Made by a program: the position numbers and the translations under genes | Notes under the pieces: model-generated | Database searches by the model: none | Seen by the model: the letters and a program-made list of their open reading frames with translations, nothing else | What the model was told of the DNA's origin: nothing | Assembly: GCA_944326695.1 (NCBI GenBank) | Contig: CALVEZ010000019.1 | Location: 1 to 64,000 of the forward strand | Source of the DNA: Candidatus Bilophila faecipullorum | GTDB taxonomy: Bacteria > Desulfobacterota > Desulfovibrionia > Desulfovibrionales > Desulfovibrionaceae | Length of the DNA: 64,000 nt | Direction: 5' to 3' | Shown: piece after piece, positions 1-64,000 of the stretch | Numbering within the stretch: the first letter of the stretch is position 1 | Layout of the letters: each line of letters opens with the position of its first letter

Positions 1-69
1 GGGAACCTTTCTGAAGAAAGGTTCCCCCTCCCTTCCCCAAACCCCATCCCTCTCCCTCCCAAGACTTTT
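1..69. repeat. Partial copy of a G/C-rich palindromic intergenic repeat
   Basis: The window opens inside an inverted repeat (ACCTTTCT / AGAAAGGT around a GA centre) followed by a pyrimidine-rich tail ending in CCCAAGACTTTT. The same layout, palindrome plus C-rich tail plus CCCAAGACTTT, recurs at 57217-57302, and a reverse-strand version lies at 1055-1138. The left arm is cut by the window edge. The rest of the sequence up to the first gene at 284 holds no further gene that I can support. Confidence 0.75.
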
Positions 70-283
70 ACCCTTATCGAATCCCTTATCCGCACTGTTC
101 CGTGCTTCCGTGGTTGGTCGTTGTTCAGGTGTTGAGCAGAGAGCCCTGATGAGGAACTATACACGGCAAGTCAAAAAGGACTTCGGGAGGGTTTGCCAGA
201 AGAAAGGCAACTTGCTAGAACGGGCAAGGCGGAACTTTTCCCGCCTCCTTTGTTTTCGACTTCTTACCTCCACGAGGCAAAAG

Positions 284-850
284 ATGAATACAGCTCTCGT
301 CATCATCGACATGCAAAACGACTTTGTCTTGCCCGGCGCGCCGTTGTGCGTCAAAGGCGCGCAGGCTACCGTGCCGACCATCCGCGAACTGCTTGATCGT
401 GCCCGTGCCGAGGGCTGGCATGTGATCCATGTCGTGCGCGAGCACCGCCGGGACGGGAGCGACGTGGAGGCGGGGCGGGCCTGCCTGTTCACGGAAGGCC
501 CCGGCATCTGCGTTCCCGGCACGGAGGGCGCGCGCGTTGTGCAGGAGCTTTCCCCTCTCCCCGATGAAATCATCCTCCGCAAACGCCGTTTCAGCGCCTT
601 CTTCCATACCGAGCTCGACATGCTCCTGCGCCGCCTGCGCGTCGAGACGCTCCTCATCACGGGAACCCAGTATCCCAACTGCGTGCGGGGGACAGCCGTC
701 GACGCCATGAGCCTCGACTACCGCCCCATCGTAGTGACGGACGCCTGTTCCGCCCAAACCGAAGAGGTCGCGGCCTCCAACATCCGCGACATGAAAAACA
801 TGGGTATCCCCTGCGTCCCCTTGGCGGAACTGGCCTCCGTGCTGTCCTGA
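284..850 (+). CDS. Isochorismatase-family cysteine hydrolase
   Basis: A 188-residue alpha/beta hydrolase of the isochorismatase/nicotinamidase superfamily, which hydrolyses amide or enol-ether bonds in small molecules. The opening ALVIIDMQNDF carries the catalytic Asp (D9). A Lys in the EIILRKRRFSAF segment (about residue 100) and the nucleophilic Cys in YPNCVRGTA (C133) complete the triad. The start at 284 is preferred over an upstream in-frame GTG because GAGG lies at 274-277 and the family N-terminus begins exactly there. The length fits the family. The substrate is not predictable: nicotinamidase and ureidoacrylate- or isochorismatase-like enzymes share this triad. It is a single gene, followed by a 309 bp gap before prmC. 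Confidence 0.88.
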   Translation: MNTALVIIDMQNDFVLPGAPLCVKGAQATVPTIRELLDRARAEGWHVIHVVREHRRDGSDVEAGRACLFTEGPGICVPGTEGARVVQELSPLPDEIILRKRRFSAFFHTELDMLLRRLRVETLLITGTQYPNCVRGTAVDAMSLDYRPIVVTDACSAQTEEVAASNIRDMKNMGIPCVPLAELASVLS

Positions 851-1159
851 CGCCGAACCGTCCGTTAGAGTGCGCCACGGCAGACCGGGCGTTCCGGCTC
901 TGCCGTGGCCTGCGAACATCCCTCCGGCATTCGATAAGACATCTTTTCGCCAGCCGTGAGGCTCTACGCAGCCCACACGTCCCCGGACGGCTTCCATACC
1001 GTACCCATCCTCACTCAAACAGAACTCCCTCCGCGCAGCCTCTCCACCAGTCGAACGTCTTTGGGGGATGAGGGGAGGGGGTGTGGGGGAGGGGAGAAGG
1101 GACCTTTCTCCAGAAAGGCCCCTTCTCCCCTCCCCCGCCGTATACCCAAAGGATCGCCC
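851..1159. other. Gap between cysteine hydrolase and prmC
   Basis: 309 bp without a gene. Its second half is filled by a G-rich palindromic repeat (1055-1138), with the prmC ribosome-binding site just after it. The reading frame of prmC stays open through this repeat, but its translation there is low-complexity and is not part of the protein. Confidence 0.7.
1055..1138 (-). repeat. G-rich palindromic repeat, reverse copy, upstream of prmC
   Basis: Two 25-base arms (1085-1109 and 1112-1136) match as an inverted repeat with a single mismatch around a two-base centre. The flank toward lower coordinates is a further G-rich tract ending at GTCTTTGGGGG, which is the reverse complement of the tail seen in the other copies. 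On the plus strand the G-runs of 5, 4, 5, 5, 4 and 3 with short loops make a strong G-quadruplex candidate about 60-100 bases in front of prmC. Confidence 0.75.
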
Positions 1160-2083
1160 ATGCTCGAAACGTCCCGCGCCGAATGGGTCCGCGAAGCGAC
1201 CCGCACCCTGACCGAAGCCGCCGTAGACTCGCCACGCCTTTCGGCTGAACTCATCCTCCGCCACGTCTGCGGCATCAGCCGGGTGGAACTCGCCACACGG
1301 CCGGAAACGCCGTTGACGGCGGAGCAGCTTTCCCGCATGAGCGGCCTTTTACGCCGCCGCGCCGAAGGCGAGCCCGCCGCCTATCTTATCGGTCAGCGTG
1401 AATTTTATGGCCGCGACTTCCGGGTGACGCCCGCGACGCTCATCCCCCGCCCCGAAACCGAACTCCTTATTGAAACGGCCCTCAAAAGCTGTCAGGGGGC
1501 CGTGCGTTTCGCGGACTTGGGCACGGGCAGCGGCTGCATTGCCGTCACCCTCTGCGCCGAGCGCCCCGAGTGGCGCGGGATCATGGCTGATCTTTCCGGC
1601 CGCGCGCTGGCCGTCGCCTGCCAGAATGCCGCACGCCACAAGGTACGGGAGAGGCTCCTGCCCGTCCGTGCCGATTTCACCCGGCCCCTCCTCCGCCCGG
1701 CTTCTCTGGACCTGCTCGTCAGCAACCCGCCGTATGTGGGACAAAGGGAGTATGAGGGCCTCTCGGCGGAAGTCCGGGATTTCGAGCCGGTCACGGCGCT
1801 CGTACCGGGCTTCGTGGACTCGGACAAAATCCCCGGCCACCATCATCATGGGCCCGCGCCAGGCCCCGACACGGAACCCGAGGGACTCGAACACCTTGAG
1901 GCCGTAGCCGGGGAAGCCTTCACCGCCCTTAAACCCGGGGGGCTGCTGCTTATGGAACACGGCTGGAAGCAAGGCAGCGCTCTCAAAGTGTTGCTGGAAA
2001 GTCACACATGGGAAAATGTTGTTATTTATCAAGACTTAGCAGGGCGGGATCGTCTGGTGAGCGCCCGCAGGCCCGCGTCATAG
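1160..2083 (+). CDS. prmC: Peptide chain release factor N5-glutamine methyltransferase
   Basis: PrmC (HemK) methylates the Gln of the GGQ motif in release factors RF1 and RF2. The 307-residue protein has the helical N-terminal domain, then IPRPETE (95-101), the SAM-binding DLGTGSG (119-125), and the catalytic NPPY (189-192) followed by the family EYEGLSAEVRDFEP segment. The ATG at 1160 follows AAAGGA at 1148-1153. The open frame extends upstream to 956 but only through repeat DNA. An oddity is a Pro/His-rich insertion (about residues 220-241, with four consecutive His at 227-230) just before the conserved GLEHLEAV helix. No prfA lies in front of it within the window. It is followed by lpxC after 131 bp. 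Confidence 0.95.
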   Translation: MLETSRAEWVREATRTLTEAAVDSPRLSAELILRHVCGISRVELATRPETPLTAEQLSRMSGLLRRRAEGEPAAYLIGQREFYGRDFRVTPATLIPRPETELLIETALKSCQGAVRFADLGTGSGCIAVTLCAERPEWRGIMADLSGRALAVACQNAARHKVRERLLPVRADFTRPLLRPASLDLLVSNPPYVGQREYEGLSAEVRDFEPVTALVPGFVDSDKIPGHHHHGPAPGPDTEPEGLEHLEAVAGEAFTALKPGGLLLMEHGWKQGSALKVLLESHTWENVVIYQDLAGRDRLVSARRPAS

Positions 2084-2214
2084 GAGCCACAGTGTTGCGC
2101 AAAAGACACGATGGCTTTTTCGCCACAATGCTCTTTTTTACCTGATATACAAGGGTGATAGGAATAAAAAAGACTTTGGCCCGCTTTTTGCTATAAGAAC
2201 GGCGGAGGGATTTC

Positions 2215-3132
2215 ATGAACCAGACCACCATTCAACGCGTCGTTACCTGCTCCGGCATTGGCCTTCACAGCGGCAAGAAGGTCTATCTTGCCCTGCGTCC
2301 CGCTTCCGCCAATACGGGTATCATCTTTGACATCCATACGCAGGATGGCATCCGTCGCGTGAGTCCCACACCCAAAGCCGTTATGACCACCGCTCTGGCC
2401 ACCACTCTCGGCACGGCGGACGCTACCGTATCCACGGTGGAGCACCTGCTGGCCTCCGTGCTGGGCCTTGGCATCGACAACCTGATTGTCAGCGTGGAAG
2501 GCGGCGAAATCCCGATTATGGACGGTTCCGCCGCGGCCTTCGTCAAGCTCTTCGCTGAAGCGGGCATCCGCCGGCTGAACGCCCCGCGCAAGGTCATGCG
2601 CGTCAGCCGCCCCACGGAACTGCACGACGGCATAAAGCATATCCGGGCCCTCCCCTATGCGGGATTCCGCGTCGACTATACCATCGACTTTCCTCATCCG
2701 GCCATCGGACGCCAGCAGATGAGCATGGAAGTCACCCCCGAAACCTTCGCCCGCGTCGCCAACGCCCGCACATTCGGCTTTTTCAAGGATGTTGAATACC
2801 TGCATAGCCACGGTCTCGCCCGCGGCGGCTCGCTCGAAAGCGTGGTCGTGCTTGACGACAAGGGCGTGATGAATCCCGAAGGGCTGCGTTACCGGGACGA
2901 GTTCGTCCGTCACAAGGTATTGGACTTCATCGGGGATATGGCCATGCTCGGCCTGCCCATTCAGGGCCACTTCGATGTCTGCTGCTCGGGGCATCAGCTC
3001 AACAACGCTTTCCTCCGCAAGGCGGAAGAGGAACGGGTGCTTCAGCTCATCGATCTTTCCCTCGAAGAGGCGCGCACCCGCAAGCCCCGTGAGAAGGTTC
3101 CCGCCTACGAAGGCTCGCTGGCTCTGGCCTGA
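2215..3132 (+). CDS. lpxC: UDP-3-O-acyl-N-acetylglucosamine deacetylase
   Basis: LpxC is the Zn-dependent enzyme of the first committed step of lipid A synthesis, acting in the cytoplasm on UDP-3-O-acyl-GlcNAc. The 305-residue length is normal. The metal and catalytic residues are all recognisable: E76-H77 in STVEHLLASV, H233 and D237 in VRHKVLDFIGD, and H260 in SGHQLNNAF. The substrate-contact Thr is in ARTFGF (T186). The start is supported by GGAGGG at 2203-2208. It is separated from lpxB, which lies at 56 kb. The 131 bp upstream carries a sigma-54-like sequence (TGGCCCG-N4-TTGCT, 2177-2192), but its position would leave only a 12-base leader, so I do not call it a promoter. Confidence 0.97.
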   Translation: MNQTTIQRVVTCSGIGLHSGKKVYLALRPASANTGIIFDIHTQDGIRRVSPTPKAVMTTALATTLGTADATVSTVEHLLASVLGLGIDNLIVSVEGGEIPIMDGSAAAFVKLFAEAGIRRLNAPRKVMRVSRPTELHDGIKHIRALPYAGFRVDYTIDFPHPAIGRQQMSMEVTPETFARVANARTFGFFKDVEYLHSHGLARGGSLESVVVLDDKGVMNPEGLRYRDEFVRHKVLDFIGDMAMLGLPIQGHFDVCCSGHQLNNAFLRKAEEERVLQLIDLSLEEARTRKPREKVPAYEGSLALA

Positions 3133-3159
3133 GCCGCCTTTCTCCACATGCAAGACAAG

Positions 3160-3196
3160 GGACGCCTGACGGAATCGCCGCAGGCGTCCTTTTTGT
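3160..3196 (+). terminator. Rho-independent terminator of lpxC
   Basis: The stem GGACGCCTG / CAGGCGTCC (3160-3168 with 3181-3189) is perfect and is followed by a T5 run. It lies 28 bases after the lpxC stop codon. Confidence 0.9.
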
Positions 3197-3683
3197 TGGA
3201 TCGCGTATCCTCCCTCGACGGGGGCAAAAACCTTGCATAACGAGAAGGGGCCGTTTTCCAGACCATCCGGCACGAGAAAAGGTTCGTGCCCTTCCTCCTG
3301 TTGGCCGATCCCTTGCCCTGTCTGCAGGCCGAGGATACGGCGGGACGTTGAGCCTTTGCCTTTTGCCGAAGCCGAAGGAGTCTCCTTACTGCCAAGGAGT
3401 CTTCTTGCTGACGCTGTGGGAAGACGATTACGCCCCGCCCGGAACAGGGCTCATCAAGACGTTGGAAAAGGCGAAAAGCATTACCCAGCATAATCAGGAA
3501 GGCTTCGCCGGGTTTCGCCGCCTTACTCTGGACTACGGGCGGAACCTTTCAGGGCAACGATTTCCTGCGGCAATCGTGTCCTGCTGGGACGAAGAACCTG
3601 CCGTCAAAAGCTCCTGACGCACCCGGCTGGCGGAGATGGCGTATCGGAAAACGCCGCCTCTCCAAAGCCTGCGTTCCACCACG
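3197..3683. other. Gene-free gap after lpxC
   Basis: No convincing gene. A plus-strand frame of 89 codons (3348-3617) has a moderately natural composition in its middle part but starts at TTG, lacks a ribosome-binding site and resembles nothing I know. It could be a remnant. The right edge is the minus-strand terminator of the heme-binding-like gene. Confidence 0.5.
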
Positions 3684-3714
3684 AAAAAAGCGCACCCGGG
3701 GAACGGATGCGCTT
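3684..3714 (-). terminator. Terminator for the HbpS-like gene
   Basis: The stem AAGCGCA (3688-3694) / TGCGCTT (3708-3714) is followed on the minus strand by a short T tract (the A-run at 3684-3689). It lies about 60 bases past the stop codon at 3776. Confidence 0.75.
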
Positions 3715-3775
3715 GGCTCGCTCAGGGAAAGGGTTTTCCCCTTCCCTGTGAACAACGTTTGAAGAGGACGCCGAT

Positions 3776-4285
3776 CTACTTGGCGGACATGAGCTTGTCC
3801 ATGGTAGCCACGCCAGCCTTGGCGACGTTGGTGTCTTCCGCCACGGAACCGCCGCTCACGCCGATGGCGCCGACAATGACGCCGTCCTTGTTCTTGAGCA
3901 GCTCGCCGCCGCCGAAGATGACCAGCCCGTTGTTGGTGACTTCAATGCCGAAGAGTTCCTGACCCGGCTGCGCGGCGGCACCGAGGGTGGAGGTGGGCAT
4001 GTTGAAGAGGCGGGCGGTGCGGGCCTTGCCGATGGAAATGTCGATGCTGCCGAGGAAAGCGCCGTCCATGCGCGTAAAGGCCTTCAGGTTGCCTCCGGCA
4101 TCCACGATGGCGATGTTCATGGGCACACCCTGCTCTTTGGCCTTGGCCAAAGCGCCCTTGACGACCGCATCGGCCTGTTCCTGTGTGATGTCGCCGGGAA
4201 GCTGGAGTTTGCTCACGTCCACGGCGGCGAAGGCGGTAAAGGAAAAGGCCAGAACCATCAAGGCGGACAACAATACACGACGCAT
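3776..4285 (-). CDS. Secreted GlcG/HbpS-family (DUF336) heme-binding-like protein
   Basis: A 169-residue protein with a clear Sec signal peptide (MRRVLLSALMVLAFSFTAFA, cleavage near residue 20) and one HbpS/GlcG domain. Family signs are the NIAIVDAGGNLKAFTRMDGA strand-loop, a GSIDISIGKARTA helix, and the Gly-rich IGVSGGSVAEDTNVAKAG C-terminal loop. Family members bind heme or cobalamin-like cofactors or act as small accessory proteins; the ligand here is unknown. The start at 4285 is chosen because GGAGG stands 8 bases upstream and the signal peptide begins there, although the frame is open further upstream. The gene is divergent from mutL, with 129 bp between the starts. Confidence 0.85.
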   Translation of the reverse strand: MRRVLLSALMVLAFSFTAFAAVDVSKLQLPGDITQEQADAVVKGALAKAKEQGVPMNIAIVDAGGNLKAFTRMDGAFLGSIDISIGKARTARLFNMPTSTLGAAAQPGQELFGIEVTNNGLVIFGGGELLKNKDGVIVGAIGVSGGSVAEDTNVAKAGVATMDKLMSAK

Positions 4286-4414
4286 GGAAAACCTCCCACT
4301 GTTGCGGCTGCGCGCGGGCTTGCCCGCAGCCTCCCGTTCGCGCGCGAAACAACGCGCCTTTTGTCCTGAATGTATCCCCTTGCGCCTTTTTCCGCAAGAC
4401 ACTACTATTGAGAA

Positions 4415-6415
4415 ATGAACAAAACAGCCCCTCATGACGGCCCCTTGTCCCAGCGTAACGGCATCCGCCTCCTCTCACCCGAACTGCGCAACCAGATCGC
4501 GGCGGGCGAGGTGGTGGAACGGCCCGCCAGCGTGGTCAAGGAGCTTGTGGAAAACAGTCTCGACGCCGGGGCCACGCTGGTGGAGATCACGCTTGAAAAC
4601 GGCGGCCAGAGCCTCATCCGCGTGCGCGACAACGGGGGCGGCATCCCGGCGGCGGAACTCGAACTCGCCGTCACCCGCCACGCCACCAGCAAGATCACCA
4701 GCATGGACGATCTGTGGCATATTCATTCCTTCGGCTTCCGGGGCGAAGCCCTGCCGAGCATCGCCTCGGTATCGAGCTTCCGCATGGAATCGGCCTTTCA
4801 GACCGCCCCCGACCAAGCGCCCGAAGCGGCCTTCATCCAGATGGATCACGGCGTGCTCTCGCAGCAGGGGCCGAGCGGCCTGCACAAGGGAACCGTGGTC
4901 GAGGTGCGCGACCTCTTCGCTTCCGTACCCGCCCGGCTCAAGTTCCTCAAGGCCCCGGCCACCGAACTGAAACGCGCGCAGGAACTGCTTATCAGGCTGG
5001 CGCTCATCCATACTGAAGTGGGCTTCGTCTTCCTCGCGGGCACGCGCGAAGTGTTGCGCCTCCCCGCCGGGCAATCCCTTCTCGAACGCCTTTCGATCAT
5101 CTGGCCCGAAGCGGTGACGGAAACCCTCCTGCCCTTCGACCGCACTACCAACGGCCTCCGCGTGCACGGCCTCACCTCCCCCCCCGGGCAGGCGCAGCCG
5201 CGCGGCGACCGGATGCTGCTCTACGTCAACGGCCGGGCGGTCAATGACAAGCTGATCCTGCGGGCCGTACGCGAAGCCTACAAGGGCCGCCTCCTCTCCA
5301 AAGAATACCCGCAGATCATCCTCTTCATGGAGCTTCCGCCCGAAGAGGTGGATGTGAACGTGCACCCGGCCAAGACCGAAGTGCGCTTCCGCGACGAGCG
5401 CCCGGTTTTCGGGGCGGTCCTGCACGCCGTTGAAGAGGCCGTCCTGCGCGACTTGCCCGCTGCGACGGAAGAAGCCCCCGCCCCGGAAAAGGCACCTTTT
5501 CAGCCCAAACCGCTCGGCTTCTGGGGAGAAGCCGACCGCGAGCGCATCATGCGCCCGGAAAGCCGCCCTTCCGCCCCGACGGAAACGGAATACCCCATCC
5601 CGCCTGCGCCCGACCCTGAGCCGCAGCCCGAACCTTCCGCCCTCTATGGAGACGCTGGCCTGCCTTGGGACGCTGTGCCTGATGAGCCCCCGTCTTCCTC
5701 GCTGCATGAGGCCGCACGGTCTTTCCAGCCCGAACGCGCCCCCACGCCTCAGGCGACGGAGGCGGTCCCGGCACGGATGCCCGAGCCCGTGCAGCCGCAG
5801 CAACCGCCCATTGAACGGCTGGAAGAAGGGCACGTACGCGTCGGGCCCTACGTCTACATGGGACAGATCGGCGGAACCTATCTCGTGCTGCGCGATACGC
5901 GCAACAGCCGGGAAAACGCTTCCCTGCTCATCCTCGACCAGCACGCGGCCCACGAGCGCGTCCTCATCTCCCGCCTTCAGGCCGGAGGCTTTTCAGGCAT
6001 GTCCCAGCCGCTGGTCCTGCCCCTCGAATACACCCTGCACCCCGCCGAACGCGAACGGCTGGAAGAATTCCACGACTCCCTGACCGCGCTCGGTTTCACC
6101 CTGGCCTTGCGGGATCAGGGCACCTGCGCGGTGCTGGAAGTACGCGCCGTGCCGCCGCTGCTCGAACGGGCCGCCGCCGGTGAATTCATCCGCGAAGTGC
6201 TCGCCGGACGCAAGGAGGATTTGCACTCGCTGTGGGCTACGATGGCGTGCAAGGCCGCGATCAAGGCGGGCGACACGCTGGCCCCGGATGAGGCCGTCAA
6301 CCTCATCGCCCAGTGGCTCGTTACCGAAGATCGCCAGTTCTGCCCGCACGGGCGGCCCTGCGTCCTTCAATGGGGAACCGCCGATCTTGACCGCATGTTC
6401 AAACGCAACGGCTGA
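4415..6415 (+). CDS. mutL: DNA mismatch repair protein MutL
   Basis: MutL couples mismatch recognition by MutS to strand removal. The 666-residue protein shows the N-terminal GHKL ATPase: LRNQIAAGEVVERPASVVKE, ENSLDAGAT, VRDNGGGI and the SFGFRGEAL lid. A Pro/Glu-rich linker covers roughly residues 340-465, and a C-terminal dimerisation domain follows. The C-terminal part has DQHAAHER, an ACKAAIKAGD segment and CPHGRPCVLQW, the metal-site motifs of endonuclease-type MutL. The second Glu of the DQHA-x2-E-x4-E motif appears to be Ser. The start is the only sensible ATG before the ATPase domain; its ribosome-binding site is weak. No mutS is in the window. Confidence 0.96.
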   Translation: MNKTAPHDGPLSQRNGIRLLSPELRNQIAAGEVVERPASVVKELVENSLDAGATLVEITLENGGQSLIRVRDNGGGIPAAELELAVTRHATSKITSMDDLWHIHSFGFRGEALPSIASVSSFRMESAFQTAPDQAPEAAFIQMDHGVLSQQGPSGLHKGTVVEVRDLFASVPARLKFLKAPATELKRAQELLIRLALIHTEVGFVFLAGTREVLRLPAGQSLLERLSIIWPEAVTETLLPFDRTTNGLRVHGLTSPPGQAQPRGDRMLLYVNGRAVNDKLILRAVREAYKGRLLSKEYPQIILFMELPPEEVDVNVHPAKTEVRFRDERPVFGAVLHAVEEAVLRDLPAATEEAPAPEKAPFQPKPLGFWGEADRERIMRPESRPSAPTETEYPIPPAPDPEPQPEPSALYGDAGLPWDAVPDEPPSSSLHEAARSFQPERAPTPQATEAVPARMPEPVQPQQPPIERLEEGHVRVGPYVYMGQIGGTYLVLRDTRNSRENASLLILDQHAAHERVLISRLQAGGFSGMSQPLVLPLEYTLHPAERERLEEFHDSLTALGFTLALRDQGTCAVLEVRAVPPLLERAAAGEFIREVLAGRKEDLHSLWATMACKAAIKAGDTLAPDEAVNLIAQWLVTEDRQFCPHGRPCVLQWGTADLDRMFKRNG

Positions 6416-7057
6416 GGCCAAGGAAAAACAAGAGGCTGAACGGACCGGGAACGCAGCGATATGGGCAGGGCGGCACGCTTACCCGCCAGTCCCTCTTCCC
6501 GGCACGGTGAAACGCGCCGGGGAAGGCCGCAAAGCACAACAAGGCTCAGCCCCTCAGAAAAGGCCGTCCGCAACAAGTCGTTTTTTCACAGGGCAAGGGA
6601 AGGCGGAAGCATAGCGGAGTTTCGGGGAGATGGCCTTTTCCCTTGCCACGTGACCCGTAGAAAAGGCTCGGTGACAGCAGGGAAAGAGGCGGCCCGGCAG
6701 CAGGCGCTTTCAGGAGGGCCGAAGGACACGGCGCGCACCAAACACGTCTGTACGCGGCTGCCTCCCGAAGCGGATCAGAACGGAAAGGAATCCCTGCCCC
6801 GAAAGGCCCGGCTGCACACCGCCAAAAAAGACGCTTCCGGCTCAGGCCGAAAGCGTCTTTTTCGTGTGGCTCTGTCAGAAGCAATGATTGACCGTTTTTT
6901 AGCGCCCCGGAATTTCAGAGGTTTTCAAGCTGTTGAGGCAAGAGGCTTCACAATGCGAAAACTCCCGTCCGCATTCTTCTGAAATCACAGAGGAAATACA
7001 TCAATCGACTGCTATGACAGAGCCTTTCTTTTGTATAGGGGAAAAAGCGTCCTCGGC
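6416..7057. other. Gene-free gap between mutL and the DUF4139 gene
   Basis: 642 bp with no supportable gene. A 173-codon frame (6461-6982) is Arg/Ser-rich noise without a ribosome-binding site. The gap contains an imperfect inverted repeat (GGCAAGGGA-AGGC at 6592-6604 against GGCCTTTTCCCTTGCC at 6632-6647) and a bidirectional terminator at 6824-6862. Confidence 0.6.
6824..6862. terminator. Bidirectional terminator between convergent genes
   Basis: The hairpin GACGCTTCCGGC / GCCGAAAGCGTC (6830-6857) is flanked by A6 on the left and T5 on the right, so it can end transcripts from mutL and from the minus-strand DUF4139 gene. Confidence 0.8.
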
Positions 7058-8551
7058 CTAGCGACCTTCCACCAGCGGCGTGTCTTGAGGTGCGGAGGCT
7101 TCGACGGTGTAGCTGATGACACGCTTGCCGGAGGCGGGCACCTCAAGGTTCCATGTGTTCACATGGTCCTTGACCACGGGTGCGGGCTCGGCGCTGACCT
7201 TGACCTCAATGGCCTTATCCCCCACCTGCGGGGCGGGGTCTTCCACCCGGACCACAACGGGCTTCGTATGACCGTTGGTCACCTCAATCTCCCACTTCCA
7301 CAGACGGGTCTGCCGCTTACCCACAAAGCCCTTGCTGCCGCTCTGCCGCACATCCTGCTTCATCTCCACGCGCACGCGGCTGTCCGTGCCGAAAGAAATA
7401 TCGGCCTTCTTGCCCCGCAGCGAAAACATCGAAGCCCCGACCGGGGTCCCGTCCACCAGATACTGCGCCTCGCCAGACGGGAAATCCACGTCCTCGGGCA
7501 AACGGACCTCAGCCATGAGCCACACGGCCCGCTGGCCGTAACCGGGCCGGGCCAGACGTACAAAGTCGGCCTTCCACTCGCCTTGCGCCAGTTCGAGGCG
7601 CACGGGCTTTCCGGTGGGCACGTCACGCGTTCCCAAATCCCACGCCGTAAAGGTAGCCTCTTCGCGCGGCGCGAGATTGGGCGCGGCCTTCCTCGCCTCG
7701 GCCAGGACCGGAGCGGCAGCCATAGGCGCGGCCATGTCCATCTGGCGGGGCTGCACCTTCCACAGGCTCAGCTTCCACGGGGGAAGCGGCGCCGGGGTCA
7801 TGCCCTGCTGCGGATTGACGGAGGCCAACGTAAGCCGGACCCCCTTCCAGTCCTGACCGCTCCCCTGCCGGATTTCCGCTTCCTGCACAAAGCGCACGAG
7901 GCCCTTTTCCGGTTCCGCGTCCAGACGGTATACGGGCTCCCAGCCGCACTTGTCCTGCGCGTAGGCGTAGCGGACCAGCACGCTCCCGCCGTCCGCGCTG
8001 ACCCGGGCGATCACCCGCCTGCCTGCGGCATCCGCACCGGTGCGCTCCACTTCCTGCTCAAGGCGCAGCACCTCTTCCCGGGCCTTTTCGACCTGCGGCC
8101 TCAAGGCGTTCAGACGCACGTACAAATCTTTTACGCGGGCGGCAACGGCGGCGTCCAGCTTTTCCAGTTCCTCAACCGTGGCCTGCTGCGTCAGCCCGCC
8201 TTTCGTCCACAGGTCAAGACGGCTCTGGGCCGCAGCCTGCTCCCCTTCCAGCGCCGCGGCCTCTGCCCGGGCCCTCTGCAAGCGTTCCCGCAAGGCCGCG
8301 AGGGAGGCGTTGTCCGGCAGGGTTTCAGGCCGCTCCTCCTGACTGATCACCGTCCCACCGTCCACGGCGATACGCAGATCGCGCGTATCCACAGGGAGCA
8401 GGAAGGAAATTTCACCGTTGCTGACGGGCAGGGTTTCCTCAACCCGCACCTGCGCCCCCGAAGGATAGAGGACGACCTCCGTCTCCGCCAGCGCCGAAGC
8501 GTTCGGGAGACACCACAGGGCCACAGCCAGCAACATTGCATATTTTCGCAT
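7058..8551 (-). CDS. DUF4139 domain-containing secreted protein
   Basis: A 497-residue exported protein with a signal peptide (MRKYAMLLAVALWCLPNASA, cleaved before AETEV). It opens with a short beta-rich N-terminal domain (EVVLYPSGAQVRVEETLPV). A long coiled coil follows (about residues 90-190, rich in Ala/Glu/Arg/Leu), then the DUF4139 beta domain (from about residue 200, for example WEPVYRLDAEPEKGLVRFVQEAEIRQGSGQDWKGVRLTLAS) running to the end. This matches the MuiA-like family, whose biochemical role is not known; the cell envelope is the likely location. The start at 8551 is preferred because the signal peptide begins there and AGGTGAG overlaps its upstream region. It is a single gene. 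Confidence 0.82.
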   Translation of the reverse strand: MRKYAMLLAVALWCLPNASALAETEVVLYPSGAQVRVEETLPVSNGEISFLLPVDTRDLRIAVDGGTVISQEERPETLPDNASLAALRERLQRARAEAAALEGEQAAAQSRLDLWTKGGLTQQATVEELEKLDAAVAARVKDLYVRLNALRPQVEKAREEVLRLEQEVERTGADAAGRRVIARVSADGGSVLVRYAYAQDKCGWEPVYRLDAEPEKGLVRFVQEAEIRQGSGQDWKGVRLTLASVNPQQGMTPAPLPPWKLSLWKVQPRQMDMAAPMAAAPVLAEARKAAPNLAPREEATFTAWDLGTRDVPTGKPVRLELAQGEWKADFVRLARPGYGQRAVWLMAEVRLPEDVDFPSGEAQYLVDGTPVGASMFSLRGKKADISFGTDSRVRVEMKQDVRQSGSKGFVGKRQTRLWKWEIEVTNGHTKPVVVRVEDPAPQVGDKAIEVKVSAEPAPVVKDHVNTWNLEVPASGKRVISYTVEASAPQDTPLVEGR

Positions 8552-8969
8552 ACTCACCTCATCTTTGATGCCACAAGGAGCGGCCTTCACGCCGCTTCAT
8601 CACCGTTTCCAGTCCCGGGCGCTTTCCGGCACAGGCCGAAGCGCCCCACCTCGCCGCGTCATGTCGGCGTCTATATTTATGCAAGGAGCATACCGAGACG
8701 GCGGCACAAAGGACGGCCACCTCACAAGCCATCATGGAAGGAGCGAATGACAGATTGCGGCCAGAACTCCGCATTCAATCGGGCCTGTTTATGAAGGAGG
8801 CGCATGGCAGGCCGCCACAGCCGATATACGAAAAAGGCGTCCAGCCGCCATCAAGAGGAAGGCTTCAGCTAGCGAACGTCCGGCTGTCGGCTGCCCAAGC
8901 ACAAGGGCGTCTCATCCTGCGCCAGAAGACGACCTTCCCGAGCAACATGCCGTCAGGCCGGAACCGTGC
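8552..8969. other. Gene-free gap between secA and the DUF4139 gene
   Basis: About 420 bp without a gene. A small inverted repeat TATGC-N5-GCATA (8678-8692) lies upstream of the DUF4139 gene and could be part of its control region. An 85-codon plus-strand frame (8734-8991) has no family features. Confidence 0.5.
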
Positions 8970-9006
8970 AAAAAAGGGAAAGGGCCCGTAAAACAGGCCC
9001 TTCCCC
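8970..9006 (-). terminator. secA terminator
   Basis: The hairpin GGGAAAGGGCC / GGCCCTTCCC lies just past the secA stop. On the minus strand it is followed by T6 (the A-run at 8970-8975). Confidence 0.85.
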
Positions 9007-9015
9007 ATCAAGCGT

Positions 9016-11577
9016 CTAGCGGTCGTTCGCGCCGCAGCACTTCTTGTATTTCTTGCCGCTCCCGCAAGGGCAGGGATCATTGCGGCCGGGCTTGTTCTCG
9101 GCCCGGGCCTGTCCCGGAGTGCCGACATCCTCGGGCTCGCTGGAATAGGCAAGCTGCTGCGGGGGCTCCTTGTGCTGGAACATGGGCTCTACCGGGGCGG
9201 GCGCCGTAACTTCTTCCTCGGCCTCTGCCTCGGCGGGACGCTGCTCCACCCGCACCCGGGTCAAGGCGCGGAACGCCCCCTCGCGGATGTGGATGAGCAG
9301 TTCCTGAAACATATTGAAGCCTTCACGCTTGTATTCGAGCTTGGGATCGCGCTGGCCGTACCCGCGCAAGCCGATGCCGTCGCGCAGGAAATCCATGTTG
9401 CGCAGATGTTCCTTCCAGCCCCGGTCCAGTTCCTCCAGCAGGAAGTAGCGCAACAGATCGCCGTAAAGCGGCCCCGCCTCCTCCTTGAGCTGGTTGAGGA
9501 TGGACTGCACCAGTTCCTGCGCCTCCTCGCGCGTGGGCAGAGGGGCATCAGCGGGGAGCACGCGGTCGATGTTCATGACATCGGACAGCCGCGCCCGCAC
9601 CGGCTTTTCCTCTTCAGGATCGCGGGCCGCGCGCGAGATTTCCACCGAGGCGTAAATGTCGTCGAGCAGGTCCGTCATGTACTCGTTGAGGATGGGATCA
9701 AGATCGGGCTCGCGCATGAGATCGCGGCGCAGGGAATAGATGACGGTACGCTGCTGGTTCATGACGTTGTCGTAGTCGAGCAGCGTCTTGCGGATTTCAA
9801 AGTGATGGCCTTCCACGCGCTTCTGGGCGTTTTCGATGGCCCGGGAAACCATGTTGTTCTCGATGGGCTCGCCTTCCTGCATCCCCAGCTTCTGCATCAG
9901 CCCGGAAAGGCGGTCCGAACCGAAGAGACGCATCAGGTCGTCTTCGAGCGAGAGGTAGAAGCGCGAGGAGCCGGGGTCGCCCTGACGCCCGGAACGGCCG
10001 CGCAACTGGTTGTCGATGCGGCGGCTTTCGTGGCGTTCGGTGCCGAGGATGTGCAGGCCGCCGAGGTCGATGACGCCTTCACCGAGCTTGATGTCCGTGC
10101 CGCGGCCCGCCATGTTGGTGGCGATGGTCACCTTGCCCGCCTGTCCGGCCTGCGCGACGATTTCCGCTTCCTGCATGTGATGCTTGGCGTTGAGCACGTT
10201 GTGCGGCACGCCCGCGCGCATCAAAAGCTGCGAAATAAGTTCAGAAGTCTCGATGGAAATGGTGCCCACCAGCACGGGCTGGCCGGTCTTGTGCAGTTCC
10301 TTGATCGCCTCGACAATGGCCTGCATCTTTTCGCGGCGGGTGCGGTAGATGAGGTCGGGCATGTCCTTGCGGATCATGGGCCGGTTCGAGGGGATGGTGC
10401 TCACCTCAAGGCCGTAGATTTGGGCGAATTCCACCGCTTCCGTATCCGCGGTGCCGGTCATGCCCGCCAGCTTGTCGTACATGCGGAAGTAGTTCTGGAA
10501 GGTGATGCTCGCAAGCGTCTGGTTCTCCGCCGCGACGGTGACGTGCTCCTTGGCTTCGAGGGCCTGATGCAGCCCGTCGCTGAAACGGCGCCCTTCCATG
10601 GTGCGGCCCGTGAACTCGTCGACGATGACCACCTGATCGCCCTTGACGATGTAGTCCACGTCGCGCCGGAACACGGTATGGGCCTTCAGGGACTGCAAGA
10701 CGTGGTGCTGCGCCGTGATGTTGGCGGTATCGTAGAGGTTGTCGATGCCGAGCAGTTCCTCGACGCGCTGCGCCCCCTCGTCGGTGAGCGAGGCGGTCTT
10801 GGCTTTCTCGTCCACGGTGTAGTGGCGTTCCTTCTCAAGCTGACAGACGACCTCGTCCACCTTCTGGTACAGATCGGTGGATTCGTCGGAGGCGCCGGAG
10901 ATGATGAGCGGCGTGCGGGCTTCGTCGATGAGGATGGAGTCCACTTCGTCGACAATGGCGTAATGATGGCCGCGCTGCACAAGCTGCTCGGCGTAAAATT
11001 TCATGTTGTCACGCAGATAGTCAAAGCCGAACTCGTTGTTCGTGCCGTAGGTGATATCCGCGGCATAGGCCGCCTTGCGCTGCTCGTCGCTAAGGCCCGC
11101 CACAATGATGCCGACGCTGAGGCCGAGGAAGGTGTAAAGCTGCCCCATCCATTCGGCGTCGCGCTTGGCGAGGTAGTCGTTGACCGTCACCACATGCACG
11201 CCCTTGCCTTCCAGCGCGTTGAGCACCACGGCCAGCGTCGCCACAAGGGTCTTGCCTTCGCCGGTCTTCATTTCCGCGATCTTGCCCTTGTGCAGGGCCA
11301 TCGCGCCAAGAAGCTGCACGTCGAAATGCCGCATCCCGAGGACGCGGCGGCTGGCCTCACGGACCAGCGCGAAAACCTCCGGCAGGACGGCGTCGAGGTC
11401 CTTCTCGCCGGACTGCACCTGTTCGCGGTACACGGACAGGCGCTGCGGGAGTTCCTCGTCCGCAAGGGCCTGCATTTCCGGCTCAAGCGCGTTGATTTTT
11501 GCCACCTGGGGCCGGAGCTTTTTCAAAAATCGTTCGTTTTTACTGCCGAATATCTTGCGTACAAGGAAACCTATCAT
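9016..11577 (-). CDS. secA: Preprotein translocase ATPase SecA
   Basis: SecA drives Sec-dependent protein export through SecYEG. The 853-residue protein has Walker A ([14 protein letters not shown]), the [19 protein letters not shown] helicase region, preprotein cross-linking and second nucleotide-binding domains ([22 protein letters not shown]). It ends with the zinc-binding SEC-C tail [13 protein letters not shown]. The start [21 protein letters not shown] at 11577 matches the family N-terminus and is preceded by GGGAG. The frame is open for 25 more codons but those lie in the promoter region. It is transcribed alone, from a good sigma-70 promoter at 11624-11652. Confidence 0.98.
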
Positions 11578-11623
11578 GAAAACTCCCAAAAAAGAGGATG
11601 CACGGCGGCGGCCGTATCCCCCA

Positions 11624-11652
11624 TTAATAAGACATGCCGCATCGATTGGCAA
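11624..11652 (-). promoter_or_regulatory. Predicted sigma-70 promoter of secA
   Basis: On the minus strand TTGCCA and TATTAA are separated by exactly 17 bases, and the start codon is about 50 bases further on. Confidence 0.65.
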
Positions 11653-12321
11653 ATGACGGGAGGCCGATTTCCCTTAGAACTCAAAAAGAAGACGCGCTTT
11701 TCCACGAACGCGACCTCTCCGGCCCACCGGAACGCAAGGCCCGCTCCACACGGCTCGACGAGGTACGGCCTATCGGCCCTTCAGCTTCCGGCGCACGGCG
11801 GGCGAAGTACGGGGCGCGGCGACGCGGAGCCCGGGGCACGGCTTCCTCAGCCCTTCAGATGACGGTTGCCGCTTGTCCCTGTTTCCGCAGGCCCCGGCCT
11901 GCTCAGTCCTTAAGAAGACGCACGCCGCACAGCCCCCTTTCTTCAAGGACGGCGGGACACGGGAAAGCAAAACGGAGAAAGTCATTCCAACGGTGCGCCG
12001 TACCTTTTCCGCCCTTTTTCCCTTGCCCTCGGAAACACCCTGCGGAGAGGTCCGAGACAGCCTACCCCACTTTTCCCGCTTGCCGTTGGAAACAGGGGTT
12101 CCGCGCGGAGGATGCCTACACGTGGGCCGCGCCTGAGCCCAGCCCGCATGAATGTGCCGTTCGCGAAACGCCGTTTTTTCCAAGAGCAAGGCGCAAGGAG
12201 AAAAGGACGACGAAAGCGGCACTCCGTCGAGATGCTCTTGTTCCCTTGCCACGCGCTTCATTGGCCCCGCCCTTCATTGGAAAAGGGCGGCTTTGCGGCA
12301 AACGGTTGAAGGCGTCCGAGC
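11653..12321. other. Gene-free gap between hypE and secA
   Basis: About 670 bp. Overlapping frames occur on both strands (up to 363 codons) but are low-complexity, without a family signature or ribosome-binding site. Two inverted repeats are visible: CAAGAGCA / TGCTCTTG (12181-12188 with 12233-12240) and CCGCCCTT / AAGGGCGG (12267-12274 with 12283-12290). The second is a plausible but T-less transcript end for hypE. Confidence 0.5.
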
Positions 12322-13338
12322 CTAACAAATCCGGGGCAACTGATCGCCCTCCAGCATGGAAAGGAGCCGCTTGCCCCCGATGGGCGTTTGCAGCACCACC
12401 TGACCGGGCCGGGCAGGGGGCGCGGCTTCGAGTACGGTCCCGATGCGGGCGGCCTCGCGGCCCTGCGGTTCGTCGCGCAGCACGGCAAGAGCGGCCTCGG
12501 CCCTGGCCTCGGGCACGAAACAGAGGAGTTTGCCCTCGTTGGCGAGATAGAGGGGATCAAGGCCGAGCACATCGCAGCCGGAACGCACCGCCTCGTGGAC
12601 GGGGATCGCCTCTTCCTCTACGGCGCAGACGACCCCGGACTGCCCGGCGATCTCGTTCAGGGTGGTGGCGAGCCCGCCGCGCGTGGGATCGCGCAGGACG
12701 TGGATGTCCCCCACTTCAAGCATAAGGCGTTCCACCATGCGGTTGAGCGCGGCGCTGTCGCTCTCAACGCCCTGAAGGAAGGAGAGATTCTCCCGCTGGC
12801 CCAGCACGGCCAGCCCGTGATCGCCCACGGCCCCGCTGACGAGGATGGCGTCGCCGGGCCGGGCGCGGCTGCCGGAAGGCGAGGGATCGGCCAAAATGTC
12901 CCCCACGCCCGCCGTGGTGATGAAAAGCTTGTCGCAGGCCCCGCGCGGCACGACCTTGGTGTCGCCGGAAACGATGAGCACCCCGGCGTTGCGGGCGGCC
13001 TCGGCCATGCTTTCAACTACCCGCCGCAGCAGATCAAGATCAAGCCCCTCCTCAAGGATAAAACCGCAGGTCAGATAGCGGGGCCGGGCGCCGAGCATGG
13101 CCACGTCGTTGACCGTGCCGTGCACGGCCAGCGTGCCGATGTTGCCGCCGGGGAAAAAGAGCGGGGTGACGGTGTAGCCGTCCGTGCTCATGGCGACGGG
13201 GCCGGAAAGCTCCAGCCGGGCGGCGTCGTCAAGCGTCCGCAGGATGGGGTTGTCGAAATGCTCCAGAAAAAGCTCGTTGATAAGGCGCTGGGAAGCCCTG
13301 CCGCCGCTGCCGCAATCCAGAAGAAGCGTTTTGGTCAT
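12322..13338 (-). CDS. hypE: Hydrogenase maturation protein HypE
   Basis: HypE dehydrates the carbamoyl group on its own C-terminal Cys to a thiocyanate, the CN donor for the NiFe-hydrogenase active site, working with HypF and the HypCD complex. The 338-residue protein belongs to the PurM-like ATPase fold: LDCGSGGRASQRLINELF near the start, then AMSTDGYTVTPLFFPGGNIGTLAVHGTVNDVA, then the DPTRGGLATTLNEIA glycine-rich segment. It ends in PRIC with the essential terminal Cys. No other hyp gene is in the window. The gene lies 15 bp from the end of the MFS exporter gene on the same strand, so the two could be co-transcribed, though they have no obvious functional link. Confidence 0.96.
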   Translation of the reverse strand: MTKTLLLDCGSGGRASQRLINELFLEHFDNPILRTLDDAARLELSGPVAMSTDGYTVTPLFFPGGNIGTLAVHGTVNDVAMLGARPRYLTCGFILEEGLDLDLLRRVVESMAEAARNAGVLIVSGDTKVVPRGACDKLFITTAGVGDILADPSPSGSRARPGDAILVSGAVGDHGLAVLGQRENLSFLQGVESDSAALNRMVERLMLEVGDIHVLRDPTRGGLATTLNEIAGQSGVVCAVEEEAIPVHEAVRSGCDVLGLDPLYLANEGKLLCFVPEARAEAALAVLRDEPQGREAARIGTVLEAAPPARPGQVVLQTPIGGKRLLSMLEGDQLPRIC

Positions 13339-13353
13339 TGTCGTAACATACCG

Positions 13354-14817
13354 TTAGTGATGGTTCCACAGGTGAAGGAACCTGTGCGAAAGGCCCCGGA
13401 AACGGCCCCCCATCCTGCCGATGGAACAGAAGATGCCGAGCAGGTTGAGGATGCCGAAGAGGGTGAAGTTGACGTGCATGGCCTCCAGAAAGGCCGGGAT
13501 GTTGGTCGGACCGAGAGGCTCGTCCCCAAGAAAGACGTTCATGGTCAGGGAAATGACGACCATGCTCGACAGGGTGCCGAGCGTCCGCGCCGTACCCACG
13601 AGGCCGGACGCCTGCCCCATATGCGCCTGATCCACGCTGCTCATGATCGCGCTGGTGTTGGGCGAGGCGAAAAGGGCGATGCCCGCCCCGATCACAAGCT
13701 GCACCAGCGCCACGATCCACAGCGACGTCCCGGCCTCCACGCCCGAGCCGAGCAAAAGCCCCACGCCGCAGACCGCGATGCCGATGGTGGCGATGACGTC
13801 CGCGCCGTGGCGGTCGGCCATGCGCCCGCCCAAGGGAGAGACGAAAACCTGAATCGCGGGCTGCGCGGACAGCAAGAGCCCGGTTTCCAGCAGCGACAGC
13901 CCGTGTACGCCCTGCAGATAAAGGCTAAAATAGAACGTCACGCCGAAAATGGAACTATAATTGATGAAGGACGCCAGCGTGCTCAGGGCAAAGGCCCGGT
14001 TACGGACCAGAAAGGCCACGTCGAGGATGGGATGGGGCGAGCGCCGCTCCGCCCACAGGAAGAGGAGAAGGCAGGCGATGCCCCCGGCGAAGAGCATGAG
14101 GGCCCACGCGCCCTCAAGCAGCCAGATGGCGCCGATGGACATGAGGCTCACGGCCAGCGTGTAGGAAAGGCTGCCCTTCCAGTCGAAGGGATCATCGGGC
14201 GCGTCCTTCCAGTCACAACGCACCGTACAGTACATGAGCAGCCACGCGATGATCCCGATGGGCACCACGCTGAAAAAGAGGAATTGCCAACCGAGCGCGG
14301 TCCCGAGCAGGCCCGACAACCCCGGCCCAAGCGAAAGCCCGGTATAGACGCCGATGGAAGTCAGGCCGAGCACGCGCCCAAGCTGCTCGGGCGGCGCGCA
14401 ACTCACGAGAATGGACAGCGCGCAGGTGTTCATCATGGCCGTGCCCATCGCCTGCACAAAACGGCAGAGCAGGAAGAGCCAGATGTCCGGCACGAAGGGC
14501 AGCAGGGCCGACATGACCACGAAGAGCATGAGCCCCGTCAAAAAGAGGCGTTTCCTGCCGATCATGTCTCCCACCCGGCCCGACACCAGATGGAAGATGG
14601 CCAGCGACAGCGTGTAGGCCGCGTTGATGAGGCTCAATTGCATGGCGCTCGCGTGCAGGTCCCGGCCTATGGCGGGCAGGAGCGGCCCCGCGCCGGAAAG
14701 CATGAACGGCAGCATGAACTGAGCGGCCGCGACGGAGATGATGACGGTCCGCAGCGAAACCGCCGGGCGTTGCGCTGAACACGTCGTATCCGTTTGTTGC
14801 GTTTCCATGAGAATCAT
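13354..14817 (-). CDS. MFS transporter, DHA2-like multidrug exporter
   Basis: A 487-residue integral membrane protein with about 14 hydrophobic segments, typical of the drug:H+ antiporter-2 (EmrB/QacA-like) branch. The first half carries the MFS motif GRVGDMIGRKRLFLTG after helix 2 and the antiporter-type segment LTSIGVYTGLSLGPGLSGLLG in helix 5. The substrate is unknown. AAGGG stands 7 bases before the ATG at 14817; a second ATG three codons later is an alternative. The stop is 15 bp upstream of hypE on the same strand. Confidence 0.87.
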   Translation of the reverse strand: MILMETQQTDTTCSAQRPAVSLRTVIISVAAAQFMLPFMLSGAGPLLPAIGRDLHASAMQLSLINAAYTLSLAIFHLVSGRVGDMIGRKRLFLTGLMLFVVMSALLPFVPDIWLFLLCRFVQAMGTAMMNTCALSILVSCAPPEQLGRVLGLTSIGVYTGLSLGPGLSGLLGTALGWQFLFFSVVPIGIIAWLLMYCTVRCDWKDAPDDPFDWKGSLSYTLAVSLMSIGAIWLLEGAWALMLFAGGIACLLLFLWAERRSPHPILDVAFLVRNRAFALSTLASFINYSSIFGVTFYFSLYLQGVHGLSLLETGLLLSAQPAIQVFVSPLGGRMADRHGADVIATIGIAVCGVGLLLGSGVEAGTSLWIVALVQLVIGAGIALFASPNTSAIMSSVDQAHMGQASGLVGTARTLGTLSSMVVISLTMNVFLGDEPLGPTNIPAFLEAMHVNFTLFGILNLLGIFCSIGRMGGRFRGLSHRFLHLWNHH

Positions 14818-14865
14818 CTACGTACCCTTGCGGCAGCGGTCAATCCCGCACTGTTTGCTCAATCA

Positions 14866-14891
14866 CCCGGGAGGAAAAAGTTTTTTCCCGG
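14866..14891 (-). terminator. Possible terminator between the GNAT and MFS genes
   Basis: An inverted repeat CCGGGAGGAAAAA / TTTTTTCCCGG lies between the stop of the GNAT gene and the MFS start. The T/A run is inside the stem rather than after it, so the function is uncertain. Confidence 0.35.
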
Positions 14892-14925
14892 CCGCTTACC
14901 GCCCCTTTTCTCAAGCTGGCCTGCT

Positions 14926-15423
14926 TCAAGCCGATTCCTTCAGATCACGTTCCATAAAACAGACCACGAAAGGCAGATGGGGAAAGGTCCGCGTCCCGAC
15001 CCGCACGAAGGACGCCTGCTCGTACCAGCGCACGAGGGCGCGGTTTTCATACATGACCCCGATGGAAAGCCGCTCCCCTCCGGCCCGCCGCGCCGCCTGC
15101 GCGCAGTGCTCGACCAGAGCCCGGCCAAGGCCGCGTCTGCGGGCGTGAGGCAACACGGCCAGCTTTTCAAGATAGAAAAGCGCCCCGTCCTTGCGCTTGA
15201 GCGCGGCCACGCCCGCAAGCTCTCCGCCTTCGAACGCGCCGTAAAAAATCGTCCCCGCCGCCGCTTCCTCGAACAAGGCCCCGTCGCGCAAAAACGCGCC
15301 GTTTGTGGGGCAGTTCTCTTCCGTGAGCCCGAACGCCTCCGCCACCGTCCCAAAGGCGGCCCGGATGACATCTCCCGCCGCCGGAAGCTCGGAACGCTCC
15401 AACCGCCTGATGTAAACCGTCAT
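14926..15423 (-). CDS. GNAT-family N-acetyltransferase
   Basis: A 165-residue single-domain GNAT protein. The acetyl-CoA binding motif A is clear: FYLEKLAVLPHARRRGLGRALVEHC with the R/Q-x-x-G-x-G/A loop. It is followed by the NRALVRWYEQASFVRVG motif-B helix and a C-terminal strand. GNAT enzymes transfer acetyl from acetyl-CoA to amines; the acceptor is not predictable here. The start at 15423 is chosen because GGAGGGG lies directly upstream and the fold's first strand (VYIRRLERSELP) begins there; the open frame continues upstream without domain content. It is probably a single gene. Confidence 0.85.
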   Translation of the reverse strand: MTVYIRRLERSELPAAGDVIRAAFGTVAEAFGLTEENCPTNGAFLRDGALFEEAAAGTIFYGAFEGGELAGVAALKRKDGALFYLEKLAVLPHARRRGLGRALVEHCAQAARRAGGERLSIGVMYENRALVRWYEQASFVRVGTRTFPHLPFVVCFMERDLKESA

Positions 15424-15591
15424 CGTTCCCCTCCCAAGGCCGGGCCCTTCCCGGCGTCGTGACGGACGCCGCCGCCCTTTCTCTCCGGCCGCGCCCTCAA
15501 GGATGAAGAGTGCGGGCAAGTCCTTTTCTCCAGAAACGTATCCGTCGGGCAAGCCGCTTGGGGCCGACCCGCCCGCGCCTCTGGAAGCCCC

Positions 15592-16368
15592 TCATTCCAC
15601 CGCTGTCAGTTCCATGTCTCCCCAGACACCCACCGCGCCCCGGCACTGGGCATAAATGCCCGTGAGCCCGTGCCGGGTGTAGCGTTTGGCCTCCTCCACC
15701 ACACGCCGCACGTCCTGCGGGCCCTGCAAACGGTTGCAGAAGGCAGTGGCGAGCGCGTCCGCCAGCGCGCCGTCGGGCGAGCGAACGAGCACGAGTTCGC
15801 CCTGCCCGAAGCTCAGGGAATGCCCGATGGTGGCGGACGAGGCGCACAGGGCCAGCGGACAGGCGGAGGCGGCCACGCGAAGCCCGATGACCACGCCGGA
15901 CTCGGGATCGGGCAGCAGGCCCACCACCCGGTCGCGGCGGGAATACATGAAAATGTCGCCGCCGTTTTCGATGATCAGATCAGGGGACAGCGGCGCGAGC
16001 GTTTCCGCCGTCATCTGGGCGATGGCCCCGGCCACGGCTGCGAAAGGCCCCACGCCCGCCGTCGCCGCCGCAAGGGACATGCGCCGCACGATTTCCGGCG
16101 GGGTGCCCTCTCCGGGCAGAGGCACGGGGACGAGGCTGCACCGGAAATCGGGATGGAGGACGATCCACGCCTGCAAGTCGCCGCGCAGGGCCCGGACGCG
16201 GGCGGAAAGCACGTCGAAAAAGCCCTCCGGCAAGGGATCGACGGCGGTCACGCGCAAATCGGTTTCCTCAATCACAAGCTGGAAGCTGCGCTCCCCTTCG
16301 CGCGGCGCGCAGCGTTCCCGGTACCCCCGGCGCGGATCAAGGTGTATCCCTTTCACGATCAGGCCCAT
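15592..16368 (-). CDS. UPF0280 family protein (ApbE-like)
   Basis: A 258-residue protein of the UPF0280 family, distantly related to the FMN transferase ApbE. Recognisable parts are ERCAPREGERSFQLVIEETDLRV near the N-terminus, AGVGPFAAVAGAIAQMTAE, the family hallmark DLIIENGGDIFM, and SATIGHSLSFGQGE toward the C-terminus. The family is common in anaerobes and sulfate reducers; its reaction has not been firmly established. An in-frame TAA two codons before the ATG fixes the start at or after 16368. The AAAGG is immediately adjacent to the ATG, which is an unusually short spacing. Divergent from argF. Confidence 0.85.
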   Translation of the reverse strand: MGLIVKGIHLDPRRGYRERCAPREGERSFQLVIEETDLRVTAVDPLPEGFFDVLSARVRALRGDLQAWIVLHPDFRCSLVPVPLPGEGTPPEIVRRMSLAAATAGVGPFAAVAGAIAQMTAETLAPLSPDLIIENGGDIFMYSRRDRVVGLLPDPESGVVIGLRVAASACPLALCASSATIGHSLSFGQGELVLVRSPDGALADALATAFCNRLQGPQDVRRVVEEAKRYTRHGLTGIYAQCRGAVGVWGDMELTAVE

Positions 16369-16466
16369 CCTTTACATTTGGTGCGAATGATTCTAAAAAA
16401 ATGTTTTCCCAAAGTCGATTTCCCGCCCGGCGGGATTTTTTCAACGCGTCCATACAGGAGAAGACT

Positions 16467-17369
16467 ATGCCCAAGCATTTCATGAGAATCCGCGACCTCG
16501 GCCACAGCGGGGCGTGGGAAATCATCCGCCGCGCCAAGGAAATGAAAGAGACGAACTATCGCGGACACTGCATGGACGGCAAGATCGCGGCCCTCATTTT
16601 CGAAAAAGCCTCCACGCGCACCCGCGTTTCCTTTGACGTGGCCGTCCGTCAGCTTGGCGGCACCACCATCTTCATGACCCCCAACGAAAGCCAGCTCGGA
16701 CGCTCCGAGCCCCTGCGCGACACTGCCCGCGTCCTTTCCCGCTATGTGGACTGCATGATCGTGCGCACCTTCGGGCAGGTCAAGCTGGACGAACTGGCCG
16801 AGTACGGCTCCATCCCGGTGGTCAACGCCCTCACCGACGAAGGGCACCCCTGCCAGCTCATGGCCGATCTGCTGACCATCTATGAGCGTACCCCGGACTT
16901 CTCCAAGGTCACGGTGACGTGGGTGGGCGATGGCAACAACATGGCCAACTCGTGGATCGAGGCCGCCATGTACTTCCCCTTCCAGCTCAACATGGCCATC
17001 GCCCCCGGCTACGAGCCCGACCAGCAGCTTTTGTCTCTCGCCCTCCAGTCCGGAGCCAAAATCTTCCTTACCCACGATCCCAAGGTGGCTGCGGACGGCG
17101 CAAACTACATCTATGCCGACGTCTGGGCCTCGATGGGGCAGGAAAGCGAACAGAAGAAGCGCGAGGAGGCCTTCAAGGGCTTCTGCGTGGACAGCGAACT
17201 CATGTCCCTCGCCGCGCCCGGCGTCAAGTTCCTGCATTGCCTGCCCGCGCACCGGGGCGAGGAAGTGACCGACGAGGTCATGGAAAGCGAAGCCTCCATC
17301 GTCTGGGACGAGGCCGAAAACCGCCTGCACGCCCAGAAAGCCATTCTGGAATGGGTCTTCTCCGAATAA
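16467..17369 (+). CDS. argF: Ornithine carbamoyltransferase
   Basis: ArgF makes citrulline from ornithine and carbamoyl phosphate in arginine synthesis. The 300-residue protein carries the carbamoyl-phosphate motif STRTR (residues 49-53), a GHPCQLMADLLT segment, and the ornithine-site HCLPAHRGEE near the C-terminus. The start at 16467 follows CAGGAG with 7 bases spacing; an upstream in-frame ATG (16401) has no ribosome-binding site. A C-terminal segment VWDEAENRLHAQKAILEWVF is as expected for the family. No other arg gene is nearby. A perfect 11-bp palindrome follows at 17389. Confidence 0.97.
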   Translation: MPKHFMRIRDLGHSGAWEIIRRAKEMKETNYRGHCMDGKIAALIFEKASTRTRVSFDVAVRQLGGTTIFMTPNESQLGRSEPLRDTARVLSRYVDCMIVRTFGQVKLDELAEYGSIPVVNALTDEGHPCQLMADLLTIYERTPDFSKVTVTWVGDGNNMANSWIEAAMYFPFQLNMAIAPGYEPDQQLLSLALQSGAKIFLTHDPKVAADGANYIYADVWASMGQESEQKKREEAFKGFCVDSELMSLAAPGVKFLHCLPAHRGEEVTDEVMESEASIVWDEAENRLHAQKAILEWVFSE

Positions 17370-17388
17370 AAACGGGGCCGTTTCCCCG

Positions 17389-17411
17389 GCGGGCCGGATC
17401 ATCCGGCCCGC
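17389..17411. repeat. Perfect palindrome downstream of argF
   Basis: GCGGGCCGGAT and ATCCGGCCCGC flank a single base. There is no T tract, so it may act as an RNA-stabilising hairpin or a Rho-type end rather than an intrinsic terminator. Confidence 0.6.
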
Positions 17412-17472
17412 TGCGGGCGGTCCTGCCCAGGCCGTGTTTCCGCCCCTTGCGGCCTGAGGAAAGGAACTTTCT

Positions 17473-18105
17473 ATGACGTCATCCGCCGACGCCCCCGCCG
17501 AGAAGGAACCTCCCAACCCGCGCGTCCTCATCCTCTCGTGCAGCCCGCACACGGGCGGGACGACTGATGCCGTCGCCCGGGTTCTTGAGCAAACCCTTTC
17601 GGCCCACGGTGGGCTTGCCGAAACCATCCGGCTGCGGGACCATGACGTCCGCCCCTGCATCGGCTGCGGCTTCTGTTCCGATCATCCCGGTACCTGCGTC
17701 TTTGACGACGAGGCGGCCCGGCTCTTTCAACGGCTCGACGCGGCCCACACGCTCATCGTCGCCGCCCCCGTCTATTTCTATGGCCCCCCCGCCGCCCTGA
17801 AGGGTTTCATCGACCGCGCCCAAAGCCGCTGGGCCTTGCGCGAGAGCGGCCGTGCCCCCGCCCGGCCACGCCGTCCGGCCCGGGCCGTCCTTTGTGCGGC
17901 CCGCACTAACGGCGAACGGCTCTTTGAAGCCAGCCTGCTTATTCTGCGCTGCTTTCTCGACACGCTGGGTTTCGATATGCGCGATCCTCTGCTCCTGCGG
18001 GGGGCGGAGCGGCCCGCCGACATCCTGCATCCCCCGGCCCTCGCCCGCATCGAAGCCATGGGCTGTGAAGCCGCCGGGGAAGGCCTCCGTTTGCGTCATG
18101 AATGA
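17473..18105 (+). CDS. Flavodoxin-fold NAD(P)H-dependent FMN reductase-like protein
   Basis: A 210-residue protein with the flavodoxin-like FMN-binding P-loop VLILSCSPHTGGTTDAVA (near residue 20) and the family Cys-rich segment CIGCGFCSDHPGTCVFDD. That segment is also seen in iron-sulfur flavoproteins and multimeric flavodoxin WrbA-like NADPH-dependent reductases. APVYFYGPPAALKGFIDRAQ follows. The Cys spacing C-x2-C-x2-C-x6-C could hold a 4Fe-4S cluster as in iron-sulfur flavoproteins, which is an inference. AAAGGA lies upstream of the start. Its stop overlaps the comF start by 8 bases, so the two are translationally coupled. Confidence 0.82.
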   Translation: MTSSADAPAEKEPPNPRVLILSCSPHTGGTTDAVARVLEQTLSAHGGLAETIRLRDHDVRPCIGCGFCSDHPGTCVFDDEAARLFQRLDAAHTLIVAAPVYFYGPPAALKGFIDRAQSRWALRESGRAPARPRRPARAVLCAARTNGERLFEASLLILRCFLDTLGFDMRDPLLLRGAERPADILHPPALARIEAMGCEAAGEGLRLRHE

Positions 18106-18943
18106 ACGTCCTTTCCGTTTTCTCCAGCCCCTGCGGGACCTGTTGCGCGCCGTCTCCCTCGACGAGCGGCGCTGCATCCTCTGCCATATTCCCTTCAGCC
18201 CCCTTGATCGCGGCGCGATGCCTCCGGAGTCCGTCCCACGCATAGGCATCCCCCTGTGCCCTTCCTGCCGCACGCTTCTGCGGCCCCGCAAAAGCGGCTA
18301 TTGCCCGCTCTGCGGGGAACCGGCCCTCCAGCCCGAGGCGCGGCCCGCTCCCTGCGACGCCTGCCGCAAGACCTCGCCGCCGTGGGAGCACTTCCGCTTT
18401 TACGGACTGTACGGCGGGGCACTGAAAACGCTCATCCTGCGCGGCAAATTCGGGGCCGATCCCGCCGTCCTGCATCTGCTGGGACGCCTTCTGGCCCACG
18501 CGTGCGCCGACCTTCCCCGACCCGACGCCATCGTCCCGGTTCCTTTGCACCGTACCCGCCTGCGCGAGCGGGGCTTCAACCAGTGTCAGGAAGTGGCCCG
18601 GCCTCTGGCCCATGCCCTCGGCGCACCGCTCCGGCCCGATCTGCTCCTGCGCCAGCATCCCACCCGGCATCAGGTAGGGCTCAGCGAAGCGGAACGCCTC
18701 GCCAATCTGGAGGGCGCCTTCCTCGCCAGCCCGCAGGTTCGCGGCAAACGCATCCTTCTTGTGGACGACACCGCCACCACCGGGACCACGCTGCGCCGCG
18801 CCGCCATCGCCCTGCTCGATCCGCACGGCGGGGCCGCCGCCGTGGACGTGGCGGTCGTGGCGCGCACCCCGCGCGACAATCAGGATTATTCGGACGCCCT
18901 CGCCGCTTCCTGCGGCCTCGCCGCCGAAAAAAGCCGATCATAA
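18098..18943 (+). CDS. ComF family phosphoribosyltransferase-like protein
   Basis: A 281-residue ComF/GntX-type protein. The N-terminal zinc-ribbon part has four Cys pairs (CILC, CPSC, CPLC, CDAC) and is followed by a type I phosphoribosyltransferase fold: DAIVPVPLHRTRLRERGFNQ and the PRPP-loop ILLVDDTATTGTT. ComF proteins support DNA uptake in competent bacteria, but the family is widespread in non-competent species where its role is open. The start at 18098 gives an 8-base overlap with the upstream flavodoxin-fold gene; the longer frame antisense to that gene is not protein-like. The DUF4198 gene starts 12 bases after the stop. Confidence 0.9.
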   Translation: MNERPFRFLQPLRDLLRAVSLDERRCILCHIPFSPLDRGAMPPESVPRIGIPLCPSCRTLLRPRKSGYCPLCGEPALQPEARPAPCDACRKTSPPWEHFRFYGLYGGALKTLILRGKFGADPAVLHLLGRLLAHACADLPRPDAIVPVPLHRTRLRERGFNQCQEVARPLAHALGAPLRPDLLLRQHPTRHQVGLSEAERLANLEGAFLASPQVRGKRILLVDDTATTGTTLRRAAIALLDPHGGAAAVDVAVVARTPRDNQDYSDALAASCGLAAEKSRS

Positions 18944-18955
18944 CGGAGGCGCTTC

Positions 18956-19855
18956 ATGCTTGGACGAACCTTGTTGACGCTCGGGCTCACCGCGCTGCTG
19001 GCGGCCCCCGCTTATGCTGGTCTGGGGCTGTTGCTTCCCGACCGGCCCGCCGTGGACGACCCGGAAAAAAACACCATCGAGATTGTTGTGGGCGCGGTGG
19101 AGCCCTCCACGGGCCAAGGCATCCCCATCGAGCGGCCACAGGCTTTCACGGCCCTGTATTCTTCCGGAGAAGAGACGGAACGCAGCGACCACCTCTCCGT
19201 GCTTGAGGAAATCAACGCCTTCGGAGCCCGGGCGTGGAGGACCTCCATCGTCCTTCCCCGTCCCGGCGCCTACCACTTTGTGGCCCAGTCCAAAACGGGC
19301 TGGGTGCCGGAAGAGGACAGGTTCGTCCAGTATCTCGCCACCGTGCAGATTCCGGCCTACGGTTCCGCCGAAGGTTGGGACAGGCCGGCGGGCCTCGACT
19401 TCGAAATCGTCCCCCTCTCGCGTCCTTTCGGGCTGTGCACGGGCATGGCCTTTACCGGACAGGCCCTCGCGGACGGCAAGCCCCTTCCCGGCGTCGTCAT
19501 CGACGTGGCGCGCCTTGATCCCGCCCTCAAGCCGGACATCCGCGAACCGGAAGACCCCAACGCGCTGCCCGACGAGACGCCGACGGGCAAGGAAAAGGCC
19601 AAAAAGCCGGAAAAGCAGCCCATGCCGCAGCCTATTTCCGCCTTTGGGGACGTGCAGCAGGTCAAGACCGACAGTCAGGGCGTCTTCACCTTCGTCTGCC
19701 CTCTGCCGGGCTGGTGGGCCTTTACGGCCAGCCGGGCGGGCGATCCGCTCCAGGACCCGGAGGGAAAGCAGAAGCCCCTGGAAATCAAGACCATCTTTTG
19801 GGTCTACCTGAACGACTGCACGCCCGCCAAACCGAGCAAAAAGCAGGGCGCATGA
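18956..19855 (+). CDS. DUF4198 domain-containing periplasmic protein
   Basis: A 299-residue exported protein with a Sec signal peptide (MLGRTLLTLGLTALLAAPAYA). The mature part is a beta-rich DUF4198 domain (IEIVVGAVEPSTGQGI, RPGAYHFVAQSKTGW, then DSQGVFTFVCPLPGWWAFTA near the end). Family members are often encoded with nickel or cobalt ABC transporters, where they may bind metal. Here the usual N-terminal His after the signal peptide is not seen, and no transporter gene is adjacent, so the role is open. A Lys/Glu/Pro-rich linker (about residues 205-225) interrupts the domain. It starts 12 bases after comF and overlaps the next gene by ATGA. Confidence 0.78.
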   Translation: MLGRTLLTLGLTALLAAPAYAGLGLLLPDRPAVDDPEKNTIEIVVGAVEPSTGQGIPIERPQAFTALYSSGEETERSDHLSVLEEINAFGARAWRTSIVLPRPGAYHFVAQSKTGWVPEEDRFVQYLATVQIPAYGSAEGWDRPAGLDFEIVPLSRPFGLCTGMAFTGQALADGKPLPGVVIDVARLDPALKPDIREPEDPNALPDETPTGKEKAKKPEKQPMPQPISAFGDVQQVKTDSQGVFTFVCPLPGWWAFTASRAGDPLQDPEGKQKPLEIKTIFWVYLNDCTPAKPSKKQGA

Positions 19856-20517
19856 AAAAGGCCAGCTTTCACCGCCTCGACCGCGCCACATGGCCCCGCA
19901 GCGAGCATTTCGACTATTACGTCACGACGATCAAATCCCGCTGCGACATCACCGTCCATCTCGACGTCAGCCGCCTGCTGCCGGTGCTGCGGGCCCGGCG
20001 CATACGGCGCTATCCCGCCCTGCTCCACATCGCCAGCCGCGCCGTCAACCGGGTCCGGGAATGTCGTATGGGGTTTGACGCCGACGGCGCACCCGGCTAC
20101 TGGGATTTCGTGCACCCTTCCTACACGATCTTTCATACGGACGACAAAACCTTTTCCGATATCTGGAGCGAGTACGACGAGGCGTTCCCCGTCTTTTACG
20201 CCAGCGTGATCGAGGACATGGAGCGTTACCGCGACATCAGAGGCGTCTGCACCAAGGCCGGGCGGCCTCCCAACGCCTGCCATCTCTCCCTTTTGCCGTG
20301 GCTGCGCTTCACGGGACTGGCCCGCGTGCAGGCGGCCCATCCGCCCTTCCTCTCCCCGCTCATCACGTTCGGCAGGCAGTTCCGGCAGGGGGAAAAGCTG
20401 CTGCTTCCCCTTGCCGTTTCCGTGCACCATGCGGCCGCGGACGGCTACCACATATCCCGGCTGGTCAACGTCATGCAGGCCCAAGCCAACACAGTTGAGG
20501 ACTGGGCCCGCCTATGA
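19852..20517 (+). CDS. CatA-type chloramphenicol acetyltransferase family protein
   Basis: A 221-residue protein that matches the trimeric type A chloramphenicol O-acetyltransferase over its whole length. Features are SEHFDYYV near the N-terminus, the RRYPALLHIASRAVN helix, GYWDFVHPSYTIFHTDDKTFSDIWSEYDEAF, a LSLLPWLRFTGL segment, and the catalytic His motif HHAAADGYH with its partner Asp near the C-terminus. Whether it acts on chloramphenicol cannot be read from sequence; chromosomal homologues exist that acetylate other acceptors. It overlaps the DUF4198 gene by ATGA, so it is embedded in a native operon (flavodoxin-fold, comF, DUF4198, cat-like), with no mobile element beside it and base composition like its neighbours. 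Confidence 0.88.
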   Translation: MKKASFHRLDRATWPRSEHFDYYVTTIKSRCDITVHLDVSRLLPVLRARRIRRYPALLHIASRAVNRVRECRMGFDADGAPGYWDFVHPSYTIFHTDDKTFSDIWSEYDEAFPVFYASVIEDMERYRDIRGVCTKAGRPPNACHLSLLPWLRFTGLARVQAAHPPFLSPLITFGRQFRQGEKLLLPLAVSVHHAAADGYHISRLVNVMQAQANTVEDWARL

Positions 20518-20649
20518 AGAAAAGCCGTTCTTTTGCTCACGCTGGGCGGGCTTGCTTTTTTGGCGGCTCATCCTTACCCTAGTACCGTGCAAAACCCGGA
20601 CTTTCGGCAGGCCCCCTGCCTAACCACAAGCTTTCAGAGGACTCATCAC

Positions 20650-21615
20650 ATGCGCAAATCTCTTCTTGCCGGTCTTGGCGCCGTTATGGTCGTGGTCATG
20701 CTGGCCTTCGCCTATGCCGAAGCCGACGCCGCCCGCATCGGCGGGGGGCGTTCCTTCGGCGGCCGTCCGTCCATGAGCCAGCCCTTTACCCGTTCCCTCC
20801 CCTCCAACCCCTCCTCGTCCTTCAACCGTCAGGCGCAGCGGCCCGGCCAGCAGATGGCCAACGCCGCCTCTCCCGCCGGGCGCGGGCTGTTCGGCGGCAT
20901 GGGCGGGATGCTCGGCGGGCTGCTTGCCGGGAGTCTGCTCGGCTCGCTCCTCTTCGGCGGCGGTTTCCACGGCGGCGGTTTCCTTGACATCATTATTATC
21001 GGCGGCCTGCTCTACCTCGCCTACCGTTTCTTCTCCCGTCGCCGCGCGGCCACGCAGGGCGCCGGTCATGGCAATGCCGCGCCTTTTGACACCACCGCTA
21101 CGCCCACGCCGGACAACATGCAGCAACGCACGGCCACGCCGCAGGGTATGCGGGGGGGCTTTGACTGGGACGCGCTGACCACGCCCACCTCCAATCAGCA
21201 GACGTACGCGCAGGACGCGCCCAACAAGCCCGCGGACTTTGATGAGGAAGAATTCCTGCGCGGAGCCAAGGCCGCCTATGCCCGCCTGAACAGCGCCTGG
21301 GACAAGCGCGACCTTGCGGATATCGCTCAGTTCTCCACCCCCGCCTTCATGAAGGAAATCGAACAGCAGGCGGAAGAAGACAAGAATCCGGGCAAGACCG
21401 AAATCATGCTCGTCAACGCTTCCCTCGTGCAGGTGGATACCATCGGCGCGGAACAGATCGCGCAGGTCTACTTCAACGTCCTGTTGCGCGAAGACCCCAC
21501 GCAGGATGCGCCCACCGAGGTGCGCGAAATCTGGCATTTCACCCGCCCCGCCAACGGTACGGGGACGTGGAAGCTCGACGGCATCCAGCAGGTCGACAAC
21601 TCCGCTTTCAATTAA
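20650..21615 (+). CDS. Tim44-domain exported or membrane protein
   Basis: A 321-residue protein. It has an N-terminal signal or anchor (MRKSLLAGLGAVMVVVMLAFAYAEADA), a Gly/Ser/Pro-rich stretch (SFGGRPSMSQPFTRSLPSNP), a Gly-rich hydrophobic segment (LFGGMGGMLGGLLAGSLLGSLLFGGGF) and a transmembrane helix (FLDIIIIGGLLYLAYRFF). The C-terminal Tim44-like domain (from about residue 200) is DEEEFLRGAKAAYARLNSAWDKRDLADIAQFSTPAFMKEI and onward, ending in a beta-sheet part (VREIWHFTRPANGTGTWKLDGIQQ). This is the usual bacterial Tim44-domain architecture; its function is not established. AGAGGA supports the start. A strong terminator follows at 21623. Confidence 0.86.
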   Translation: MRKSLLAGLGAVMVVVMLAFAYAEADAARIGGGRSFGGRPSMSQPFTRSLPSNPSSSFNRQAQRPGQQMANAASPAGRGLFGGMGGMLGGLLAGSLLGSLLFGGGFHGGGFLDIIIIGGLLYLAYRFFSRRRAATQGAGHGNAAPFDTTATPTPDNMQQRTATPQGMRGGFDWDALTTPTSNQQTYAQDAPNKPADFDEEEFLRGAKAAYARLNSAWDKRDLADIAQFSTPAFMKEIEQQAEEDKNPGKTEIMLVNASLVQVDTIGAEQIAQVYFNVLLREDPTQDAPTEVREIWHFTRPANGTGTWKLDGIQQVDNSAFN

Positions 21616-21622
21616 ACCACGT

Positions 21623-21648
21623 GAAGGGCCTCCGGGCCCTTCTTTTTT
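21623..21648 (+). terminator. Terminator after the Tim44-domain gene
   Basis: GAAGGGCC / GGGCCCTTC with a 3-base loop, then T6. It begins 8 bases after the stop and ends the argF-side plus-strand block. Confidence 0.92.
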
Positions 21649-22118
21649 GCCTTTCGGCGGACAGCACCCCGGTAAAACGTGGCCTTGGGAGTCCCGCCTC
21701 TTCGATGGCCGTTCTCTTACGACTCGACGCGCCAGCCCCTACGTTGCCGCCGATGACGGTCGAGGGTTACACGTGGGGGGTACGCTGCAAAAAAATGAAT
21801 GGGAATAAAAGAGGACTCTCTCAAAACCAGCGAGCGCGAGAGGGCAGCCCGAAGCACAGGAGGCTCATGCCTTCTGAAAAGAGAAAACGCACACGGACAA
21901 TCCACCTGTCGGCAGCGCAAACTAACGTTACCGACACGTAGCCTCATGCACGGCGGGTGGGCTTTGGGGCCCTTTTCCGAAGCGGGGCCCGACGTAGCCA
22001 GCGGATGTTCTCAGACACAGTGGACGCGTTCAGGAAAAAGAGCTTTCCCGGCAGGAGGAGGGGCAGGCAGCCCATACGAAGATTTTTGTGACACGCTTCT
22101 GAGGCGTACCAACGCGCC
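21649..22118. other. Gene-free gap after the Tim44-domain gene
   Basis: 470 bp without a supportable gene. A long plus-strand frame (21799-22410) runs antisense into the oxidoreductase gene and has no family features. I see no clear terminator for the minus-strand operon ending at 22119. Confidence 0.5.
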
Positions 22119-22721
22119 CTACGAGGCTGTGCCGGGGAAAGAGCGGTCCGCAAGCGCGCGGGCCTCTTCCAGCCATGCCGCCCGCTCTTCCGGGGTACTG
22201 TCCGCCACTACCCGGAACATCTTCCGTTCACAAACATGGACACCGCAAAAAGCGAAAATACAGTCCTTCCAAATCCGCTCAAGCGGATCGCCAAAGACCG
22301 TCCGTTCCCGTTCTTCCGGGGTGTTGGACGTATTAAACACCAGAGCGGCTTGTGCCTTCAAGAGGCCAATGGGAAGGCCCCCGCCGTTGTCGCCCTGCGG
22401 GAAAGCATAGGCGACCCCTTCGCGCAGGACGCGATCCACCCATCCCTTCATGAGGGCCGGCGGCTGTCCCCACCAGTTGGGATGGACGATGACGATGCCC
22501 TCCGCCTCCCGTATCTCTTCCTGATGCACAGCGACGAGGCTGTCCTGCGTGGCGTCGCTCACCAGCTCCTCGCCGGGCAGGATGGGATCAAAACCTTCCT
22601 GATACAGGTCATGGAAACGGACCGTATGCCCGTTGCCTTTCAGGACAGCCGCCACCGTCGCGGCAAGGGCGGCGTTGAAACTTTCCTTGTACGGATGTGC
22701 GGCGATAAGGGAAATAAGCAT
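22119..22721 (-). CDS. NAD(P)H-dependent oxidoreductase, flavodoxin-like fold
   Basis: A 200-residue protein of the NQO1/KefF/MdaB type flavodoxin-fold quinone reductases. MLISLIAAHPYKESFNAALA is the FMN/substrate loop, GHTVRFHDLYQEGFDPIL follows, and HPNWWGQPPALMKGWVDRVL is the family's isoalloxazine-contact segment. These enzymes reduce quinones or regulate KefC-type channels; neither can be chosen here. AAGGAG stands 7 bases before the start. It is the last gene of the minus-strand thi block, 30 bp after thiF, and may be co-transcribed with it. Confidence 0.88.
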   Translation of the reverse strand: MLISLIAAHPYKESFNAALAATVAAVLKGNGHTVRFHDLYQEGFDPILPGEELVSDATQDSLVAVHQEEIREAEGIVIVHPNWWGQPPALMKGWVDRVLREGVAYAFPQGDNGGGLPIGLLKAQAALVFNTSNTPEERERTVFGDPLERIWKDCIFAFCGVHVCERKMFRVVADSTPEERAAWLEEARALADRSFPGTAS

Positions 22722-22751
22722 GGCGTTCTCCTTGGCGTTGAAGGCGAAGAG

Positions 22752-23399
22752 TCAGCGGGCGGGGCCTTCCTCCACGGCGGGGCCTGTCCCCAGCAGGAGG
22801 GACAACACAGCATCGGCCTCCAACGCGGCGGCCATGACCACGCGGGGAGCCATCGGGGGGCAGCCCGGCCCGATCTCGGTGATGAAATCCCCGACCACGG
22901 TCAGCCGCGTTCCGACCCGCCGCGCCGTCATGGGCGGCCCGCCCCATCCGGCCATGCCCGACGCGGAAACGACGCTGTGCCCCTGCCGGAGCAAGGCCTC
23001 CACGAGGGTCTTCTTCATGGCCGGATCGTCCACGGCTTCCACCACGACGTCGCACCCGGCGAAAAGGGCGCAGGCCGAATCCGCGTCCAGCGCCTGCGGC
23101 ACGAGGGTCAGGTCAAGGGCGGGATTCAGTTCCCGCAGTACCTCCCCGAGGGCCTCCACCTTGGGAAGCCCGAGATGGCGGGGAAAAAAATGCTGGCGGT
23201 TGAGATTGGACAGGGACACCACATCCGGGTCCGCCATGACGAGACGCCGGATGCCGCTGCGCACCAGAAACACGGCGCAATTGGAGCCAAGCCCCCCGGC
23301 TCCGGCCACGCCCACGCGCGCCGCCGCCAGCCGCGCCCGCTGCGCCTCGCACAGATGGCTTTCCAGTACGCTCCCCCAGTCAAAGACCGCCTTTTCCAT
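22752..23399 (-). CDS. thiF: Sulfur carrier protein ThiS adenylyltransferase ThiF
   Basis: ThiF adenylates the C-terminal Gly of ThiS so that sulfur can be loaded for thiazole formation. The 215-residue protein is the short, cysteine-poor ThiF form common in anaerobes: nucleotide-binding GAGGLGSN, DPDVVSLSNLNRQHFF, and a VEAVDDPAMKKTLVEALL segment. The start at 23399 is chosen from the conserved N-terminus; a longer open frame upstream is not protein-like. It follows thiH after 107 bp that contain a perfect 11-bp hairpin (23468-23495). The zinc-binding Cys pairs of longer E1-like proteins are not obvious. Confidence 0.88.
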   Translation of the reverse strand: MEKAVFDWGSVLESHLCEAQRARLAAARVGVAGAGGLGSNCAVFLVRSGIRRLVMADPDVVSLSNLNRQHFFPRHLGLPKVEALGEVLRELNPALDLTLVPQALDADSACALFAGCDVVVEAVDDPAMKKTLVEALLRQGHSVVSASGMAGWGGPPMTARRVGTRLTVVGDFITEIGPGCPPMAPRVVMAAALEADAVLSLLLGTGPAVEEGPAR

Positions 23400-23467
23400 C
23401 TTCCGCGCCTCCCGGGAAACCGCGCCTTTTCTCCGCCGCACGCGGCCACGGAAGGCGGAGTTTCCGC

Positions 23468-23495
23468 GCGGGGAGGCTCGGCACAGCCTCCCCGC
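23468..23495. repeat. Perfect hairpin between thiH and thiF
   Basis: GCGGGGAGGCT and AGCCTCCCCGC with a 6-base loop. There is no T tract on either side, so an mRNA-stabilising or processing role fits better than termination. Confidence 0.65.
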
Positions 23496-23506
23496 ATCAT
23501 GGTTTC

Positions 23507-24670
23507 TCAGGCCGACTGGCCGCACGCATAGGTTTCGTCCAAAGGCTCCCACGCCTTGAAGACGGGCTGGTAGCCCTGCGCGGCGATGGCCGCCATCATC
23601 TGATCCACGTTGCGGTCATCGGCGATCTCGAATTGCGCCGTGTCGTGTTCCTCCCCGTTTTCAGCATGGACGTGGCCGCCCACCGCCGTGGAGACGCCCG
23701 CCGAAATCTTGGTGATCCCGAGCCCGATGAGCCGGTCACGCAAAAAGGGGCGCTCGCGCGTGGACAGGGTGATCCCGGCGGAGGGCAGGTAGAGGCGCAG
23801 GGCCTGAATGTACTGCACCAGATCGCGTTCCGAGGCGGGGTGGATGTCGTTGAACGAGCCCTCGTGCGGGCGCATCCGAGGCGCGGAAACGGCCACTTCG
23901 ACGCCGGGATAGGCCCTCTGTATCCAGTCGGCGTGCAGGCCCGTATAAAAGGCGTCGCGCCGCCACTGGTCAAGGCCGAGCAGTGCTCCCACGTTGACGC
24001 AACGCATCCCCGCTGCGGCGGCCCGATCCGGGGCGTTGAGACGGAAGCGGAAATCGCGCTTGGGCCCCGCCGGATGGAGCCTGGCGTAGAGCCCCTCGTT
24101 ATAGGTCTCCTGAAACATGGTGAAGGAATCCACGCCCGCCTCGACAAGCATCCGGTACTCGTCTTCGGTCATGGAATAGACTTCAATGCCGATGCTCGGG
24201 AAATAGGGCCGCAGACGCCGGGCCGCCTCAGCGATGTAGTCCGGTCCGGTCAGCTTCGGCGCGTCGCCGGTCAGCAGGAGGATGTTGCGCAGCCCGGTGG
24301 CGGCGATGGCCTTGCCTTCGGCCTCCACCTCATCCATCGTGAGCATGGAACGGTGGATATGGTTCTTGGTGTTGAAGCCGCAGTAGACGCATTGATTGGT
24401 ACAGTAGTTGGCCAGATAGAGCGGCGTGAAGAGCTGCACGGCGCGGCCGAACTGCCGCAGGGTCACTTCGCGGGCAAGGCGCGCCATGTCCTCAAGATAG
24501 GGAGACGCGACGGGCGAAAGCAGGGCCATATAGTCGCGGGCCTCAAGGCGGCCCCCGGCCTGCGCCGTCTCAAGAGCGCGCAGGACGTCGCCGGACGTGG
24601 CCGAGGCAAGGCCCGCCTCTACGTCTTCGAGCGGCCATTCCGGGAGCACGTCGGCAAAACAGCGGCTCAT
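23507..24670 (-). CDS. thiH: 2-iminoacetate synthase ThiH
   Basis: ThiH is the radical-SAM tyrosine lyase that produces dehydroglycine for the anaerobic thiazole pathway. The 387-residue protein has the cluster motif C-x3-C-x2-C in [24 protein letters not shown], and a C-terminal part with [28 protein letters not shown] typical of the family. Use of ThiH rather than the oxygen-dependent ThiO fits an anaerobe. Its ATG overlaps the thiG stop (ATGA at 24667-24670), so the two are coupled. The 34 extra codons upstream in the same frame are inside thiG and are not part of it. Confidence 0.96.
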
Positions 24671-25476
24671 AAGGCGCCCCCTTCGGCGGCTTCCGTGCCG
24701 CCGAGGAAACCGGTCAGAGGCGAGGAGGCTGACGCGCCGTTCTCCAGCACGGGACCGGTCTTGGCCAGCCACGCGTTGCGGCCCGCTCGCACGGCGTCCC
24801 CGAAGGCCGCCGCCATGCGCACCGGATCGCCCGCCGTGGCGATGGCCGTATTCACGAGGCAGGCCGCCGCGCCCATCTCCATGGCTTCGCAGGCCTGCGA
24901 AGGCTTGCCGATGCCCGCGTCCACCACAATGGGAAGAGCAATCTCCTCAATGAGAATGCGGATCATTTCCTTCGTCTGCAAGCCCCGGTTGGAGCCGATG
25001 GGCGCGCCGAGCGGCATGACCGCCGCCGCCCCGGCATTCACGAGATCGCGGGCCACGTACAAATCCGCATTCACATAGGGCAGGACGGTAAAGCCTTCCC
25101 TGGCCAGCCGTTCCGTGGCCCTGGCGGTTTCGTAGCCGTCCGGGAGCAGATGGCGGGTATCGGAAATGACTTCGATTTTAATCCAGTCACCGCAACCGGC
25201 GGCCCGGGAAAGACGGGCGATGCGCACGGCCTCGTCAGCCGTGCGCGCGCCCGACGTATTCGGCAAAAGGCGCATGGAGGCGGGGATATGGCTCAACACG
25301 TTGTCCTTGGCGTTGCCGAGGTCCACCCGGCGCAGGGCCACCGTAATGACCTCCGCGCCCGACGCCGCAGCCACGGCGGGGATGAGGCTGTCGGAACCGT
25401 ATTTGCCCGTGCCGATGAAAAGGCGGCTGCCAAGCTCCACGCCGCCGATAGTCAGAGTATCCGTATTCGTATTCAT
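24667..25476 (-). CDS. thiG: Thiazole synthase ThiG
   Basis: ThiG condenses DXP, ThiS-thiocarboxylate and dehydroglycine into the thiazole phosphate of thiamine. The 269-residue TIM-barrel protein has [23 protein letters not shown] (with further YVNADLY and [11 protein letters not shown] segments), and the phosphate-binding [33 protein letters not shown] stands 7 bases before the start at 25476. The open frame upstream of this ATG continues through the thiS-thiG gap but is not protein-like. An intrinsic terminator sits only 21 bases before the start codon, so transcription from thiS may be attenuated here. Confidence 0.96.
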
Positions 25477-25931
25477 GATGTGTCCTCGACATTCCGAAAA
25501 AAGATCAAGGGGGCTCAAGCCCCGATCAGGCTTCCACACGCGGCGAGGCGTTCCATCGCCGTTCCCGGGCCGAAGCGCAGAAACGTTCCGGCCTCCGACA
25601 CCGCCATCTCCCCGAAACGCGGGGCTTTGCGCCGCTCCCTCCGTGCGCGGGGCGCGCCTGCCCGCAGGCCGCGGGAACTTCGCCGAAGGCAGCCTTGCAC
25701 GGCAGCGGCGGCATCCGGGGTATCCCGCCTTCCTTCGCACAGAGCAAGACTCCCTGCGCGTTTCGAGGCGGGGCGCAACCTCCTTCCTCCGCGCCTGAGG
25801 CAAGGGATGACCGGAAAATCCGGCCCTCAGGAGGGAAATCCTCCTTCGTGCGGGGCGACGTCCGCCACGCTCAAGGCTGGCGATACGGCGCTTCCCCTTC
25901 CCCGCACAGAGCGGCGGGACGGCGCGGGGCA
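25477..25931. other. 455 bp gap inside the thiamine operon
   Basis: The gap lies between thiS and thiG on the minus strand. All frames give Arg/Pro/Ala-rich noise. One minus-strand frame (25515-25778) has a more natural last 30 codons and ends inside a terminator hairpin, but I cannot assign it to a family. The right half contains small inverted repeats (for example AGGAGGG-AAA-TCCTCCT near 25829). It may be the remnant of a lost gene or a long leader for thiG. Confidence 0.55.
25497..25527 (-). terminator. Intrinsic terminator in front of thiG
   Basis: On the minus strand GATCGGGGC-TTGA-GCCCCCTTGATC is followed by T6. It lies inside the thi operon, 21 bases before the thiG start, so it must be read through or regulated for thiG to be expressed from the riboswitch promoter. 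Confidence 0.75.
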
Positions 25932-26132
25932 TCAGCCGCCGCCGACGAATTGCAGCAGCTCCAGCGTATCCCCCTCCCCGAGGACCGTAGAGGCGAAGGC
26001 TTCCGCCGGGACGATCTCGCCGTTCCTTTCCACCACGATCCTGTCGGGCGACAGGCCGAGCTGCCGGAGGAGGTCCGAGAGGGACGCCCCGTCCGGGCAT
26101 TCGGCGCCCTTGCCGTTTACGGTGATGTTCAT
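25932..26132 (-). CDS. thiS: Sulfur carrier protein ThiS
   Basis: A 66-residue ubiquitin-like sulfur carrier. The sequence [20 protein letters not shown] opens the beta-grasp fold, and it ends VGGG, giving the C-terminal Gly that ThiF adenylates. Typical ThiS proteins end in GG; one extra Gly precedes the pair here. It is the first gene after the TPP riboswitch. The start at 26132 is fixed by the conserved N-terminus; upstream codons in the same frame lie in the riboswitch terminator. Confidence 0.93.
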
Positions 26133-26159
26133 GAAAAGCCTCGTTGCGGTTGGGCCCAT

Positions 26160-26192
26160 ACCACAAACGCCCGTCACGAGGGACGGGCGTTC
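26160..26192 (-). terminator. Terminator hairpin of the TPP riboswitch
   Basis: AACGCCCGTC / GACGGGCGTT forms a 10-bp stem followed by TTTGT on the minus strand, between the aptamer and thiS. It is the likely expression platform, so TPP binding would stop transcription before thiS. Confidence 0.8.
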
Positions 26193-26208
26193 AGGATCAG
26201 GCATTGTG

Positions 26209-26296
26209 ACGCTTCCCTACGGCAGTACCAACTGCTTCAGGTTCCAAGGGTCTGGGACGAACCCACTCTCAGCCCTTGCGGGCTCCCCTAGCTGCA
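26209..26296 (-). ncRNA. TPP riboswitch (THI box)
   Basis: The minus strand carries all conserved parts of the TPP aptamer. These are GGGGAGCCC at its start, GGCTGAGAG, GACCCTTGGAACCTGA, and CAGTTGGTACTGCCGTAGGGAA. It stands between a sigma-70 promoter (26300-26328) and a terminator hairpin (26160-26192) in front of thiS. High thiamine pyrophosphate should therefore reduce expression of thiS and the downstream thiazole genes. Confidence 0.96.
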
Positions 26297-26299
26297 CTG

Positions 26300-26328
26300 A
26301 CTATAGCGGGCGGCCCGGCATCTGTAAA
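26300..26328 (-). promoter_or_regulatory. Sigma-70 promoter of the thi operon
   Basis: TTTACA and TATAGT are separated by 17 bases on the minus strand. Transcription would begin at the first bases of the riboswitch. A GC-rich inverted repeat (GCGGCCC / GGGCCGC) overlaps the -35 region and could also serve as a plus-strand transcript end. Confidence 0.75.
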
Positions 26329-26349
26329 GGGCCGCTTTTCTTGATTTCG

Positions 26350-26928
26350 CTAACGGCGGATGATCAGAAGCTCCTCAAGAGGGCGCTTCGGCACGTGGTG
26401 CACGCCCTCGGCGTCCCGCCAGTAGTTGAGGGAGCCGTCCGGATTCGGGCCTTCCACGCGGCGCACTTCCTTTTCCAGCCCCACGGCCATGACGAGCAGG
26501 GGCTCAAGTTCCGCCGGGATGCCGAGGGCCTCACGGATGAGGCGCGGATCAAAGGAAAGAAAAATGCAGCAGCCAAGGCCGCGGGTGGAGGCGGCAAGCT
26601 GCATGGTCTGGGCGGCGATGCCCATGTCGATGGCATTGAGGCGGCCCCGTGCGCCCGTCTCGCCCATGATGACGATGTACCCGGAAGGCCGCTCGCCCGC
26701 TTCGGGCCCATCCCAGTCAGCGAGCATGGCCGCCCATTTCAGGGCGGGGAAGACGGCGGCGCAGGCTTCGGGCGACTCGGCCACGGCAAAACGCAGGGCC
26801 TGCGCGTTGCCGCCGCAGGGCGCGACGCGCGCGCAGGAAACCATCCAGTCGAGGGTCCCGGCGGGCAGGCTCTCCTCACGGAAACGGCGGCAGGTCCGCG
26901 CCTTGGTCGCAAGTTCGAGGAAATCCAT
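26350..26928 (-). CDS. Nitroreductase family protein
   Basis: A 192-residue FMN-dependent nitroreductase-fold protein. It starts with MDFLELATKARTCRRFREESLPAGTLDWMVSCARVAPCGGNAQAL, the family FMN-binding N-terminus. GIAAQTMQLAASTRGLGCCIFLSFDP forms the central helix and dimer part, and LGIPAELEPLLVMAVGLEKE the C-terminal region. Such enzymes use NAD(P)H to reduce nitro compounds, quinones or flavins; the substrate is unknown. AAGGAG precedes the start by 7 bases. The upstream-extended frame covers the divergent promoter region of ruvX and is not coding. Confidence 0.88.
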   Translation of the reverse strand: MDFLELATKARTCRRFREESLPAGTLDWMVSCARVAPCGGNAQALRFAVAESPEACAAVFPALKWAAMLADWDGPEAGERPSGYIVIMGETGARGRLNAIDMGIAAQTMQLAASTRGLGCCIFLSFDPRLIREALGIPAELEPLLVMAVGLEKEVRRVEGPNPDGSLNYWRDAEGVHHVPKRPLEELLIIRR

Positions 26929-27063
26929 GTGCGGCTCCTTGGTTATGATTGGAAGACTCCCCTCTTCTAGCACCCCCGCCCGCACTTCACAACGACGCGG
27001 CTTGCCTCGTACCCCGTCACGGGATACCATGCGCCTCGACTTATTCATAAAAAAGGATCATTA

Positions 27064-27492
27064 ATGAAATATCTCGCCATAGACTACGGGCAGAAACGGA
27101 CCGGCATTGCGGTTTCGGACAGCGGCGGCAGCATGGCCTTTCCGCGCAGGACCATCCAGATGCGCACGCGCGAGGCCTTTTTTGAGGAACTGCTGGCTCT
27201 GCTTGAGGCGGAAGCCCCGGACGCGCTGGTCATCGGCCTGCCCGTCAATCTCGACGGCGAAGAGACGCTGACCACCCGCCAGACCCGCAACTTCGCCAAA
27301 AATCTCAAAAAAAAGACGCCATTGCCCATCTTCTGGATGGAGGAGGCGCTGAGCAGCTTCGAGGCGGAAATCGACCTCCGGCAGGCCGGGCGATCCGCCG
27401 CCAAAAGCCGGGCCGTCCTCGATCAGCAAGCCGCCGTCCGCATCCTGCAATCCTTTCTTGATCAGCCGGAAGGCTCCCGGAAAGCCCTATGA
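27064..27492 (+). CDS. ruvX: Pre-16S rRNA nuclease / Holliday junction resolvase-like RuvX (YqgF)
   Basis: A 142-residue RNase H-like fold protein of the YqgF family. Catalytic acidic residues are recognisable in [17 protein letters not shown] (Asp at position 7), in the [10 protein letters not shown] segment, and in the C-terminal [14 protein letters not shown]. YqgF family members act in 16S rRNA 5'-end maturation; an older name is putative Holliday junction resolvase. AAGGA stands before the start. The stop overlaps the mltG start by ATGA. Confidence 0.93.
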
Positions 27493-28778
27493 ATCAGACT
27501 CCCGAAAACAGGCCCGAGGAACAAGGGCCCACACCGCCCCCGGCAAACGAGGCTGAAAAGCGGCAGCCCGCGCCGTCCCCCGCGTCCCCGGCGGAAGGCC
27601 CCGCCTCTTCTCCCGCCTCGCCCGCGCCGGAGGCCGATCCCCCCGCAGACGGCATGCTTTCCGGCGAGGCGGAAAGGGACGCGCCGCCGCCCGCCCTGCC
27701 GCCGCGCCCCCGCCGCACGCTTCTGCGCTGGCTGGGGGCCTTCCTGCTCCTTCTGCTGCTGGCCTGCGGCGCGGCCGGCTGGCTGGCTTATGATTTCCTG
27801 CACAGCCCGGGCAGCGATCCCGCCGTCTCCGCGCCGCGCGACATAGAGGTAGCCGTCCTCCCCGGGGCTACCTTCGGCACGCTGACCCCCGATCTGGTCC
27901 GCCTCGGCGCGGTGCGCGACAACGACAAATTCCTGCTGCTCCTGCGCTGGATGCGCTACCGCAACCTGCCGCACGCGCTCAAGCCGGGCCGTTTCCGGCT
28001 GAATACGGGCTGGACGCCGCAACGGGTCATCGATCAGCTTGTCAACGGTTCGCCCCTGCTCGACCGGGTAACCATTCCCGAGGGCCTGCCGTGGTGGGAA
28101 ACGGGGAAACGTCTGGAAGCGGCAAAAATGGTCCGTTTCGAGGACTTCGCCAAAGTCATCCGCGATCCCGCCTTCCTGCGGCATTGGGGCATCCCCTTTG
28201 ACAGCGCGGAGGGTTTCCTCTTTCCTGATACCTATCTGATCATGCGGCCTCTGGAACTGAACGAGAAGACGGCAAAATCCGTTGTAGGGCGGCTCATCGA
28301 CAACTTCTGGCGTCGGACGGCCCCGCTCTGGCCGGATGGCAGGCGGCCCGGTCCCTCGGGCTACGCCGAGGTGCGGCGCCTCGTCACGCTGGCCTCCATC
28401 GTGGAACGGGAAACCGCCGTGGCCGCCGAGCGCCCCCGCGTGGCGGGCGTCTACGCCAACCGCCTGCGCATCGGGATGCTGCTTCAGGCCGATCCCACCA
28501 CAGCCTACGGCCTCGGGGAAGGCTTTGACGGGAACCTGCGCCGCCGCCACCTCGACGACGCCGACAACCCCTACAACACCTACAAGCGCCCCGGCCTGCC
28601 GCCCGGCCCCATCTGTTCGCCGGGGCTGGCCTGCCTGCGGGCCGCGGCGCAGCCCGAAGCGCATTCCTATCTCTATTTCGTAGCCCGGGGCGAGGACGGC
28701 TCGCATGTCTTCAGCTCCAACCTCACCGATCACAACCGGGCCGTCCGCGCCTACTGGTCGAAAATGAAGAAAAAATAG
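27489..28778 (+). CDS. mltG: Endolytic murein transglycosylase MltG
   Basis: MltG is the inner-membrane lytic transglycosylase that cuts nascent glycan strands and helps set their length. The 429-residue protein begins with a Pro/Ala/Glu-rich cytoplasmic tail of about 75 residues, longer than usual. One transmembrane helix follows ([24 protein letters not shown]), then a LysM-like part and the YceG domain with the catalytic Glu region [21 protein letters not shown], and [20 protein letters not shown]. It is coupled to ruvX by a 4-base overlap, a common pairing. A bidirectional terminator follows at 28858. Confidence 0.95.
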
Positions 28779-28857
28779 CCAACCGCCGGACGGAATCTCC
28801 CGCATCCGAGGGCCTGCGCCCGAGATGCGTATCCCTCCTCCCGAACACCGGCCCGCG

Positions 28858-28893
28858 AAAAGGCCCTTTCCGCTATGGAAAGGGCCTTTTTCT
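28858..28893 (+). terminator. Terminator after mltG
   Basis: AAAAGGCCCTTTCC / GGAAAGGGCCTTTTT is a long near-perfect hairpin with A and T flanks, able to act in both directions. Confidence 0.88.
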
Positions 28894-28925
28894 CATACCG
28901 CCCAGCCGGAGCGGGGCTCTTCATG

Positions 28926-28959
28926 CAAAACGGAAGGGACGATGAGCGCCCCTTCCGTT
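28926..28959 (-). terminator. Terminator of the OmpH/Skp-like gene
   Basis: AACGGAAGGG / CCCTTCCGTT with a T4 run on the minus strand, about 40 bases past the stop codon at 28999. Confidence 0.8.
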
Positions 28960-28998
28960 CAAAAACATAGTATTTTTAGACGGTTGCCGTCAGCCTTC

Positions 28999-29556
28999 CT
29001 ACTTGGCGTCGGTCTTGGGGGCGGGCTTCGCGTCGCCCTTGTCGGCGGCCTTGGCGTCCTTGCCCTCCACGGCGGCGGCGCTGACGGGCTCAAGCTTCAC
29101 GGGCTCGAAGCTCACCTTGTTCTTGTTCATGGCTTCGATGACTTCGGTGGTCACGTCGGCCTTGGGATCAAAGGCAAGGAGCCCTTCCGCGTTCATGATG
29201 GCGGTATACCCCTTCTGGCTGCGGTAGTCCTGCAACGTCTGCTGCATCAGGCCGTTGATCTTCTGGACGACTTTCTGCTGCTCGGCGTTGACGAGCTGCT
29301 GGTAGCCCATGAAGGTCTTCTGCACGCGGCCCCGCAGCGCTTCGTCATTGGGAGCCTTTTCGATCATGCCCTGCGCGGCCTTGAGCTGTTCCTGCACGGC
29401 GGACTCAAGCTGTTTCAAGTGCTCGATCCCCGCCTTGCCCGGCTCGCTTTCCTGAAAGAGCCGCGCCGGATCGACCACGGCGATTTTGGCGGTCGCGCAA
29501 CCAGTTACGGAAAAAATCAGAACGAGGCTGAGGGCGATAGCGCTGATGGTACGCAT
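28999..29556 (-). CDS. OmpH/Skp-like periplasmic lipoprotein
   Basis: A 185-residue protein with a lipoprotein signal: MRTISAIALSLVLIFSVTGC, where the Cys of VTGC would be lipidated. The mature part is a helical, Gln/Lys/Glu-rich Skp-type chaperone domain (IAVVDPARLFQESEPGKAGI at its start, then long helices through LQDYRSQKGYTAIMNAEGLLAFDP). It ends in a Lys/Ala/Asp-rich tail. Skp/OmpH proteins hold unfolded outer membrane proteins in the periplasm; lipid-anchored versions are less usual. GGAG supports the start. It stands alone, unlike skp genes that sit beside bamA or lpxD. Confidence 0.85.
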   Translation of the reverse strand: MRTISAIALSLVLIFSVTGCATAKIAVVDPARLFQESEPGKAGIEHLKQLESAVQEQLKAAQGMIEKAPNDEALRGRVQKTFMGYQQLVNAEQQKVVQKINGLMQQTLQDYRSQKGYTAIMNAEGLLAFDPKADVTTEVIEAMNKNKVSFEPVKLEPVSAAAVEGKDAKAADKGDAKPAPKTDAK

Positions 29557-29678
29557 GAATACTCCATTCGCAAAGAGGTTGTTTCAACGCCGGAACCCGG
29601 CGACAGGGGACGTTTCCGCAGAAAGGTCCCGCCCAAAGCTTGAGCATACCTTTTTTCCGGAGGCGGCACAATGCGCGC

Positions 29679-29707
29679 CAAAAGGCGGAACCGCCGTCGG
29701 TTCCGCC
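29679..29707 (-). terminator. Terminator of the MltC-like gene
   Basis: GGCGGAACC / GGTTCCGCC with a 6-base loop, followed by T4 on the minus strand, about 50 bases past the stop at 29757. Confidence 0.8.
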
Positions 29708-29756
29708 GTCAGGACGCTGTGCCTCTTCCCTCAACGGAAGTCTCAGAAAAACATGC

Positions 29757-30872
29757 TTACCCCAGCATGGAGAAACGTTCGCGCGATTCGAGGACCTTGG
29801 ACAGAAAGGCCTTGGTTTCGCGCGAAGAAAGCTTCTTCAGGAGCGTTTGCAGCACTTCGTCCGGGGACAGGGCGTTGATGGCCGCAAAGGCCTGATCATG
29901 CGATGTGCCGAAGGCCCGCAACATGCCGCCCGTGCCGATGTTGTAGGCGGCGATGGCGCAGTACTCCCGCGACTGGGGATCATTAATGGCGTTCAGATAC
30001 CGCGTGTGCAGCAGGTGCATGTACGCGGTGCCGTATTTGATGTTTGTCTCGGGGTGCAGCAGCATGGACCGGGAGGGCCTGCCCTCGCGCCCGAGCCAGC
30101 GGTGGACCTCGCCCCCGGCGGTTTGCGGCACCACCTGCATAAGTCCGTGCGCCGACCGGTTGCTGATGAGGTCGGGATCAAAATCGCTTTCGGTGTAGAT
30201 GATCGCGTAGATCAAATCCGGCGAAAGGCTGTACTGAGCCGCGTATTTTTCCACATAGGGGCGGTAGCGCTCGGCCTGCCGCCGCAGGGAATCGGTCAGC
30301 CCGGCCAGCTTCTGCAATTCGTCCAGCATCTTCTGGGTGCGCTCACGGGCTTCAGGGGTAAGCTCGAAAGCCTGCTGGCTGCCGTTCCAGCGCATGGGGA
30401 GATCGGTGAAGTCAAAGGGCGTTTCGCCCTCTTCGGGCATGGCGGACGTCTCCTGCCCGACGCGGGGCAGATGGGAAAAAAGCTGCGCGCGGGGGACGAT
30501 CTCCGTTTCTCTCGGCTCCACCTCCGCAGCCGTCAGCAGGGAAGCCAGCGAAGCGCTGGTGGTTTCAAGTTTCACGGGGATGGAGCCATGCAGGGGGCGC
30601 AGGCTGACGATGCCGTTGCGTACTTCCAACAAGGGCCCTTTTTTGCCGAGAGCGGCGAAGGGCGCGGAAGGGGCCTGCTCCATCGCCTGTCGGAACTGTT
30701 CGGGAACATGGAGCAGAGGACGGGGTGCGGACATCTCCCCTTTGGCCCGGTACTCTCCGGCGACCGGCTCCTGAACGCCAGAGCTTCCCCCGGGAACAAA
30801 TCCCGTCACGAGGGCCAGCAGCGCGAGCGTGCCTGTCACAGAAATAGCATAGCCTGCCAATGGGTTACGCAT
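29757..30872 (-). CDS. MltC-like lytic murein transglycosylase
   Basis: A 371-residue envelope protein with an N-terminal hydrophobic signal or anchor (LAGYAISVTGTLALLALVTGFV), a MltC-type N-terminal domain of about 170 residues, and a C-terminal SLT lysozyme-like domain. In that domain the catalytic Glu is in YAIIYTESDFDPDLISNRSAHGLMQVVP and AAYNIGTGGMLRAFG follows. It cleaves peptidoglycan to 1,6-anhydromuropeptides. The ATG at 30872 is used here; a TTG two codons earlier (30878) has better spacing to the GAGG upstream and is a real alternative. A near-perfect sigma-54 promoter lies about 80 bases upstream (30952-30967), which is unusual for this family. Confidence 0.88.
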   Translation of the reverse strand: MRNPLAGYAISVTGTLALLALVTGFVPGGSSGVQEPVAGEYRAKGEMSAPRPLLHVPEQFRQAMEQAPSAPFAALGKKGPLLEVRNGIVSLRPLHGSIPVKLETTSASLASLLTAAEVEPRETEIVPRAQLFSHLPRVGQETSAMPEEGETPFDFTDLPMRWNGSQQAFELTPEARERTQKMLDELQKLAGLTDSLRRQAERYRPYVEKYAAQYSLSPDLIYAIIYTESDFDPDLISNRSAHGLMQVVPQTAGGEVHRWLGREGRPSRSMLLHPETNIKYGTAYMHLLHTRYLNAINDPQSREYCAIAAYNIGTGGMLRAFGTSHDQAFAAINALSPDEVLQTLLKKLSSRETKAFLSKVLESRERFSMLG

Positions 30873-30951
30873 ACACAAAAGAACCTCGATGGTTGAAGTT
30901 CAGCCGAAAAACAGCCCGTTTTCCGGCCTTCACGACACACGGAGGGGGTTA

Positions 30952-30967
30952 AGCAAATCCTGTGCCA
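30952..30967 (-). promoter_or_regulatory. Predicted sigma-54 promoter of the MltC-like gene
   Basis: The minus strand reads TGGCACA-GGAT-TTGCT, with GG and GC exactly 10 bases apart. This is the -24/-12 consensus except for an allowed A. Transcription would start near 30941, giving a leader of about 70 bases before the ATG at 30872. It needs an enhancer-binding activator; an NtrC-type regulator is encoded at 35721-37100, but the link is unproven. Confidence 0.7.
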
Positions 30968-31317
30968 AGGCCAAATTTGCGTGAAAAAGCCCCTGTGTTC
31001 CCCTCCCGGGTGCATGAGCAAGGGCCTGAGAAAAATAATGCCCCTCGCCTCTTCTCCCGACCGCCCGGCTCTGCCGATGCCGCCCGGACGTCGTCCCCGA
31101 AAAACCAGCAGGGGAGCCCTTTTCCGGGATGCCCGCATCCCTTCCTGCGTCGCCGTGTGGCCCCGGAAAGCCGGAAAATCCGGTCCGGCAAAATCAAAAA
31201 GACATGCTCCTCTCACGACAAGAGGCGGGAAGTGAACTCATTCCAAGCTCATCTTCCCGCCCCGACCGGCATTTTTGTACATTTTTTTATATTCTAATCC
31301 AAATAAGACATTTTAAG

Positions 31318-31333
31318 GTACAATATATTGTAC
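31318..31333. promoter_or_regulatory. Perfect 16-bp palindrome, operator-like
   Basis: GTACAATATATTGTAC reads identically on both strands and sits in an AT-rich island. The arms GTACAA / TTGTAC are shared with a second site at 54129-54144 in front of cbiK. I do not recognise the regulator. Confidence 0.6.
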
Positions 31334-31403
31334 TCTATCAGGATTGAATGTCCTTTTCATTATTTCCTTCCCTTTCACCCCCTGACGCCGGGCCCGTCCC
31401 TTT

Positions 31404-32204
31404 TCAGACGCCTGCGACCGTCGCGCAAGCCGCCTCGTCGGTGACCCAGACAAGATCGCCCGCCACGGGGCGCACGCGCTGCACGGGCAGCTCGGCGGGG
31501 GCGAGGAGATCAAGCGCCTGCCGCAGGCGCGGGCCCTTCTCCGCCCCGGTGCCCAGAAAAAGGCAGCAGCGCGAAGCGTTGAGCATGGGCAGGGTCAGGG
31601 TGATGCGGCGGCTCTCCGGTTTCGGCTCCATCCCTTCGGCCACGGCCGCACCCGTCAGACGTCCCGAACTCAAAGCCTCGGGCTGAAGCAGGGGGCTGCC
31701 GGGGAAAAGGGAAGCCGTATGCCCGTCCGCGCCCATGCCCAGAAGCGCGCAATCAAGGCGCGGCCCGCCGTTTTCCGCCGGGACATGCTGACGCAGGGTT
31801 TCTTCATAGGCCACGGCCGCTTCGCCGGGATCGCTCAGGCAATCCATCGGGAAAATGGCCGCGGCAGGCACATGAGCCAACAATTCCCGATTGGCGACAC
31901 CGTAATTGCTGGCCGGATCGTCCGCCGGGACACAACGCTCGTCCACCCAGAAAACACGGGTATGCGCCCAGTCCACGCGGTCTTGCCACGCCTGCGTGCG
32001 CAACAGGCGGAACAGCGGCAGGGGCGTGGAGCCTCCGGAGAGGGCCAGTGTGAACACGCCGCGCCGGGCCACGGCCTCGGCGCAGCGCGCCGCCACGATT
32101 TCGGCGGCACGGCGGGCCGCCCCTTCGACATCGGCCTCCACATGCAGGAAAAGGCGCAGCCCGTTCAGGGAACGGGAATCGGCATCAGGACTCTTGTGCA
32201 GCAT
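31404..32204 (-). CDS. pgl: 6-phosphogluconolactonase
   Basis: Pgl hydrolyses 6-phosphogluconolactone in the oxidative pentose phosphate pathway. The 266-residue protein has the glucosamine-6-phosphate-isomerase-like fold: FTLALSGGSTPLPLFRLL, VFWVDERCVPADDPASNYGV, and the family hallmark LGMGADGHTASLFPGS. The start at 32204 follows AAAGGA; the longer open frame upstream lies inside the mscS-like gene and is not protein-like. It overlaps the end of the MscS-family gene by 20 bases, so the two are probably co-transcribed although they are not functionally related. No zwf is in the window. Confidence 0.95.
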   Translation of the reverse strand: MLHKSPDADSRSLNGLRLFLHVEADVEGAARRAAEIVAARCAEAVARRGVFTLALSGGSTPLPLFRLLRTQAWQDRVDWAHTRVFWVDERCVPADDPASNYGVANRELLAHVPAAAIFPMDCLSDPGEAAVAYEETLRQHVPAENGGPRLDCALLGMGADGHTASLFPGSPLLQPEALSSGRLTGAAVAEGMEPKPESRRITLTLPMLNASRCCLFLGTGAEKGPRLRQALDLLAPAELPVQRVRPVAGDLVWVTDEAACATVAGV

Positions 32205-34629
32205 CGTCGTGTTCCTTTGGTTGTTGGTGTGGCCGTCCCGCCTCGCGCAGGTCCACGGGCACGGTTTCGTTCTGGCGCAGGTGCACGTCCATTTGCGGGA
32301 AGGCGATCTCAATGTTCGCCTCCGTAAAGGCCGCGTCGATGGCTTTACGGATATCCGAAGCAATGCGCGCGCCGTGCAGGATGTCCCCGACCCAGAAGAG
32401 CAGCCGGAAATCCAGCGAACTGGCCCCGAAGTCCTTGAAGAGGACCGAAGGCTCCGGGTAAGTGAGCACATCCGGGTGGCCCTGCGCCGTCTGCTTGAGC
32501 AGCTCCTCCGTGCGCGCAACGTCGCTCCCGTAGGCCACGCCCACGAGGACTTCCTGCCTGACCATCCGCCCGTTGCGGGTCCAGTTGGTGAGCTTGCCGG
32601 ACAAAAACTCGGCGTTGGGCACGAAGATCACCGCGTTGTCGAAGGTTTCCACCTGCGTGGAGCGGATATTGATACGCCGGACGATCCCGTTGACGCCGCC
32701 CACGTCGATGACGTCGCCCTCGCGCAGGGTCTGGCCGAAAATAACCAGCAGGCCGCTGACGAAATTGTTGATGATGTTCTGGAGGCCGAAGCCGATGCCC
32801 ACGCTGAGGCCACCGGCCACCACTGCCACGTTGGTCAGGCTGAAGCCCAGCGCGCTCAGGGTGTAGAGGCCGAAGACGCCCCACAGCGTATAGGTGAAAC
32901 CCGCCTGAATCGGCCCCACAAGGCTGCGGTCAAGATGAATGCCGCGCAGAGGGAGATCGGCGATAAAGGAGCGGCCTACGGAAATAAAGGAGCGGGTGAC
33001 GTAGAAGGCGCTGATGATAAGGAGCATCTGGAGCATGTTGAAGGAGGTCTTGCCGATGCTCACGTCCATGTTGGCCAAATGGGTCAGCAGAAACTCGCCG
33101 CCCGGATAGGCCAGTATCCACAGACCCGTGGCAGCCGTGGCCAGCACGAGAAGCGCGGGAAGCGCGAGAGCCAGCAAAAAGCCGCTCAGCAGGGCCTTGG
33201 CCCCCTGCTGCGGCATGTGCTGGGCGATGCGGTTCATGAGGCGCATGAAGCCGACCGCCTGCTGTACGCAGACGGCGACCGCGGCATAGGCCACACACAC
33301 CAGAATGGACAGCCGCCCCCAACCCAGAAGGGTCATGAGCACGGCGAGCCACAGGACCACGGCCTGCCCCTTGAGCAGGTTGATCACCAACGAAAAAGGC
33401 ACGCCCGGCGGCGGACGGCGGTAGTCGCGCCAGAGGGTGACGAGCAGCGCGACGAGCCACAGGCCCCCGAGGATGGGTCCGGGCAAATTGAAAAAGAGCA
33501 GAAAAAGCCCCACGAAGAGCGGCGTGAAAAGAGGCCGGAGCGGGGAGCGCAGGGGCAGGTCATCGCGCTCGAAGGTGTACAGGTCCCATGCCAGCGCCAT
33601 CTGGCCGAGGCTCAGGAGCAGCGTGCCGACGATGGAGAGGATGTGGTAGGAGCCCCCCGGCGACCACGCCGCGAAATGGAACATGAAGCCGAAGGACAGC
33701 CAGACGAAGCTGTGCCCGCTCATGCGGTTCCAGCCCGCGCGCATGTCTTCCGGCCACGTCTGGGAGAAGCGGCGGGAAATGAAAATCAGCGCCCGCAGGG
33801 GGATGATGAAGACGAGCGCGCGCAGGATCACCCCGAACCACGCCGCGAGGCTCCACGGCAATTCGGCGCTCATGCGCACGGCGAAGGTTTCCTCGAGCGC
33901 ATTGAGGCTTTTGCGGATGTCCAGCCACGACTCGATGTCGTAAATGCGGCCGGAACGCTGGAAATAATACTTCTGCCACAGGCCGGGAATGGACTGCGCC
34001 ACCCGCTCGACGAGCGAAGCGATGTTTTCCGAGAGTTTGCGGGAAGGGGCCAGCGCCCGGCTGATCCGGACGCGGACGGTGTTCAGGCGTTCCTGCGTCT
34101 GATCGAGGTCCTTAAGGAAAGCCTGCAATTCCGGTGAGGCGTCCACCTCCTCCTTGGTGGGGGTGGAATCCTGTTCGAGGAGGGAAATCTCGTCCAGCCT
34201 CCCCTTGAGCGAGCCGAGCGTGCCGTCGAGGGGCGCGAGAACGTTGGAAAGCCGTTCCTGAAGCCGCGCCAGCCGCTGCTGGACCACCGAAAGCTCAAGG
34301 GGCAGCCCCCGGCTCACACGCGAGAGCGTAAGGAGGCGCTGGTACTCTTCCTCAAGCCCCTTGAGGGCCTCGTTGAGCTGGAGGGATTTCTCCGGGAGCT
34401 TTTGGGCCAGTGACTCCGTCTCGGCATCAATGCTCCCCAATTCCTCCACCCGCTTCTGGAGGAGGGTATACCAGACGTCCTGCGTAGGCTCGGAAACGGC
34501 GGTCTTGGCGTTACCCGCCGCGTCGGACGCAGGCGCGGAAGGGGCGGCCTCCGCAATGGCCAAAGGCCCGGTCCCCAACGAGAACCACAGGCAACACGCA
34601 AACAGGGCGGCAAAACGGAAAAAGGGCAT
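32185..34629 (-). CDS. Large MscS/MscK-family mechanosensitive channel (DUF3772-type)
   Basis: An 814-residue inner-membrane channel. It has a signal peptide (MPFFRFAALFACCLWFSLGTGPLAIAEA) and a periplasmic coiled-coil-rich part of about 230 residues (ETESLAQKLPEKSLQLNEAL and following, the DUF3772 region). About ten transmembrane helices follow, and then the MscS domain. The pore helix and beta domain are marked by NVAVVAGGLSVGIGFGLQNIINNFVSGLLVIF, EGDVIDVGGVNGIVRRINIRSTQVETFDN and VIFVPNAEFLSGKLTNW. It releases solutes during osmotic downshock. The long extra N-terminal membrane part is of the MscK/YbdG-related larger class. It ends in a charged His/Gln/Lys-rich tail that overlaps pgl. Confidence 0.92.
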   Translation of the reverse strand: MPFFRFAALFACCLWFSLGTGPLAIAEAAPSAPASDAAGNAKTAVSEPTQDVWYTLLQKRVEELGSIDAETESLAQKLPEKSLQLNEALKGLEEEYQRLLTLSRVSRGLPLELSVVQQRLARLQERLSNVLAPLDGTLGSLKGRLDEISLLEQDSTPTKEEVDASPELQAFLKDLDQTQERLNTVRVRISRALAPSRKLSENIASLVERVAQSIPGLWQKYYFQRSGRIYDIESWLDIRKSLNALEETFAVRMSAELPWSLAAWFGVILRALVFIIPLRALIFISRRFSQTWPEDMRAGWNRMSGHSFVWLSFGFMFHFAAWSPGGSYHILSIVGTLLLSLGQMALAWDLYTFERDDLPLRSPLRPLFTPLFVGLFLLFFNLPGPILGGLWLVALLVTLWRDYRRPPPGVPFSLVINLLKGQAVVLWLAVLMTLLGWGRLSILVCVAYAAVAVCVQQAVGFMRLMNRIAQHMPQQGAKALLSGFLLALALPALLVLATAATGLWILAYPGGEFLLTHLANMDVSIGKTSFNMLQMLLIISAFYVTRSFISVGRSFIADLPLRGIHLDRSLVGPIQAGFTYTLWGVFGLYTLSALGFSLTNVAVVAGGLSVGIGFGLQNIINNFVSGLLVIFGQTLREGDVIDVGGVNGIVRRINIRSTQVETFDNAVIFVPNAEFLSGKLTNWTRNGRMVRQEVLVGVAYGSDVARTEELLKQTAQGHPDVLTYPEPSVLFKDFGASSLDFRLLFWVGDILHGARIASDIRKAIDAAFTEANIEIAFPQMDVHLRQNETVPVDLREAGRPHQQPKEHDDAAQES

Positions 34630-34740
34630 GCTGGCTTCCGAACGGATGAGGTGAGATGGGCCCTACCCTACCCCGCTTGCCTCCCCGACCGCAACCGCTG
34701 AGAATCATGCGCTCCCTGACTTTCCCCCAGTCCGGCACCC

Positions 34741-35000
34741 CATCCGAGCGGAGTTTCTGTCCCGGAATGCGGGCGTCTTTTACGTTTCACGGCCATCCGT
34801 CCGCGCGGGCTTCGGGCCTACACAGCCATCTCCAACCGTTCCGGTAAGAAACGCCCATCCGCACAGAGCTTCTGGCCTTCCCATGCCTCACGGCAACGAG
34901 CATACAGGAACGCTCTCGTCCGCACGGAACTTCTGGAATTTCGGGTATGTTCTAATAGGATAAAAAGAAATGACTTCGTCCGCACAGAGCTTCTTCGGAC
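34741..35000 (-). repeat. Five-unit degenerate tandem repeat, period about 60 bp
   Basis: On the minus strand each unit contains a core like AGAAGCTCTGTGCGGACG. The cores are anchored by CCG on the plus strand at 34744, 34801, 34859, 34920 and 34980, so the spacing is 57, 58, 61 and 60 bases. In the matching frame the units read KKLCADE, QKFRADE, QKLCADG, PEARADG and QKLRSDG. That means a 20-residue peptide repeat [QK]-K-[LF]-[CR]-[AS]-D-[GE] that has been shifted out of frame between units. The unit size and spacing also resemble a CRISPR array, but the repeats are too divergent and no cas gene is near. Confidence 0.7.
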
Positions 35001-35104
35001 CTCCTCTCCGGCCCCGTCGCCCTTGGTCTCCCAGGGGCCTCCTGCACCGTGCTCTGACCGCGCGGCGGCGCATAGAGGCCGCGTTCCACGCCGCCGAGCA
35101 GACA

Positions 35105-35138
35105 GAAAAGCTCCCCTGGAATCATCCGGGGGAGCTTT
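35105..35138 (-). terminator. Terminator of the DVU0772-like gene
   Basis: AAAGCTCCCC / GGGGAGCTTT with a T4 run on the minus strand. It lies about 140 bases past the stop. Confidence 0.7.
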
Positions 35139-35275
35139 GGGAGGCATCCGGCGCGCCCACCCGCGCGTCGGTTTTGCTCGGAGAAGCCGTTGCTTTCCGG
35201 GGAAAGCAAGGAGAAAGAGAGCGGCGGGGCGTCAGGGGCTGCCAAGCAAAGAGGCGCAACCGCCGCCCATAAAGA

Positions 35276-35647
35276 CTACGCCTGCCCCAATTCCCGTTTC
35301 AGCCAGTCCTTGATGACGGGCATGGGCTCGAAAACTCCCTTGAGCGCCCCGTATTCGTCACGGAACGCCTTGGCCAGCGGCTCGGGAAGGGGGACGCTCA
35401 CGAGATCGTCGGCGGACTCGGAATTGCGGCGCACCAACCGGACCTGCAAGGGGTCCTTCCATGCGTCGACGACAAAGTAGGTCGCCACGTCGCTCTTGGA
35501 GCGGACCGGAGGATGCTCGGAACGCCAGTCGTTGTTGCCCCACTCAAGATAGAGGGTCACGGCCATTTCCGGGCTAAGGTTCCAGTCGATTTGCTGATCC
35601 GAAAAGGCGGCCAGAGGGGAAGGCTTGGAGGAAAGCGCGGTATTCAT
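35276..35647 (-). CDS. DVU0772 family protein
   Basis: A 123-residue soluble protein that I recognise as the DVU0772 family of Desulfovibrio-type bacteria. Landmarks are DQQIDWNLSPEMAVTLYLEWGNNDWR, VATYFVVDAWKDPLQVRLVRRNSE, and a C-terminal PMPVIKDWLKREL. No function is established. The ATG at 35647 is preferred over the GTG at 35659 because GGAG stands 6 bases before it. A textbook sigma-70 promoter (35692-35720) lies just upstream, partly touching the end of the response-regulator gene, and predicts a leader of about 35 bases. Confidence 0.85.
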   Translation of the reverse strand: MNTALSSKPSPLAAFSDQQIDWNLSPEMAVTLYLEWGNNDWRSEHPPVRSKSDVATYFVVDAWKDPLQVRLVRRNSESADDLVSVPLPEPLAKAFRDEYGALKGVFEPMPVIKDWLKRELGQA

Positions 35648-35691
35648 AGGTAACTCCACTTTTGCAAGGAGAATGTATCGCTGTTTCCTCT

Positions 35692-35720
35692 TTAATAGTA
35701 TTCATTCCTATTCTTGTCAA
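35692..35720 (-). promoter_or_regulatory. Sigma-70 promoter of the DVU0772-like gene
   Basis: A perfect TTGACA and TATTAA separated by 17 bases on the minus strand, directly after the response-regulator stop codon. Confidence 0.82.
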
Positions 35721-37100
35721 CTACTCCACGTCGTAGCGCCGTAATTTGTTGTGCAGGGTAGCCCGGGTGATGCCGAGCCGACGCGCCGCTTCGCTCTTGT
35801 TGTCGCCCGTTTCCTGAAGGGTACGCAGGATGGCGGCGCGCTCAAGCTCGTCAAGGGTCATACCCACGGACTCGGGCTCGGCGGCGGGCTGCCCGGCGTC
35901 GGCGGAAGGTTCGTCTCCGTTCTTGAGGGCGTTTGACACCGCGAGCGGCAGTTCCCGTTCCGAGACGTAATCACCCAGACAGAGGATGGCGGCGCGCTCC
36001 ACGGCGTTCTCAAGCTCGCGGACGTTGCCGGGCCAGCCGTATTTGAGCAGCGCGTCCATCGCCTGCGGGGTGAATCCCTTGATCTCCTTGCGGTTGGCGA
36101 GCGCAAAACGCTCCAGAAAGGCGGTCGCCAACAGAGGGATGTCCTCGCGGCGCTCGCGCAGGGGCGGCACCTCCACGCCGATGACGTTGAGGCGATAATA
36201 CAGGTCTTCGCGGAAACGCCCCTCGTTGACCTCCTCGCGCAGATTGCGGTTGGTGGCCGCGATGACGCGCACGTCCACGATGATGGGCGTATCGCTCCCC
36301 ACCCGCTGCACCTCTCCCTGTTGCAGGGCACGCAGAAGCTTGGCCTGCAACAGGAGCGGCAACTCCCCGATCTCGTCAAGGAAAAGAGTGCCGCCGTCAG
36401 CCTGCCGGAATCGCCCCTCCCGGCGCTTGTCGGCTCCGGTGAAGGCTCCCTTCTCATGCCCGAACAGCTCGGATTCGAGCAGCGATTCGGTGAGCGCGGC
36501 GCAGTTGACGGTGACGAAAGGCTTGTCCCTGCGGGCGCTGGCCTCCTGAATGGCGCGGGCCACCCGCTCCTTCCCCGTGCCCGACTCCCCGGTGATGAGC
36601 ACGGTGGCTTCCGTGGGGGCCACCGTATTGACCATCTCCACCAGCTCGCGCATCCGCGCGCTGCGGCCAAGGATGCCGGAAGGATTTTCGCTGATGTATT
36701 CGCGCAGCTCGCGGTTTTCCGCCGCCAGCCGGGTATGGTTCAGGGCGCGTTCCAGCGTGAGGTGCAAAAGCTCGAAGTCCAGCGGCTTTTCCAGATAGTC
36801 GTAGGCACCCAGACGCAGGGCCGCCACCGCCGTTTCCACGGACTGCCACGCGGTCATGACCAGCACGGGGATGGAGGGGTTGTGGCGCAGGATTTCCCGG
36901 ATGGCCGAAATGCCGTCCATACGCGCCATGCGCACGTCGGAAAGCACGGCGTCATACGCCCGCTCCTTCACCTTTTCCACGGCGGTGTCCCCGTCGTCGG
37001 CCTCTTCCGTGGCGTAGCCCCAACCCCGCAGCACCGTACGCAGCATGGCCCGGTGGGCGCTGTCGTCGTCCACGATCAATATGACTGGTGGCGTGCTCAT
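35721..37100 (-). CDS. Sigma-54-dependent response regulator (ZraR/AtoC-like)
   Basis: A 459-residue NtrC-family activator. The receiver domain has the acidic pocket IVDDD and the phosphoacceptor D55 in AVLSDVRM. The AAA+ domain has Walker A GESGTGKE, the sigma-54 contact loop GAFTGA, and FLDEIGELPLLLQAKLLRALQ. A C-terminal Fis-type helix-turn-helix ends AARRLGITRATLHNKLRRYDVE. It should bind upstream enhancers and open sigma-54 promoters when phosphorylated. The GAGGAGG in front of 37100 sets the start. The partner kinase gene lies 366 bp upstream on the same strand. Four sigma-54 promoters in the window are candidate targets, two of them at adjacent ZraP-like genes. Confidence 0.95.
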   Translation of the reverse strand: MSTPPVILIVDDDSAHRAMLRTVLRGWGYATEEADDGDTAVEKVKERAYDAVLSDVRMARMDGISAIREILRHNPSIPVLVMTAWQSVETAVAALRLGAYDYLEKPLDFELLHLTLERALNHTRLAAENRELREYISENPSGILGRSARMRELVEMVNTVAPTEATVLITGESGTGKERVARAIQEASARRDKPFVTVNCAALTESLLESELFGHEKGAFTGADKRREGRFRQADGGTLFLDEIGELPLLLQAKLLRALQQGEVQRVGSDTPIIVDVRVIAATNRNLREEVNEGRFREDLYYRLNVIGVEVPPLRERREDIPLLATAFLERFALANRKEIKGFTPQAMDALLKYGWPGNVRELENAVERAAILCLGDYVSERELPLAVSNALKNGDEPSADAGQPAAEPESVGMTLDELERAAILRTLQETGDNKSEAARRLGITRATLHNKLRRYDVE

Positions 37101-37466
37101 CTTTCCTCCTCTTGCCGGACCGGGCCAGCCGCGGCGGGGCAAGACCCTCCCCCGCAAGCCGCACGGAAACATGCCGTTTCCCACCCGTTCCGGCCCATCC
37201 GAAATGCCTTTCCCCGCGCCAAATCAAGGCCCCGCTTCCTCCGCACGGCGTTTCCACGCGCCCTCGCCCGGCGAAAGGGCGGCACCGCCTTCCCGGAACC
37301 TCACGGCGGCCCGTCTCGGCCTCCGTGCGGAAAAAACAGACCATCACTAACGGACCAAATCCCGATCTTCCTCAGATGAAACGTTCCTACAGCCAATAAT
37401 AGTCACGCCGCCGTATTCGTCATCCGGCTTTTACGAAAGAAGGGAAGAAAAGGGGGCGGCCTCCCC
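37101..37466. other. Gap between response regulator and kinase genes
   Basis: 366 bp without a gene. I see no clear promoter or terminator. The regulator's ribosome-binding site is at its left end. Confidence 0.5.
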
Positions 37467-39248
37467 TTAGCTCACAGTCCGCCCTTGCTCAGCCGCTCCT
37501 TCCCGTCCGTCTTCCCGCAAAGGCAGCAAAATGCGGAAAGCCGCGCCCTGCCCCGGCTCCGAGGCCACGGAAATGCTCCCGCCGTGGGCTTCGATGATCT
37601 TGTGCACGGTGGCCAGCCCCAAACCGGTGCCCTGCCCCTTGGTGGTGAAATAGGGATCGAAAATATGCGGCAGGGCGTCGGGAGCGATGCCCATCCCGCT
37701 GTCGCGGATTTCCAGACGCAGGGCCTCGGCGTCGGGCTGAAGGCTCAGGGACAGTTCGCCGCCGTCGGGCATGGCCTCAAGCGCGTTGAGGCAGAGATTG
37801 AGGATGACCTGCCGCATCCGATCAGGATCGATGGCCACCTCCGGCAACGAGGGGGAAGCGTCGAAACGGACGGCCACCCCGCGCGACGCGGCGTCCTGCC
37901 CGATCAGGCGCAACGTGTCCTCCACCAGCCGACGCATCCCGATCAGGCGGGGCCGAATGTCCGTGGGGCGGGAGAGGCCGATGAGATCGCCTATGGCGCG
38001 GTTGAGCCGTTCCACCTCGCGGACCATGACCTGCGCGGCCTCGCGGTCGGCGCTGCCCGCCGGGAAGCGGCCCCCGAAATAGGTGGCGTAGCCCTTGATG
38101 GAGCTGAGGGGATTGCGCAGCTCATGCGCGACCCCGGCGGCCAGATTGCCCACCGCGGCCAGCTTCTCACGCCGCCGGACCTCGGCCTCAAGGCGACGGA
38201 CTTCGGTGAGATCGCGCAGGAACATGAGCGAACCGAGGCGGCCTTCGTCGCCTTCGTTGACATGCCCTCCGCGAACCGAGAGATAGCGCACGTCCTCGCC
38301 GTGGCGGAGGGTGATTTCCGTGTCCGCCAGCACGGGCTCGACGTGCAGGCGGGCCGCCAGATCGGCCAGCGCGGCGGGCAGCACGTCCGCCGCCTTGCGC
38401 CCCTGATAGGTGCGCCCCTTGGCCGGGGCCTCCATGCCGAGCAGGTCGAGGGCGGCCCTGTTGAGGCGGGTGATCCGCCCCCGGGCGTCAAAGACGACCA
38501 AGCCGTCCGGCAGCGCTACGGCCAGTTCCTCGGCCAAGGCTTCCGCCACCCGCTGGCCGCGCCGGGACGCCCGTACCCGTTCCACCGCGTGCAGCCCAAG
38601 CAGGGCGAGCATTCCGGCCAGCAGCACGCCCGCGCCCAGAAGCACGGCGCGCTCCCGGTTCTGCGCCTGCGCCACCTCCAGCGGGGCGAGGTCCAGCCCG
38701 AGGAAAATAAAGGGCAAGGGGCCTTCGACCGCCTCATCCCCGGGCGCGCGGCGTTCCCCCTTGGCGCGGGGATGAAAGGTCTTGAAGACGACGAAAGAGC
38801 GCGAACCCTCCATATTCATGATGGTCCACGCGGGACTGGCCGAGGTGCCGAGGGCGGCGATGTTTTCCGGCACCAGTTCCCGGCCCCCGAGGGTGGTCAG
38901 GACTTCCCCCACCCGGGCGGGGTTGCTGTGCGCCAGAATCGTGCCGTCCGGCATGGTCACGGCGATGAAGCGCACGTCCGGCCTGTCCGCAAGCTCCTCC
39001 ACCAGATATTGCAGCCGGATGCCCGTCCGCGAGCGCGTGCCCGAACGCACGCCGCTTTCCAGTGCGGTGATGAGCGCCACACCCTTTTCCGCCAGAAAGC
39101 GGACCATCGCCGTTTGCGAGCGGTCAAGCGAAAGCCCGGTGACCAGCACCACGCCGAAAACCAGCACCAGCGCCGCGCCGAGAGTCCCGAGGAAGGAATT
39201 GCCCCGCCGCACGTTGGGGGAAGGAGAAAAAAGCCCGGTCGTCTGCAT
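37467..39248 (-). CDS. Membrane PAS sensor histidine kinase (ZraS-like)
   Basis: A 593-residue kinase. TM1 is about residues 19-42, followed by a periplasmic sensor of about 160 residues (IRLQYLVEELADRPDVRFIAV, TILAHSNPARVGEVL), TM2 near residues 202-222, and a PAS domain (LPDGLVVFDARGRITRLNRAALDLLG). The dimerisation/phosphoacceptor motif is VAHELRNPLSSIKGY, and the ATPase boxes are NLCLNALEAM, DSGMGIAP, DPYFTTK and GTGLGLA. This is the ZraS/HydH type kinase that pairs with NtrC-like regulators. A sigma-54-like promoter precedes it (39303-39318), which suggests autoregulation. The ribosome-binding site is weak. Confidence 0.93.
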   Translation of the reverse strand: MQTTGLFSPSPNVRRGNSFLGTLGAALVLVFGVVLVTGLSLDRSQTAMVRFLAEKGVALITALESGVRSGTRSRTGIRLQYLVEELADRPDVRFIAVTMPDGTILAHSNPARVGEVLTTLGGRELVPENIAALGTSASPAWTIMNMEGSRSFVVFKTFHPRAKGERRAPGDEAVEGPLPFIFLGLDLAPLEVAQAQNRERAVLLGAGVLLAGMLALLGLHAVERVRASRRGQRVAEALAEELAVALPDGLVVFDARGRITRLNRAALDLLGMEAPAKGRTYQGRKAADVLPAALADLAARLHVEPVLADTEITLRHGEDVRYLSVRGGHVNEGDEGRLGSLMFLRDLTEVRRLEAEVRRREKLAAVGNLAAGVAHELRNPLSSIKGYATYFGGRFPAGSADREAAQVMVREVERLNRAIGDLIGLSRPTDIRPRLIGMRRLVEDTLRLIGQDAASRGVAVRFDASPSLPEVAIDPDRMRQVILNLCLNALEAMPDGGELSLSLQPDAEALRLEIRDSGMGIAPDALPHIFDPYFTTKGQGTGLGLATVHKIIEAHGGSISVASEPGQGAAFRILLPLREDGREGAAEQGRTVS

Positions 39249-39302
39249 GGATGCGGCTGCCCATCAAAAAAGGTTACAATCAAGACTGATCCGGCTCATG
39301 AT

Positions 39303-39318
39303 AGCAAAAAACGCTCCA
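39303..39318 (-). promoter_or_regulatory. Predicted sigma-54 promoter of the sensor kinase gene
   Basis: The minus strand reads TGGAGCG-TTTT-TTGCT, with GG and GC 10 bases apart. It has two mismatches to consensus in the -24 part. The expected start near 39292 gives a 44-base leader. It stands back to back with the plus-strand sigma-54 promoter at 39362. Confidence 0.55.
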
Positions 39319-39361
39319 CCTGACCGAGAGGCGGACACGCGCGCTCATCCTCCCGTAATCA

Positions 39362-39377
39362 TGGCATGTTTCTTGCA
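39362..39377 (+). promoter_or_regulatory. Predicted sigma-54 promoter of the first ZraP/Spy-like gene
   Basis: TGGCATG-TTTC-TTGCA, GG and GC 10 bases apart, one mismatch to consensus. Transcription would start near 39388. A small hairpin GAGCCC-TTCC-GGGCTC (39396-39411) follows at the start of the leader. Confidence 0.72.
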
Positions 39378-39499
39378 AATTTTCCGGCTATTGACGAGCC
39401 CTTCCGGGCTCACGTACAGATCGAAACAGGAAAGCCTTGCGCTTTCCCTTACCATAGCGATTGATTCGATTTCTCGCCACCCGCGGCGAAAGGGATTTC

Positions 39500-40111
39500 A
39501 TGCATATATCCTCACAAGACAAACCGCGTCTCCCGCTCCGCCTGCTTGTGCTGGGAATGGCGCTGGCCGTGCTGCATGGGCCCGCCAAGACATGGGCCGC
39601 CAATGCCGCCGAAGGTTCCGTCCCGCAGGCGCAGCAGCCCCCCCCGGGCGGCGGTTCTCCGGCCATGCCGGACGCCTTCCCCGGCTTCTCGCCCGAGATG
39701 CCGGGCAAGTGCCCGCAGATCGCGTCCAATGGCACCCACGAGGGCACGCGCTTTGAAAGCCGGCTCTTCGCCATGCCGCTCCCGGCTGATCTTACCCCCA
39801 AACAACAACAAATCGCCTTGGCGATCATGCGCGAGGCGGAACCGCAGCTGACCGTCCTCCACATGAAGTTACGGCAAACGCTGGTGGAATTGCACAACCT
39901 TTCCTTCGCGTCGGATACCCCGCCCGACGCGCTGGCCGTCATCGGCCGCCGTCTGATCCGCCTGCGCGCCGAGGCCATGCGCGAATTGCAGCGCCTCTCG
40001 GCCCGGATGGAAAAGATGGCGGGCTTCAATCCCGGCTGGGGGAGCCGCGTGCGCGCCCGGGCCATGCCCGGCGTCAGCGCCCAATCCCTGCACGCTCCCG
40101 GGGATGAGTGA
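39500..40111 (+). CDS. Periplasmic ZraP/Spy-like stress protein (first copy)
   Basis: A 203-residue exported protein with a signal peptide ending near AKTWAANA. A Pro/Gly-rich linker (QQPPPGGGSPAMPDAFPGFSPEMPGKCP) is followed by a helical Spy/CpxP-type domain: LTPKQQQIALAIMREAEPQLTVLHMKLRQTLVELHNLSFASDTPPDALAVIGRRLIRLRAEAMRELQRLS. ZraP proteins are zinc-binding periplasmic chaperones induced by envelope or zinc stress. The Met/Pro/Gly-rich segments could contact metal, but the Cys/His clusters of the second copy are missing. AAAGGG precedes the ATG. It is transcribed away from the kinase, from a sigma-54 promoter. Confidence 0.82.
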   Translation: MHISSQDKPRLPLRLLVLGMALAVLHGPAKTWAANAAEGSVPQAQQPPPGGGSPAMPDAFPGFSPEMPGKCPQIASNGTHEGTRFESRLFAMPLPADLTPKQQQIALAIMREAEPQLTVLHMKLRQTLVELHNLSFASDTPPDALAVIGRRLIRLRAEAMRELQRLSARMEKMAGFNPGWGSRVRARAMPGVSAQSLHAPGDE

Positions 40112-40116
40112 CCCGG

Positions 40117-40151
40117 CGGCCACGTTTCCAAAAGCGTGGCCGTCTTTTTTT
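40117..40151 (+). terminator. Terminator after the first ZraP/Spy-like gene
   Basis: GGCCACG / CGTGGCC with a 10-base loop, followed by GTC and T7. Confidence 0.88.
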
Positions 40152-40295
40152 GATGCACCCCCCGCCCTTCCCTGTGCGATTCTTATACACTGTCAAAAAG
40201 CTCTGTACATATTTTATACAGCATATACCTCATCTTTTTCTCACACCGGAAAGCGTATAATGGCAAAACGACATAAAGTTCACTACTTACATCTT

Positions 40296-40311
40296 TGGCA
40301 CGCCGATTGCT
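40296..40311 (+). promoter_or_regulatory. Sigma-54 promoter of the second ZraP-like gene
   Basis: TGGCACG-CCGA-TTGCT is a perfect match to the sigma-54 consensus, with GG and GC 10 bases apart. It would start transcription near 40322. An imperfect inverted repeat CTGTA-N9-TACAG lies about 90 bases upstream (40204-40222) and is a possible activator site. Confidence 0.85.
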
Positions 40312-40362
40312 ATATTCCAGGCACGAACGGTGAATGACATTTCAGACTTCAGGAGCCTTTTC

Positions 40363-40866
40363 ATGACGTTTCGTAAAAGCACTCTCGCCGCCGCGCTGGT
40401 CGCCGCCCTCACCGGGGGCATGGCCCTCACCGCACAGGCGAGACCCGGCGATTTCCACCACGGCCCCCGTGGTCCGAGGCCCTGCCAAGAGGCCGTCTAT
40501 CAGGCCCTGACCCCGGAAAAGCAGGCCCAGTATGACGCCATCATGCGGGATTTCACCGAAAAGACCGCGCCCCTGCGTGACAAACTGTCCGCAAAGTACA
40601 TTGAGGTCCGCACCCTCGGCCAAAGCCCGACCCCCGATCCCAAGGCCGTGGGCAAGGCTACCGAGGAACTGGTGGCTCTGCGTAACGAGTTCGCCAAGGA
40701 ACGTCAGGCCATGGTCGAGCGTATCGCCAACGAAGTGGGCATCAACGTCCTCTACGGCGGCCCGCGAGGCCACGGATGCCCCGGGTATATGTCTCGTCCC
40801 TGTCCCGTCACCGGCATGGCCGTCATGCCGGAAGGACCGCAGGCCGATGCCCCCGAGGTACAGTAA
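40363..40866 (+). CDS. ZraP-like zinc resistance-associated periplasmic protein (second copy)
   Basis: A 167-residue protein with a signal peptide (MTFRKSTLAAALVAALTGGMALTAQA). It has an N-terminal metal-binding-like patch HHGPRGPRPCQ and the ZraP/CpxP helical hairpin LTPEKQAQYDAIMRDFTEKTAPLRDKLSAKYIEVRTLGQSPTPDPKAVGKATEELVALRNEFAKER. A C-terminal Gly/Cys/His patch follows (GGPRGHGCPGYMSRPCP). This arrangement is that of E. coli ZraP, a zinc-dependent periplasmic chaperone that dampens ZraS. AGGAG lies before the ATG; an in-frame upstream start inside the promoter is rejected. It has its own perfect sigma-54 promoter. Confidence 0.87.
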   Translation: MTFRKSTLAAALVAALTGGMALTAQARPGDFHHGPRGPRPCQEAVYQALTPEKQAQYDAIMRDFTEKTAPLRDKLSAKYIEVRTLGQSPTPDPKAVGKATEELVALRNEFAKERQAMVERIANEVGINVLYGGPRGHGCPGYMSRPCPVTGMAVMPEGPQADAPEVQ

Positions 40867-40983
40867 ACAAGCCCCCCCTCCCGTCGTCGGTTAGTCTCCC
40901 TTGCCGGCGGCGATAAATCCCTGACTCCCATCCGGTCAGGGTAAACAACAATCGGCACAGCCGTTTATATATAGAGCCTCCTC

Positions 40984-41051
40984 CAAAAAGCTTGAACGAC
41001 CGGTCCCCACCTGACCGTTTCACAGGTGCCTAGCTGAGTCTGTTCGTTCAA
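40984..41051 (-). terminator. Branched hairpin with T tract, minus strand
   Basis: On the minus strand TTGAACGA (41044-41051) pairs with TCGTTCAA (40992-40999). An inner stem CACCTG / CAGGTG sits between them, and GCTTTTT follows. It would end a short minus-strand transcript starting somewhere above 41064; see the small open frame there. Confidence 0.5.
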
Positions 41052-41064
41052 CGGCAAAGGTCAT
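41020..41064 (-). CDS. Possible 14-residue peptide (MTFAVERTDSARHL)
   Basis: A minus-strand ATG preceded by the very strong AAGGAGGAGG encodes 14 residues and stops inside a hairpin that is followed by a T tract. The layout, short peptide overlapping a terminator-like structure, resembles a leader peptide or a small regulatory RNA. No minus-strand gene lies downstream, because the ZraP-like gene occupies the other strand. It may be chance. Confidence 0.25.
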   Translation of the reverse strand: MTFAVERTDSARHL

Positions 41065-41107
41065 CACATCCTCCTCCTTACAGAAACCGTATCCTCCTCC
41101 TTCCGTT

Positions 41108-41146
41108 GCAGCGCCCCGTCTCCTCCTCCGGGGCGCTGCTTTTTTG
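41108..41146 (+). terminator. Strong intrinsic terminator
   Basis: GCAGCGCCCC / GGGGCGCTGC with a 12-base loop and T6. It lies about 240 bases past the ZraP-like gene, so it ends either that transcript or an unannotated small RNA. Confidence 0.88.
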
Positions 41147-41487
41147 TGCGCCTCCATCCGCTCGATCCCCCCTTCCCACGCAAAGGGCGCGACCTCCCCT
41201 CGGTCATGTCGGGCCGCCTCGTCCCCACCATCTCCAACTAAAGAGGGCGGCCTTCCATCCTTATAAAAAGACACCCCCGCACAGAAAGCCCTCCACCGCC
41301 TCGCGTATCCTGCCGTACCAACGGCGTCGTGCTTCCCCTGCGCCGTACCCCTTCCCCTTTCAAAGGAATAAGGAGAGAGGCTGCCCTCCTGAAAAGACGG
41401 GACTCTCTCCACGGTAAAGGGTGGCGGGGCCGGATGAAAAGCGGCAAGGCGGACCTCCCGGCCATCTCCTGCCTCGCCTTGGCGCGC

Positions 41488-41516
41488 AAAAAAAGGCCGC
41501 CCCGCAAGGCAGCCTT
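41488..41516 (-). terminator. Terminator of the DVU0298-like gene
   Basis: AAGGCTGCC / GGCGGCCTT on the minus strand followed by T7, about 135 bases past the stop at 41652. Confidence 0.75.
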
Positions 41517-41651
41517 TTCGTCTTCATCCTGAAGACAGAGGCCGATACGCCCCGGCCTAGGCACGGAGAGGGAAAACCCGTGCGGGATAGCCGTCTGACG
41601 GAACGCCTCCCGGAGAGGTTCCCGTCTTCACGGCTTTCCGCCGGGGAGGGC

Positions 41652-42215
41652 CTAAAACATCCCTATTTTGTCCAATGCCTCGCGCGCCAGCTCACGGCAG
41701 ATCGGGTCCTCATCACGCAGGCCCGCTTGCAGAGGGCCGCGGGCCTTGGGCGCGAGATCGGGACGGGCCAGCGCCAGACGCTCTACGGCCCGGAAACAGG
41801 AACGCCGCAGCACGGCGTGGTCGCAAAAGTTGTCTTCCTTGCCCGTATTGGTGATGTAGGAAAAAAGGATCGGGTGGAACTCGTCCCCCAGCCGCCGATG
41901 CTGGGCGAGCACTTCCGCAAAGGCTTCGGGAATGCCCCAGCCGATGTTGCCGGATTCCTCGTTCATGTGCCACATCAGCCGCCGGATGACGTTGCGCGCT
42001 TCTTCCATGTGTTCGTCGGCCATGCGGGAAACGGCCCGGCCAAGCGCGGCGGCGGCGCGCCCGGTGGCTTCGCCCCCAAGCGGCAGGCAGGCGAAAAGCG
42101 GCCCCACCAGTTCCCGGGCGGGCAGGGCTTCGAGTTCCTGAGCGAAGGCGGGCCAGTCCGCCGACTCCAGACGGCTGCGGATGCTCGATTTGAGCGTGCG
42201 GAAATGCGGTGGCAT
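41652..42215 (-). CDS. DVU0298 family protein (HEAT-like)
   Basis: A 187-residue soluble helical protein that I recognise as the DVU0298 family of sulfate reducers. The helices carry HEAT-repeat-like patterns: SRMADEHMEEARNVIRRLMWHMNEESGNIGWGIPEAFAEVLA, then HAVLRRSCFRAVERLALARPDLA and DEDPICRELAREALDKI. The WHMNEESGNIGWG motif is the most distinctive part. No function is assigned. The ATG at 42215 is chosen because GAGGAG stands 7 bases in front; an earlier in-frame ATG (42230) overlaps that site. Divergent from rpmH. Confidence 0.83.
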   Translation of the reverse strand: MPPHFRTLKSSIRSRLESADWPAFAQELEALPARELVGPLFACLPLGGEATGRAAAALGRAVSRMADEHMEEARNVIRRLMWHMNEESGNIGWGIPEAFAEVLAQHRRLGDEFHPILFSYITNTGKEDNFCDHAVLRRSCFRAVERLALARPDLAPKARGPLQAGLRDEDPICRELAREALDKIGMF

Positions 42216-42364
42216 ACAAAAACTCCTCATGGTTTGAAACGTCGCGGCCACAAACGGGCGCGGGGCCCGGGCTGTTGCTTTTCTTTCCATACAGTAATAA
42301 ATCGTTCATGCCGTTCGGCAAGTTTATGGACGGTTTCGGCGTCGCGTTTCCTACCGTTCCGCGC

Positions 42365-42393
42365 TTGACTCTCCGAAACCGAACAGGTATACG
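42365..42393 (+). promoter_or_regulatory. Sigma-70 promoter of the rpmH operon
   Basis: TTGACT and TATACG are 17 bases apart, about 30 bases before rpmH. It fits a strong ribosomal protein promoter. Confidence 0.8.
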
Positions 42394-42424
42394 TCACTGA
42401 TCTACGTTCTCAAGGAGAGTTTCC

Positions 42425-42559
42425 ATGAAAAGAACTTACCAGCCCAGCAAGATCAAAAGAGCGCGGACCCACGGTTTCCGCGAACGCATGAGCACCGCGA
42501 GCGGCCGCGCCGTTATCCGCCGTCGCCGCGCCAAGGGGCGTAAACAATTAGCTGTTTAA
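42425..42559 (+). CDS. rpmH: Large ribosomal subunit protein bL34
   Basis: A 44-residue, highly basic protein with the standard L34 sequence: [20 protein letters not shown], then [20 protein letters not shown]. It belongs to the 50S subunit. AAGGAGAG precedes the ATG, and a sigma-70 promoter lies just upstream. It opens the usual rpmH-rnpA-yidD-yidC-jag-mnmE block. The end of the gene overlaps the proposed start of rnpA by 13 bases in a different frame. Confidence 0.97.
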
Positions 42560-42993
42560 CCCGGCCTCGTCGGCATAGACTGCTCCGGCGACCCGACTTC
42601 ACACTCTGCTATGATGAGGGTCGCCGTTTCTTTTCCAAGCATTTCATCGTGTTTGCACGCCTTCGTGCGCCCGATGAACCGTGGCGTGTCGGCATGGCCG
42701 TCACCAAAAAAATCGGAACGGCAGTCATGCGCAACCGCGTCAAGCGGGTGCTCCGGGAATGTTTCCGGCTGCATCAGGCCCTATTGCCTCCGGCTCTGGA
42801 TCTTGTGATCGTGCCCAAGCGCCAGCTCAAACCAGAACAGCTCACTCTTGCTGCCGCAAGCCGCGAACTCGTCCCGCTCATGCGGGACCTTCGCGACTAC
42901 GTTCTTGCGCGCCGCGATCACGCCGCTCCCTCCGTTACCGAAAACGACGCCCCGGGGCTTCACGCGCAGGCCTCCTTCGGAGCAGAGGCGTGA
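42547..42993 (+). CDS. rnpA: Ribonuclease P protein component, probable ATT start
   Basis: RnpA is the protein subunit of RNase P, which matures tRNA 5' ends. The family N-terminus is visible as [32 protein letters not shown], followed by the RNA-binding [25 protein letters not shown]. In this frame there is no ATG, GTG or TTG before the GTG at 42649, and starting there would cut off the first conserved helix and strand. The best candidate is ATT at 42547, which has AAGGGG 8 bases upstream and lies inside rpmH (stop TAA upstream in frame at 42541). A CTG at 42580 is the other option. The protein would have 148 residues, with a C-terminal tail. It overlaps yidD by GTGA. Confidence 0.85.
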
Positions 42994-43268
42994 TTCGCCT
43001 TGCCCTGCGCCGTCTGGCGGTTCTGCCCGTGCGTCTGTATCAATGGACGCTTTCCCCCGTGCTTCCCCCTTCCTGCCGTTATTATCCTACCTGTTCAGCC
43101 TATGCCATCGAGGCTGTGCTGACCCACGGCATTCTGAAGGGCGGCTGGCTCGCCCTGCGGCGTCTCCTTCGTTGTCACCCTTGGTCTGCGGGAGGGTATG
43201 ATCCCGTACCTCCCCCACGTTCTTCCTCTTTCAGCCATCAGGAGCAACCGGATCATCATGGACGATAA
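42990..43268 (+). CDS. yidD: Membrane protein insertion efficiency factor YidD
   Basis: A 92-residue YidD protein that helps YidC insert membrane proteins. The hallmark sequence is complete: [20 protein letters not shown], then [30 protein letters not shown] and GGYDPVP, with the conserved Cys residues. It begins at a GTG that overlaps the rnpA stop (GTGA) and ends 11 bases inside yidC. The C-terminal tail is Pro/Ser/His-rich. Confidence 0.94.
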
Positions 43269-44865
43269 ACGCACTTTCCTCGCCATCGGCCTTGCCATCG
43301 CCATTCTGCTGGCGTGGACCCCGCTGGCCGAACACATGGGTTGGATTCAGCGTCCGCAACCCGTCGCCACTACACAGGAAACCGCCGCGCCCACCGCGAC
43401 CGCCCCGGCCCCCGCTCCCGCGTCTCAGGCCGCTCAGCTCCCCGTGTTCACGCCTTCCGCGGGCGTGGAAGTCAAGGTGGAAACGCCCCTCTACTCCGCC
43501 GTGCTCTATTCCGGAGGCGGCACCCTGCGCTCCTTCACGCTGAAGCGGTATGACGAAACCATCAAGCCCGATTCCCCCAAGGTCAACCTCGTTTCCCCCG
43601 ACGCCGCCCTCACCGCCCCCCTCGGCCTGACCGTCAACGGCCAGCCCTCGTGGAGCACGGGACAGTGGTCCTTTCAGGGGAGCGATCTCAAGCTCGAAGC
43701 GGGCCAGCAGGGAAGCCTTACGTTTATCGGCCTCGTGGACGGCGTGCGCGTCACCCGCGTCATCACCTTCAATGCCGACAACTACCTCCTGAGCGAAAAC
43801 GTCCTCGTCGCCTCCGACAACCAGACGCCGCGCACGGTGCGCCTCGGCTTCACCGTGGCCGCCACGCCCTTCAGCACCGGCAAGTACGATCCCACGCGCC
43901 TCGCCTGGGACGCCAACCAGAGCTTCAAGGAAGAGACGAGCGAAAGCACCCTCACCGAAACGGGCATCATCGAACAGGGCCTCTTCAACTGGGCCGGGGT
44001 CATGAGCAACTATTTCATGAACGTCACCGCGCCCGTTGATCCCGACAACCTGACCCTGAAGGGCCGGGTACAGGGCGGCGTGTGGCGCCTCGCGCTCGAA
44101 CGCCCCGACGTGCTCGTTCCCGGCAGCGGCACCGAAGTGCCCGTGGGCGTCAACTGGTGGTTCGGCCCGAAGGATCGCGAACTGCTCGCCGCCGCCCCCG
44201 ATCATCTGGATCAGGCGGTGAACTTCGGCATGTTCTCCATCATCGCCCGGCCCCTCCTGACCATTTTGAGCTTCTTCCATTCCTACGTGGGCAACTGGGG
44301 CATCGCCATCATCATGCTCACCTTCTGCATCCGCGTGGTCTTCTGGCCGCTGTCCCAGAAGAGCTTCAAATCTATGGAGCAGATGAAGAAGCTCCAGCCC
44401 ATGATGAAGAAGCTGCGCGAGAAGTACAAGGATGACAAGGAAGCCCTGAACCGGGAAATGATGCAGCTCTACAAAACCTACAAGGTCAACCCCGCGGGCG
44501 GCTGCCTGCCCATACTGGTGCAGATTCCGGTCTTCATCGGGCTCTATCAGGCCCTGCTCAACTCCATCCAGTTGCGCCACGCCTCCTTTATCCCGCATCT
44601 GCCCTTCACAGACATCACGTGGCTGGCCGACCTCTCCGCGGCCGATCCCTTCTACATCACCCCGCTGCTGATGGGCGCCTCCATGTTCCTCCAGCAGCGC
44701 CTCACCCCCGCCGCTGGCGATCCCACGCAGCAGAAGGTCATGATGTTCATGCCGGTCATCTTCACCGTCATGTTCCTCAACTTCCCCGCCGGTCTGGTGA
44801 TCTACTGGCTGTGCAACAACCTCCTGTCCATCGGTCAACAGTGGTGGATGCTGCGCAAGGCATAA
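43258..44865 (+). CDS. yidC: Membrane protein insertase YidC
   Basis: YidC inserts and folds inner-membrane proteins, alone or with SecYEG. The 535-residue protein has an N-terminal helix ([23 protein letters not shown]), a Pro/Ala linker and the large periplasmic domain of Gram-negative YidC. The conserved core follows: [80 protein letters not shown], and a last helix with [20 protein letters not shown]. The ATG at 43258 begins the conserved [11 protein letters not shown]. It overlaps yidD and is followed by jag after 20 bases. Confidence 0.98.
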
Positions 44866-44885
44866 CGGAGAGCGAGAGGTTCTTT

Positions 44886-46058
44886 ATGGATGATTTCAAA
44901 GAATTTCAGGGCAAGAGCCTTGACGAAGCCATCCGCGCCGCCTGCGCCTATTTCGACGCGCCGCGCGAGAAGCTGGAAATCGACATCATACAGGACGCCA
45001 AAAACGGCATCTTCGGGCTGGTCGGGGCGCGCAAGGCACTCATCCGCGCGCGCCGCGCCCAGCTCAAGCCCCGCGTAGGCTCGATCCTCAGTCGTGAGGC
45101 CCAGCCCGCCGCCCGGCCCAAAAGCGAAGAGGCGAGGCCCCGCACACGCGCGGCCCAGCCTCCCCGTCCGCCGCGCGGCAACCGGGAAGCCCCTCTACCC
45201 GACGACGATTCCATCGGCAACCGCATCCAGCCGCCCGTGGAGCCCGACGACGCCATCGGCAACCGCGTGGTGGATGAGCCGGAAATCGACGATTCCATCG
45301 GCAACCGCATTGAGGAGCCGCGCTCCCGGCGGCCCCGGCAGCCCTACCGTTTTGCGGGCGAAGGGGCCGAGGACGCCCGTCCCCGGCGGCCTCGCCCGGA
45401 ACGCCGCGCCTTCGACCGTCCGCAGCGCCCCGAGCGGCCCCGCCCTCCCTTCGAGCCGCGGCCTGATCGCCGCCCGCCCGGTGCGCCCTTCGCGCAGGAG
45501 GCCCTCAACGATCCCTCCTTCGACTGCGATCACGATGAGGCGCTGACCGAGGGCCTGCCCTCCAAGCCCTTCAGCGAGCTTGATCAAACCAAGCTGCTCG
45601 AAACGGCGCGCGAGGCCGCCTCAACCATCGTCAATTCCATTCTGGGTGAAACGCCCGTGGAGGTGACCATCCTCGACAACCGCGTCGACGTGCACGTGGA
45701 CTGCGGCGACGATTCCGGCCTGCTCATCGGCCGTGAAGGGCAGACGCTGGCCGCGCTCCAGTACATCACCTCGCGCATCGTCAGCCGCCGCATGGAAGCG
45801 CCGGTGCGCGTGCAGTTCGACGTAGGCGACTACCGGGAACGTCAGGACGACCGGCTCCGCGAGCTGGCTCTCGCGCTGGCCGAACGGGTCCGCGCCACGG
45901 GCCGCCCCTGCTCCACCCGACCTATGAGTTCCTACCACCGCCGCCTCGTGCACATGGCCTTGCAGGACTCGCCGGACGTGCAGACCCGCAGCTCGGGAGA
46001 CGGCCCCCTCAAACGGGTGATCATCCAGCGCCGCCGTCAGGACCGGAACGGACACTGA
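44886..46058 (+). CDS. jag: Jag/KhpB RNA-binding protein with IGNR repeats
   Basis: A 390-residue SpoIIIJ-associated protein. Domains in order are Jag-N (MDDFKEFQGKSLDEAIRAACAYFDAPREKLEIDIIQDAKNGIFGLVGARKALIRA), a long Arg/Pro-rich linker (about residues 65-210), a KH-like domain with LLIGREGQTLAALQYITSRIVSRR, and an R3H domain (RELALALAERVRATGRPCSTRPMSSYHRRLVHMAL). These proteins bind RNA and in some bacteria affect cell division and elongation. Within the linker the octapeptide D-D-[SA]-I-G-N-R-[IV] occurs three times (about residues 108-140). GAGAGG lies before the ATG. It is part of the yidC operon. Confidence 0.93.
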   Translation: MDDFKEFQGKSLDEAIRAACAYFDAPREKLEIDIIQDAKNGIFGLVGARKALIRARRAQLKPRVGSILSREAQPAARPKSEEARPRTRAAQPPRPPRGNREAPLPDDDSIGNRIQPPVEPDDAIGNRVVDEPEIDDSIGNRIEEPRSRRPRQPYRFAGEGAEDARPRRPRPERRAFDRPQRPERPRPPFEPRPDRRPPGAPFAQEALNDPSFDCDHDEALTEGLPSKPFSELDQTKLLETAREAASTIVNSILGETPVEVTILDNRVDVHVDCGDDSGLLIGREGQTLAALQYITSRIVSRRMEAPVRVQFDVGDYRERQDDRLRELALALAERVRATGRPCSTRPMSSYHRRLVHMALQDSPDVQTRSSGDGPLKRVIIQRRRQDRNGH

Positions 46059-46431
46059 ACGCGGCCCCCTGCCGCCCATGAAAAACCGCTTTCCCCGCAG
46101 GGCAAAGCGCGGATAAAAAGGCGGCAAAGCCGGTGCATCATCGAGCCGCCCTTTCGCCTTGCAACGCGCCGCCGCGAAAAACGGCGGCAGGGCGTTTCAT
46201 GAGGGCTGAGTCTTAAAAAACAGGAGGAGGGCTTTTCGAAGACACGCATGGGGCCGCCCCCACGCGGAGTCTTCGGAACCCCTCCTTCTCTTTTTCCCGC
46301 CCTGAACAAGGACGGGGACGACAGCGGCTCCGGTAAAGCCGCTTTTTTTCTGGGGCCCGGCCCTTGCCAGAGGCACGCCTTTCACCCGCCGGGCGGAGAC
46401 CGCGCCCCTAATTCCCTTCCGTGGAGTTTCC
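46059..46431. other. Gap between jag and mnmE with structured RNA signals
   Basis: 373 bp. It contains a long imperfect hairpin (about 46222-46288, arms including CGAAGAC / GTCTTCG and AGGAGGAGGG / CCCCTCCT) and an intrinsic terminator (46322-46349). The mnmE ribosome-binding site follows. No gene is supported. Confidence 0.55.
46322..46349 (+). terminator. Intrinsic terminator upstream of mnmE
   Basis: AGCGGCT / AGCCGCT with T7, 83 bases before mnmE. It probably ends the rpmH-jag transcript, which would mean mnmE needs its own promoter or read-through. Confidence 0.87.
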
Positions 46432-47829
46432 ATGAATACGACCGCCACCATCGCCGCCATCGCCACCGCGTCCGGTGCCGGGGGCATCGGCATCGTCCGC
46501 GTCAGCGGGCCGCACGCCCTGTCCCTGCTGAAAACGCTGTTCCACCCGGCGGGCAAGGAAAAGGCCCTTCGCCCGTGGATGCTGCGCCGGGGAAAAATCG
46601 TGGACAAGGACGGCGCGGTTCTCGACGACGCGCTGGCCGTGGCCATGCCCGGGCCCAAGACCTTCACCGGGGAGGACGTGGCCGAGTTCCACTGTCACGG
46701 CGGCCCCGTCCTGCTGGCCTCCGTGCTTGAAGCCTGCCTCGCCTGCGGGGCCCGTCTGGCCGAACGCGGCGAATTCACGCGCCGGGCTTTTTTGAATGGC
46801 CGCATGGACCTGACGCAGGCCGAAGCCGTGGCCGAGATGATCGCGGCCCCGTCCAAAGAAGGGGCCCGTCTCGCCGCGGCCAAGCTCGACGGCGTGCTCG
46901 GGCGGCGCATCGCCTCCCTGCGCGAACGTCTTGAGCACCTGCGCGCGCACCTCTGCCTTGCCGTGGATTTCCCGGAGGAAGAGGTGGACTGCCTGCCGCA
47001 GGAAGGTTTTCTCAACGCCGTGCGGGAGGTCCGGGAAGGCATCGTCGCGCTGCTGGCGGGATTCGAGCGCACGCGCTGCTGGCGCGAAGGCATCACCGTG
47101 GCGCTGGCGGGCCCGGTCAACGCGGGCAAGTCCAGCCTCATGAACGCTTTTCTGGGCCGGGAGCGCGCCGTGGTCACGGAATACCCCGGCACGACCCGCG
47201 ACTTTCTGGAGGAATCCGTCCGGCTGGCGGGCCTGCCCGCGCGTCTGGTGGACACGGCGGGCCTGCGCGAGACGGACAACCCCGCCGAGGCGCAGGGCAT
47301 CCGGCTGGGCCGCTCCATGATCGACGCGGCGGATGTGGTCCTGCTCATGGTGGACGGGGCCGAAGGCGTCACCCCGCAAACCGTGGAACTGCTGGAAGAG
47401 CTGGGGCCGGATCGCACGGTCCTCGTCTGGAACAAGAGCGATCTTGCCACCCCTCCCGCGCACTGGTATGAAACGGAAACGCCGTCCGGCTCCTCCCGGC
47501 GGGCCGCCGCCCATGCTGTGGTCTCGGCCCGCAACGGCGACGGCCTTGAGGCGCTGGCCGAAACCGTACGCGCCCTCGCGCTGGCACGCGGGGAAGGCCG
47601 GGAACCGGAACCCGGCGAAGCCGTCCCCAACCTCCGTCAGGCGCACAGCCTTACCGAGGCGGGCAAGGAGCTTGCCGCGCTCGGCGAGGACATCCGCAAC
47701 GGCGTCCCCTACGACCTGTGCGCCGTGCGTCTGGAAGGAGCCGCCGCCGCGCTGGCGGAAATCACGGGGCTGGATACCCCCGACGACGTCCTCAACCGCA
47801 TTTTCGCATCTTTCTGCATCGGCAAATAA
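46432..47829 (+). CDS. mnmE: tRNA modification GTPase MnmE
   Basis: MnmE, with MnmG, makes the carboxymethylaminomethyl group on U34 of certain tRNAs. The 465-residue protein has the N-terminal folate-binding domain (MNTTATIAAIATASGAGGIGIVRVSG, FTGEDVAEFHCHGG), a helical domain with an inserted Ras-like GTPase, and the terminal CIGK with the catalytic Cys. The GTPase parts are GPVNAGKSSLMNAF, the DTAGLRETD switch and NKSD. GGAG precedes the ATG. It is the usual neighbour of jag and yidC, here separated from them by a terminator. The exonuclease gene starts 1 base after its stop codon. Confidence 0.97.
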   Translation: MNTTATIAAIATASGAGGIGIVRVSGPHALSLLKTLFHPAGKEKALRPWMLRRGKIVDKDGAVLDDALAVAMPGPKTFTGEDVAEFHCHGGPVLLASVLEACLACGARLAERGEFTRRAFLNGRMDLTQAEAVAEMIAAPSKEGARLAAAKLDGVLGRRIASLRERLEHLRAHLCLAVDFPEEEVDCLPQEGFLNAVREVREGIVALLAGFERTRCWREGITVALAGPVNAGKSSLMNAFLGRERAVVTEYPGTTRDFLEESVRLAGLPARLVDTAGLRETDNPAEAQGIRLGRSMIDAADVVLLMVDGAEGVTPQTVELLEELGPDRTVLVWNKSDLATPPAHWYETETPSGSSRRAAAHAVVSARNGDGLEALAETVRALALARGEGREPEPGEAVPNLRQAHSLTEAGKELAALGEDIRNGVPYDLCAVRLEGAAAALAEITGLDTPDDVLNRIFASFCIGK

Positions 47830-47830
47830 C

Positions 47831-48433
47831 ATGAAAGCAACCCCCGGCATCCCGAACGGCACGCCGCTCTCCAAGGAAGAAATCAACGATCTGCCCATGC
47901 TGGCCTATGAAGGCGAGGTGCTGCTCGTCCAGACGGAGGGCGAACTGGGCCGCGCCCTCGCGCGCCTGAAGGGAGAAACGCTGCTGGGCTTTGATACCGA
48001 ATCCCGCCCCTCGTTCAAGAAGGGGAAGGTCTACCCCACCTCGCTCATCCAGCTCGCCGCGGCGGACGTGGCCGTCCTCATCCGCATCAATCAGGTTCCT
48101 TTCAGCGAGGGGCTGGCCGCGCTGCTTGCCGATCCGGACGTGATCAAGGCGGGCGTCGCCATCCGCGAGGACATGCGTTCCCTGCAAAAGCTGCATGCCT
48201 TCACCCCCGCCGGGCTCGCGGACCTCGCGGACATGGCCAAGAAACGGGGCATCGGGGCGCAGGGCCTGCGTACGCTGGCCGCGCATCTCATGGGTGTGCG
48301 CATCAGCAAGGCCGCGCAGTGCTCCAACTGGGCGAAAAAGACCCTTACCCCGCAGCAAATCCGCTATGCCGCCACCGACGCGTGGATAGGCCGGGAACTG
48401 TACCTGCGGATGCGGGAACACGACGCCCGGTAA
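47831..48433 (+). CDS. RNase D-like 3'-5' exonuclease domain protein
   Basis: A 200-residue DEDD-family exonuclease domain. ExoI motif residues are in LLGFDTESRPSFKKG, ExoII in AGVAIREDMRSLQKL, and ExoIII in YAATDAWIGRELYL (DEDDy type). It resembles the stand-alone RNase D/WRN-like 3'-5' exonucleases and lacks the HRDC domain of true RNase D. RNA or DNA substrate cannot be told. It starts right after mnmE, so it is probably co-transcribed with it. The longer open frame upstream runs antisense-free inside mnmE but is not protein-like. Confidence 0.85.
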   Translation: MKATPGIPNGTPLSKEEINDLPMLAYEGEVLLVQTEGELGRALARLKGETLLGFDTESRPSFKKGKVYPTSLIQLAAADVAVLIRINQVPFSEGLAALLADPDVIKAGVAIREDMRSLQKLHAFTPAGLADLADMAKKRGIGAQGLRTLAAHLMGVRISKAAQCSNWAKKTLTPQQIRYAATDAWIGRELYLRMREHDAR

Positions 48434-48662
48434 GCCGGAGTGCGGCTCTCGCCGCTCCTTTCCCCGGTCCACGGCGGATCGCGTAGAAAGGCAGAAAAAG
48501 GGGGAGAGTATGTTTGCCTTTCTCCCGGCCCACGGCGGCCCACAAAAAGTTCCCCATCGTCGTCTCCAAAGCGCCGCAACATCCTGAACCGTTCGCGGCC
48601 AGCCGCTTCCGGGTCCGCGCCCGGCGTACAATCCTTTGACAGAGGTTCCTTCCCACACAGCC

Positions 48663-51600
48663 ATGATCGCCCGCCCTCCTTTCCGCATCGTCCCGTGGGA
48701 CGCCGATTTTCTGGACGCCCTCAAAAAGGGCCTCATGGACGCCACCGGAGGCCATCCCGGCGACGCCGTGGTCGTCTTCATGAACGACCGTCCGCGCCGT
48801 TACCTGCGCGAGCGCCTGCGCAACGCCCCGGACATCCCCCGCCCCTGCCTCATCCCACGCATGTTCACGCAACGCGAGCTCATGGCCGCCTTCCGGCAGG
48901 CACGCCACCCCGGGCCCCGGCGCGAGGCCGGCAAGCTCGATCAGGTCGCCCTCCTCTCCCATTGCGTGCGGGAACTGGCTCATCCGGGCACGGACCTCTG
49001 CGTCCAGCTCTCCAAAACCGACGAGGCGGGCTTTTTCCCGTGGGGTGTGCGGCTGGCCGATCTGCTGGAGGAATGCTTCTCGCACGGGCTTACGCCAGAC
49101 GACATGCTCTACGCCGAAGGCGAAGTGGCCCCCTTCGGGGCGGCGCTGCTCGGTTCGCTCGGCGCCATTTTCGCCCGCTACCGGGAAGCCCTCCTTGAGG
49201 CCGGTTTCACCACCCCGGGCTTCGACGCCTTCATGGTCGCAAGCACCCTGCGGGAAGAACGCGTCATGGGGGAAAACCAGCCGCTTCCGGGCTTTCTGGC
49301 CGGGCGCGCGGTCCTGCTGGCCGGCTTCGGGACGCTGACGGGCTCCGAGGACATCCTTTTCCGCCATCTCTGGGAACAGGGGGCGCAGGTGTTCCTGCAC
49401 GCCGACCCGGCCCTTGCCGGCGACGGGCGGCCCCATTGGTCCTGCGCCGGGCACGCCGAATGGATCGCAGGCTGGCAGGCGGAAACGCAGCTTGCCTGCC
49501 CTCCCTCGGGCCGGAAACCGAAAATCCATTATTTCGCTGGCTACGATCTTCACTCGCAGCTTGACGCCCTGCGTCGCGATCTCCTCGCGCTGGAGGAACG
49601 GGATCGGCTGGCCGCCGCAGCCAAGGCCCGCCCCCCCCTCCGCCAGCTTTCCTTGCTCTCGGGTGAGGCCGGATGCGCCGATCCCGCCGGGGAAACGTCC
49701 CCTGCCCGGACCGCGCAGGAGCCTTCCGGCGGTCAGGCGGGGCATCGGACTGATCAGCGGAAGGCCGTTGACGGCGGCGCTGCGGACGCCCTTTCCGAAC
49801 CGGACGCCGCCCCCCTCCTGCCCACCTCGCAGCTCGACATCGCGGTGTCGCTCGCGCACAGCGGCGCGCTCCTGCCGGTCCTGCACTGCCTGCCGCGCAA
49901 GGACTGCAACGTCTCGCTGGGCTATCCGCTGGAACGTTCTCTCCTCTTCCGGCTTGTGGACACCGTCCTCGACGTGCGCCGCCGCCGGAGGCCGGACGGC
50001 ACCGCCCACTGGCGCGCGCTGGCCGATCTCGTGCGCCATCCCTATCTGCGCCTGCTCGAAGCCGACGGCATCCCGCTGCGCGACGTGTTCCAGAACATGG
50101 AAAGCCGCCTGCGCAAGGGAGGCCGCTACGCCGACATCCACGAGGCGGCTGCGGGCGCACTCGACGACTTCACGGCCGCGTCCAGCCTGCCGGGTCCGGC
50201 TCTGACCGCCGTCCGGGACGTGCTGGGCCGTATCCTGCGCGACACTGTGGACACGTGGGCGCGGGCCGCGACGCTGGCGCAGGCGGCCGGGGCCCTTGGC
50301 GATCTGTGCGAGACGCTGCTCGTCCACGGCGGCGGAGACGATGCCGAGAACGGCAAGCCGTCCATCTGGACGCGCTTCCCCATCGACGCGGAATGCCTCT
50401 TCCGGCTCATGCAACGGATCATCCCGGCCCTGCGCGACAACGGCATGGCCGACACGCCCCTGCCGTGGCCCCTCCTGCAAACCATGCTCACCGAGCTCAT
50501 GCGCGCCGAACGCGTGCCTTTCGAGGCCGATCCGCTCACGGGCCTGCAAGTGCTCGGGATGCTCGAAACGCGCCTGCTGCGCTTCTCGCGCGTCTTCATG
50601 GTGGATGTCACCGACGACCGTCTCCCCGGCGCGCCTATCCGCAGCCCCCTCCTCCCGGACAGCCTGCGCGCCCTGCTCGGCCTGCCCGACACGCGCAGCC
50701 GGGAACAGCTCGCCGCCTACACCTTCCACCGGCTCATCGCCGGGGCCGACGAAGTCTGGCTCTACTGGCAGGAGGGCGTGGAAACATCCGGCCTCTTCGA
50801 CGGCAAAAAGCAGCGGAGCCGCCTTGTGGAGGAGCTTATCTGGCGGGAGGAACAGGCACGCGGGCAGCGTCTGAAACCGGGGCGCGAGCCCTTGCGCGCG
50901 GCCTCGCTCGAAGTGCGGCCTCCCCTGCGCTCGCGCAAGATCATCCCCAAAACCCCGGCCATCCGCGAGCGCATCGCCGCCTTTCTCAAGCAGCCCCTGT
51001 CCGCCACGCGGCTGGACGCCTACCTGACCTGCCCCCTGCGCTTCTATTACGAGCGGCTTTGCGCCATCCTGCCCATCGAGGAGGTCAACGAGGAGGACGA
51101 TCCCGCCGCCGTGGGCGTGTTGCTGCACGAGGTACTCAAAACCTTTTATGCCCCGGCCGTGGGAAAAACCGTGCGCCCCGATCCGCAGAATGGCGACGCC
51201 TCCCTGCCCGCGCTCGACGAAAAGGTGTTGCGGGCCCTCTTCCGCGAAGCGTTCGAGGCCTCGGACCTTCCCGCCTCGCTGCCGCCGGAAAGCGCGGCCA
51301 TGCTCTCGGTGGCCGGGCCGGAGCGCTTGGCCCGATTCCTGCAAGCCCAACCCGAGCAAACCGAGGTGCTTTCTCTCGAAGAAGACTATGAGGCCGTCAT
51401 CCGCGTGGAAGGGCGGGATCGCCGCCTGCGGGGTGTACTCGACCGCGTGGACTGGCGCGAGCAGGAGGACGCCGAGGGCGCGGCTGAGGAAGGCGCGGTC
51501 ATCCTCGACTACAAGACGGGGCGCATCCGCTCCCTGCCCCGCGACCTTTGGGACGACGAGGACTTTTGGGAAGCGCTGGCCCCGGAACAGGCGGCGGAAC

Positions 51601-51986
51601 GCGCCGCCGAGACCGATCCCGCCAAAGACAGGCTTCCTCTGGTGGCTGCGCGTATTCCCACCGTGCAATTGCTGTATTATTGTTATCTTTACGGTCAGGC
51701 CACCGGCAGGCCGGTTCTCGACGCCGCCTTCGTCGCGCTCGGGGACGACGGGCAGGAACGCCCCCTCTTCGGGAGGGGCATGACCGCCGAGGAAAAGGAA
51801 AGGGCGCTGGCCCGCATCCCCGATCTCATCGGCTTCATTCTCCTGCATATGGAGCGCTGCCCCGAGTTCCGCCCGCGCGAAGGCCAACATTGCGGCTGGT
51901 GTTCCTGGCGAAACGTGTGTATCATAACCCCTCAACAAGAAAACCGGGTGCCGGACAACGAGACGTCAGCCGTCCCCCGCCCGTGA
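48663..51986 (+). CDS. AddB-like PD-(D/E)XK nuclease / helicase-like protein
   Basis: A 1107-residue protein with an inactivated UvrD-type helicase fold followed by a RecB-family nuclease domain. The nuclease core is VILDYKTGRIRSL near residue 945. Four Cys that would hold a 4Fe-4S clasp, as in AddB, bracket it: one in YLTCPLRFYYERL and three in HCGWCSWRNVC at the C-terminus. AddB works with AddA in double-strand break repair; no addA is next to it here. An ATG at 48663 is preferred to a TTG 9 codons earlier. A short unconserved linker (about residues 345-380) may be a lineage-specific insertion. Confidence 0.87.
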   Translation: MIARPPFRIVPWDADFLDALKKGLMDATGGHPGDAVVVFMNDRPRRYLRERLRNAPDIPRPCLIPRMFTQRELMAAFRQARHPGPRREAGKLDQVALLSHCVRELAHPGTDLCVQLSKTDEAGFFPWGVRLADLLEECFSHGLTPDDMLYAEGEVAPFGAALLGSLGAIFARYREALLEAGFTTPGFDAFMVASTLREERVMGENQPLPGFLAGRAVLLAGFGTLTGSEDILFRHLWEQGAQVFLHADPALAGDGRPHWSCAGHAEWIAGWQAETQLACPPSGRKPKIHYFAGYDLHSQLDALRRDLLALEERDRLAAAAKARPPLRQLSLLSGEAGCADPAGETSPARTAQEPSGGQAGHRTDQRKAVDGGAADALSEPDAAPLLPTSQLDIAVSLAHSGALLPVLHCLPRKDCNVSLGYPLERSLLFRLVDTVLDVRRRRRPDGTAHWRALADLVRHPYLRLLEADGIPLRDVFQNMESRLRKGGRYADIHEAAAGALDDFTAASSLPGPALTAVRDVLGRILRDTVDTWARAATLAQAAGALGDLCETLLVHGGGDDAENGKPSIWTRFPIDAECLFRLMQRIIPALRDNGMADTPLPWPLLQTMLTELMRAERVPFEADPLTGLQVLGMLETRLLRFSRVFMVDVTDDRLPGAPIRSPLLPDSLRALLGLPDTRSREQLAAYTFHRLIAGADEVWLYWQEGVETSGLFDGKKQRSRLVEELIWREEQARGQRLKPGREPLRAASLEVRPPLRSRKIIPKTPAIRERIAAFLKQPLSATRLDAYLTCPLRFYYERLCAILPIEEVNEEDDPAAVGVLLHEVLKTFYAPAVGKTVRPDPQNGDASLPALDEKVLRALFREAFEASDLPASLPPESAAMLSVAGPERLARFLQAQPEQTEVLSLEEDYEAVIRVEGRDRRLRGVLDRVDWREQEDAEGAAEEGAVILDYKTGRIRSLPRDLWDDEDFWEALAPEQAAERAAETDPAKDRLPLVAARIPTVQLLYYCYLYGQATGRPVLDAAFVALGDDGQERPLFGRGMTAEEKERALARIPDLIGFILLHMERCPEFRPREGQHCGWCSWRNVCIITPQQENRVPDNETSAVPRP

Positions 51987-52017
51987 ACTCCATACAGAGA
52001 CCTCTAGGAGGTTCTTC

Positions 52018-53142
52018 ATGTCTTTTCCAGCTTTGCGCATCGGCGATCTCGTCGCTCGCACCCCTATCGTACAGGGCGGCATGGGCGTCGGCATCTCTCT
52101 CTCCCGCCTCGCTTCCGCCGTGGCCAATGAAGGCGGCATCGGGGTCATCGCCGGCGCCATGATCGGGATGAAAGAGCCCGACGTCGCCAGCAACCCCCTC
52201 GAAGCCAATCTCCGCGCGCTGCGTACCGAAATCGAAAAGGCCCGCAAGGCCACTCAAGGCATCATCGGCGTCAACATCATGGTGGCGCTGACCACGTTCG
52301 CGGACATGGTCCGGACGGCCATCGAAGCGAAGGCCGACGTGATTTTCTCGGGAGCGGGCCTGCCTATGGACCTGCCCAAAATCTTCAACGAAACCTGCGA
52401 ACGCCACAAGGAAGCCTTCAAGACGAAGCTCGTTCCCATCGTTTCCTCGGGACGCGCCGCCACGCTCATTGCCCGCAAGTGGCTTTCCCGCACCGGCTAC
52501 CTGCCCGACGCCTTCGTGGTCGAAGGCCCCAAGGCGGGCGGGCATCTTGGCTTTGCGCCGGAAAACATCTTCGATCCCAACTACGCGCTCGAACTCCTCG
52601 TCCCCGAAGTGGTCGAGGCCGTGAAACCACTTGAAGACAAGGCGGGCCGGGCCATCCCCGTCATCGCGGCGGGCGGCGTCTACACCGGCGGCGACATCAA
52701 GAAATTCCTCGATCTCGGCGCTTCCGGCGTGCAGATGGGGACGCGTTTCGTCGCCACCCACGAATGCGATGCCGACGACCGTTTCAAGCAGGCCTACATC
52801 GACGCCAAGCCCGAAGACGTCACCATCATCAAGAGCCCCGTGGGGATGCCGGGCCGCGCCCTTTCCAACGACTTCATCGAGTCCATGCGCGAAGGCGGCA
52901 AAAAGCCCTTCAAGTGCATCTTCCATTGCGTGAGCACCTGCCAGCAGGAAAAGACCCCCTACTGCATCGCCGCCGCACTGATCAACGCCATGAAGGGCAA
53001 CCTGGCGCGCGGTTTCGCCTTCTGCGGCGAAAACGTCTCCCGCGTCAACGCCATCGTGTCCGTGCACGAGCTCATCGCGTCCCTCGAACGGGAGTTCGAC
53101 GCCGTGGTCGAAGCGGGCCAGCCCGTGGCCGTCCACGCCTAA
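52018..53142 (+). CDS. Nitronate monooxygenase family flavoprotein
   Basis: A 374-residue FMN-dependent TIM-barrel protein of the nitronate monooxygenase/2-nitropropane dioxygenase family. TPIVQGGMGVGISLSRLASAVANEGGIGVIAG opens the barrel, GPKAGGHLGF and IPVIAAGGVYTGGDIKKFLDLGASGVQMGTRFVAT hold the FMN phosphate. A Cys-rich segment near the C-terminus (CIFHCVSTCQQEKTPYCIAAAL) is an extra feature. Related proteins in anaerobes are often annotated simply as enoyl-reductase-like FabK relatives, so the true substrate is open. AGGAGG precedes the ATG. A strong terminator follows. Confidence 0.88.
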   Translation: MSFPALRIGDLVARTPIVQGGMGVGISLSRLASAVANEGGIGVIAGAMIGMKEPDVASNPLEANLRALRTEIEKARKATQGIIGVNIMVALTTFADMVRTAIEAKADVIFSGAGLPMDLPKIFNETCERHKEAFKTKLVPIVSSGRAATLIARKWLSRTGYLPDAFVVEGPKAGGHLGFAPENIFDPNYALELLVPEVVEAVKPLEDKAGRAIPVIAAGGVYTGGDIKKFLDLGASGVQMGTRFVATHECDADDRFKQAYIDAKPEDVTIIKSPVGMPGRALSNDFIESMREGGKKPFKCIFHCVSTCQQEKTPYCIAAALINAMKGNLARGFAFCGENVSRVNAIVSVHELIASLEREFDAVVEAGQPVAVHA

Positions 53143-53171
53143 GGCTTCCTTCTCCGCTCTTTCCAACGCAG

Positions 53172-53206
53172 AAGGCCCCGAAGTTTCGGGGCCTTCTTCA
53201 TTTCCG
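53172..53206 (+). terminator. Terminator after the nitronate monooxygenase gene
   Basis: GAAGGCCCCGAA / TTCGGGGCCTTC with a 2-base loop, then TTCATTT. The stem is perfect over 12 bp. Confidence 0.88.
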
Positions 53207-53321
53207 GGAGCGTCCCCCCTCCGGCTCCTGAAGGGGATACTCTCCTTCAGCTTGCCTTCCGGGGATTATGTCTGTACGCAAAGAGAATGGGCCGACAGGC
53301 GGAAGTGCGCCCGGCACAACG

Positions 53322-54119
53322 CTAGCCTTCCCAGCCCCGCATCGCCTTGCCGAGGTGATCGACCCAAATGTCCATGAAGCCCTGATATTCCATCATGCCG
53401 CGCAAGACAGGCGTGCAGGCGATGCCCTCGGCAAGAATCCGCGAGCGCCATGACGTCTCGGCGGCCCCGGCCATGTCCTCAAGCGTATGGCGGCCCACCA
53501 CGGCAAGCAGGGGGAGGAGCCAGACCCGGCGCAAGGGATGGCCCGAGGCGCGCAGCAGGGCCAGAATATGCTCCAGCCGGAACGCCCCGTTGAGCGTCCC
53601 CATGAAGACGAGGGGATCGCGCCGCCGCACGGCTTCCGCAAGCGCCCCATAGCGGCTCTCCGCCGCGTGGCGCGTGCCGTGCCCCATGAAGAGCACGGGC
53701 TCGTCCGCCCCGCGTTCGGCGGGGAGTTCGCGCAACAGGGCGCAGGCGGCCCGTTCCACCGTCTCCGGCGCTTCCGTAAGCAGCGGAGCGCCCACCACCA
53801 GCGAGGCGAACGTCCCGGCCCGTCCCAGCTCGTCCGCCGCGGCAAGGATGTCCCCGTATTCCCGGCCCGGGATCACATGCAGCGGCTGCACGGCCACGTG
53901 CGTAAACTTCTCGAAAGCCATCTTGCGCAGGGCCTTGTGCACAGAATCCGATTTCTTCCGCGCCGAGGCGAGGCGCTCGCGCATGAGCATGGACGTAAAG
54001 GCCCAGCGCACCGAAACGCCGGGGAAGGTCCGCCGCACCTGATCGTCAAAGCGTTTCAGCGTGGATTCGCCCTGAAACGTGCCCGATCCGAAGGCCGCAA
54101 GAAGGATGCCTTTTTTCAT
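53322..54119 (-). CDS. cbiK: Sirohydrochlorin cobaltochelatase CbiK
   Basis: CbiK inserts Co2+ (or Fe2+) into sirohydrochlorin for cobalamin or siroheme synthesis. The 265-residue protein is the anaerobic type: MKKGILLAAFGSGTF, HVAVQPLHVIPGREYGD, the metal/proton His H147 in LFMGHGTRH and H211 in VVGRHTLEDMAG, spaced as in characterised CbiK. Unlike Desulfovibrio CbiKP it has no signal peptide, so it is cytoplasmic. The frame is open far upstream (to 56390) antisense to other genes, which is not coding. The ribosome-binding site is poor. The palindrome GTACAA-N4-TTGTAC lies only 10-25 bases before the start codon. Confidence 0.93.
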   Translation of the reverse strand: MKKGILLAAFGSGTFQGESTLKRFDDQVRRTFPGVSVRWAFTSMLMRERLASARKKSDSVHKALRKMAFEKFTHVAVQPLHVIPGREYGDILAAADELGRAGTFASLVVGAPLLTEAPETVERAACALLRELPAERGADEPVLFMGHGTRHAAESRYGALAEAVRRRDPLVFMGTLNGAFRLEHILALLRASGHPLRRVWLLPLLAVVGRHTLEDMAGAAETSWRSRILAEGIACTPVLRGMMEYQGFMDIWVDHLGKAMRGWEG

Positions 54120-54128
54120 CGCAGTAGC

Positions 54129-54144
54129 GTACAAAAAATTGTAC
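54129..54144. promoter_or_regulatory. Operator-like palindrome in front of cbiK
   Basis: GTACAAAAAATTGTAC: arms GTACAA and TTGTAC around AAAA, 10 bases before the cbiK ATG. A protein bound here would block transcription or translation initiation of cbiK. The same arms occur at 31318-31333. Confidence 0.6.
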
Positions 54145-54199
54145 CTTCCTTTTTTCTTTTGTATCCCAACAGGATAATGCGGCTGAGGCCGACCGTGTG

Positions 54200-54228
54200 T
54201 TGACGCGCTCCAAGGCGGCTGATACCCT
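54200..54228 (+). promoter_or_regulatory. Predicted sigma-70 promoter of rfbD
   Basis: TTGACG and TACCCT are separated by 17 bases, 30 bases before the GTG start of rfbD. It is divergent from cbiK. Confidence 0.6.
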
Positions 54229-54257
54229 GACGACTTATACATGTATGGAGAAAGCCC

Positions 54258-55115
54258 GTGACTATCCCTGTCGCTCTCGTCCTTGGCGGACGCGGCCTTC
54301 TCGGCCAGTCCCTGATGAAGCAGCTTGCCGGAAACGGCTGGGAGACGCAAACGCTGGACCGCAACGATTGCAATCTCCTCAATCCCGCGGAATTGCAGCC
54401 CCGCATCGAAAGCATCCATCCCGACATCATCCTCAACGCCGTGAGCTGGAACACGGAAGAGCCTGCTGAAGAACAGCCACAAGAAGCCCTCTCTGTCAAC
54501 CGGGGGCTTCCCGCCTTTCTGGGCGGGCTCGTCAAGGGGACCACGATCTCGCTCATCCATTTCAGTTCCGATCTGGTCTTCAACGGCCGCAAGGAAGGCC
54601 CCTATACCGAAGAGGACAAGGCCGATCCCGTCTCCGTCTGCGGCAAGAGCCGCCTTGCGGGAGAACAGGCGCTCCTCGAACTGGGCGCGGACAACATCTG
54701 CATCATCCGCACGGGCTGGCTCTTCGGGCCGGGAGGCGACAATTTCGTGAGCCGCATCCTGACGCAGGCCCGGACAGAGCCGTCGCTGGAAATCATCCAT
54801 GATCAGATCGGCTCGCCCTCCTATACCGTCGACGTCGCGCAGGCGACGGTCCAGCTTGTCAAGAGAAAGGCGCAGGGCCTTTACCATGTGGCCAACTCCG
54901 GCCGTGCCTCGTGGTGCGAACTGGCCGCCGAAGCCGTGCGGCAGGCAAGCCTTCCCTGCAAGATAGGAGCCGTAGCCACCGGGGACGGCGCGCGGCGGGC
55001 CGCAAACGAAGTCCTCTCCTCGGCCAAATACGCCGCCTTCACCGGCTCTCCCCTGCGTCCGTGGCCGCAGGCCCTGCGCGAATACATCTATACGGAACTG
55101 CTTTCCGGCCAATAG
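54258..55115 (+). CDS. rfbD: dTDP-4-dehydrorhamnose reductase
   Basis: RfbD makes dTDP-L-rhamnose, a precursor of O-antigen or other surface glycans. The 285-residue Rossmann protein has ALVLGGRGLLGQSL at the NAD(P)H site, LNAVSWNTEEPAE, and ISLIHFSSDLVFNGRKEGPYTEEDKADPVSVCGKSRLAGEQALL with the Ser and Tyr/Lys-type catalytic region. In the usual Y-x3-K position this protein reads V-C-G-K rather than Y-G-x-x-K, which is worth checking. GTG start with GGAG 7 bases before. No rfbA, B or C is nearby, so it could also be an unassigned NAD-dependent sugar reductase of the same family. Confidence 0.82.
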   Translation: MTIPVALVLGGRGLLGQSLMKQLAGNGWETQTLDRNDCNLLNPAELQPRIESIHPDIILNAVSWNTEEPAEEQPQEALSVNRGLPAFLGGLVKGTTISLIHFSSDLVFNGRKEGPYTEEDKADPVSVCGKSRLAGEQALLELGADNICIIRTGWLFGPGGDNFVSRILTQARTEPSLEIIHDQIGSPSYTVDVAQATVQLVKRKAQGLYHVANSGRASWCELAAEAVRQASLPCKIGAVATGDGARRAANEVLSSAKYAAFTGSPLRPWPQALREYIYTELLSGQ

Positions 55116-55121
55116 GCTCCC

Positions 55122-56072
55122 ATGATGAAAGTCCTTCCCTCCATGCTGCGCGAGGTCTTCCTCGACGCTGTGCACGTAAGCCTCGATTTTTTCAAGGTCC
55201 TTATTCCAATCATCATCGGCATGAAAATCCTTGCCGAGCTTGACTGGATACGCTACCTCGCCCTGCCGCTCGAACCGGTCATGCGGCTCACCGGCCTGCC
55301 CGCCGATCTGGGCATCGCGTGGGCCACGGGGATCATGGTCAATTTTTACTCTGCCCTCATCGTCTTCGTGGGGCTCTTGCCGAATCTCCCCCCGCTCACC
55401 ACGGCGCAGGTGACCACACTTGCGGTCATGATGCTCATCGCGCACAGCCTCCCCGCCGAAGGCCGCATCGCGGCGCAGTGCGGCGTCTCCTTCCTCGGCC
55501 AGACGCTGATCCGGCTGGGGGTCGCCGTGCTCGGCGGGATCATCGTCCACGCGGCCTGCCTCTCCTTCGGCTGGCTCGACACCCCCGCCCGCATCGTTTT
55601 CAGCGCGACGCCGCCGGATACGAATCTTCTCTGGTGGGCCCTGGGCGAAGTGCGGAACCTGGCGAGCATCTTTTGCATCATTTTCGCGGTCATGCTGCTG
55701 CAACGACTGCTGCGCCACTTCCGCGTGGCAGACCTCGTTGGCCGGGCCCTCGCCCCGGGTCTGCACCTCCTCGGTATGCGCCCGGTCGCGGCCACCACCA
55801 TGATCCTCGGCGTGGTCACCGGCATCCTCTACGCCAGCGGCATCATCCTCAAGGAGGCCCGCAGCGGCGAGCTGAGCCGCCATGACGTTTTCTCCGCCAT
55901 GACCTTCATGGGCCTCGCGCACGCGATCATCGAGGATACCTGCCTCATGCTGCTCATCGGCGCGCACCTCGGAGGGATTTTCTTCCTGCGTCTGGCGCTG
56001 GCCTTCGCGGTCTGCGCCCTCATCAACGTCATGTATATCCGCATCAAGGGAAAGGATGCGGAAACGGCCTGA
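55122..56072 (+). CDS. Nucleoside-recognition (Gate) domain membrane protein
   Basis: A 316-residue integral membrane protein with about 8 hydrophobic segments and two Gate-type repeats: FFKVLIPIIIGMKILAELDWIRYLALPLEPVMRLTGLPADLGIAWATGIMVNFYSALIVF in the first half, and LVGRALAPGLHLLGMRPVAATTMILGVVTGILYASGIILKEA in the second. The SpmA/SpmB- and FeoB-like Gate domain is found in transporters and in spore maturation proteins; in Desulfovibrio-type bacteria this form is of unknown function. It starts 6 bases after rfbD and is followed by lpxB after 25 bases, so rfbD-Gate-lpxB look like one operon. Confidence 0.83.
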   Translation: MMKVLPSMLREVFLDAVHVSLDFFKVLIPIIIGMKILAELDWIRYLALPLEPVMRLTGLPADLGIAWATGIMVNFYSALIVFVGLLPNLPPLTTAQVTTLAVMMLIAHSLPAEGRIAAQCGVSFLGQTLIRLGVAVLGGIIVHAACLSFGWLDTPARIVFSATPPDTNLLWWALGEVRNLASIFCIIFAVMLLQRLLRHFRVADLVGRALAPGLHLLGMRPVAATTMILGVVTGILYASGIILKEARSGELSRHDVFSAMTFMGLAHAIIEDTCLMLLIGAHLGGIFFLRLALAFAVCALINVMYIRIKGKDAETA

Positions 56073-56097
56073 CCCACCATCCACACGACGAGTTGGC

Positions 56098-57213
56098 ATG
56101 AAACACATCTGGATCAACGCCGGGGAGCTTTCCGGCGACATGCAGGCCGCGGCGCTGTTGAGCGCCCTGCGCGAACGGGAGCCTGATCTCAGGGCCACGG
56201 GCATGGGCGGGCCCAACCTCGCCCGCGCCGGGCAAAAGAACCTCTTCCGCGTGGAGGCGCTTTCGGTCATGGGCATTGCGGAAGTGCTCACGGCCCTGCC
56301 CCGCGCCCTTCGGATGCTCGCACGCATCAAGGAGGAACTGGCGGCCCTGCGCCCGGATGCCGTGGTGCTGGTGGACGCGCCGGAGTTCAATTTCCGGGTG
56401 GCGAAGATCGCGCACGGCCTCGGGATTCCGGTCTACTACTTCATACCGCCGAAAATCTGGGCATGGCGGACCGGGCGCGTCCGCTTCCTGCACCGCCACG
56501 TGCGGCGGCTTTTCTGCATCCTGCCTTTCGAGCCGGATTTTTACGCCCGCTATGGTGTAGCCGTGGATTACGTGGGCAACCCCCTCGTCGATATGGTCCA
56601 ATGGCCGGAACTGGAAACACTGTCGCCCGTCAGTGGGCGCATCGGCCTCATGCCCGGAAGCCGCCGCAAGGAAGTCGAAAGCCTCCTGCCCCGTTTCGGG
56701 GAAGCGGCCCGCCTCCTGCTCCGGCAGGGGCGCGACGTGCGTTTCCACTGCCTGCGCGCGCCCAACATGACGGAAGAAAAGCTGCGTTCGCTCTGGCCAG
56801 CCGATGTTCCTCTCGTTTTTGAGCAGCCGGAAGACCGTTACGCGGCCATGCGCCGTTGCGAATGCCTGCTGGCGGCTTCCGGGACGGCCACGCTGGAAGC
56901 GGCCCTTGCGGGCGTGCCAACCATCGTCGCCTACCGCGTCGCGCCCTTGTCGGCTCTGGTAGGGCGCCTGCTCATCAAGGTCAAATGGGTCAGCCTGCCT
57001 AACCTGATCATGGGCCGGGAAGTTTTCCCCGAACTTTTGCAGGATCAGGCCAGCGGCGACGCGTTGGCCGCCCAGCTCGGGGCGTGGCTTGACAAGCCGG
57101 CCCAGCTTGCCGCCGTGCGCGCCGCGACGGACGACATCCGCCGACGCTGCGGCGAGCCGGGCAGCGCGGGACGCGCCGCGGAAAAGCTGCTGGCCGCGAT
57201 GGAAGGGGCATGA
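56098..57213 (+). CDS. lpxB: Lipid-A-disaccharide synthase
   Basis: LpxB joins UDP-diacylglucosamine and lipid X in lipid A synthesis. The 371-residue GT19 glycosyltransferase has WINAGELSGDMQAAALLSALRE, GMGGPNLARAG, PDAVVLVDAPEFNFRVAKIAH, YYFIPPKIWAWRTGRV, CILPFEPDFY, VDYVGNPLVD, LMPGSRRKEVESLLP and LAASGTATLEAALAGVPTIVAYR. The start at 56098 gives the conserved N-terminus; the earlier ATG at 56056 is inside the previous gene. Separated from lpxC by about 53 kb. Confidence 0.97.
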   Translation: MKHIWINAGELSGDMQAAALLSALREREPDLRATGMGGPNLARAGQKNLFRVEALSVMGIAEVLTALPRALRMLARIKEELAALRPDAVVLVDAPEFNFRVAKIAHGLGIPVYYFIPPKIWAWRTGRVRFLHRHVRRLFCILPFEPDFYARYGVAVDYVGNPLVDMVQWPELETLSPVSGRIGLMPGSRRKEVESLLPRFGEAARLLLRQGRDVRFHCLRAPNMTEEKLRSLWPADVPLVFEQPEDRYAAMRRCECLLAASGTATLEAALAGVPTIVAYRVAPLSALVGRLLIKVKWVSLPNLIMGREVFPELLQDQASGDALAAQLGAWLDKPAQLAAVRAATDDIRRRCGEPGSAGRAAEKLLAAMEGA

Positions 57214-57216
57214 CAA

Positions 57217-57302
57217 GCGGGGGAAGGGAGGGGAACCCTTCTGAAGAAGGGTTCCCCTCCCTTCCCCCGCGCCCCCATCCCTCCCCTCCCAAGACTTTCG
57301 GA
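57217..57302 (+). repeat. 54-bp perfect palindrome with C-rich tail
   Basis: Two 26-base arms (57217-57242 and 57245-57270) are perfect inverted repeats around GA. The tail runs C-rich to CCCAAGACTTTCGG, matching the copy at the window start. It begins 4 bases after the lpxB stop, so it may also act as a transcript end or as an RNA-stabilising hairpin. Confidence 0.8.
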
Positions 57303-57498
57303 CGCGGGCGCAAGGCGCGCCTTCGCCTCGCGGTCCGGGCCGCGCTGGTGTTTTTCCATTCCATAAGGGCTTGTTGAAACGTCCGGGCTTGGAATACCCT
57401 GAAAACAGCGGGGAGAGCGGTTCTTTCCACGCTTTAAATCTGGCTCAGGCGGAAAGTCTGATAAAAGATGGAGATGGAACATATCCAAGGAAGCAGGC

Positions 57499-57759
57499 AT
57501 GTCATCCGATAAACAGGGCTTGTTCGATGCCCTCGGGCGCGCCAGCGTCATGGGGCTGCACATGGTTTCGGGGATCATCGTGGGGTGTCTTCTGGGCTAC
57601 TGGCTCGACAGGTGGCTGGAAACCTCCCCGTGGTTTGCCGGTGCGGGGCTGGTATTGGGCATTGCTGCGGGATTCCGCAACGTTTGGCTCGACGCGCGCA
57701 TATTGCTGCGGCAGGGGGAGGAGAGTGATGCAGGCAAAAAACGTCCGCACGGGCAATAG
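57499..57759 (+). CDS. AtpZ/AtpI family protein
   Basis: An 86-residue membrane protein with two transmembrane helices: GLHMVSGIIVGCLLGYWLDRWLETSPWFAGAGLVLGIAAGFRNVWLDARILL, the AtpZ/AtpI signature. It sits at the head of ATP synthase operons and may help c-ring assembly or ion uptake. GGAAG precedes the ATG. Its end overlaps the next gene by 32 bases in another frame, indicating tight coupling. Confidence 0.9.
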   Translation: MSSDKQGLFDALGRASVMGLHMVSGIIVGCLLGYWLDRWLETSPWFAGAGLVLGIAAGFRNVWLDARILLRQGEESDAGKKRPHGQ

Positions 57760-58228
57760 CGCGGCGGAAGGCGGGCTGACGGGAAGGAGCGCCGCGAAGG
57801 GCGGCCTTTTCCATTTCCTTGAAAAGGCCCTCTGGAAACGGGGCATCCATGACGAAACGCTGCGGCAGGTGCTCGTCTGGCAGATCGCGGCCGTGCTTTT
57901 CACGCTGACGCTGGGCGGGGCGCTGTGGGCCTTCCATCCGGTGGGGAAGTGGCTCTTTTGGTTCGGCTTCGGCGCGCTTCTTTCCGCATGGAATTTTTAC
58001 GCGCTGATAAAATTTGTTCCTAAAATTATTTCAAATGGTTGGAGCAAAAACAATCTCATGGGCCTTCTCATTCACACCAACATGAGACTTTTATTTACTG
58101 GAATTTTGTTGTACATGGCACTGGTATGGTGGCAAGGCCCTCTGTCCGCGATCCTTTCCGGGCTCGCCGCGCTCCTCGTCGGGATGACCGCCGTGGGGTT
58201 GAAAAAGACAATGAAAAAGCCGTGTTGA
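57728..58228 (+). CDS. ATP synthase subunit I
   Basis: A 166-residue protein with four hydrophobic segments of the ATP synthase I-chain family: VLVWQIAAVLFTLTLGGALWAF, LFWFGFGALLSAWNFYALIKFVPKII, LLIHTNMRLLFTGILLYMALVWW, and AILSGLAALLVGMTAVGLKK. It has a longer soluble N-terminus than average (about 50 residues, Gly/Ala/Lys-rich). GGGGGAGGAGAG stands before the ATG. It lies within the Fo gene cluster between atpZ and atpB. Confidence 0.85.
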   Translation: MQAKNVRTGNSAAEGGLTGRSAAKGGLFHFLEKALWKRGIHDETLRQVLVWQIAAVLFTLTLGGALWAFHPVGKWLFWFGFGALLSAWNFYALIKFVPKIISNGWSKNNLMGLLIHTNMRLLFTGILLYMALVWWQGPLSAILSGLAALLVGMTAVGLKKTMKKPC

Positions 58229-58401
58229 AACAAAACGCGGCCAGCCTTTTTCTGACGCATCATACCTTCATTCGTACCTTTACCGACGCCGTGCCGAACT
58301 TTCGGCGCGGGGAGGGCGAACTTCGCCTTTTTACGGCGAACGGGCCTTTTTCGGGCGCACCGCGCGCGTAATGACCGACTTTCTCTTTAAGGAGCGCACA
58401 C

Positions 58402-59103
58402 ATGGCAGGCGGACTTCCTGAACCGATCCTCCTCTCCGAGCTGGTCCATCTGGACCACATCACCATTGCCGGACAGACCGTGGAATTCAGGCATGTTTTC
58501 TACACGTGGACGGCCATGCTCATCCTGTTCGCCATCGGCTGGGTGGTGCGCCGCAACATTTCCACGGTGCCGGGAAAACTCCAGAATATTTTCGAGATGA
58601 TCATCGGCGGACTTGAGGATTTCACAGTCACGAACATGGGCGAGGACGGTCGCAGGGTCTTCCCCGTCCTCGGCGGCCTCTTCCTCTTCATCGCCGTGCA
58701 GAACATCCTCGGCCTTGTCCCTGCCTTTGACGCGCCTACGGCCAACGTCAACACCAACGTCGGGATGGCTCTCTTCGTCTTCCTTTATTACAACTATCAG
58801 GGCATCAAGCGCTGGCATGGCCACTACATCCGCCACTTTATGGGCCCCATGCTGCCGCTCGCGCCGTTTATGATGGTGCTTGAGTTCATTTCGCACCTCG
58901 CCCGCCCGCTCTCGCTGACGCTCCGTCTTTTCGGCAACATCCGCGGTGAGGAAATCGTACTCCTGCTCTTCTTCCTCATGGCGCCGCTGGTGAGCACCCT
59001 GCCCATCTACTTCCTCTTCCTGCTCGCCAAGGTGCTGCAGGCCTTCATCTTCTACATGCTCGCCCTCATCTACCTCAAGGGCGCTATGGAACCGGCCCAC
59101 TAA
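58402..59103 (+). CDS. atpB: F-type ATP synthase subunit a
   Basis: Subunit a forms the ion half-channels beside the c-ring. The 233-residue membrane protein shows the conserved region [19 protein letters not shown] with the essential Arg and [22 protein letters not shown], and the C-terminal helices [29 protein letters not shown] with the conserved Gln. AAGGAG lies before the ATG. Only a and c (with the I/Z helpers) are here; subunits b, delta, alpha, gamma, beta and epsilon must be elsewhere, the split arrangement known from Desulfovibrio. Confidence 0.97.
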
Positions 59104-59508
<405 letters not shown>

Positions 59509-59522
59509 GGTAAAGGCCGCTA

Positions 59523-59546
59523 CCGGCGGGGCAACCCGCCGGTTTT
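59523..59546 (+). terminator. Terminator after atpE
   Basis: CCGGCGGG / CCCGCCGG with a 4-base loop and T4, 15 bases after the stop. Confidence 0.87.
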
Positions 59547-59611
59547 CACCGGGGAGGGACCGGCAACGCGTCCTCTCCCCGCTTTTTCATCTCTAGCACA
59601 GCGGTATTACT

Positions 59612-60262
59612 ATGCTCTCATTCAAAAGCGAACGTATCCCCAGAGCCACCATCCGTCGGTTGGCGGTCTACGTGCAGGTGCTCGAAAGCATGCAGCGCAA
59701 CGGTGTAGAGGTCATCTCCTCCGGCCCGCTGGCCGAAGCCTGCGACGTCAACGCCTCTCAGGTACGCAAGGACCTCGCCTATTTCGGCGAATTCGGCGTC
59801 CGTGGGGTGGGTTACAACGTCGCCAGCCTCATTGCCGCCATCAAGGCTTCGCTCGGCGTTGACCGGGAGTGGCATGCCGCGCTCATCGGCGTGGGCAACC
59901 TTGGCCGCGCCTTGCTGCATCACAGCGAATTCAAGGCGCGCGGTTTCCACATCGTGGGTGCCTTCGACTGCGATCCCTTCAAGATCGGGGAACAGGTCTA
60001 CGGCCTCGAAGTGACCTGTACGAGCGATCTCAAGGCCGCCGTGGAAGCCAAGGGCATTGAAATCGGGATCATCACCACGCCCCCGGAACGCGCCCAGCGC
60101 GCCGCCGATCACCTCGTCAACGCCGGGGTCTGCGGCATCCTGAATTTCGCGGGCGCCCGCATTCACGTGCCCTCCAAGGTCTTCGTGGAATACGTGGATT
60201 TCTTCCACTATCTCTACGCGCTGGCCTTCAGCATCACGGGAAGCGAGCACCGTCCCAAGTAG
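59612..60262 (+). CDS. rex: Redox-sensing transcriptional repressor Rex
   Basis: Rex binds DNA when the NADH/NAD+ ratio is low and releases it on NADH binding. The 216-residue protein has a winged-helix N-terminus (IPRATIRRLAVYVQVLESMQRNGVEVISSGPLAEACDVNASQVRKDLAYFGEFGVRGVGYNV) and a Rossmann domain (HAALIGVGNLGRALLHHSEFKARGFHIVGAFDCDP). It ends in a helix that swaps between monomers. Rex in sulfate reducers is known to control genes for ATP synthase and sulfate reduction. I saw no clear Rex box (TTGTGAA-N3-TTCACAA) in this window. Confidence 0.96.
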   Translation: MLSFKSERIPRATIRRLAVYVQVLESMQRNGVEVISSGPLAEACDVNASQVRKDLAYFGEFGVRGVGYNVASLIAAIKASLGVDREWHAALIGVGNLGRALLHHSEFKARGFHIVGAFDCDPFKIGEQVYGLEVTCTSDLKAAVEAKGIEIGIITTPPERAQRAADHLVNAGVCGILNFAGARIHVPSKVFVEYVDFFHYLYALAFSITGSEHRPK

Positions 60263-60360
60263 CGGCAAGGGGCCCTTTCCGTTTTCCTCGGTACCGTCCC
60301 GGCTTCCGGGTCGGGGGCCTTTTGTTACGGTCTTTTTCATCCCACTCCCAAAGGTTTTTC

Positions 60361-61188
60361 ATGCCCCGCCTCAAGCTGACCATAGCCTACGTGGGCACCC
60401 AGTATCACGGGTGGCAAACGCAGGCCCGCAAAAACGCCGCCCCCCTCCCCACCATCCAGAACATCATCGAAGACGCGGTGGAGCACGTGCTCGGCGCGCG
60501 CACGCACGTACACGGCGCGGGCCGGACCGACGCCGGGGTGCACGCCGAAGCGCAGGTAGCTCATCTCGACATCCCCGAATCCCGGGCGGGCATGGACTGG
60601 CAGCTTGCCCTGAATACCCTTCTCCCTCGCGACATCCGCATAGCCGAAGCCGTCCTCGTGCCTTCCGCCTTCCACGCCCAGCACAGCGCCATCCGCAAAA
60701 CCTACGAATACCGTTTGTGGCTTTCGCGCCGCTACACGCCGCCGCAGCTCTATCCTTTCGTCTGGTCGTGCGGCCCGGTGGACGTCGCCCGCATGGACGA
60801 GGCCGCCGCCGCCCTGCTGGGCACCCACGATTTCGCCAGCCTCAAAAACGCCGGGACCGATCTGCAATCCACGGTCCGCACGGTCCTCAACGTGAGCCGT
60901 TCCCCTGCCGGGCCGCTCCCCGAGGGCTGCCTTGAGCTGACATGGCGCTTTGAGGCGGACGGCTTCCTGAAGCAGATGGTCCGCAACATGATGGGGCTCC
61001 TCGTGGCCGTGGGGCAAGGCAAGCTCGAATCCGCCGCCATACGCGGTATTCTGGAATCCCGTGATCGCCGCGTCGCCCCTCTGACCGCCCCCGCCTGCGG
61101 CCTGACCATGAAAAAGGTCTGGTACGGCGACGAAGAGGGCGAAAGGGTGGAAAACGCCGCGCCGGAGCCCATGAACATGGTTGAATAA
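60361..61188 (+). CDS. truA: tRNA pseudouridine(38-40) synthase
   Basis: TruA converts U38-40 of tRNA anticodon arms to pseudouridine. The 275-residue protein has the catalytic Asp in GAGRTDAGVHAEAQVAH, the N-terminal LTIAYVGTQYHGWQTQ, RKTYEYRLW, GTHDFASLKNAG, and a C-terminal ELTWRFEADGFLKQMVRNMMGLLVAVGQGK. The ATG at 60361 begins the conserved sequence. It follows rex after 98 bp and is followed by a small protein gene after 52 bp. Confidence 0.96.
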   Translation: MPRLKLTIAYVGTQYHGWQTQARKNAAPLPTIQNIIEDAVEHVLGARTHVHGAGRTDAGVHAEAQVAHLDIPESRAGMDWQLALNTLLPRDIRIAEAVLVPSAFHAQHSAIRKTYEYRLWLSRRYTPPQLYPFVWSCGPVDVARMDEAAAALLGTHDFASLKNAGTDLQSTVRTVLNVSRSPAGPLPEGCLELTWRFEADGFLKQMVRNMMGLLVAVGQGKLESAAIRGILESRDRRVAPLTAPACGLTMKKVWYGDEEGERVENAAPEPMNMVE

Positions 61189-61240
61189 TGAAGGATTCTG
61201 GGATAGCGTTTTTTCTATATTCTTTTGCAAGGAGCAGCGT

Positions 61241-61657
61241 ATGCCCCAGGTTGCGGCACGGATCAACGAGCGACAGGAACGCTGGCTAAAAGATTATTTC
61301 CGCACCAAGAGCGCCGGGGCGGAATTCATTCTGCCGTGGGCGGTGGATACGTTTTTCCGCGCCATAACGTCTATCAAGGGCACCTTTACTCCCTCCGAAC
61401 TGAAAGCCATCATCGAAGCCCACCGGGATGTGCGCCTCTTGCCCGAATACACGCGGCTTTCCAGCCTCTTGCAGCGCATTGCCGGTCTGTGCGAGCGCAA
61501 CGGCACTCTCCACGGCGTCAGCCGTGCCGCACTGGAAACCAAGCTGAAGCGGCTGGACGATACCGAAGCGACGGCCCTCATGGTCTGGGCTTCCGCCTTT
61601 TGGGTCAGCCGCACCTGTTCCGCCGAAAATATGGATGACTACATCGCCTCCTATTGA
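61241..61657 (+). CDS. Conserved hypothetical protein, about 138 residues
   Basis: A 138-residue soluble helical protein with no signal peptide: ARINERQERWLKDYFRTKSAGAEFILPWAVDTFFRAITSIKGTFTPSELKAIIEAHRDVRLLPEY near the N-terminus, and ETKLKRLDDTEATALMVWASAFWVSRTCSAENMDDYIASY at the end. The first helix resembles antitoxin-type or tRNA-adjacent small proteins, but I cannot name the family. A perfect AAGGAG stands 6 bases before the ATG. A terminator follows, so it is a complete real gene. Confidence 0.75.
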   Translation: MPQVAARINERQERWLKDYFRTKSAGAEFILPWAVDTFFRAITSIKGTFTPSELKAIIEAHRDVRLLPEYTRLSSLLQRIAGLCERNGTLHGVSRAALETKLKRLDDTEATALMVWASAFWVSRTCSAENMDDYIASY

Positions 61658-62252
61658 TACAGTGTCGGCAAGCTTCGCCGACTGGAAAACGCTCCGGGAA
61701 GCTCCGGGGCGTTTTTTGATCCGGCTTCAAAGCCCCCTTATTTGACAATGAAAAGGCGCTTCCATACGGGTGTTTTATTACCACAAAGACCGCATAAGAG
61801 CGCGTTTGCGGGGAAAGAGCGCAGTGATGCCAGAAGTGACGCGGCCTTCGCTGCGCCTCTAACAGTATTTGGCTTTTCCTGCGCCGGTCTTTCCTTTTCC
61901 GGCGGCCTTGGGGGGATGGCACACGCCCATGCAACCGCAAGGCGCCGGGGCCTGCTCTTTGTCGCGCCGGGTCGCCTTCGCTGATGTTCAACCATTGCGG
62001 CTCCTGATCCACAACGACGACGTGGGGGGAGCCCGGAGACGGTCCTTCCTCCTATCCGGGGATCGCGAGGATGGGGCGAAACGGCGGTTCGGGCCATTCC
62101 CGTGTGGGTAGTAACGCCTTTCCCGACGCTGCGCCGCCCCTGCGACAGCGTCAAAAACAGCCCTGTTCCAAAGCAGCCGCCCTGAGACGGCGCGGGGGCA
62201 CGGCCACATTTTCCTTTCTCCAAACGGGCACAATCTTTGCAGTGAGAAAGCC
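61658..62252. other. Gap before the molybdopterin oxidoreductase gene
   Basis: 595 bp. After the terminator at 61688 no gene is supported on either strand; frames are Arg/Pro-rich noise. A small hairpin GTCGGC-N7-GCCGAC (about 61664-61682) precedes the terminator. GGGCACA-N4-TTGCA at 62226-62241 looks like a sigma-54 site but would start transcription at the ATG itself. Confidence 0.5.
61688..61717 (+). terminator. Terminator after the conserved hypothetical gene
   Basis: ACGCTCCGG / CCGGGGCGT (one G-T pair) with T6, about 30 bases past the stop. Confidence 0.82.
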
Positions 62253-64000
62253 ATGAAAAAAATCTACAGCGTATGCGGCATGTGCGGCACGCGATGCCTG
62301 ACCGAAGCGTATGTCGAGAACGGCGGAGCCGTCTGGGTGCAGGGAAATCCTCAGGCCGCCACCGGGACGGCGCTCTGCGCGCGCGGGCTGGCCGCCGTGG
62401 TACTGGAAAAGGACGCCGAACGTCCCCTCTCTCCTCTTCTGCGGACAGGGAAGCGCGGGGAAAACCAGTGGCGAGAGGCAACGTGGGACGAGGCGCTCGA
62501 CACGGTGGCCGAACGCCTGCGCGCCGTGCGGGAGCGCTACGGTTCGGAAAGCGTGGCCCTCTCGCACCGGGGCGGCCCCTTCACGGACCTGTACGCAGCC
62601 TTCGCCCGGGGCCTCGGCACGCCGAACATCTACAGCCACTCCGTCACCTGCACCCGGAACGTGGATCGGGCCTGCGCCTCGGTTCTCGGTTTGGATCGCG
62701 GCGATCTGGTGATGGATTACCGGGAAGCCCGGCACATCGTGCTGTCCGGCCGCAACGCGCTGGAGGCCATCAACCTCCCCGAAGTAGCAGCCATCACCGA
62801 GGCGAAGGCCAGGGGCTGCCGTTTGACCGTCATGGACGTGCGCACCTCCGTCAGTGCGGCGCGGGCGGATACCTTCTTCCTGATGCGTCCGGGCACGGAT
62901 TACGCCATGAACCTTGCCGTGCTCAACGTACTGATCGGAGAGAAACGCTACGCGCCCCACATGGCCTCGCGCATCGACGGCTTTGAGGACTTGGCGGCCT
63001 TCGTGCGGCCCTATACGCCGCAATGGGCGGAAGGCGAAACCGGCATCAAGGCCGAGCGCATCACCCGGCTGGCCCACGAGCTGGCGGAGGCCGCCCCCCG
63101 CGTCATCTGGTACCCCGGATGGTTTACGGCCCGTTACGCCGACTCCTTCGCCACATCCCGCACCGCCTACCTGATCAATGCCCTGCTCGGCTCCATCGGC
63201 GAGCGCGGCGGAATGCCCATCAGCCTGTCGATGTCCGAGGCCGGGGCACGGCTTACCCCCCTGTCCGCCCTGTATCCCGCCGTGCGCACGCCGAAGGCGG
63301 ACAAATCGGGCTGGCAGGCCGGAGGACTGCTCCACCGCGCCTTCGACGCCGCCGTCAGCGGCGATCCCTATCCCCTGCGGGCCTATATTTCCATCCGCCA
63401 CAACATCCTGTCGTCCCTGCCCGATCCAGAAGCCCTGCGCCGCAAGCTGGACAGGCTTGATCTTATCGTGGCCATCACCACCACGTGGTCGCCGACCGCG
63501 GCCTACGCCGACATCATCCTGCCGCTGTCTCCCTGCCTGTCCCGGGAGAGCATCCTCGCCTCGAAAAAAGGGCTCAGGCCCTGCTTCTTCCGGCGGGAAC
63601 GGGCCGCCGCACCGCGTTACGATACCCGCGCGGACTGGGAAATCCTCTGCGGGCTGGCCTCCCGCCTCGGCCTTGATAAGCTGGCCTTTACGCGCATCGA
63701 AGACATATGGGCCTATCAGCTTCAGGGGACGGGCCTTGCTCTGAGCGATTTCGACGCGCAAGGCTTCGTGCCGCTCGGGGACGCCCCGCGCTGGAAAACG
63801 CTGGATGAAACCCATCTCCCCACGCCGTCCGGGAAGATAGAGGCGCGCAGCCGCCTTTGGTCCGAGGCCGGGCAAGACAGCTTGCCACCCTACGCGCCTC
63901 CGGCCCGGCCGCAGGGGGCCGACGCCTTCCGCCTCATCCCCGGGCGCATGGCTACCCACACGCAGTCGAGCACGACCAACAACCCCCTGCTTTCCGAGCT
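62253..64000 (+). CDS. Molybdopterin-dependent oxidoreductase, N-terminal part
   Basis: At least 582 residues, open to the window end. The N-terminus binds a 4Fe-4S cluster: C8, C11, C15 and C42 (C-x2-C-x3-C-x26-C) in MKKIYSVCGMCGTRCLTEAY and onward. The Mo-ligand position is C133 in SHSVTCTRNVDRACA, and pterin-binding segments follow (GERGGMPISLSMSEAGARL, TTTWSPTAAYADIILPLSPCLSRES). The Cys ligand and overall pattern resemble polysulfide/thiosulfate reductase (PsrA/PhsA) and related oxidoreductases. Tat-exported members have a twin-Arg signal; none is visible here, which suggests a cytoplasmic enzyme or an upstream start that I cannot find. The substrate is open. Confidence 0.85.
   Translation, partial: MKKIYSVCGMCGTRCLTEAYVENGGAVWVQGNPQAATGTALCARGLAAVVLEKDAERPLSPLLRTGKRGENQWREATWDEALDTVAERLRAVRERYGSESVALSHRGGPFTDLYAAFARGLGTPNIYSHSVTCTRNVDRACASVLGLDRGDLVMDYREARHIVLSGRNALEAINLPEVAAITEAKARGCRLTVMDVRTSVSAARADTFFLMRPGTDYAMNLAVLNVLIGEKRYAPHMASRIDGFEDLAAFVRPYTPQWAEGETGIKAERITRLAHELAEAAPRVIWYPGWFTARYADSFATSRTAYLINALLGSIGERGGMPISLSMSEAGARLTPLSALYPAVRTPKADKSGWQAGGLLHRAFDAAVSGDPYPLRAYISIRHNILSSLPDPEALRRKLDRLDLIVAITTTWSPTAAYADIILPLSPCLSRESILASKKGLRPCFFRRERAAAPRYDTRADWEILCGLASRLGLDKLAFTRIEDIWAYQLQGTGLALSDFDAQGFVPLGDAPRWKTLDETHLPTPSGKIEARSRLWSEAGQDSLPPYAPPARPQGADAFRLIPGRMATHTQSSTTNNPLLSE

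Follow-up and report, generated by a model that had tools for sequence, protein, structure and literature searches.

The locus studied here raises the question of what a ZraPSR-like stress circuit with two ZraP-like genes puts out, and from which promoter. We analysed a window of 64,000 nucleotides from Candidatus Bilophila faecipullorum. An earlier note on this DNA had described a membrane kinase, a GAFTGA regulator and two ZraP-like proteins with three sigma-54-like sites; all of these were present at the positions it gave. The four genes are as follows.

35721-37100, minus strand: ZraR-like NtrC-type response regulator with receiver, AAA+ (carrying GAFTGA) and Fis-type HTH (PF00158, PF00072, PF02954)
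37467-39248, minus strand: ZraS-like membrane histidine kinase with a single Cache, PAS, HisKA and HATPase (PF17203, PF08448, PF00512, PF02518)
39500-40111, plus strand: ZP1, a ZraP-fold periplasmic protein of 203 aa from an old and divergent subfamily that lacks a Gly/His-rich tail
40363-40866, plus strand: ZP2, a ZraP-type periplasmic protein of 167 aa in which both ends carry Cys/His clusters

The best NCBI model of the kinase was ZraS (NF007688; 471.4 bits, just under the equivalog cut-off of 479), and that of the regulator was ZraR (NF007689; 602.6 bits, below the equivalog cut-off of 760). The structure models of ZP1 and ZP2 both showed the ZraP helical hairpin, and the top PDB match of each was 3LAY (Salmonella ZraP), with a target TM of about 0.86 and 0.94 for the two models. 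The two sequence profiles likewise had this entry as their best PDB hit (E 1.8e-16 and 7.8e-4). Moreover, RpoN is encoded in the 3.63-Mb genome. The proposed ZraPSR-like circuit with sigma-54 control is thus supported by the ZraP fold of both small proteins and the presence of RpoN. A gap of 366 bp (37101-37466) separates the kinase and regulator genes in the window; in relatives these genes directly adjoin or overlap one another.

A circuit of this basic kind has been described in Desulfovibrio, where DVU3381 controls DVU3382-3381 and DVU3384. According to the available excerpts of the two reports, D. vulgaris DVU3381 was assigned these targets under 'envelope stress response' (PMC4641369), and gel-shift assays confirmed that it binds a predicted motif (PMC3333781). 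The Hildenborough system DVU3381/DVU3382/DVU3384 resembles the window in being, as those excerpts have it, a two-component system whose GAFTGA regulator controls its own operon and a divergent gene. It differs in that the excerpts list a single divergent target gene and mention no 3'UTR RNA.

We then compared the two small proteins. The best NCBI model of ZP2 was ZraP (NF008584; 32.7 bits, equivalog cut-off 200), and ZP1 gave no match to this equivalog. For Pfam Metal_resist (PF13801, gathering cut-off 29.2), ZP2 scored above the cut-off with 55.7 bits and the window ZP1 below it with 19.6. The contrast in Cys/His patches that had been claimed for the two copies held for clusters, which ZP2 has (HHGPRGPRPC and HGCPGYMSRPC), but not for overall histidine content, since ZP1 contains six His and ZP2 three. 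Over the tandem loci, the last 45 residues held on average 1.8 His plus Cys in ZP1 and 3.5 in ZP2. A tree built from 75 ZraP-like proteins united the proximal copy from each of nine tandem loci with four copies from loci lacking ZP2 in a single clade (bootstrap 100, SH-aLRT 96). Because ZP1 makes up one clade over at least three genera, the split between ZP1 and ZP2 is old. The tree rules out a recent tandem duplication, and the idea of a "duplicated version" of the locus was not borne out: ZP1 is an old ZraP paralogue. The ZP1 protein was found in 62 of the 288 family genomes, and ZP2 stood in tandem with it in 34, spread over three genera. ZP1 accompanies the kinase even where ZP2 has been lost, which fits a kinase-accessory role, and ZP1 is probably an accessory or feedback partner of the kinase. 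The genome also holds a third ZraP-like ORF (G000:C23, L166:2631-3479), with no kinase or sigma-54 site nearby and a tRNA-like sequence upstream.

The sigma-54-like sites were examined next, in the window and in 30 further tandem loci. At all three positions the sequence was exactly as previously given.

39303-39318, minus strand: kinase sigma-54-like site TGGAGCGTTTTTTGCT, two mismatches to TGGCACGNNNNTTGCW, weakly supported
39362-39377, plus strand: ZP1 sigma-54-like promoter TGGCATGTTTCTTGCA, one mismatch, inside a block conserved in the same-genus locus L046
40296-40311, plus strand: ZP2 sigma-54 promoter TGGCACGCCGATTGCT, no mismatch to TGGCACGNNNNTTGCW

The window contains 12 sites with at most two mismatches, against 11.6 expected, so the weaker two, those of the kinase and ZP1, mean nothing by motif alone. 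Only four perfect sites occur in the whole genome, and two of these precede ZraP genes. The ZP2 site is perfect in L046 as well. The earlier note had held that related loci without sigma-54 sites would speak against it; the gap between ZP1 and ZP2 carried such a site (at most one mismatch) in 30 of the 30 other tandem loci, so this refutation fails. A relative of the ZP1 site, mostly T[TACG]GCAYGNTTTTTGCA, was conserved in most other loci. On the kinase side, the window and L046 have the 10-mer GCAAAAAACG in common; conservation of this site over the tandem loci was rejected, a comparable site being absent from most of those in other genera. Of the three promoters proposed, that of ZP2 is thus very strongly conserved and that of ZP1 well conserved, whereas the kinase site combines weak conservation with a chance-level motif.

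Related arrangements were seen elsewhere. A paralogous second kinase-regulator-ZraP locus in the same genome (G000:C18, L165:734-4907) carries the identical 16-base sigma-54 core TGGCACGCCGATTGCT. At single-ZraP loci (L138, L144, L150, L177, L178, L030, L040, L045 and others), the sigma-54 sites of ZraP and the kinase face each other and overlap, lying 25-28 bp apart from start to start in 13 distinct loci; a facing site occurred in 23 of 2000 shuffled 60-mers. A polymerase bound at one of these facing promoters would be expected to keep another off the second, and vice versa.

Three features of the region had not been noticed before: a pair of enhancer sites, a terminator behind ZP1, and a conserved RNA element in the 3'UTR of ZP2. 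The first two lie in the gap between the chaperone genes.

40115-40151, plus strand: intrinsic terminator after ZP1, with a 13-bp stem and T7
40172-40190, plus strand: enhancer (UAS) site 1 CTGTGCGATTCTTATACAC, 15.8 bits, the second-highest score in the 64-kb window for a matrix derived from other genomes
40203-40221, plus strand: enhancer (UAS) site 2 CTGTACATATTTTATACAG, 24.1 bits, best in the 64-kb window

Since a terminator stands 3' of ZP1, ZP1 and ZP2 form separate units. Spaced by 31 bp, or about three turns of the helix, the twin enhancers precede the ZP2 promoter by roughly 75-105 bp and have the form TGT-N11-ACA. This motif was present in 21 of 45 regions upstream of sigma-54-bearing ZraP genes, compared with 2.5 in shuffles, none of which equalled it (0/200). 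The enhancer matrix was built from those upstream regions with the window left out; as it was trained partly on other tandem loci, the window and the loci outside the training set are the independent tests. In the window, the next-best score after both sites was 6.3 bits, and site 2 was the sole match in the genome at up to three mismatches. At least one enhancer site was found in the ZP1-ZP2 gap of all 30 other tandem loci, and the matrix and motif scan returned none in the gap between the kinase and ZP1, either in the window or in the 30 loci. A shared enhancer for the divergent kinase and ZP1 promoters was therefore discarded, as no site lies between them. The full predicted control module, a perfect sigma-54 site with twin enhancers, is carried by ZP2 only.

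Downstream of ZP2, we identified an RNA element.

40867-41145, plus strand: ZP2 3'UTR, proposed small RNA, with four unpaired CCUCCUCC at 40977, 41070, 41093 and 41122; model match 40981-41149
41108-41145, plus strand: RNA terminator, whose hairpin loop displays the last CCUCCUCC

Four CCTCCTCC lie in the ZP2 3'UTR; the whole window holds 15 on both strands, against 4.2 expected. CCTCC occurs nine times in this 3'UTR, compared with 1.2 in shuffles. Its predicted fold was better than that of 200 of 200 shuffles (z = -4.65), with all four motifs unpaired. With RNA models from which the window had been left out, the ZP2 3'UTR was the best match in 64 kb (19.2 bits, E = 0.001), and a later window-free model again placed it first there (28.8 bits, E = 7.1e-6). 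The score of 28.8 bits marks the window RNA as divergent from the model, and a scan of its own genome with the same model under looser first-look filters returned nothing, so the window match is weak for the larger search space. A conserved RNA element thus lies directly behind the stress gene ZP2 and ends in its own terminator, the arrangement of a 3'UTR-derived small RNA. Another, weak match to the model within the window, at 46175-46280 on the minus strand (16.4 bits), has one CCTCCTCC, and no sigma-54 or enhancer site was found near it.

We further studied the element in relatives. It runs in the order small hairpin, AUAUA, larger hairpin, CCUCCUCC linkers and terminator, and forms the ZP2 3'UTR in most tandem loci; five tandem loci showed no clear element. 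When 44 sequences were aligned, 15 of the 16 base pairs showed substitutions of both partners that kept the pairing, and covariation cells numbered 85, compared with 19.8 in shuffled and at most 18 in slid controls. This alignment was fitted to the structure; a first, independent alignment also gave five such pairs. The CCUCC motifs are conserved, unpaired, between the helices. Moreover, the element evolves independently of the ZP2 gene. At ZP1 loci without a detectable ZP2 gene, the enhancers still followed ZP1 in 14 of 15, and 13 of those 14 had a sigma-54 site (at most one mismatch, same scan). At 12 of these loci, the promoter with enhancers is followed by 250-510 nt without a consistent ORF and then by the same element at the end; a small protein in place of the RNA was dismissed on this ground. 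Another 12 copies lie off the Zra locus in four genomes (four each in G088 and G145, two each in G100 and G113). All 12 have an upstream sigma-54 site with at most one mismatch, 11 of them perfect, and ten have an enhancer site; one of the other two ends at a contig edge. Within the genus, one genome (G001) has no ZraP at the kinase locus and keeps the twin enhancers, the sigma-54 site and a putative RNA of about 490 nt with CCTCCTCCTCC in the loop of its final hairpin; in another (G003), the ZraP terminator loop also shows CCTCCTCC. In G089 (L174:4316-5634), a transposase-like gene separates the RNA element from the sigma-54 promoter.

Based on these results, we read the locus, with a probability of about two in three, as a ZraPSR-like envelope or metal stress circuit whose strongest output would be one transcript with two products, the ZP2 chaperone and a small RNA. 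The kinase would sense periplasmic stress and phosphorylate the regulator, which would bind the twin enhancers at 40172-40221 and activate sigma-54 polymerase at 40296. The resulting transcript would encode the metal-type chaperone ZP2 and carry at its end a structured 3'UTR that would constitute a small RNA or be processed into one. By exposing several CCUCC anti-Shine-Dalgarno motifs, this RNA may pair with GGAGG ribosome-binding sites and repress the mRNAs concerned, a complementarity that is generic to ribosome-binding sites. The regulator's own GAGGAGG ribosome-binding site was considered as a target and set aside, being possible in the window and inconsistent in relatives. ZP1 would be transcribed apart from ZP2, from a weaker sigma-54-type promoter of its own and with its own terminator. 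Because in relatives a promoter of the same kind precedes the RNA without a ZP2 gene, the element is probably an unrecognised regulatory RNA. Judged from sequence, the likeliest description is a sigma-54-driven small RNA from a zraP 3'UTR, CpxQ-like in logic and CcsR-like in motif. It probably belongs to a new Desulfovibrionaceae family of anti-Shine-Dalgarno small RNAs under sigma-54/ZraR-type control, encoded as a zraP 3'UTR, as the sole promoter product where zraP is absent and, in some genomes, as several stand-alone genes.

Conservation of a 3'UTR can also be explained by mRNA stability or termination alone, and the element may merely terminate and protect the ZP2 mRNA with no effect on other mRNAs. 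Its position directly behind ZP2 in the window and most tandem loci agrees with this, as does the frequency of structured C-rich 3'UTRs with terminators in these GC-rich genomes. We regard this explanation as unlikely, because 12 Zra loci have the element with no ORF and a further 12 copies lie elsewhere, each with a sigma-54 promoter of its own, and because unpaired CCUCC motifs are conserved between the helices of the element.

Two further explanations were weighed against it. The unpaired linkers and loops with their short repeated motifs resemble the design of a titrating RNA, in which the CCUCC arrays would capture and inactivate a different RNA or an RNA-binding protein, not mRNA ribosome-binding sites; given that CCUCC is the exact complement of Shine-Dalgarno sequences and that no partner is known, we consider this very improbable. 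It is quite improbable that the locus is a duplicated ZraP pair sensing or holding different stress signals and controlled by nothing more than three local sigma-54 promoters. The two ZraP-fold proteins, the three sites and the unlike tails are what such a view would predict, but the split is old, enhancers stand before ZP2 only, the kinase site is at chance level by motif, and the RNA is left out of account.

Compared with known systems, the window shares ZraS- and ZraR-like proteins, and the ZraP fold (3LAY), with putative divergent sigma-54 promoters (here strong for ZP2, conserved for ZP1 and weak for the kinase), with E. coli/Salmonella ZraPSR, in which ZraP is a zinc-linked periplasmic chaperone under ZraSR control (PMC8264917). 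In contrast to ZraPSR, it has a Cache sensor, separate units for its two chaperone paralogues, a twin enhancer before the distal gene and a predicted RNA in the 3'UTR, and its kinase, regulator and ZP2 all fall under the NCBI equivalog cut-offs. The small RNA CpxQ derives from the cpxP 3'UTR (PMC4817254); in both cases the mRNA of an envelope-stress chaperone of the same fold class yields a small RNA from its 3'UTR (predicted here), whereas the window system differs in regulator type, sigma factor and sequence, in its repeated CCUCC and in its stand-alone copies with their own promoters. The Rhodobacter CcsR1 RNAs (RF02791) likewise display CCUCCUCC in hairpin loops and are stress-linked, but they are alphaproteobacterial and are not sigma-54-driven zraP 3'UTRs. 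With 27.7 bits against a gathering score of 65.3, the window RNA is not a CcsR1 member; in Rfam, no family reached its cut-off, with sub-threshold matches only, and a limited literature search found no report of this RNA.

If the reading is true, annotation has missed an RNA regulator that belongs to the main output of an envelope-stress circuit widespread in sulfate reducers, and a CpxQ-like pairing of chaperone and RNA exists in an unrelated regulatory system. The loci in different states (gene with RNA, RNA alone, extra RNA copies) would form a rare natural series under one promoter type, from 3'UTR-derived small RNA to stand-alone small-RNA gene, making the origin directly testable. As for metals, zraP (Dde_0111) was the most down-regulated gene in D. 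alaskensis G20 under copper (PMC8836040), the opposite of a simple metal-induced chaperone.
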